A DNA stretch of 21,710 nucleotides, from positions 1-21,710 of IMG/VR virus record IMGVR_UViG_3300025168_000784; one strand, written 5' to 3'. Of the stretch, positions 1 to 21,710 are shown in pieces. Source of the DNA: a virus. The notes under the pieces were generated by a model, which ran no database searches, was not told the DNA's origin, and worked only from the letters and a program-made list of their open reading frames with translations. Each line of letters starts with the position of its first letter. Position 1 is the first letter of the stretch. The position numbers and the translations under genes are program-made.

Positions 1-27
1 GGCTTCGTCTGTTTTATCTAAAGCCAT
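1..27 (-). CDS. 5' end of an unidentified late gene (partial)
   Basis: Only the first nine codons, reading MALDKTDEA, lie in the window. The ATG at 27-25 is preceded by AAGGA at a good distance, so a gene start is well supported. It follows the two KYKQG-tagged small proteins in the leftward late operon. The portal gene often follows the terminase large subunit in podoviruses, so portal is a guess from position only; nine residues cannot identify it. Confidence 0.6.
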
Positions 28-44
28 TATTATCCTTTATTAAA

Positions 45-266
45 TTAATAATCTTTTTTATCTGCACCCATAGCTGTTAAGCCTTGGCCTTTATTTTTTT
101 TACCGGCTTTACCATCTGTACCACTAAACTCACCTTGTTTAAATCGTTTTTTAGAAAACGCTTCTGGTTTAGCATTAGATGATTTACCACCGGCATCAGA
201 AAATTCACCTTGTTTATACTTTTTTGTATAACTTGACATGATATCTGGCCCATTCATATTTTTCAT
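45..266 (-). CDS. Small basic protein with two KYKQG/RFKQG repeats and a KDY tail
   Basis: Encodes 73 residues of unknown function. Two internal repeats are visible, KKYKQGEFSDAGGK near residue 15 and KKRFKQGEFSGTDGK near residue 40, and the protein ends in ADKKDY. Composition is Lys, Gly, Ser and Asp rich, with no hydrophobic core, so it is probably disordered. An AGGAGA ribosome site lies 4 bases before the ATG at 266. The next protein upstream (275-472) shares both the KYKQG motif and the KDY terminus, so the two look like paralogues or users of one shared tail. The position beyond the terminase suggests a minor virion or assembly role, by inference. No enzymatic motif is seen. Confidence 0.75.
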   Translation of the reverse strand: MKNMNGPDIMSSYTKKYKQGEFSDAGGKSSNAKPEAFSKKRFKQGEFSGTDGKAGKKNKGQGLTAMGADKKDY

Positions 267-274
267 AATTTCTC

Positions 275-472
275 CTAATAATCTTTTTCGTCTGCCATCT
301 TATTAAATGATGGTTCAACTTGGTTTCTATTTTTATTTGGGAACATATCTTTTCTATCTTCCCACGATGGAATTTGACCTTTTATGTCTAACTCCTTACC
401 AACAGGTTTGCCTTTTGGATAATCAGCACCAAGGTCTCCCTGTTTGTATTTTGTTAATACTGGTTGTGGCAT
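275..472 (-). CDS. Small protein with KYKQG motif and ADEKDY tail
   Basis: Encodes 65 residues of unknown function. It has TKYKQGDLG near residue 8, a polar middle (DRKDMFPNKNRNQ), and ends ADEKDY. The ATG at 472 is preceded by GGAGGG, and the start is packed against the stop codon of the HExxH gene, which implies translation in the same transcript. The last coding bases resemble those of the neighbouring gene at 45-266 at DNA level, so part of the similarity probably comes from duplication or recombination. Probably a late small structural or assembly protein; nothing in the sequence proves this. Confidence 0.75.
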   Translation of the reverse strand: MPQPVLTKYKQGDLGADYPKGKPVGKELDIKGQIPSWEDRKDMFPNKNRNQVEPSFNKMADEKDY

Positions 473-817
473 TTAGCCCTCCTTAATTTTAGTTTTTAAA
501 TAATCTAATAATTCTGAATTATCTACAAACACTGTTGTTAAACCATTAGCTAAACCATTAACTAATTGTTCTTCTTCTTTATCACCCAATTCTATATTCC
601 ATTGATAGACAACTGCGTGTAAAATCTCATGTAACAAAGTATTAGCATGAGAAACTCCTTGTTCTTCATCGGTATATCCTATTATACCTTCTTTTGCAAA
701 AAACTGTCCATGTGCTTCATTTGCATTAGCAACAGTTTGTTTCCATTTTTCTAATTTATAATCTCTGTAACCAATCTTTATAGATTGAGGTATTTTATAA
801 TCTACCTTGCTGTTCAA
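473..817 (-). CDS. HExxH putative zinc metallopeptidase-like phage protein
   Basis: Encodes 114 residues. The motif HANTLLHEILHAVVYQW contains HExxH (H63, E64, H67), the zinc-binding and catalytic signature of gluzincin-type metallopeptidases. A Glu-rich segment about 15 residues later (GDKEEEQLVNGLANG) could supply the third zinc ligand, as in SprT or ImmA-like folds. The length is short for an enzyme but matches many phage proteins carrying only this minimal helix pair. The start appears to be TTG at 817, since no ATG lies upstream of the motif and GGAG sits just before it; this overlaps the preceding gene by 23 bases. Virion maturation or host-protein cleavage are both possible, and the substrate is unknown. 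Confidence 0.7.
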   Translation of the reverse strand: MNSKVDYKIPQSIKIGYRDYKLEKWKQTVANANEAHGQFFAKEGIIGYTDEEQGVSHANTLLHEILHAVVYQWNIELGDKEEEQLVNGLANGLTTVFVDNSELLDYLKTKIKEG

Positions 818-2690
818 ACTGCTCCATTTCTTCTGGCATTAGTTCATTAACTTGTTCATCTTGAGATTTTTTATCACCAAACATACTACTTATTGATTCT
901 GCTTCTTTAGAAATTGTAGGTTCAAATACTCCAAATAATTTACCACTTTCACTTGTTGGTAAAAAACCTTCTTTTCCACCAAAAACTTCATTAATAGCTT
1001 GTATAGGTTCAATAGGTGCTAATACTCCTGCCGCTTTAGTTACTTTTGAAAGTAATGCTAATATTGTTGCTAATTTACCTACTTTACCTGTTTTATTTAT
1101 TGCTAATTTAATTTTATCACTGTTTGCTCTTGGTAGTTCTGTATATTTATTTCCCGATACAGATGTTTGAGATTTTTTTAATTCCGGCTCATCAACAATA
1201 GTTACTTTTGGCTGTACTTGTGGTTGTATTGGCTGTTTAGTAACAACTGGTTGTGTTGTTGTTGTTTGTGTTGGAATAATTTCATCAATTTGTTGACCTA
1301 CTGATGTTCCTGCTGTACCTCTAACTTTAAATTTACCTTCTGTAAATGATACAGCATCTTCAGTTGTTTCAAAGCCTAATTGTATAAATAAATCTTTATC
1401 TAATGTACTAAGTGCTTCTACAACACTTTTACTTTTTAATGCTGTACTTGTTGTACCTTTTTGATAAATTGATTTTGTACCTTTTATAGTATGGCCCATT
1501 AAATTATCAACAACATCTGATGATATTCCTAATGCAGATGCTCTCATAGAAAACGCCCTTCGTAAATCTTCAAGAGTCATTGCTCTATTAGCATTTTTTA
1601 CTGTATCAAGTATTTCAATTTTATTTAACGCACTATTTATATTTTTACTATAATGACTTGCTAAATTAGATGCTTTTATTTTAGGCTTACTAAATATTGT
1701 CGTACCAGTTGTACTTATATTTGTCTGTTGTTGTAATAAAGTTTTTACAGAATCGGATATAGGTATTTGTACTGCTCCTGCACCTTTACCAGAATATGTA
1801 GTTATAGTATTATTAACAAAATCAATATCACTAGCTTTTAATCTAACTAAATCAGTTTCTCTAATTCCTGTCAGTAACATAATTTTTGCTAATCTTCTTG
1901 AATTAGGGTCTTTTATATTTTTTAATTGTTGTGCAACATTTTTATATGTATCTGATTCAAAAACAGGGCCTCTTCCTAATTTTTGACCTTGAAGTATTAA
2001 AGGATTATCTTTACCAAATGCAGAAGCCGCATTATAACCTTTTTGACCTACTGTATTACCTATTGCACCTTGTATAGATTTCCAAAAATCTGTTGCCGCA
2101 CCCGGTTTTCCTTTAAACCATGCTTGGTCTTTTCCGGCAGATGTTAATATTTTTTTTATTCCTTCTTCACTGTTAATTTGGTTAAACAATATTTCTTTTG
2201 GATTTATATCTGGAAAAACATTTTTTAAAACACCAGAATATTTTATATTACTATGTGTCCCACCAAATAATCTTACTTTTGTTCTTTTTGCTTGGTCTAA
2301 AGATGTTTTACTTATTACACCAGAATTAAATTTACTTTGTAACTTTTCAATACGAGAATCCATTACTTGTTCAAAAGTTAATGTATCTAAAGCACTAGTA
2401 ACAGTACCTTCACTTGCATATTTATTTATAAAACCACCATCTTGAAAAGTCATATTAAAACCTATACTTGTTTTTTTATCTTTTGGATTAACTGAAAAAC
2501 CAATACTTTTATTTTCACCAATATTAATTGAACCACCTAATTCTTGTTTTATTATTGAACTAACAGTAGTTGCTAAAACAGGATGTTTTTTTATAACATT
2601 TTCTGCTTTTTTATATACTGTTGTTTCTTTAGCTTTATCTTCAATTAAATCTTGTAAAGCATCTAAAGCTTTTTGTTCTTCCTCTGTCAT
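795..2690 (-). CDS. Large protein with central tyrosine-recombinase-like domain
   Basis: Encodes 631 residues, far longer than a typical phage integrase (300-450). Residues about 255-415 match the tyrosine recombinase catalytic domain in order: R277 in LLTGIRETDL, K302 in SGKGAGAVQIPI, E374 and R377 in LEDLRRAF (where HxxR is usual), H400 in LMGHT and Y409 in SIYQK. The first 240 residues are unlike an arm- or core-binding domain that I recognise. Residues 470-510 form a Thr/Gln/Pro-rich linker, and residues about 537-560 a hydrophobic stretch. The start overlaps the terminase stop codon. The position directly after the terminase is unusual for an integrase. It may be an integrase, a resolvase, or a virion protein that has recruited the fold. 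Confidence 0.8.
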   Translation of the reverse strand: MTEEEQKALDALQDLIEDKAKETTVYKKAENVIKKHPVLATTVSSIIKQELGGSINIGENKSIGFSVNPKDKKTSIGFNMTFQDGGFINKYASEGTVTSALDTLTFEQVMDSRIEKLQSKFNSGVISKTSLDQAKRTKVRLFGGTHSNIKYSGVLKNVFPDINPKEILFNQINSEEGIKKILTSAGKDQAWFKGKPGAATDFWKSIQGAIGNTVGQKGYNAASAFGKDNPLILQGQKLGRGPVFESDTYKNVAQQLKNIKDPNSRRLAKIMLLTGIRETDLVRLKASDIDFVNNTITTYSGKGAGAVQIPISDSVKTLLQQQTNISTTGTTIFSKPKIKASNLASHYSKNINSALNKIEILDTVKNANRAMTLEDLRRAFSMRASALGISSDVVDNLMGHTIKGTKSIYQKGTTSTALKSKSVVEALSTLDKDLFIQLGFETTEDAVSFTEGKFKVRGTAGTSVGQQIDEIIPTQTTTTQPVVTKQPIQPQVQPKVTIVDEPELKKSQTSVSGNKYTELPRANSDKIKLAINKTGKVGKLATILALLSKVTKAAGVLAPIEPIQAINEVFGGKEGFLPTSESGKLFGVFEPTISKEAESISSMFGDKKSQDEQVNELMPEEMEQFEQQGRL

Positions 2691-4321
2691 TAGTATCCAA
2701 AAATCCTATCTACGGGTTCATACGTCTCTGCTTTTATTTTATTTATATTATACAAAGCCCTTTGTCTTTCCCCTGTTTGTCTTGTCATAACCATATAGCG
2801 TAAAGCATCATAAGCATGGTCATCTGTTTTTGTATCAACATCCTCTGCATTATTCTTTGCATAAGGTATTGTTGGTAGTGTTCTAACTAAATTAGTACAA
2901 GTAGAAAATATTTTTAATTGAGGCTCCCCTGTTTTTTCTTTTATGGACAACCTTCTATGTAATTCTACTTTACCACCTATTCTATCTCTGTTTGATGGTA
3001 CAAACCTAATTCCTGTTGCTATAATACTATTTGCTATACTAGGGCCTATACCCGACTTGTTCCAACAACTGGCATCAAGTACTGAAGTGTGCATTGGAGG
3101 GTCATAAACTTCTAAATCATTTATTTTATTTGCAAGTTGTTCACCCGTAAGCCCACTTTGATATAGTTCCCTATATATAATAATATTACCATCCCAATCT
3201 ACTGCACCCCATAGGACACAGCTTGGCGAGGAATATCCATAATCGGCAGAACGTATTCTAATCCAATTATGTGGCATATCGTAAGGTTCAATAACGTGTA
3301 CGACCTTACTAAATTCTGGAAATGCCGCACCTTCTGCAACATCCCAATCTCCATCTAATAATCTCTTTCTTTCTACTTCTGGTAAAGATGATAGCATTGC
3401 TTCATACTCACCAGACTCAGCTAAATACGGATTATCTGTTAATCGTGCAGGTATGAATTTACGATGAAATAAAGGTTCCCCTGCTTTTTCGTGATATCTA
3501 CCAAATTTAAGTACATCACCTGTATCTATATCTGTAGCATAGAATGGTTCACCCGGTATTATTGGGTCTACAAACATTTTCTTTATCCACCAACCACCAA
3601 CACCTCCCGGATTTGATGATGCTCTCATATATGTTTCAATACTTTTATCAGTACTACGCAAACGAGAACGTAAATAATTCCAAACATAAGGAGTTGGATA
3701 ATGCCCTAATTCATCTACACCAATCCATGTAAATGCTTGTCCTTGATACCTTGTTACATCGCTGTCTTTGTCAACATAGGAAAATAATGCTGTTGCACCA
3801 GACGGAAAATGCCATGTACTCTTTGATTCTTTAAATATAGCACCCGGAAATGCTTTCGAATATAATTTTCTACTATTATCTATTAATTCTGTTAATTCTG
3901 CTAGTGTTCTTCTTAATAGTAGTGCTCTATGGTTAGGATTGTGACAATATCTTAATAAATCGACTAATAATGCAAACGATTTTCCACCACCTGCCGCACC
4001 ACCATATAATACTTCTTTCTCTGGTGACGCTAAAAACTTAGTTTGTGGCCCTTTATTAGGCATAAAAACTACTTCAGAATTGTCTTTTAATAACTCTTTA
4101 ACTGATTTTGGTACAGAATCAAGTAGTTCACCAGTTATTGAACCGCCCTTTTTGTTGATTGCATCAACTGTTTTTAAACTTTCCCGTAATCGTTTCGCCT
4201 GTTGCTTTTGATTATCGGCTTTTTTAACGGATTGCTGTACTTGTTTCTCTTTTTTCCTTAGTTTTTGTCTCGCCTCAATACGTGCTCGTTGTGCTAAACT
4301 AAAATTATACCTTCTTGTCAT
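2690..4321 (-). CDS. terL: Terminase large subunit (packaging ATPase-nuclease)
   Basis: Encodes 543 residues and powers and cleaves DNA during head filling. The ATPase domain shows Walker A (GGAAGGGKS, about residues 107-115), an adjacent RRTLAEL arginine region, and Walker B with catalytic Glu (WIGVDE, about 199-204). The nuclease domain shows three acidic stations of the RNase H-like fold: SADYGYSS, SVLDASCW and TDDHAYDALRY near the C terminus. The first 90 residues are an extra Lys/Gln-rich, probably coiled-coil, extension. The small subunit lies two genes upstream. The full set of motifs and a normal length indicate an intact enzyme. Confidence 0.96.
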   Translation of the reverse strand: MTRRYNFSLAQRARIEARQKLRKKEKQVQQSVKKADNQKQQAKRLRESLKTVDAINKKGGSITGELLDSVPKSVKELLKDNSEVVFMPNKGPQTKFLASPEKEVLYGGAAGGGKSFALLVDLLRYCHNPNHRALLLRRTLAELTELIDNSRKLYSKAFPGAIFKESKSTWHFPSGATALFSYVDKDSDVTRYQGQAFTWIGVDELGHYPTPYVWNYLRSRLRSTDKSIETYMRASSNPGGVGGWWIKKMFVDPIIPGEPFYATDIDTGDVLKFGRYHEKAGEPLFHRKFIPARLTDNPYLAESGEYEAMLSSLPEVERKRLLDGDWDVAEGAAFPEFSKVVHVIEPYDMPHNWIRIRSADYGYSSPSCVLWGAVDWDGNIIIYRELYQSGLTGEQLANKINDLEVYDPPMHTSVLDASCWNKSGIGPSIANSIIATGIRFVPSNRDRIGGKVELHRRLSIKEKTGEPQLKIFSTCTNLVRTLPTIPYAKNNAEDVDTKTDDHAYDALRYMVMTRQTGERQRALYNINKIKAETYEPVDRIFGY

Positions 4322-4324
4322 TAA

Positions 4325-4537
4325 TTATAACTTATATTTTGCCGCTCTAACTCCGCCGCCCTTGGAATAGGACTTTATCTTTCCGCCTTTTTTATTATAT
4401 TTATACGAGCCTTTATCTGATTTTGAACCTAATGCTCTATAAACATCTTTTTCAGTAATTAGCTTTCTTTCTAATGCTTTAGGCGTTCCAAATATATTAA
4501 TAATTTTAATTACTTCTTTTTCTGTTAAACTACCCAT
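4325..4537 (-). CDS. Small protein with GGGVRxAKYK C-terminal tag
   Basis: Encodes 70 residues and lies between the terminase subunits. The first half (LTEKEVIKIINIFGTPKALE) looks like a small helical domain; the second half is Lys/Gly/Ser-rich and ends SKGGGVRAAKYKL. Almost the same ending occurs on the proteins at 6790-7167 and 7170-7448. The gene is separated from the terminase genes by a base or a few bases and must be co-transcribed with them. Function is unknown. A terminal tag shared by unrelated small late proteins suggests a common binding partner, such as a capsid component or DNA, by inference. Confidence 0.8.
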   Translation of the reverse strand: MGSLTEKEVIKIINIFGTPKALERKLITEKDVYRALGSKSDKGSYKYNKKGGKIKSYSKGGGVRAAKYKL

Positions 4538-4538
4538 T

Positions 4539-4946
4539 TTATTCTCCTATAACTTTTATTTTATCTTTAGCAGGTAACATAACTACACCATGTAATACTT
4601 GGCCTTCTATATTAATTTCTTGACGTTTACTAATCCCTGCTCTATCTAAAATCTCAGAAGCGGCTTTCATTCTAACATCCATTTGTCCAGATGGTATTGT
4701 TCCATCTGCGTCTAATCCTTCTGTTAATCTGTTTACAGCTTTTACAGAAGAACCTGCTAGTTGTGTTTTAGCCCGTTCAATAATCTCATTCTTTACAGAG
4801 TTCATTAACCACCCTCTAGATTCTGGACTGTATCCGGCTTCTTCAATAGCCGACATTACTTGACCCCCATTATTAAATAGAACGCTTAAAAACTTCTCTT
4901 GTTTTGGGGTTAATTCTTTTTTCTTTTTTGGTATTATTTGATTCAT
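4539..4946 (-). CDS. terS: Terminase small subunit-like protein
   Basis: Encodes 135 residues. The N-terminal LTPKQEKFLSVLFNNGG followed by AIEEAGYSPES is the usual opening of small-terminase DNA-binding domains (a helix-turn-helix that recognises the packaging site). The middle (SGQMDVRMKAASEILDRAG) matches the family's oligomerisation helices, and the C-terminal tail (VVMLPAKDKIKVIGE) is short. It is two genes upstream of the large subunit in the same operon. The start at 4946 overlaps the preceding gene by 74 bases and lacks a clear ribosome site, so translation may depend on coupling. Assignment rests on motifs, length and position. Confidence 0.85.
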   Translation of the reverse strand: MNQIIPKKKKELTPKQEKFLSVLFNNGGQVMSAIEEAGYSPESRGWLMNSVKNEIIERAKTQLAGSSVKAVNRLTEGLDADGTIPSGQMDVRMKAASEILDRAGISKRQEINIEGQVLHGVVMLPAKDKIKVIGE

Positions 4947-5046
4947 TTTTATTTTCTGGTTTAGTAAATATTTTCCACCAAGCCGCTATTAATCCATAAG
5001 GGTCATCATGTGGATACCCTAAATGATTTAATTTTTTTTTAGGCAT
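4873..5046 (-). CDS. Unrecognised 57-residue basic protein
   Basis: Starts MPKKKLNHLGYPHDDPYGLI, then AAWWKIFTKPENK, then a Lys/Asn-rich tail that overlaps the start of the terminase small subunit by 74 bases. The ATG at 5046 overlaps the stop of the Cys-rich gene as ATGCCTAA, the usual sign of coupled translation. A longer reading starting at 5142 is possible, but its first 32 residues are only the out-of-frame shadow of the Cys-rich gene. The middle section is protein-like in composition, while the overlapped tail is less certain. No function is recognised. Confidence 0.6.
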   Translation of the reverse strand: MPKKKLNHLGYPHDDPYGLIAAWWKIFTKPENKNESNNTKKEKRINPKTREVFKRSI

Positions 5047-5161
5047 TGTTTGGTTCGTATGCTGTTTCATGTTCACAACAGTTACAATGACATTCTCCAC
5101 CACAACATGAGCCACTATTACTACAATGACATTCATGGTCACATGTATTACAAATAGGCAT
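5039..5161 (-). CDS. Metallothionein-like Cys-rich microprotein (40 residues)
   Basis: Encodes 40 residues, of which ten are Cys and four are His. Cys lie at 4, 7, 11, 13, 19, 20, 24, 26, 28 and 29, giving CxxC, CxC and CC pairs (for example CNTC, CHC, SCCGGECHCNCC). This density and spacing resemble metallothioneins, which bind Zn, Cu or Cd in thiolate clusters; a multi-zinc binding module is the alternative. There is no signal peptide. The ribosome site is strong (AGAGGAAG about 9 bases before the ATG), and the stop overlaps the next start. It lies in the late operon just upstream of the terminase genes. Function is inferred from composition only. Confidence 0.75.
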   Translation of the reverse strand: MPICNTCDHECHCSNSGSCCGGECHCNCCEHETAYEPNNA

Positions 5162-5163
5162 TT

Positions 5164-5616
5164 TTATTTTCTTCCTCTAGATAATAGTTCATCTGCTTTA
5201 CGTTTTTTATTTTTAGCTATTTTTTTATTAGTATTTTTAGAAGAAGATTTCATTGCGTTAACAGAAATAAATCCACTACGTTTAGCATCTCGTATATCTG
5301 CTCTTTTTTTGTTTTCTTTTATTTTTTCCCTTTTTAATTTTTCTGTTAATTTTTTTAGTTCTAACTTATTTTTTTTTATTTTAGTTAGTGGGTCAACATA
5401 TTTTTTTGATTTTGAATAGGGATAAGGGTCATAATTAGGCCCTCTTATTGGAGATAAATCTACTTTTATATTTGCTTTTTTTGCTTCGTCTCTTATTTTT
5501 TGTATTTCTTTTTCTAATTTGTCTTTATCTTTTTTTATTTTCTTTTTTTCGTTTTTTAATTCTAAATTTTTCTGATACGCAGTTTTTTTTGTGCGTAGTG
5601 GTATAACATCTCTCAT
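5164..5616 (-). CDS. Lys-rich coiled-coil protein
   Basis: Encodes 150 residues, extremely rich in Lys, Glu and Arg with regular Leu/Ile spacing (KNLELKNEKKKIKKDKDKLE near residue 15 and LKKLTEKLKREKIKENKK near residue 90). This indicates two long charged coiled-coil helices split by a short Pro/Tyr region (DLSPIRGPNYDPYPYSKSKK). It ends in a basic tail. AAGGA precedes the ATG at 5616, and the stop is three bases from the Cys-rich start. A scaffolding, DNA-condensing or spacer role would fit the composition and position, but no family is recognised. Confidence 0.75.
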   Translation of the reverse strand: MRDVIPLRTKKTAYQKNLELKNEKKKIKKDKDKLEKEIQKIRDEAKKANIKVDLSPIRGPNYDPYPYSKSKKYVDPLTKIKKNKLELKKLTEKLKREKIKENKKRADIRDAKRSGFISVNAMKSSSKNTNKKIAKNKKRKADELLSRGRK

Positions 5617-5617
5617 A

Positions 5618-5887
5618 TTATTCCTTATGTGTTTGACAAAATTTAGATGCCGATTCTACACTACCAAAGCCCCATGCCTTTAGTGCTAATGCTTTTCTTG
5701 TTGGTCTTCCTTTTGAATCTTTCATAGCCCCTTTCATACCTGCAAATCTACAAGCAAAAGAAACTCGTCTTGGGCTAGTGCCCGATTTTAATGGTGAACG
5801 TAAATTGCCACCATCTCTACTTTCAAAATGTTTTCTACCTTTTTCATTTAATCCGCCTTTTGGATTTTGGTATTTTTTAGCTACCAC
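5618..5887 (-). CDS. Conserved small phage protein (DUF6321-like)
   Basis: Encodes 89 basic residues. The pattern QNPKGGLNEKGRKHF, then SPRRVSFACRFAGMKGAM, then SKGRPTRKALALKAWGFGS matches, from memory, a small conserved family (DUF6321-like) found in marine phages. Its function is unknown. The start is GTG at 5887, which overlaps the upstream stop as TAGTG and has GAGG about 7 bases before it. The Arg/Lys-rich, well-conserved core suggests nucleic acid or capsid contact, by inference. The family name should be confirmed by profile search. Confidence 0.8.
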   Translation of the reverse strand: MVAKKYQNPKGGLNEKGRKHFESRDGGNLRSPLKSGTSPRRVSFACRFAGMKGAMKDSKGRPTRKALALKAWGFGSVESASKFCQTHKE

Positions 5888-6057
5888 TATGACCTCGCTA
5901 TTTTTTTTGCTCTTTCTGATAAATCTTTAAAGTGTACAAGAACTTTACTATTTTTTGTATGTGTATTTCCTGTATGTAATGTTCCATTTTTCATTTTATG
6001 AAATGAGCCTGTCCATTCTTTTCCAGATTTTAAATAATGTTTTACACCTTTACCCAT
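5887..6057 (-). CDS. Conserved 56-residue phage protein, function unknown
   Basis: Encodes 56 residues starting MGKGVKHYLKSGKEWTG, with a middle NGTLHTGNTHTKNSK and a C-terminal VHFKDLSERAKKIARS. Pattern and length look like a real conserved small late protein of marine phages, but I cannot name the family. The ATG at 6057 and the TAG overlapping the GTG of the next gene fit the tight spacing of the operon. The repeated Gly-Thr-His pattern in the middle could form a small beta hairpin. It fills what would otherwise be a gap between neighbouring genes. Confidence 0.7.
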   Translation of the reverse strand: MGKGVKHYLKSGKEWTGSFHKMKNGTLHTGNTHTKNSKVLVHFKDLSERAKKIARS

Positions 6058-6443
6058 TATTTTTTCTTTTTACTATGAGCCATACCACCACCCATTTTTT
6101 TAGGTTTCTTTACAGTACTACCATACATTTTTTTAGGTTTTTTCGCTACGCCACCATACATTTTACCTTTGTCTTTAATGGCTTTTTTCATAGATTCTTT
6201 TTTATTGCCATCTTTATCCATATCAAGGTAATCTGGTTTTACTGTACTACCAGTTTTCATCTTAATTTTTTTCTTCATCATTATGCCACCGCCATAAGCT
6301 TTGGCTTTATTTTTTTTACTGTTAGGGAATCCTGCTTTCATGTTTGCGTATGCCTCCGGAGTTATTGTTGATTTTGATTTAGTCTTACTTGTTCCTGCTT
6401 TTTTCTTTGCATTAATATTTGCGTATAATCCACGTTTAGCCAT
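6057..6443 (-). CDS. Basic Lys/Gly-rich protein with EF-hand-like DxDxDG loop and MYGG repeats
   Basis: Encodes 128 residues. It opens MAKRGLYANINAKKKAG. Near residue 75 it has YLDMDKDGNKKESMKKA, where D-x-D-x-D-G resembles the calcium loop of EF-hands and dockerins, although the usual 12th-position acid is missing. The C-terminal third repeats KKPKKMYG-type units (GKMYGGVAKKPKK, KMYGSTVKKPKK, KMGGGMAHSKKKK). It is very basic and probably largely disordered. The start overlaps the previous stop as TAATG. Similar small proteins with DKDG and MYGG segments occur in marine phages, but their role is unknown; DNA or capsid binding is plausible. Confidence 0.8.
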   Translation of the reverse strand: MAKRGLYANINAKKKAGTSKTKSKSTITPEAYANMKAGFPNSKKNKAKAYGGGIMMKKKIKMKTGSTVKPDYLDMDKDGNKKESMKKAIKDKGKMYGGVAKKPKKMYGSTVKKPKKMGGGMAHSKKKK

Positions 6444-6787
6444 TATCTATTATACAAATTCTTTTGGTGTTTCCATGCATCATATTCTTTACGGGTTTTA
6501 AATACCCGTTTCTTAGGATTAAAATCCAGACTAGCTTTTGAATGTGGACTAACTTTACTTACTGCCGTTTTCTTTTTAGTTGTTCTACTCCAAGAGCCTT
6601 CCTTTTCTTGCCCTTTAACATCTTTTAACAATTGACTAAACTTCATTCCACTAGCTTTCATCTGTTTTTTCAAGTCATTAATGCGAATTTGATATTTATT
6701 TCTACCGTTAGCTTTTTGTTCTACCAATGATGATTTATTTTTTAATAGTTTTTTTAATAAACTTTCATATTGTCCAAATTTAGCCAT
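6443..6787 (-). CDS. Basic helical small protein
   Basis: Encodes 114 residues of unknown function. The first 60 residues (YESLLKKLLKNKSSLVEQ, then INDLKKQMKASGMKFSQLLK) predict amphipathic helices. The rest (KKKTAVSKVSPHSKASLDFN, then TRKEYDAWKHQKNLYNR) is basic and ends in an aromatic-containing helix. The MKFSQLL and RTRKEYDAW segments recall DNA-binding helices, but no defined helix-turn-helix is evident. The start region, with its upstream spacer, is part of a 47-base repeat that recurs at 7163-7209. It is co-transcribed with the other small basic genes. Confidence 0.75.
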   Translation of the reverse strand: MAKFGQYESLLKKLLKNKSSLVEQKANGRNKYQIRINDLKKQMKASGMKFSQLLKDVKGQEKEGSWSRTTKKKTAVSKVSPHSKASLDFNPKKRVFKTRKEYDAWKHQKNLYNR

Positions 6788-6829
6788 AACTATATTTTAT
6801 ATTTAGCAGGTCTCACACCGCCACCTTTA
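6783..6829. repeat. Gene-junction repeat, copy 1 (partner 7163-7209)
   Basis: A 47-base segment with two mismatches to 7163-7209 (45/47 by eye). Read leftward, it covers the end of a GGGVRxAKYKI-tagged gene, the short spacer, and the first codon and a base of the following gene. The repeat therefore spans a gene junction rather than a domain. Confidence 0.9.
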
Positions 6830-7167
6830 CTGTATTTTGATTTAGTCACAGAACCACCTTTTTTATTTGGTGGGGCCATATATACCCTATCATTAGTCGA
6901 ATTATCTTCATCTTCTCTTTTTGCTCTATGCTCATCTAAAAGAGCATCCATATGTTTTTGCCATCTTTTATTACCCATTGATAAGTTTTTCATTTCATTA
7001 GGGTTTTTTACATCTCGTTCCTTTATTTGAAGTTTTCTTTGAAGTTTATTTAATTTATCAACAAATTTCTTAGTCATAGGTATAGATTGTATTAAATCTG
7101 AGTTTTCTCCAAATTCAAGAAATCTTAATAATATACTATCTGAAGGTATTTTTTTTGTTGTTGCCAT
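6790..7167 (-). CDS. Small basic protein with GGGVRPAKYKI tail
   Basis: Encodes 125 residues of unknown function. The N-terminal part (SDSILLRFLEFGENSDLIQS) is helical and mixed in charge. The middle (VDKLNKLQRKLQIKERDVKN, then KRWQKHMDALLDEHRAKR) looks like a basic coiled coil. The end is KYSKGGGVRPAKYKI. The tail and the following spacer are nearly identical in DNA to those of the next upstream gene (7170-7448), while the bodies differ. This indicates that the ending behaves as an exchangeable module. No catalytic motif is seen. Confidence 0.8.
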   Translation of the reverse strand: MATTKKIPSDSILLRFLEFGENSDLIQSIPMTKKFVDKLNKLQRKLQIKERDVKNPNEMKNLSMGNKRWQKHMDALLDEHRAKREDEDNSTNDRVYMAPPNKKGGSVTKSKYSKGGGVRPAKYKI

Positions 7168-7209
7168 AACTATATTTTATATTTAGCAGTTCTAACACCG
7201 CCACCTTTA
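7163..7209. repeat. Gene-junction repeat, copy 2 (partner 6783-6829)
   Basis: Second copy of the junction repeat. It holds the last codons of the gene at 7170-7448, the stop, and the start of the gene at 6790-7167. A more diverged relative is visible at about 4318-4365, at the end of the third tagged gene. Confidence 0.9.
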
Positions 7210-7448
7210 GCATATCGAGAACGAAACCCCGATTGAGTTTTTTTCTTTCTTGGTTTAACCATTGGTGCCGCAGACATATCTGCTATGCCACCCATTTGCA
7301 TTTTTTTTGTTTCAACTTCTTTAGTCATACCTTTTTTGTGTGCTGTTTCCAACAATTCCGCCTCAGCCGTAGCCCCATATTTTAACCGAAAGGATACTGG
7401 GTCATTTTTGTATTCATCTAGTAATTTTTTTGTTTGTTCGTTTGTCAT
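7170..7448 (-). CDS. Small protein with GGGVRTAKYKI tail
   Basis: Encodes 92 residues. The N-terminal half (TKKLLDEYKNDPVSFRLKYG, then TAEAELLETAHKKG) is helical. The second half includes MQMGGIADMSAAPMVKPRKK and ends RYAKGGGVRTAKYKI. It shares this terminal tag with the proteins at 6790-7167 and 4325-4537. It is the second gene of the late operon, two bases from its neighbour on one side and about five on the other. Function is unknown. A tail-mediated interaction with a shared late structure is the main inference. Confidence 0.8.
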   Translation of the reverse strand: MTNEQTKKLLDEYKNDPVSFRLKYGATAEAELLETAHKKGMTKEVETKKMQMGGIADMSAAPMVKPRKKKTQSGFRSRYAKGGGVRTAKYKI

Positions 7449-7453
7449 AGTTA

Positions 7454-7708
7454 TTACTTGACTTTTTTAGAATAATTTCCTGTATATTGATTCCCTGTTC
7501 TTTGGGATAATCTTGATTTAGACCTTTGTTTTTTTTGTTTAATTTTTTTTGCATCTTTTAATATTTTTGGAACAGTTCCGGAAATATTTCCTTTTATATA
7601 ATCTGAAGGAAGGTTTTTTATACTTTTCTTTAATTCCTCTATATTATTGTATACTGCTGTAAGCAATGAACTATCTTTTAATGCTTTTTTTACTTTATTG
7701 TTTGCCAT
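7454..7708 (-). CDS. First gene of the leftward late operon, small basic protein
   Basis: Encodes 84 residues and begins MANNKVKKALKDSSLLTAVY. It continues with amphipathic IEELKKSIKNLPSDYIKGN and ends in a strongly basic, disordered segment (KKIKQKKQRSKSRLSQRTGN). No family is recognised. It is the first gene after the consensus promoter at 7897-7924 and is preceded by a leader of about 180 nt with a hairpin. The ribosome site is weak (AGCAGAAAAAATT before the ATG), so expression may depend on leader structure. It lacks the GGGVR tail of the following two genes. Confidence 0.75.
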   Translation of the reverse strand: MANNKVKKALKDSSLLTAVYNNIEELKKSIKNLPSDYIKGNISGTVPKILKDAKKIKQKKQRSKSRLSQRTGNQYTGNYSKKVK

Positions 7709-7750
7709 AATTTTTTCTGCTATTTTTAGTTAATAATATTTAAAAATAAA

Positions 7751-7805
7751 CGAGGAACCGTCCCAAGAAAGGGCAAAGGTCTTACGAATTGCCACAAGTT
7801 CCTCG
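7751..7805 (-). promoter_or_regulatory. Leader hairpin of the late operon (possible attenuator or riboswitch-like element)
   Basis: Closed by a perfect 8-bp stem (CGAGGAAC at 7751-7758 with GTTCCTCG at 7798-7805). Inside, GGCAA (7772-7776) can pair with TTGCC (7789-7793), while CCC (7762-7764) can pair with GGG (7771-7773). The two inner pairings share bases, so they compete. In leftward RNA the closing stem is followed by TTTATTTTTA, which could act as a weak terminator. It sits between the promoter at 7897-7924 and the first late gene. It matches no riboswitch class I can recall. Confidence 0.6.
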
Positions 7806-7896
7806 TATCCCCTAAGACTAGTTACTCCATACCTCTTTTTGTACATAATGTAAATGTGTAATATGCACGAGTATTATTACTAGTCCCATCTATTAT

Positions 7897-7924
7897 ATTA
7901 TACCCAATATATGGATGTTGTCAA
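7897..7924 (-). promoter_or_regulatory. Consensus sigma-70-type promoter for the late operon
   Basis: On the minus strand, TTGACA (7924-7919) is followed by a 16-base spacer and TATAAT (7902-7897), matching both hexamers exactly. Transcription should begin near 7890 and run leftward through a 180-nt leader into the gene ending at 7454. It is back to back with the forward promoter at 7962-7989, across a 37-base A-rich tract. Confidence 0.85.
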
Positions 7925-7961
7925 GGAAAAAATAAAAAAAAATATAAAAATAATTTTTTAC

Positions 7962-7989
7962 TTGACAGAATCGTATATGGGGTTATAAT
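7962..7989 (+). promoter_or_regulatory. Consensus sigma-70-type promoter, forward, into noncoding DNA
   Basis: TTGACA (7962-7967), a 16-base spacer and TATAAT (7984-7989) match the consensus exactly. The predicted transcript starts near 7996 and enters the CTAG-rich region, where no forward gene is convincing. It faces the leftward genes that end at 8680. This suggests a noncoding or antisense RNA, or a role in priming or opening DNA. Confidence 0.8.
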
Positions 7990-8015
7990 AGTATTAGGCC
8001 CCTATGGCCGGGGGT

Positions 8016-8129
8016 ATATATATACAGCAGAGTATATCTAGATTATCGCTAAAGTACTATTAGTAACAGCAGACTATACTAGTCTATATAAAGTTATAAT
8101 TAGAAAATCGTTAGGGGCTGTATATATAT
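8016..8129. repeat. 13-bp inverted repeat
   Basis: ATATATATACAGC at 8016-8028 and its exact complement GCTGTATATATAT at 8117-8129, separated by 88 bases. The left arm overlaps the first ACAGCAGA unit. It could form a stem in RNA from the forward promoter or a DNA cruciform. Confidence 0.7.
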
Positions 8130-8599
8130 CTCTCTGGGTATGGGGTAGTGTCCCTATAGTACCCCCTTAAAAAACCTTATCTTTCTGTCAATTTTATTTC
8201 CTCACGCTTATCAAGCCCTTGCCTTGCCAAATTCCTTACTAGTTAATTCTTATTGATAGTCTAGCTATAAACTAGCCCGTCTATATATTTTTTTATATGG
8301 ATTGACAGTTTTTTGTTTTAATTAGGTATAGGGCTAGGCATACTATTAGACTACTTTAAAAAATACCCCCTAGTGTCCATTAGTTATTCTTAGATATAGC
8401 CTAGTCATATAAAGTTTATACTATATATATCTAGAGCAACTTAATGCACTTATAACCACTAGGCACAATCTAGTAATACTCAATGAATACAAAGGGTTAT
8501 AATACAATCTAGCTATAATTAGATTGATATTAGACATACTCCACATAATACAAAGTAGAACTAGAAATACTATGAATACAGCAGAATATATTAGACTAG
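8024..8599. repeat. Three ACAGCAGAnTAT iteron-like units, each followed by CTAG
   Basis: Units at 8024-8035, 8066-8077 and 8578-8589 share ACAGCAGA-N-TAT and differ only at the variable base. CTAG follows after 2, 1 and 6 bases respectively (8038, 8079, 8596). All three have the same orientation. They look like binding sites for one protein. Confidence 0.65.
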
Positions 8600-8610
8600 T
8601 AAAAGGCAAT

Positions 8611-8649
8611 AAAAAAAGCCCTTGTGAAACTACATTATACAAGGGCTTT
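8611..8649 (-). terminator. Intrinsic terminator ending the middle leftward cluster
   Basis: A perfect 10-bp stem (AAAGCCCTTG at 8615-8624 with CAAGGGCTTT at 8640-8649), a 15-base loop, and a T run in leftward RNA at 8617-8611. It lies about 30 bases past the last gene of the middle cluster. Confidence 0.9.
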
Positions 8650-8679
8650 AAACTTAGGAGGGTAATTCTAGTTATTTAT

Positions 8680-9027
8680 TCAATCCATATTTACCTCACT
8701 TTTATTTATTTGAATCTTTGTAGCATCTCTCTCAGATTTGGCAATGATATAATTTTTAAATTTATATTTATTAAATCTAAGGCTATTTTTATCAAGAATT
8801 AACTGCATTTCTTTACCATTGATATTGTAATAATCGAATAGTCTTTTTTCGATTATTGTATCAATGCCTAGACTTTTACAATTTACATTATGCCAACCTT
8901 GTATTGCTTCCTTTTCACTTAATAAAATATCAATATCATTAGTAATATCACAGACTAATTGAGTATTTCTATTAAATAAACTAGCCATAAAATCAGCAAA
9001 TTGTATAAAATATTTACTAGTAAGCAT
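8680..9027 (-). CDS. Unrecognised 115-residue protein
   Basis: Encodes 115 residues, mixed alpha/beta in appearance, with no motif I recognise. N-terminal helix KYFIQFADFMASLFNRNTQL, a middle with EKEAIQGWHNVNCKSLGIDT, and a C-terminal half rich in Tyr, Lys and Asn (NSLRFNKYKFKNYIIAKSER). The ATG at 9027 lies inside the last codons of the small membrane protein gene, so the two are probably coupled. It is the last gene before the terminator at 8611-8649. Composition is typical of low-GC phage accessory genes. Confidence 0.7.
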   Translation of the reverse strand: MLTSKYFIQFADFMASLFNRNTQLVCDITNDIDILLSEKEAIQGWHNVNCKSLGIDTIIEKRLFDYYNINGKEMQLILDKNSLRFNKYKFKNYIIAKSERDATKIQINKSEVNMD

Positions 9028-9181
9028 TAGTGACCTCCACTACAATAAAAGCCATACCGCCTAGAATTAGTATAATCCCAGATACAGCACCCAGAACAGC
9101 GAACATTAATAGAAATAATTTAGTATATTTAACCATTATATCCCACTCTCTCTTATTTAAATCATTAGGTTTATTGTTCAT
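9017..9181 (-). CDS. Small single-pass membrane protein (54 residues)
   Basis: Encodes 54 residues: a polar N terminus (MNNKPNDLNKREWDIMVKYT), then a long hydrophobic segment of about 30 residues rich in Leu, Ile, Gly and Ala (KLFLLMFAVLGAVSGIILIL onward), ending EVTNAY. One transmembrane helix, or a tight hairpin, is expected, with the basic end in the cytoplasm. The ribosome site is excellent (GGAGGT 5-6 bases before the ATG), and the start overlaps the stop of the 23-residue gene as ATGA. Size and shape would suit a small holin, an inner-membrane effector or a lysis regulator, but no endolysin lies nearby. Confidence 0.75.
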   Translation of the reverse strand: MNNKPNDLNKREWDIMVKYTKLFLLMFAVLGAVSGIILILGGMAFIVVEVTNAY

Positions 9182-9249
9182 TTATACCTCCATACAATCA
9201 ATAATAAGCCAATAATGATACAAGTAAATATTATTATATTTTCTAGCAT
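9178..9249 (-). CDS. Hydrophobic microprotein (23 residues)
   Basis: Encodes 23 residues: MLENIIIFTCIIIGLLLIVW followed by RYK and stop. It is almost entirely one transmembrane helix, with an acidic start and a basic end. AGGAG lies 8 bases before the ATG, and the TGA overlaps the start of the 54-residue membrane protein as ATGA. The clean ribosome site, membrane-helix design and coupling argue for a real gene rather than chance. It could be a partner of the next protein, or a translated leader that opens its ribosome site. Confidence 0.65.
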   Translation of the reverse strand: MLENIIIFTCIIIGLLLIVWRYK

Positions 9250-9512
9250 TGATTGACTCCTATTTCATGTTTTGGCAATGAATAGAAATCTTTAAAAGAC
9301 ATATCTAAACAGCCTTTTTTTCCTGTATCATCAAATTGAATTAAAGCCCTTATTTCTTGCTCATTATGAACATGAGTAAAAATAATAGGGAAAGCGTGAA
9401 AACTTAAACTTTCAACAAAATCAGTATCAAAACTTCTGTTTCTTTTTGTTTCAATAGCCTTGTTATTTAATTTTATTAATTGTTCTTTTGTTAAATATCT
9501 AACTGTTCTCAT
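9243..9512 (-). CDS. Unrecognised 89-residue protein
   Basis: Encodes 89 residues with no recognised family. N terminus MRTVRYLTKEQLIKLNNKAI, a middle with FHAFPIIFTHVHNEQEIRAL, and a C-terminal CLDMSFKDFYSLPKHEIG. Hydrophobic and charged residues alternate as in a small folded alpha/beta domain. The ATG overlaps the preceding stop as ATGA, and the stop overlaps the 23-residue microprotein gene. It is therefore the second member of a tight cluster that runs 9805 to 8680. Confidence 0.7.
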   Translation of the reverse strand: MRTVRYLTKEQLIKLNNKAIETKRNRSFDTDFVESLSFHAFPIIFTHVHNEQEIRALIQFDDTGKKGCLDMSFKDFYSLPKHEIGVNQC

Positions 9513-9805
9513 ATTGTGCCTTCTTTCGTTGGGTCTGCTCTATTCATGTTTAAATGTACTTCAATATCATCAATAGAATTAATATGAACTTTGTCAGTCT
9601 TAACCTCTAATTCAATATTTAATTTTTTTAATTCATCTTTTAAATATTGTTCAGTTTGGTCAAGTATTTGAACACAGCGACCCTCTGCCTGATGTGTTAA
9701 AAAATCCAATACAAATAATAGAGCAATAGCCTTGCCTGATTTGTATTGGTCAGTTGGTAGAGTACCTTTTTTAATATTAAAATAAGGTCTTGAATAATCA
9801 GCCAT
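9509..9805 (-). CDS. Unrecognised 98-residue protein
   Basis: Encodes 98 residues. It opens MADYSRPYFNIKKGTLPTDQ, then has a hydrophobic helix KAIALLFVLDFLTHQAEG, a helical region (ILDQTEQYLKDELKKLNIEL), and ends with a beta-like stretch (DDIEVHLNMNRADPTKEGTI). No family is recognised. AAGGA precedes the ATG at a good distance. A candidate -10 (TATAAT at 9848-9843) with a poor -35 lies just upstream, so it may begin its own transcript downstream of the terminator at 9977-10007. Confidence 0.7.
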   Translation of the reverse strand: MADYSRPYFNIKKGTLPTDQYKSGKAIALLFVLDFLTHQAEGRCVQILDQTEQYLKDELKKLNIELEVKTDKVHINSIDDIEVHLNMNRADPTKEGTI

Positions 9806-9871
9806 TATAAAATCCTTTTGTTAAATGGTTTATAATGCAGATATTATAGAATATTGTCTAAAATGTGAAGT

Positions 9872-9946
9872 TTAAAATATTAATACAATAAGTGTGATAA
9901 TGAAAATTATTATTAATGTTCGGTAAAGTAGTATAAAAAAATCCAT
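9872..9946 (-). CDS. Hydrophobic microprotein (24 residues), tentative
   Basis: An open frame of 24 residues, MDFFILLYRTLIIIFIITLI plus VLIF, that would form a single membrane helix. The ribosome site is only partial (AGGCG about 6 bases before the ATG). It lies alone between the terminator at 9977-10007 and the gene ending at 9509. It resembles the 18- and 23-residue hydrophobic frames elsewhere in this cluster. In AT-rich DNA, hydrophobic frames arise easily by chance, so confidence is modest. Confidence 0.4.
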   Translation of the reverse strand: MDFFILLYRTLIIIFIITLIVLIF

Positions 9947-9976
9947 ATTCACGCCTATTCTATGTAAAAAGTTATT

Positions 9977-10007
9977 AAAAAAAGGGCGATTTATTTCGCC
10001 CTTTTTT
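9977..10007. terminator. Bidirectional intrinsic terminator
   Basis: GGGCGA (9984-9989) pairs with TCGCCC (9996-10001) around a 6-base loop, flanked by a run of A (9977-9983) and a run of T (10002-10007). It can work on both strands. It ends the leftward transcript of the DUF932 unit. Confidence 0.92.
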
Positions 10008-10062
10008 ATCGTTTATAGTTATTGTAGTTTAATTCGCAACAGTAAAAACTATTGATTTAATA

Positions 10063-10293
10063 TTATTTTTTAAATCCCTCCAATTTATTTTTATCTACAA
10101 ATTCATCAATCATTACATTAATATAATTAAATTCAATATAAGCAGAATTTCTATTATATTTTAAAGCTTTGTATTTTCTGTAATTAATTCCAGATAATAA
10201 TCGTACTTCTTTTAACAGATTTATAGCTTCATTTTTTACAACTGCATTTGTTTTGATTTCATCAATGACAGATTTTGCATCAATATTAGGCAT
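10063..10293 (-). CDS. Unrecognised 76-residue protein
   Basis: Reads MPNIDAKSVIDEIKTNAVVK, then ALKYNRNSAYIEFNYINVMI, and ends DEFVDKNKLEGFKK. It is mostly helical with no recognised family. The ATG at 10293 overlaps the end of the DUF932 gene by 8 bases. The frame stays open back to 10356, but that would overlap by 71 bases and look unlike protein, so the shorter start is preferred. It is followed by the bidirectional terminator, making it the last gene of its transcript. Confidence 0.65.
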   Translation of the reverse strand: MPNIDAKSVIDEIKTNAVVKNEAINLLKEVRLLSGINYRKYKALKYNRNSAYIEFNYINVMIDEFVDKNKLEGFKK

Positions 10294-11269
10294 ATAATTT
10301 TTTCCATGCATCACTTGATAAAACTTCTCTAACAGCGTCCTGTCTTCTGGTCGCAACTAAATTAGGATTAGATGTACCTCGAGATGTTTTAAGTAACACC
10401 ATAACGCCTTTATCATTTGGGCGTTCCCATTCAGCGTCAGTATGAGTACTCCAATGAGTTAAAGCATTATAAACAGCCCAAAGATTTTTTCCTAAACTTC
10501 CAACCTCTTCCCAATATCTGTACATTAAATAATCAAATAATTTTTGATTTATTGCAATGAAATTAGGGTCAGCTTTTTTCTTTAAATCTGCTAATGGTTT
10601 TTTACAAACTGTATCAGCAAATAATTTCGCAACTTGCTCATCTGAAACTTTACTATCACGCCATTTTAACATTTCATCTTTATTGTTATAAAATTGCTCT
10701 AACGACTTATCTAATTTCGTCAAAATGCTTTCAACAGAAATTCCTTTAGTATGTTTCTTTTTTTGATGATACAATTTCTCACCACCAAAAACACAAGTAT
10801 TTTCACAGAGGCTACGATAACCACCATTAAAAACTTGAAACCTCCAAGACAAATCAAGACTTGTAAAAATATCTTGTCTTGCTTTTACTGTATCTCCTCC
10901 TCCAATATCAAAATCTAAATCATTAAATTTTGTAGTTCTTAAAGACTTGGCTCCATTATCAAAACTCCAATCAGTAACTTCTAAATTTTTTGTTGGTAGA
11001 TTACTTTCTAAAAGTTTTTCAGCGTGTCTATCAAATAATAATTTTGGATTAATAACCTTGTATTTGTCAGAACGAGGTCTTCCAATAACTTCATTTGTAT
11101 CAGTTCTTAAAACTGTAACAGCGTCATTTAATGGAATATCTTTACCATTATATCGGCAAAAATTATCGGTTGTAGTATCCAATGGAATATCAAAAAAACT
11201 AGTATCCTCAATATTGTAATGGACTTTTTTATTTGTTAATTCTGCACCATGCGTCATTACTTCACTCAT
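10286..11269 (-). CDS. DUF932-type phage/plasmid protein
   Basis: Encodes 327 residues. It matches the DUF932 / phage-plasmid TIGR03299 family by order of features: an early VIGRPRSDKYKVINPKLLFD, a middle TVKARQDIFTSLDL, RFQVFNGGYRSLCENTCVFG (the family's RSLC.N signature), and a late DALTHW-like region (YNALTHWSTHTD). Length is normal. Members are common in phages and conjugative plasmids, and their molecular role is unknown. Abundance in early and middle regions suggests host take-over or replication support. AAGGAGT lies 5 bases before the ATG. Confidence 0.85.
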   Translation of the reverse strand: MSEVMTHGAELTNKKVHYNIEDTSFFDIPLDTTTDNFCRYNGKDIPLNDAVTVLRTDTNEVIGRPRSDKYKVINPKLLFDRHAEKLLESNLPTKNLEVTDWSFDNGAKSLRTTKFNDLDFDIGGGDTVKARQDIFTSLDLSWRFQVFNGGYRSLCENTCVFGGEKLYHQKKKHTKGISVESILTKLDKSLEQFYNNKDEMLKWRDSKVSDEQVAKLFADTVCKKPLADLKKKADPNFIAINQKLFDYLMYRYWEEVGSLGKNLWAVYNALTHWSTHTDAEWERPNDKGVMVLLKTSRGTSNPNLVATRRQDAVREVLSSDAWKKLYA

Positions 11270-11341
11270 TTTTAACTCCTTTGTTAAAATTTATTTATCT
11301 ACTATTAACATTTAAAATAATTATCGCAACTACAATAATAA

Positions 11342-12013
11342 TTAATGTGTTTTAAAAATTATATTATCTATATTTTTATTCCAACATAAACCACAATTAG
11401 AACAGTTTTTAGTTTTATCTAATTGTTCTGGACATATTAAACCTCTTTTACTATTTAACAGTTTTTCTGAATTAGCTGTTAATTCAATAACAGAATTTGA
11501 AAACCTAACAGAAAAATTATCCCAATTTTCATTTCTTAGATTAACAATTTCTTTACCAATAGGAGAAAATGGAGTTCTAGCAGTATAACCAAAAATAGAA
11601 ATATTAGTGTATATACCTAACAATTTTTTCCAGAATCTAACATACTTAACAGAAAAAAAATCCCCCACAACATGAAGTCTAATCAATATCCCATGTTCAT
11701 GTTTTTTAGATAACAATTTTATTTCATTTTCTAAACGTAACATTAATTTATCGTTACCTTCAAATCTATGAGCAAAAGGCATATTATTACCATAACAAGT
11801 TTCCCAATGGAAACAACTTTTAGGGCAAGTTTTTCTCTCCTCTAATGATAAGCTGTACATAGGTTTATTTATGTGCCTACCTTTAACAATAAATTTACCT
11901 AACTTTTTATTACTCGATAATTTTAATAAGTTATATTTGTAAGTATCATTATTAAAAACATTATTTGTATATATTGTTCTTCCATTTTTTATCGCTAGTT
12001 GTGTTTTATTCAT
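11342..12013 (-). CDS. GP88-like Cys-containing phage protein
   Basis: Encodes 223 residues. Features recall the GP88 family (named for a mycobacteriophage L5 gene): YSLSLEERKTCPKSCFHW followed by CYGNNMPFAHR, then LHVVGDFFSVKYVRFW, and SIFGYTARTPFS. The C-terminal part has CPEQ...CSNCGLCW, a four-Cys cluster that could bind zinc or an iron-sulfur centre. Seven to eight Cys in total suggest a metal-dependent fold. The family's reaction is unknown to me. It abuts the 52-residue gene. Some features recall radical-SAM-like enzymes, but there is no CxxxCxxC, so that is not claimed. Confidence 0.65.
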   Translation of the reverse strand: MNKTQLAIKNGRTIYTNNVFNNDTYKYNLLKLSSNKKLGKFIVKGRHINKPMYSLSLEERKTCPKSCFHWETCYGNNMPFAHRFEGNDKLMLRLENEIKLLSKKHEHGILIRLHVVGDFFSVKYVRFWKKLLGIYTNISIFGYTARTPFSPIGKEIVNLRNENWDNFSVRFSNSVIELTANSEKLLNSKRGLICPEQLDKTKNCSNCGLCWNKNIDNIIFKTH

Positions 12014-12172
12014 TTAACTCAAAAATATTGCATCATCTTCATTTTCAATCTTATCTACAATAATATCAAAAGTATTATAATCATCTTCTAAATATATTCT
12101 AACTTCTTTGTTAGCATTTTTACTATCATTTTTTAATATAATTAGTTTATCTACTAATTCTGCTAATGTCAT
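12014..12172 (-). CDS. Unrecognised 52-residue acidic protein
   Basis: Encodes 52 residues: MTLAELVDKLIILKNDSKNA, then NKEVRIYLEDDYNTFDIIVD, ending KIENEDDAIFLS. A helix followed by two or three beta strands with an acidic surface is likely. The ATG overlaps the stop of the zinc-ribbon gene as ATGA, and the stop touches the start of the GP88-like gene, so it fills a gap with the operon's usual spacing. A GGGAG ribosome site lies upstream. No family is recognised. Confidence 0.7.
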   Translation of the reverse strand: MTLAELVDKLIILKNDSKNANKEVRIYLEDDYNTFDIIVDKIENEDDAIFLS

Positions 12173-12402
12173 ATTATATAATCTCCCTCGCCAAATGTCG
12201 TCAAGTCATAACCAAATTTATATTCTTCCTCTAATTTACACAAATCGCAAAATCGTATAAACTTATTTATTGCCATAAATTTTTTATTACATAAGTTACA
12301 ATGTCTTTCATGTTCTTCTGACCTATCAACATTAACATTTTTTCTACTGTGAACAGCACCTTTTCTAAATTTACGTTCTTTTAATTGTCTGTGTTTATCC
12401 AT
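12169..12402 (-). CDS. Small zinc-ribbon protein
   Basis: Encodes 77 residues. Two Cys pairs, CNLCNKKF and FCDLCKLEEE, separated by 14 residues (C-x2-C-x14-C-x2-C), form a typical zinc ribbon. The N-terminal 30 residues are basic (MDKHRQLKERKFRKGAVHSR), fitting nucleic acid binding. The C terminus is acidic. This could be a transcription or replication regulator of the phage, by inference. It is the first gene after the terminator at 12427-12459, so a promoter probably lies in 12460-12590. A weak candidate there is TTGTGA with TATATA 16 bases on. Confidence 0.75.
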   Translation of the reverse strand: MDKHRQLKERKFRKGAVHSRKNVNVDRSEEHERHCNLCNKKFMAINKFIRFCDLCKLEEEYKFGYDLTTFGEGDYII

Positions 12403-12426
12403 TTATATTACCTACTATAATTATTA

Positions 12427-12459
12427 AAAAAGTAGTTTTGTGTATTTTTTAAACTACTA
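12427..12459 (-). terminator. Intrinsic terminator
   Basis: AGTAGTTT (12432-12439) pairs with AAACTACT (12452-12459), an 8-bp stem with a 12-base loop. In leftward RNA the stem is followed by TTTTT (12431-12427). It lies between the gene ending at 12593 and the zinc-ribbon gene. Confidence 0.75.
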
Positions 12460-12592
12460 AAATTTATTACAATAATTTCAAGGCGGAAACCGAACCTATT
12501 ATTGTTACACAATGATATAATCATATTTATATATATAGTCTAATAAAAAAGTATCACAACCCCTAAATTAAATTATTATTATGTATCTACAA

Positions 12593-12925
12593 TTAATGTT
12601 TTGTATAATTTTCTTCTACATTAGGATATAAACTATCTTTTAGTGTATCTGCAATAGCTTCATGGACTATGACTAGTACCTCATTTAAATTTTTTTCTGG
12701 TAACAAATTTTTAGATACAATTAACAGTTCTCTTTGTAACAAATAAATTAACAATTCTCGTGGTAAATCACTAACATTTATTTCGCTAATAATATGACCT
12801 CGCAAACTATCCAAAAAGTCTTTACACCTCTCTCCCAACACTTGATTTTCCTCTAACAATTTTTCCATATATTTTTGTATCTCCTCAAACTGTTCTGGTG
12901 TTAATTTTTTCTTTTTAATGACCAT
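12593..12925 (-). CDS. Unrecognised helical 110-residue protein
   Basis: Encodes 110 residues and is mostly helical: LTPEQFEEIQKYMEKLLEEN, then RELLIYLLQRELLIVSKNLL, then LVIVHEAIADTLKDSLYPNV. Repeated Leu/Ile spacing suggests a helical bundle or dimer. The basic first residues (MVIKKKK) overlap the previous gene by 11 bases. No family is recognised. It ends its transcript ahead of the terminator at 12427-12459. Confidence 0.7.
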   Translation of the reverse strand: MVIKKKKLTPEQFEEIQKYMEKLLEENQVLGERCKDFLDSLRGHIISEINVSDLPRELLIYLLQRELLIVSKNLLPEKNLNEVLVIVHEAIADTLKDSLYPNVEENYTKH

Positions 12926-13127
12926 ATCTTTTATACAGTATAATATTAATTCTATCCCAGTTTTTTCTATCTACCATTTGTGGCTGTGTTCGTGGGTGTC
13001 TTAATGCTTTCTTATCTAACAATTTTTTTAATTTTAACAATCTTTTATGTCGTTTACTATTTCTGTTTTTTTGTACATAATGTAATTGATTATTTAACAA
13101 AGTATCATCTAACATATATAACCCCAT
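12915..13127 (-). CDS. Unrecognised basic 70-residue protein
   Basis: From the ATG at 13127, which overlaps the upstream stop as TAATG: MGLYMLDDTLLNNQLHYVQK, a very basic helix (NSKRHKRLLKLKKLLDKKAL), and the C-terminal PQMVDRKNWDRINIILYK. An upstream ATG at 13151 is in frame but would read back into the preceding gene. The basic helix suggests RNA or DNA contact. No family is recognised. Confidence 0.65.
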   Translation of the reverse strand: MGLYMLDDTLLNNQLHYVQKNRNSKRHKRLLKLKKLLDKKALRHPRTQPQMVDRKNWDRINIILYKRYGH

Positions 13128-13606
13128 TATTGTACCCACCATTCTGGACAACTACGACCTTTTTCCCATTTAGCAAAATACTTTTTATCATTATTATAGT
13201 ATCTACGATAAGCAGTAACATAATCTTTATCTTTATATTCATCGGGCATACATTGTGGAGGTGATATAAAAGATTTGTCTGGTATCTCAGTTTGCATTTC
13301 ATTATCTGTTATAAAATCTAATATCCGAGTTGATTTATGTTTTTTTCCAAATCGTTTATAATATTCTCTACTAATTTCATCAGCATTTCTAAAAGTCCAA
13401 ATAAAATTATCACGAGTGTTCCCTACCCATTTTGTCATTGGATGGTTAGGGTGTGCAGATTTATATAAATAATCATCTTCATATCCATTCTGTCTTAAAG
13501 CTGTTGACAACATCTGACAACTTTCCAATAACATTTTAGGTATATGTTTGTCACACAAATACTGTGCCGATAAATCTGGTGTTTTGTCTAAAAAAAATAT
13601 ATTCAT
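13127..13606 (-). CDS. Conserved phage protein, possibly T4 endonuclease V-like
   Basis: Encodes 159 residues. The pattern MNIFFLDKTPDLSAQYLCDK, HIPKMLLESCQMLSTALRQ, then SPPQCMPDEYKDKDYVTAYR, ending RRYYNNDKKYFAKWEKG is widespread in phages. Some relatives are annotated as pyrimidine-dimer glycosylases (T4 DenV fold). The C-terminal YRRYYNNDKKYFAKW resembles the closing aromatic segment of T4 endonuclease V, but the N-terminal catalytic Thr of DenV is not evident, so repair activity is doubtful. The start overlaps the preceding stop as TAATG. A conserved phage protein is certain; the function is tentative. Confidence 0.7.
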   Translation of the reverse strand: MNIFFLDKTPDLSAQYLCDKHIPKMLLESCQMLSTALRQNGYEDDYLYKSAHPNHPMTKWVGNTRDNFIWTFRNADEISREYYKRFGKKHKSTRILDFITDNEMQTEIPDKSFISPPQCMPDEYKDKDYVTAYRRYYNNDKKYFAKWEKGRSCPEWWVQ

Positions 13607-13866
13607 TATTTTGTTATAGTCTGTTCAGACACATTCGCAATAACTTTTTCTAAATAATAATATTTCCTTTTCTTTTTAATACCAACTTTAGCACTACCAT
13701 TTAAAATATCTTTTAACATATCTAATTCTTTCTTATCCCATTCGTTAAATCGAATAATTTTTCCATCAGATAAATGTATATGCAAAAATCCACTTTTAGA
13801 ACCATAACCACTACAACCAACAGTAATAGATACAATATCTAAATTTCTATAAGTAACAGCGTTCAT
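13606..13866 (-). CDS. Unrecognised 86-residue protein
   Basis: From the ATG at 13866: MNAVTYRNLDIVSITVGCSG, then SGFLHIHLSDGKIIRFNEWD, KKELDMLKDILNG, and a basic C-terminal KKKRKYYYLEKVIANVSEQT. Beta strands followed by a helix are likely. The frame is open to a TTG at 13905, but the ATG overlaps the stop of the 18-residue hydrophobic gene as ATGA and is preferred. No family is recognised. Confidence 0.65.
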   Translation of the reverse strand: MNAVTYRNLDIVSITVGCSGYGSKSGFLHIHLSDGKIIRFNEWDKKELDMLKDILNGSAKVGIKKKRKYYYLEKVIANVSEQTITK

Positions 13867-13919
13867 AGTAACACCACAATTATAGTAACTACAATAACAA
13901 TCCAAAGTATATGAGCCAT
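13863..13919 (-). CDS. Hydrophobic 18-residue microprotein at the head of the operon
   Basis: Reads MAHILWIVIVVTIIVVLL, a single short hydrophobic helix. AAAGGA lies about 9 bases before the ATG, and the TGA overlaps the next start as ATGA. It is the first frame of the leftward middle cluster, so it could act as a leader peptide that couples translation, or be a membrane microprotein. Length alone gives no proof. Confidence 0.5.
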   Translation of the reverse strand: MAHILWIVIVVTIIVVLL

Positions 13920-13945
13920 ATTTTTTTTCCTTTCAAACTCTTAAA

Positions 13946-14285
13946 CTTACGTTAGTGTCAAAAACGTTTCAAACCAGTTTTACATTGGCACTAACATAAG
14001 TGAGAGCCACAATCTTAGTACTTTAAGTCATGGTGGCTCTCACATTTCTAGTTCTGTTGCTGAAAGATATATCAAGACTAAAAAGTGCAACCCAGATATA
14101 CCATAGTTGCCAATATTTTGACAGCAACAGATATGTTTTAGGTGAGGGAAAACATACAAAAACCTAGAGTCTATTATTAACGACTTATAACTCCAAAAAT
14201 TGTCGTGGGTAGTTTAGGAACTCTTGGTCTACGTCCATTGATTACTTTGTGTAATTTCAAACACAATCCTGTGGCACTACCCATG
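13946..14285. ncRNA. Chain of long stem-loops in the divergent intergenic region (candidate structured RNA)
   Basis: SL1: 13946-13959 pairs with 13987-14000 (12 Watson-Crick, one GU, one mismatch on the plus strand). SL2: GTGAGAGCCAC (14000-14010) pairs perfectly with GTGGCTCTCAC (14033-14043). SL3: TCTGTTGCTG (14053-14062) pairs perfectly with CAGCAACAGA (14122-14131), with a smaller GCAAC/GTTGC pair inside. SL4: around TAGGT (14139-14143) and ACCTA (14162-14166). SL5: 14204-14213 pairs with 14276-14285 (one GU on the plus strand), with TTGTGT/ACACAA inside. The strand is undecided, though pairing quality is similar on both. No gene is convincing within 13920-14536. I cannot match it to a known RNA class. 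Confidence 0.6.
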
Positions 14286-14437
14286 CCGTATCATAAATAG
14301 AGTAAACTCATTTGTTACTGTGAGAACAGGGCATTTCATAACATTAACTTATTTCGTCACAGGCGGTTTTATCCTAGCGACTCTCTTTACTCAACTCTCT
14401 ATCTATAATTATCAATATAGACTACTGAATATCTATA

Positions 14438-14480
14438 GCAAGACTTTTTTTTTATTTTTATTTTATTTTTTTTTACTTGC
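14438..14480. other. T-rich tract flanked by GCAAG/CTTGC, upstream of the primase
   Basis: About 30 bases of nearly pure T (14445-14475) bounded by GCAAG (14438-14442) and CTTGC (14476-14480). It could be a DNA unwinding element near a replication origin, or a terminator for RNA from the stem-loop region. A weak promoter-like TTGCGA...ATAATT overlaps its right end and could drive the primase operon. Confidence 0.4.
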
Positions 14481-14536
14481 GATACTACTTCAATATGATA
14501 ATTATAGTTTCATTACTTTACCACAGGGGTACTATT

Positions 14537-15298
14537 ATGATAACTGAATATTTAAATACATTAAACTTAAACATTGGAGAGTCCCACAGAGGAGATTGTC
14601 CTATCTGTAATCATAGTAACACTTTTTCTGTAACAAATTCTGGTACTCATTTATTATATAATTGTTATCATGCTGATTGTATTACCTATGGTTCTAATAG
14701 CAACAGAATAACAAAAGATATATTTAATAATGTTATTAATAACAGCAAAAAAATTAATGTAGATACAGAATATATAATACCAGATTACTTTGTATCAATA
14801 AGTAAAAATGATAGAGCAAAATTATATCTACAAAATAATAATTGTTGGACAGCCTATTTAAAAAATATGGATAACATTTTGTATGATGTAAAAAATGATA
14901 GAGTTGTATTTTTAGTTAGACACAATAATAAATTAGTAGATGCTGTGGGAAGACGATTAGGTAAGTATGGTTCAAAATGGCATAGATACAATAAAAGTAA
15001 ATATCCTTTTGTAATAGGAGATAATACTGTGTCAATAGTGTGCGAAGATTGTGCAAGTGCTTGTGCTGTATCTAACAATTATACAGGCATTGCATTAATG
15101 GGAACTCATTTAACAAATGAAGCCTTGCGAATAATATCTCAAAGTGTAAAAGTAATTGTGGCATTAGATAAGGACGCAACTCGTAAAGCTATTGATGTTG
15201 TTATGCGAATTAAATCTAAAGTGCCGACAAGGTTAGTAACATTAGATAGAGATTTAAAAGTGCTAACACAAAATGAAATATGGGAGATATTGAAATGA
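14537..15298 (+). CDS. DNA primase (zinc-finger and Toprim)
   Basis: Encodes 253 residues from the ATG at 14537, with AGGGG 7 bases upstream; an earlier ATG at 14477 lacks a ribosome site. The N-terminal zinc-binding motif is CPICNHSN (C21, C24) and YNCYHADC (C43, C48), as in T7 gp4-type primases. The Toprim domain shows IVCEDCASACAV (E170) and VIVALDKDATRKAI (D211, D213), the metal-binding acids. It would synthesise primers for lagging-strand synthesis. It lacks a helicase domain; the helicase is a separate gene at 16036. The stop overlaps the next start as ATGA. Confidence 0.9.
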   Translation: MITEYLNTLNLNIGESHRGDCPICNHSNTFSVTNSGTHLLYNCYHADCITYGSNSNRITKDIFNNVINNSKKINVDTEYIIPDYFVSISKNDRAKLYLQNNNCWTAYLKNMDNILYDVKNDRVVFLVRHNNKLVDAVGRRLGKYGSKWHRYNKSKYPFVIGDNTVSIVCEDCASACAVSNNYTGIALMGTHLTNEALRIISQSVKVIVALDKDATRKAIDVVMRIKSKVPTRLVTLDRDLKVLTQNEIWEILK

Positions 15299-15462
15299 AA
15301 ACATTTGAATTTTTAATTAGTGAAAGTTGCTCAACAAAATTTGACATTGAAGCAGAAACAGAAGAACAAGCTAAAAAAATATTTGAAGAAAAAGGATTGC
15401 CAGATGATTTTGATAGGGAATTTATTTATTGCCAATTAGAAAATGTTGAGGAAATAAAATAA
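15295..15462 (+). CDS. Unrecognised acidic 55-residue protein
   Basis: From the ATG at 15295: MKTFEFLISESCSTKFDIEA, then ETEEQAKKIFEEKGLPDDFD, ending YCQLENVEEIK. Strand-helix-strand pattern with many Glu/Asp, compatible with a small ferredoxin-like fold. GGGAG lies 8 bases upstream, and the start overlaps the primase stop (ATGA). Function is unknown; its place in the replication operon suggests a replication accessory protein or inhibitor of a host factor. Confidence 0.75.
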   Translation: MKTFEFLISESCSTKFDIEAETEEQAKKIFEEKGLPDDFDREFIYCQLENVEEIK

Positions 15463-15665
15463 TGGAATTTAAAATAACAGTTGATGTAGAGGGGGAACAT
15501 ACTCACGATGATGTAAAATTAAGATTAAAAGATGCATTAAGAAAAACTTCTTTTCAATGGAAGGATTGTTTTGTTGTTACAGATTTAGATGGTTATCATA
15601 GTGGTTACATAGAGGGATTAAAAAAAGGTTCGGAAATACTAAATAAAGTAATAGCAGGAAAATGA
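15462..15665 (+). CDS. Unrecognised 67-residue protein
   Basis: Reads MEFKITVDVEGEHTHDDVKL, RLKDALRKTSFQWKDCFVVT, then DLDGYHSGYIEGLKKGSEIL. Strand-helix-strand pattern with a C-terminal helix. Start overlaps the previous stop as TAATG, so it is coupled to the replication operon. No family is recognised. Confidence 0.75.
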   Translation: MEFKITVDVEGEHTHDDVKLRLKDALRKTSFQWKDCFVVTDLDGYHSGYIEGLKKGSEILNKVIAGK

Positions 15666-15853
15666 AATTACCCTCTGAACACAAACTTGAACTAATTGAA
15701 ATTCAAGAGAAATTATCTAATCTTTTCAATGAATTAGGTAAGATTCTTGTGTCAGAGGATGACAAAGATTTAGATGATATTATGCAAAGAGTGGAACAAA
15801 TGAAATTAGAAATGGATGATTTAATTGGTGATTATAAAATTAAAGAAGATTAG
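15662..15853 (+). CDS. Unrecognised acidic helical 63-residue protein
   Basis: Helical throughout: EHKLELIEIQEKLSNLFNEL, then DDIMQRVEQMKLEMDDLIGD, with heptad-like Leu/Ile/Met spacing and many acidic residues. A dimeric coiled coil is likely. The start overlaps the previous stop as ATGA. Function is unknown. Confidence 0.7.
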   Translation: MKLPSEHKLELIEIQEKLSNLFNELGKILVSEDDKDLDDIMQRVEQMKLEMDDLIGDYKIKED

Positions 15854-16043
15854 TTTTTTATTTTTAATAGTAACAATATTAAATGGTTGTACATTTTTTA
15901 TTGCGAAAGAAACTGCAAGGGTTATAAGTATTGTTGCTGAAGATTCAAAAGCAAAAGCAGAAGATAAAAAAAAGAACAATGAACATAAAGATGAAAAACA
16001 AAGTGTTATTGATTGTATAAAAATGGTGGTGGTGTGTGATTGA
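15828..16043 (+). CDS. Small predicted lipoprotein
   Basis: Encodes about 71 residues. A basic start (IIKLKK), a hydrophobic core (ISFLFLIVTILNG) and a lipobox-like LNGC give a bacterial lipoprotein signal, with Cys as the lipid-anchored first mature residue. The mature part of about 50 residues is Lys/Glu/Asp-rich (AEDSKAKAEDKKKNNEHKDE) and ends VVVCD. No ATG is available; GTG at 15828 or TTG at 15825 would serve, overlapping the preceding gene by about 25 bases. The end overlaps the helicase start. Phage lipoproteins of this size act as outer-membrane spanins or superinfection-exclusion proteins; neither is proven. Confidence 0.65.
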   Translation: MIIKLKKISFLFLIVTILNGCTFFIAKETARVISIVAEDSKAKAEDKKKNNEHKDEKQSVIDCIKMVVVCD

Positions 16044-17259
16044 AAAACAAATAATAGCATTGTGTCTTAGAAAAGAATTTTGGGAAAAGGCAAAAAACAT
16101 TTTATCAAAAGAAATGTTCCCAAAAGAATATGCAACAATTTTTGATACAATAAATTCATCACAACAAAAATATGAAGTTGACTTAACACTAGATGAATTA
16201 CTTGCATTACATAGAGATAGATACCCTGCAATGCCAGAATCTACTCGTAATAATATTGAAGAAGAAATAGAATCTTTACGAGGTGTTGCACCTACAAATA
16301 TGGTAATGGCATTTGACTTATTATTTAATTTGTGGAGAAGAGATAAGGCAAGAGAAATAGGAGATAAGGCATTATCCATATGGACAGGGCAAAGTGATGA
16401 CTTTGGTGTGCTACAAAGAATAATAGATACAGCACTTAAAGAAGACCCCGAACAACACGAAACATTTACTATTATTAAAGATACACTAGAAGATTTAATT
16501 GCCAACGAAACCAAAACTTGTGATTTTAAATTCCCATTAAAACCATTATATGAAAGAGTTATGGGACTAAACAGAGGTGATTTAGGAATTATATTTGCAA
16601 GACCAGAAGTTGGAAAAACATCATTCTGCTGTTACTTGGCAGGTGAATATGTAAAAGCAGGACATAAAGTATTCTATTGGGCAAATGAAGAAAGAGCAAC
16701 ACGATTAAAAATTCGTATATTCTGTTCGCTGTTAAATATGTCTAAAAATGAATTATACGACAATGTGGAAAGTTGTAGTCGTAAATTAAAAGATATGGAT
16801 GTGGAAAATTTACTAACAGTTATAGATAGTGTAGGTACAGATATATCAGAAGTACAATCCTACTGTGATTTAAATAAACCAGATATTATATTTGTTGACC
16901 AATTGGATAAAATGAAAGTTAAGGGTAATTTTAACAGAAGCGATGAACGATTAAAAGAATTATATTACATGGCAAGGGAAATTGCTAAAAGAAATAATTG
17001 TTTAGTATGGGCTGTATCTCAAGCAGGTGCAGACGCTGAAAGAAAAGAATATTTAACATATGATATGTTGGATGGCTCTAAAACAGGCAAGGCAGGTGAG
17101 GGAGATATTATTATTGGTATTGGTCGTAGTTCAGACCATGATGAAAATACAACAAGATTTTTAAATATATCTAAAAATAAAGTTAATGGAGTACATTGTG
17201 GTGTTACCTCTCGTATTAATGTACAAACAGGAGTGTTTAGTGAGGAGTTAGATATATGA
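16036..17259 (+). CDS. Replicative DNA helicase (DnaB-like, SF4)
   Basis: Encodes 407 residues and should unwind the fork with the primase as partner. The N-terminal 140 residues are helical. The RecA-like core starts near residue 165 with PLYERVMGLNRGDLGIIFAR, then Walker A ARPEVGKTS (residues 188-196), Walker B IIFVDQLDK (D288), and VWAVSQA (Q329) as motif H3. The variant ARPEVGKT in place of the classic G-start is known in marine phage helicases. The start is GTG at 16036, overlapping the lipoprotein gene. It lacks a primase domain. Confidence 0.92.
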   Translation: MIEKQIIALCLRKEFWEKAKNILSKEMFPKEYATIFDTINSSQQKYEVDLTLDELLALHRDRYPAMPESTRNNIEEEIESLRGVAPTNMVMAFDLLFNLWRRDKAREIGDKALSIWTGQSDDFGVLQRIIDTALKEDPEQHETFTIIKDTLEDLIANETKTCDFKFPLKPLYERVMGLNRGDLGIIFARPEVGKTSFCCYLAGEYVKAGHKVFYWANEERATRLKIRIFCSLLNMSKNELYDNVESCSRKLKDMDVENLLTVIDSVGTDISEVQSYCDLNKPDIIFVDQLDKMKVKGNFNRSDERLKELYYMAREIAKRNNCLVWAVSQAGADAERKEYLTYDMLDGSKTGKAGEGDIIIGIGRSSDHDENTTRFLNISKNKVNGVHCGVTSRINVQTGVFSEELDI

Positions 17260-17795
17260 TGATAACTTGCTTAGACATTGAAACAACATATCAAAAAGAT
17301 GATGCTTTTTCTTATAGTGGTAAAAATCAATTAGTAAGTGTTGGTTTTAAAACACATACGGGTAAAGAAGATTACCTGTGGTTTTATCATAAAGAAAGAG
17401 AGCCTACAAATAATGCAAAACAAATTCTACAAGATTTACTACATAACACTAAAATTCTTATTGGTCATAATATTAAATTTGATTTAGGTTGGTTGTATTG
17501 TTGTGGTTTTACCTATGACAATACTGTGTATGACACTATGGTTGTTGAGTATATTCTCAGTAGAGGGGTAAAGAGACCTATCTCACTTGAGGAAAGTTGT
17601 AAAAGAAGAAAAGTTACACAGAAGAAAAGTCACTTAATAGAAGGTCACATGAAAAGTGGTGTTAATATGGATGATATACCACATAAATTAGTAGAAGAAT
17701 ATGGTAGAGGTGATGTTATTTGTACATATGATTTAGCAATGAAGCAAATGGAAGTACTAGAAATGGATATAAATGAGTTTAGCAAAAACAATTAA
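17256..17795 (+). CDS. DEDDy-type 3'-5' exonuclease (polymerase proofreading domain as a separate protein)
   Basis: Encodes 179 residues. Exo I motif CLDIETT (D7, E9), Exo II LIGHNIKFDLGWL (D76), and Exo III EYGRGDVICTYDL (Y149, D153) are all present, so it should be active. D93 in YDTM may be structural. The fold is the proofreading domain of family A polymerases. It overlaps the polymerase gene by 23 bases in another frame, so the pair would act together in trans unless joined by frameshifting. Confidence 0.92.
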   Translation: MMITCLDIETTYQKDDAFSYSGKNQLVSVGFKTHTGKEDYLWFYHKEREPTNNAKQILQDLLHNTKILIGHNIKFDLGWLYCCGFTYDNTVYDTMVVEYILSRGVKRPISLEESCKRRKVTQKKSHLIEGHMKSGVNMDDIPHKLVEEYGRGDVICTYDLAMKQMEVLEMDINEFSKNN

Positions 17796-19305
17796 GCTGT
17801 CTTTTGACATGACAAAAGTATTGACCGAGATGGAGATTCATGGTATAAAAATTAATGTAGATACACTACACGAATTAAGAGATGAATACCAAACAGAAAT
17901 GTTGATGTTAAATAAAAAGTTAGATACAATGGTTAAAGAGGCAATGGGAGATACACCAATTAATTTAGATAGTGGAGAAGATAGGTCAGTAGTGATGTAC
18001 AGTTGTAAGGTACAAAACAAGCCAATATGGAAAAACGCCTTTAATTTAGGTACAGAAGTACGTAGAGGTGGTGCAAAACGTCCCAAAAGGAGACCAAATT
18101 TAAGCAAAAGAGACTTTAATCGCATGGTAGCACAGATGACAGACGTAATTTACAAGACAAAAGTACAACAATGCGACAATTGTTATGGCAAAGGAACTAT
18201 TAAAAAATATACTGTTAAAGGTGATTTATACAAAATAGAACCAAAATGTCCTAAATGTACAGGTAAAGGTGTTTTGTATATACCAACACATGAAGTGGCA
18301 GGATTTAAATTAGTACCTACAAATGCATTAGATTGTACTGTTAATGGTTTTAAAACAGATATGGGTACAGCAACGAAACACATAACAGAATCAAATCCAA
18401 AAGCAAAAGAATTTCTAGAAGCATACACACGATATAGTGCAATAAGAACTTACCTACGAACTTTTATTGAAGGTATTGAAAGAGGATTAGACCCTAACAA
18501 TTTTATTCATCCTCAATTTATGCAATGTGTAACAGCAACAGGTCGGCTGTCTTCTAGAAATCCTAATTTTCAAAATATGCCAAGAGGAACTACCTTTCCT
18601 GTAAGAAAAGCTATTGTTAGTAGATTCCATAATGGTTTTATATTAGAGGGTGATTATCGTCAATTAGAATTTAGAGTGGCAGGATTTTTATCTAAAGATA
18701 AACAGTTGTATAGAGATGTAGAAAATAATGTAGATGTTCATCAATATACAGCAGATACAATGGGAGTTACAAGACAAGAAGCAAAGGCACATACATTTAA
18801 ACCTCTATATGGGGGTGTTTTAGGAACTCCAAAAGAAATGAGATATTATGAGGCTTTTAAACACAAATATTGGCAAGTAACAAATTGGCATGATAAGTTA
18901 CAAAAAGAAGCGGTAGATACAAAAAAAATAAAACTACCCTCTGGTAGAGAATATTCTTTTCCAGATGCACGATATACACAGTATGGTAATGTAACAAACT
19001 CAACAGCAATAAAAAACTATCCCGTTCAAGGATTTGCAACAGCAGATTTATTACCCCTTGCGTTAGTTAATTTATATGCTATAATGAAAAAAAGAAATAT
19101 GAAGAGTGTTATTTGTAATACTGTTCACGATAGTATAATTCTAGATGTTCATCCAGAAGAAAAAATAAAATGCATTGATTGTTTAAGAACAGCAATGTTA
19201 AGTATTAAAGATGAATGTAATAGTAGATACAATATTGATTATGATATGCCTGTTGATATTGAATTAAAAATAGGTAAAAATTGGTTGAATTTAGAGGAAA
19301 TATAA
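17773..19305 (+). CDS. Family A DNA polymerase with DnaJ-type zinc insertion
   Basis: Encodes 510 residues and lacks its own exonuclease domain. Residues 134-141 and 159-166 read CDNCYGKG and CPKCTGKG, two CxxCxGxG repeats as in the DnaJ central zinc domain. The same insertion is reported for the HMO-2011 phage polymerase. The polymerase core is intact: TATGRLSSRNPNFQNMP (254-270), motif A EGDYRQLEFR (D294), motif B RQEAKAHTFKPLYGG (R334, K338, F342, Y346), and motif C VHDSII (H452, D453). Ser replaces the usual Glu after HD. The basic region RPKRRPNLSKRD precedes the zinc insertion. The ribosome site is weak, so translation probably depends on coupling. Confidence 0.93.
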   Translation: MSLAKTIKLSFDMTKVLTEMEIHGIKINVDTLHELRDEYQTEMLMLNKKLDTMVKEAMGDTPINLDSGEDRSVVMYSCKVQNKPIWKNAFNLGTEVRRGGAKRPKRRPNLSKRDFNRMVAQMTDVIYKTKVQQCDNCYGKGTIKKYTVKGDLYKIEPKCPKCTGKGVLYIPTHEVAGFKLVPTNALDCTVNGFKTDMGTATKHITESNPKAKEFLEAYTRYSAIRTYLRTFIEGIERGLDPNNFIHPQFMQCVTATGRLSSRNPNFQNMPRGTTFPVRKAIVSRFHNGFILEGDYRQLEFRVAGFLSKDKQLYRDVENNVDVHQYTADTMGVTRQEAKAHTFKPLYGGVLGTPKEMRYYEAFKHKYWQVTNWHDKLQKEAVDTKKIKLPSGREYSFPDARYTQYGNVTNSTAIKNYPVQGFATADLLPLALVNLYAIMKKRNMKSVICNTVHDSIILDVHPEEKIKCIDCLRTAMLSIKDECNSRYNIDYDMPVDIELKIGKNWLNLEEI

Positions 19306-19967
19306 TGGATTACAAAGATTATAAATTAAGGGGAAAAGTCCATATGCCTTTTAGCCCAATACTAATGGAATTTGATATTCCTACACCTTATATAGATATG
19401 TTAAATAACTATGGTGATAAAATATCATCTAACGATAAAAAATCCAAACAGCTTGATTGGTCACACAATCTTATAGGTAATGTAAAACAGGAACATACAA
19501 TTGAAAACCATATCTGGCAAAATAAACCAGATGAACACTTGCCAACATTCTTTAATTGGATAGGCCACTGTACTAATACTTATATTAAAACAAAATTAAA
19601 TGATGGAGATAAAGTAGATAAGTCTGTAGCTAAAAAGGGAATTAAAAAAATGTTATTACACAAGAGTTGGCTTGTTAATTCCATTGCAGGAGATTTTAAT
19701 CCCCCCCATATGCATAGTGGTATGATTTCTGCCGCAGGTTGGTTAAAAATGCCACCCTCTGTAGAGAAGGATGAAGAGAGAGAACAAGCAGGTTGGATTG
19801 AATTTATACATGGAACACCTCATATGCTTGTAGATTTTAAATATCCAATTAAACCTTCAGTTGGAAAAATATTTTTTTTTCCTGCATGGTTAATCCATGA
19901 AGTATTCCCATTTAGAGGTAAGGGTTTAAGAAGAACTATATCATTCAATTTAAGTGTTGAATTTTAG
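19305..19967 (+). CDS. 2OG-Fe(II) oxygenase-like protein
   Basis: Encodes 220 residues from the ATG at 19305, which overlaps the polymerase stop as TAATG with AGAGGA upstream. The motif PPHMHSGMISAAGWLKMP gives H-x-H, and FFFPAWLIHEVFPF plus LRRTISFNLS gives the distal His and the Arg that binds 2-oxoglutarate. This matches the 2OG-Fe(II) oxygenase family often found in marine phages (Pfam 2OG-FeII_Oxy_5 type). Iron-dependent hydroxylation of DNA bases or of a protein is possible; the substrate is unknown. Position directly after the polymerase suggests DNA modification, by inference. Confidence 0.85.
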   Translation: MDYKDYKLRGKVHMPFSPILMEFDIPTPYIDMLNNYGDKISSNDKKSKQLDWSHNLIGNVKQEHTIENHIWQNKPDEHLPTFFNWIGHCTNTYIKTKLNDGDKVDKSVAKKGIKKMLLHKSWLVNSIAGDFNPPHMHSGMISAAGWLKMPPSVEKDEEREQAGWIEFIHGTPHMLVDFKYPIKPSVGKIFFFPAWLIHEVFPFRGKGLRRTISFNLSVEF

Positions 19968-19995
19968 TTGACATAGAATTTGTATACTGTATAAT
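19968..19995 (+). promoter_or_regulatory. Consensus sigma-70-type promoter
   Basis: TTGACA (19968-19973), 16-base spacer, TATAAT (19990-19995): exact match, with the same spacing as the promoters at 7897 and 7962. It begins immediately after the stop of the oxygenase-like gene and should start transcription near 20002, upstream of the gene at 20233. Confidence 0.88.
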
Positions 19996-20232
19996 ATACA
20001 TAATGTTTAGGAATAATGTGAATTGCAAACACACTATTGTTTCTGGCTGAACAACAATCGCAAAGTTGTAAGGCATAGGTCTTAATTAGTACGTCCAAGT
20101 GGATGAGGGGTTAAGGGTTAGTACTGAAGTAGCGTTATCCCAGAGATGTGATTTGTCGTGAAAAGGTTGTAGGTGAGGTCACACAAGCCCTACGAAACTA
20201 CCTATAAAATTAATTTGCAAAATTGGAGGTTC
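19996..20232 (+). promoter_or_regulatory. Long structured 5' leader before the 288-residue gene
   Basis: About 235 nt without a convincing gene. Nested pairs TTGC (20023-20026) with GCAA (20060-20063) and ATTGTT (20036-20041) with AACAAT (20053-20058) make one hairpin. ATAGGT (20075-20080) pairs with ACCTAT (20200-20205), closing the remainder. GTAGG (20169-20173) pairs with CCTAC (20189-20193). TTAGTAC occurs twice (about 20085 and 20118). The ribosome site GGAGGT follows the closing arm by about 20 bases, a layout that would allow leader folding to control translation. I recognise no riboswitch class. Confidence 0.5.
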
Positions 20233-21099
20233 ATGTTGAACGCAACAAATATAACAGAAGTTGGATATAGTCCTTTACCAACTACTTTAGACGACATTTC
20301 AGAGGACAAACTTAAGAAATTGATTGGTCAATCTGGGGATACATCATCTGGCGGTGGTATGCCTAGATTAAGTATCAATCATTCTACCGAAGATGATGAT
20401 GGGAATCAAATTCCTAGAGGATTCTACATGATAAAGGACAGTACAGGTAAGTCTATATTTTCTCCCAAAGTAACATATAGACCTTTTGTTCGTACATTCA
20501 TGTACTCTGTATGGGACAATGATAACAACACATTTGGTAGTCAAACCATCCAATCACGAAGCATGAATGATTTGTTTTATGATAGTACGGGTGGATTGAA
20601 ATGTGGTAAACTTGCCCCTAGTAGATTAAAATTACTAGATGAGCATTCTCCCGATGCCGTACTTCAAAAGGGCATTAAATGTGTCCAAGTACTTTATGGA
20701 CTAGTAACCATAGGCGAGGGGCAAGATGCCACAGGAAAACCTGCAACTATAAAAGATTTACCTGCTGTTTGGTATGTAAGAGGTTCTAGTTTTATGCGTA
20801 TTTCTGATTGGGTAAAAACAATTGAAGCACAAAGAAAACTTATGCCAACTTGTACTGCTGAACTGACTACTGTTAAAGGTAAAAGGGGTGGTAATATTTA
20901 TTATGGTGCTAACGCAAAAACCATTAACTTTGGTAAATTTTCCAAAGATGACCAACAACAACTATTAACTTTTTTCGGAAATATTAATTCATTTAATAAT
21001 GGTATTATGGAATCCTATCGTACCAATAAAAAGTTAAACGATGATAGTGGAGACTCTGTTCTAGAAGCTAGATTGGTGGATAATGGTTCCAATACTTGA
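20233..21099 (+). CDS. Unrecognised 288-residue protein, possibly ssDNA-binding or recombination-related
   Basis: Begins at ATG 20233 (or TTG 20236, which has better spacing from GGAGGT). Features: SGGGMPRLSINHSTEDDDGN, then SIFSPKVTYRPFVRTFMYSV, VQVLYGLVTIGEGQ, PAVWYVRGSSFMRISDWVKT and an acidic region KLNDDSGDSVLEARLVDNG at the end. The beta-rich, Gly/aromatic pattern and acidic C terminus would fit a ssDNA-binding protein, and a nuclease gene follows, but I do not recognise the family. It has its own promoter, so it is probably highly expressed. Overlap with the nuclease gene is 17 bases. Confidence 0.75.
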   Translation: MLNATNITEVGYSPLPTTLDDISEDKLKKLIGQSGDTSSGGGMPRLSINHSTEDDDGNQIPRGFYMIKDSTGKSIFSPKVTYRPFVRTFMYSVWDNDNNTFGSQTIQSRSMNDLFYDSTGGLKCGKLAPSRLKLLDEHSPDAVLQKGIKCVQVLYGLVTIGEGQDATGKPATIKDLPAVWYVRGSSFMRISDWVKTIEAQRKLMPTCTAELTTVKGKRGGNIYYGANAKTINFGKFSKDDQQQLLTFFGNINSFNNGIMESYRTNKKLNDDSGDSVLEARLVDNGSNT

Positions 21100-21710
21100 T
21101 TTAGTAAAGGGCTATTTAACCGAAGCAAGTAAGGGGGAAGCAAAACTTTCCCCAGAACTTGTTGAGGAATTTAAAGAAGCCTGTGGTGAAGCACTAAAAA
21201 GACAATTTAATCCTCAAAAAAGAGAGTGGCGACTACGAATGTCAAGTCTTGGTAAGCCTCTCTGTCAACAACAACTCGATAAAAAACAACTCCCCAAAGA
21301 TATAGAATACAATGCTGTAATGAGGTTTCTCATGGGTGACCTTGTAGAAGCGTCTGCTATTTTCATTATGAAAGCGGCAGGAATAGACATTGAACATACA
21401 CAAAAAAAAGTTGCTACTGATGTTGGTGGTGAAAACATTAAAGGTACACTAGATGTAAAAATTGATGGTAAAGTATGGGATATTAAATCAGCGAGTCCTT
21501 ATGCATTTACAAATAAATTTGGTAATTACGGTGGATACAATAAGTTAAAAGAGGATGACCCTTTTGGTTATTTAGCACAAGGGTATGGTTATGCTAAAGC
21601 AGAAAAAGTACCTTTTGGTGGTTGGATTGCTGTAAACAAATCAACAGGTGAATGGTCAATATGTGAAGCACCAAGAGAGCAAGAAGAAGAGTCAAAAGAG
21701 GCTTTAGATA
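21083..21710 (+). CDS. PD-(D/E)XK nuclease (partial, runs off the window)
   Basis: About 209 residues are visible, open to the window end. The core pattern NIKGTLDVKIDGKVWDIKSA has the catalytic D (GTLD) and D-x-K (DIK) of PD-(D/E)XK nucleases, as in RecB/Cas4/lambda exonuclease-like proteins. LMGDLVEASAIFIMKAAG is the usual N-terminal helix with Glu, and LAQGYGYAKAE matches the QxxxY motif. An early SSLGKPLCQQQLD has a Cys, but three more would be needed for a Cas4-type iron-sulfur cluster and are not seen. The start at 21083 has GGTGG upstream and overlaps the previous gene. A phage exonuclease for recombination or host DNA breakdown is likely. Confidence 0.85.
   Translation, partial: MVPILDLVKGYLTEASKGEAKLSPELVEEFKEACGEALKRQFNPQKREWRLRMSSLGKPLCQQQLDKKQLPKDIEYNAVMRFLMGDLVEASAIFIMKAAGIDIEHTQKKVATDVGGENIKGTLDVKIDGKVWDIKSASPYAFTNKFGNYGGYNKLKEDDPFGYLAQGYGYAKAEKVPFGGWIAVNKSTGEWSICEAPREQEEESKEALD

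Follow-up and report, generated by a model that had tools for sequence, protein, structure and literature searches.

In T4-type phages, promoter-early stem-loop (PeSL) elements are short repeated cassettes between genes that are tied to mosaic exchange. GOLLD and ROOL are large structured phage/prophage RNAs with pseudoknots and unknown function (PMC12286853); the put RNAs of phage HK022, about 70 nt long with two stem-loops, follow early phage promoters and have RNA polymerase as their target (PMC9378689); and RNA anti-CRISPRs (Racrs) are phage RNAs that target host defence in trans (PMC10651486).

We studied IMG/VR record IMGVR_UViG_3300025168_000784, a 21,710-nt stretch of DNA (the window) from an HMO-2011-like phage; the best matches of its terminase and DNA polymerase are Pelagibacter phages HTVC104P and HTVC033P, Roseobacter CRP phages, and Puniceispirillum phage HMO-2011. 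At 13945-14392, about 450 nt, the window carries an array of six structured modules that, read 5' to 3' on the minus strand, are designated E, D1, Q, C, B, and A (Table 1). Comparison with related IMG/VR marine phage contigs and loci (designated by L-numbers, e.g., L060 and L118) shows the array to be a real, modular, RNA-level element.

The arrays may share with PeSL elements the combination of promoter and stem-loop and the mosaic exchange between phages; however, each is one long chain in which the modules differ, loops are conserved, and pseudoknots and nested inserts occur. Like GOLLD and ROOL, the window array is large, structured, pseudoknotted, and phage-borne; however, it is a chain of separate exchangeable modules instead of one conserved fold, it has no Rfam match, and the window contains no tRNA or tmRNA. 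In Rfam searches at gathering and permissive thresholds the array was unmatched (its best permissive matches, all to eukaryotic families, are implausible and fall far short of the gathering scores) and 19 related loci had no match at the gathering score; no covariance model for GOLLD, ROOL, or any other Rfam family matched, marine environmental RNAs included, so the kinship with such a class suggested in the original prediction is not supported. The arrays and scaffold I (a promoter-proximal element of related phages, vide infra) may resemble the put RNAs as structured RNAs directly downstream of promoters, although these promoters are predicted and 'early' is inferred from gene content; in contrast to the two stem-loops of put, arrays are 130-900 nt long with pseudoknots and many different modules, some are apparently terminated, and scaffold I is pseudoknotted and about 120-235 nt long. 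As with the Racrs, short phage hairpin RNAs would lie behind promoters, trans action on defence being a role only proposed for the arrays; however, Racrs mimic CRISPR repeats, whereas each array holds many different hairpins, and we found no credible match among the CRISPR-repeat families in Rfam (a sub-threshold match to CRISPR-DR42, E 3.8, lies outside scaffold I). A type III toxin-antitoxin RNA (ToxI-like, that is, tandem copies of one repeat beside a ToxN-like toxin gene) was rejected because the modules differ from each other and no toxin family occurs among the neighbouring proteins tested. We are aware of no RNA whose scaffolds, loops, and stems pass between viruses as separate units, and the open-access literature that we searched contained no description of such a system.

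The array and its genomic setting

The array lies between the primase gene (rightward, from 14537) and a leftward operon in which an 18-aa hydrophobic peptide comes first, followed by a PF03013/phrog_624 protein; counterparts of the peptide (MAHILWIV..) come after the arrays of L060/L172 and L062/L213. No defence genes were found in the array neighbourhood, and weak PADLOC matches (Cas10 and PDC-M62A; E about 0.001-0.002), which cover short parts of large profiles, were treated as chance. Elsewhere on the minus strand, the gene at 795-2690 adjoins that of the terminase and encodes 631 aa, of which residues 252-411 form a tyrosine-recombinase domain (PF00589); also near the terminase, three small proteins (4325-4537, 6790-7167, and 7170-7448, all minus strand) share the C-terminal motif KGGGVRxAKYK[IL], which may serve all three as a signal for packaging or for the capsid.

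Table 1. Coordinates of the array modules, adjoining features, and examples of scaffold I; the ribosome-binding site and the peptide are as read from the sequence.
Feature	Position	Strand	Elements
Putative sigma70-type promoter of the leftward transcript	14414..14441	-	TTGCTA, 16 nt, TATATT; 9 of 12 consensus matches
Module E (5'-most)	14300..14392	-	Outer helix 14392-14386/14306-14300; inner helix GUCGC/GUGAC, 14381-14377/14360-14356; loop with AUAAAACCG
Module D1 (scaffold)	14206..14287	-	UGGGUAGU/ACUACCCA, AGGA/UUCCU, UUGUGU/ACACAA; stem 14206-14213/14276-14283, 8 bp
Module Q	14132..14205	-	CGAC/GUCG; possible, tentative pseudoknot GGAGUU/GACUCU; hairpin UAUGUUUU/AAAACAUA with loop CCCUCACCU; stem 14132-14139/14149-14156, 8 perfect bp
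Module C	14053..14131	-	Outer stem 14053-14062/14122-14131, 10 bp, perfect; inner helix GGUAUAUC/GAUAUAUC, 14066-14073/14095-14102; pseudoknot GCAAC/GUUGC, 14087-14091/14106-14110, 5 bp
Module B	14000..14043	-	Stem 14000-14010/14033-14043, perfect 11 bp; 22-nt loop
Module A	13945..14001	-	17-position stem 13945-13961/13985-14001; conserved apical part AAUGUAARACUGGUUUGAAACG
Array end and ribosome-binding site	13926..13944	-	Rest of AAGTTTAAGAGTTT junction; GAAAGGA
18-aa hydrophobic peptide	13863..13919	-	First reading frame after the array
Scaffold I in L259	957-1095	+	
Scaffold I in L262	10552-10672	-	
Scaffold I in L129	1878-2063	+	

The original prediction placed a chain of long stem-loops at 13946-14285. 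The chain is present, and three of its stems (SL1, SL2, and SL3) match their description; the stem called SL5 also exists, with 8 perfect pairs instead of the 10 claimed, and the chain does not end at 14285 but continues through module E to 14392. Neither the mosaic of exchangeable modules nor the minus strand as the most likely RNA strand had been recognized.

The plus strand of 13940-14300 folds at -95.5 kcal/mol, as compared with -70.0 +/- 4.9 for 100 dinucleotide shuffles (z -5.2, none of the 100 as good), and the minus strand gives z -2.4 (4 of 100 shuffles as good); however, two coding controls within the window also give z of about -2, so neither significance nor strand is settled by fold energy alone. 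Most arrays have similar z values on both strands and some have no signal, that is, fold energy is uninformative about the RNA strand, so we used the asymmetry of wobble pairs in its place. The D1 inserts give z near 0 when folded alone, and we therefore no longer hold that each insert forms a stable hairpin on its own.

Exchange of modules and compensatory change

The modules occur independently in IMG/VR marine phage contigs, in differing positions and orders: C, F, D2 in L118/L195; J, B, G in L108; D, B, O in L192; F, Q, D, M, G in L206; I, H, E, F, D2 in L172; and N, A, G in L347. Module E recurs at 94-98% in L060/L188/L218 and in L118/L195, with a different place in the latter pair, and its loop AUAAAACCG is also found in module J, there on other stems. 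The apical part of module A is present in 18 contigs (a control pattern with its letters reversed, in none), the core of module D1, ACACAAAGTAATCAAGAGTTCC, in 36, and the AAGTTTAAG junction recurs in L126, L213, L256, and L206. A 14-mer pattern from SL2 was abandoned as a search probe, its matches being mostly unrelated. The phage isolate collection contained no DNA match for the three arrays tried, and 84,980 bacterial species genomes contained no exact copy of the scaffold I core or loop A.

Two of the elements, D1 and I, are conserved scaffolds that carry different inserts. The D1 scaffold is kept across 14-17 variants while its inserts differ; the small insert in the window (AUGGACGUAGACC) is peculiar to the window phage. 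Scaffold I, which is absent from the window, is promoter-proximal and pseudoknotted, has an exchangeable internal insert, and was found in 70 IMG/VR contigs; it is a strong candidate for an RNA family of its own. Of the records searched, fifteen have one detectable copy and ten have none (including the window's record and three isolates), and no record has more; it was not found in HTVC033P, HMO-2011, or HTVC104P. Inserts also move between contexts: the apical part of A is nested inside D1 in L256; insert R1 occurs alone (L085, L120, L206, and L356), in D1 (L211), and in I (L228); and insert R2 occurs in D1 (L126) and in I (L291, L304, and L317).

At the window's own locus the array is almost wholly replaced in the closest relatives, although the flanks retain 75-89% DNA identity (primase 89%, promoter block 81-89%, left gene 75-79%). 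When a 476-nt stretch containing the array is compared with L060/L218, module E alone aligns (115 nt at 94%); 66 nt align with L057, and nothing aligns with L062/L213.

Within modules, the paired positions change together. The eight stem variants of module A have a mean identity of 97% in the loop and 53% in the stem arms. In a five-sequence alignment of module A, 8 of 21 pairs are changed on both sides (covariation score 0.424 vs 0.173 for shuffled alignments, 0/500 as high); in 22 sequences of scaffold I, 16 of 30 pairs are changed on both sides, those of the pseudoknot included (0.394 vs 0.166, again 0/500), and in both cases the shuffles allow for relatedness incompletely. When the structures are slid by 1-3 columns, the scores fall to 0.01-0.10. 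Several of the other modules are known from only 3-6 distinct variants: module B (four variants) has a nearly invariant loop, and its altered stems still pair through G-U on the minus strand; in module C (three variants), L195 and L267 have GCGAC/GUCGC in place of the pseudoknot GCAAC/GUUGC, and L267 also has an entirely different outer stem; and in module Q (five variants), UAUGUUUU/AAAACAUA becomes, for example, UAUAUUUU/AAAAUAUA in L206. As judged from these alignments, compensatory base changes exceed those expected by chance, as in a structured RNA. The recurrence of the modules in other phage contigs with compensated stems is the decisive evidence that the stems are not due to chance, and, together with the lack of an Rfam match, it supports the original prediction of a new structured RNA.

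Strand, promoters, and array ends

In the stems that we scored, some of them in imperfect registers, 49 wobble pairs form on the minus (sense) strand and 14 on the plus strand; module O is the cleanest case, with 12 and 0, respectively. A counter-sign is the stem of window module A, in which 16 of the 17 positions pair on the minus strand when G-U is counted and one is a C.A mismatch; another is the weaker fold z of the minus strand. The putative promoter of the window is a weak match to the consensus, and shuffled sequence contains sites of this kind at least as often, so the match by itself does not rise above chance. It is backed by its location, where the array has its 5' end, and by the 131-nt block in which it lies (14406-14536), which is conserved in relatives. 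Predicted sigma70-type promoters are also found directly ahead of the arrays or scaffold I in L115, L129, L211, and most I loci, and scaffold I starts at or near the predicted start site, with a good promoter upstream. Given the minus-strand wobbles and the predicted promoters, the most likely reading of the array is that it forms the 5' leader of the transcript that runs leftward.

Read from the sequences, the arrays of the window, L172, L192, L211, and L213 run into a ribosome-binding site and start codon, and those of L093, L108, L256, and L347 end in a GC-rich stem and a T run, followed by a separate promoter and the primase gene; L120 and L206 have similar ends with a poorer T run. The arrays that end at such intrinsic terminators are apparent stand-alone RNAs. 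Leaders, the window array included, are the majority of the arrays seen.

Possible functions of the arrays

That the window array is structured at the RNA level on the minus strand, is modular and exchanged between phages, and carries apical sequences that are portable between stems and scaffolds, these being interchangeable in turn, is, from the comparisons above, very probable. We tentatively prefer, as a quite possible reading, that it is a mosaic array of an early transcript that works mainly in trans. Early transcription from the promoter at 14441-14414 would produce a transcript whose roughly 450-nt structured 5' part (minus strand, 14392-13945) would consist of six independently folding modules; each module would display a sequence-specific hairpin that binds, in trans, a protein or RNA of the host (or of a rival phage), acting, for instance, as a decoy for factors of host defence or RNA handling; and modules would be gained and lost through recombination as host pressures change. 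We favour trans over cis action because the loops are portable and nearly invariant, the locus stays in place while its modules change, terminators seem to close some arrays, and scaffold I is single-copy; the preference is modest because most arrays seen are leaders. Racrs are a precedent for phage RNAs with trans action on defence (PMC10651486). The search for a target also speaks against trans action, since Rfam, complementarity to rRNA beyond chance, and neighbouring defence genes gave no result (both pairing and mimicry with E. coli rRNA were at chance level).

The main rival, possible if rather doubtful, is a cis-acting mRNA leader with several structured domains, that is, an antiterminator of the put kind or an element through which the early operon would be stabilized or translated. 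In the window and in most other cases the array leads straight into a ribosome-binding site and start codon, and the placement of scaffold I at or near a predicted start site, like that of the HK022 put RNAs that act on RNA polymerase (PMC9378689), would suit such a leader; however, a leader acting in cis does not readily account for arrays apparently terminated ahead of the next gene's own promoter, for the complete replacement of modules at one locus between close relatives, for the module A of L302, which is found between convergent genes after a stop codon, or for a single scaffold I per genome despite several operons, followed by varying, unrelated genes. Selfish or nearly neutral hairpin cassettes, spread through phage recombination with no function for the phage, would explain the nesting, shuffling, and complete turnover; we consider them distinctly unlikely, as stems change in a compensatory manner while loops are held constant, pseudoknots covary, and the arrays keep a steady position behind promoters and near primase. 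A DNA-level element acting through extruded hairpins (a recombination site or, as the original prediction allowed, an operator or origin) is highly improbable: the position between divergent early operons, beside primase, would fit, and perfect inverted repeats function in DNA too, but the wobbles favour one strand, the scaffold I pseudoknot covaries, arrays lie directly behind promoters, compensated stems would be needless for a protein that binds duplex DNA, and the module content of the locus turns over completely.

Returning to the trans-acting mosaic array, a more specific version is on balance unlikely: a new viral system in which constant RNA scaffolds show exchangeable hairpins, each neutralizing a different host (defence) factor, so that the anti-host island would be built of RNA, not protein. 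Phage mosaicism is known for genes; here it appears within one RNA, whose loops, stems, and scaffolds are swapped separately. The conserved loops and scaffolds are discrete, testable sequences, and the phages that carry them are relatives of groups infecting SAR11, SAR116, and Roseobacter bacteria. If host factors are indeed what the hairpins target, the phage's RNA-made counter-measures could be read off from its repertoire of modules.

Other intergenic structures occur in the window. A 12-bp perfect hairpin at 9978-10007, with A and T runs on either side, looks like a bidirectional terminator, and the intergenic region at 7735-7960, whose two strands fold with z -1.9 and -3.2, contains several stems, among them the inverted repeat GAGGAAC/GTTCCTC. 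Besides the array, another intergenic stretch is conserved: 19995-20215 (+) lies upstream of the gene at 20233 and is present in six related contigs, with invariant motifs that include TGGCTGAACAAC and AAGGTTG; it has no Rfam match and its fold energy is no better than that of shuffled sequence. It is probably another leader RNA, and its counterpart in L260 is located just upstream of scaffold I.
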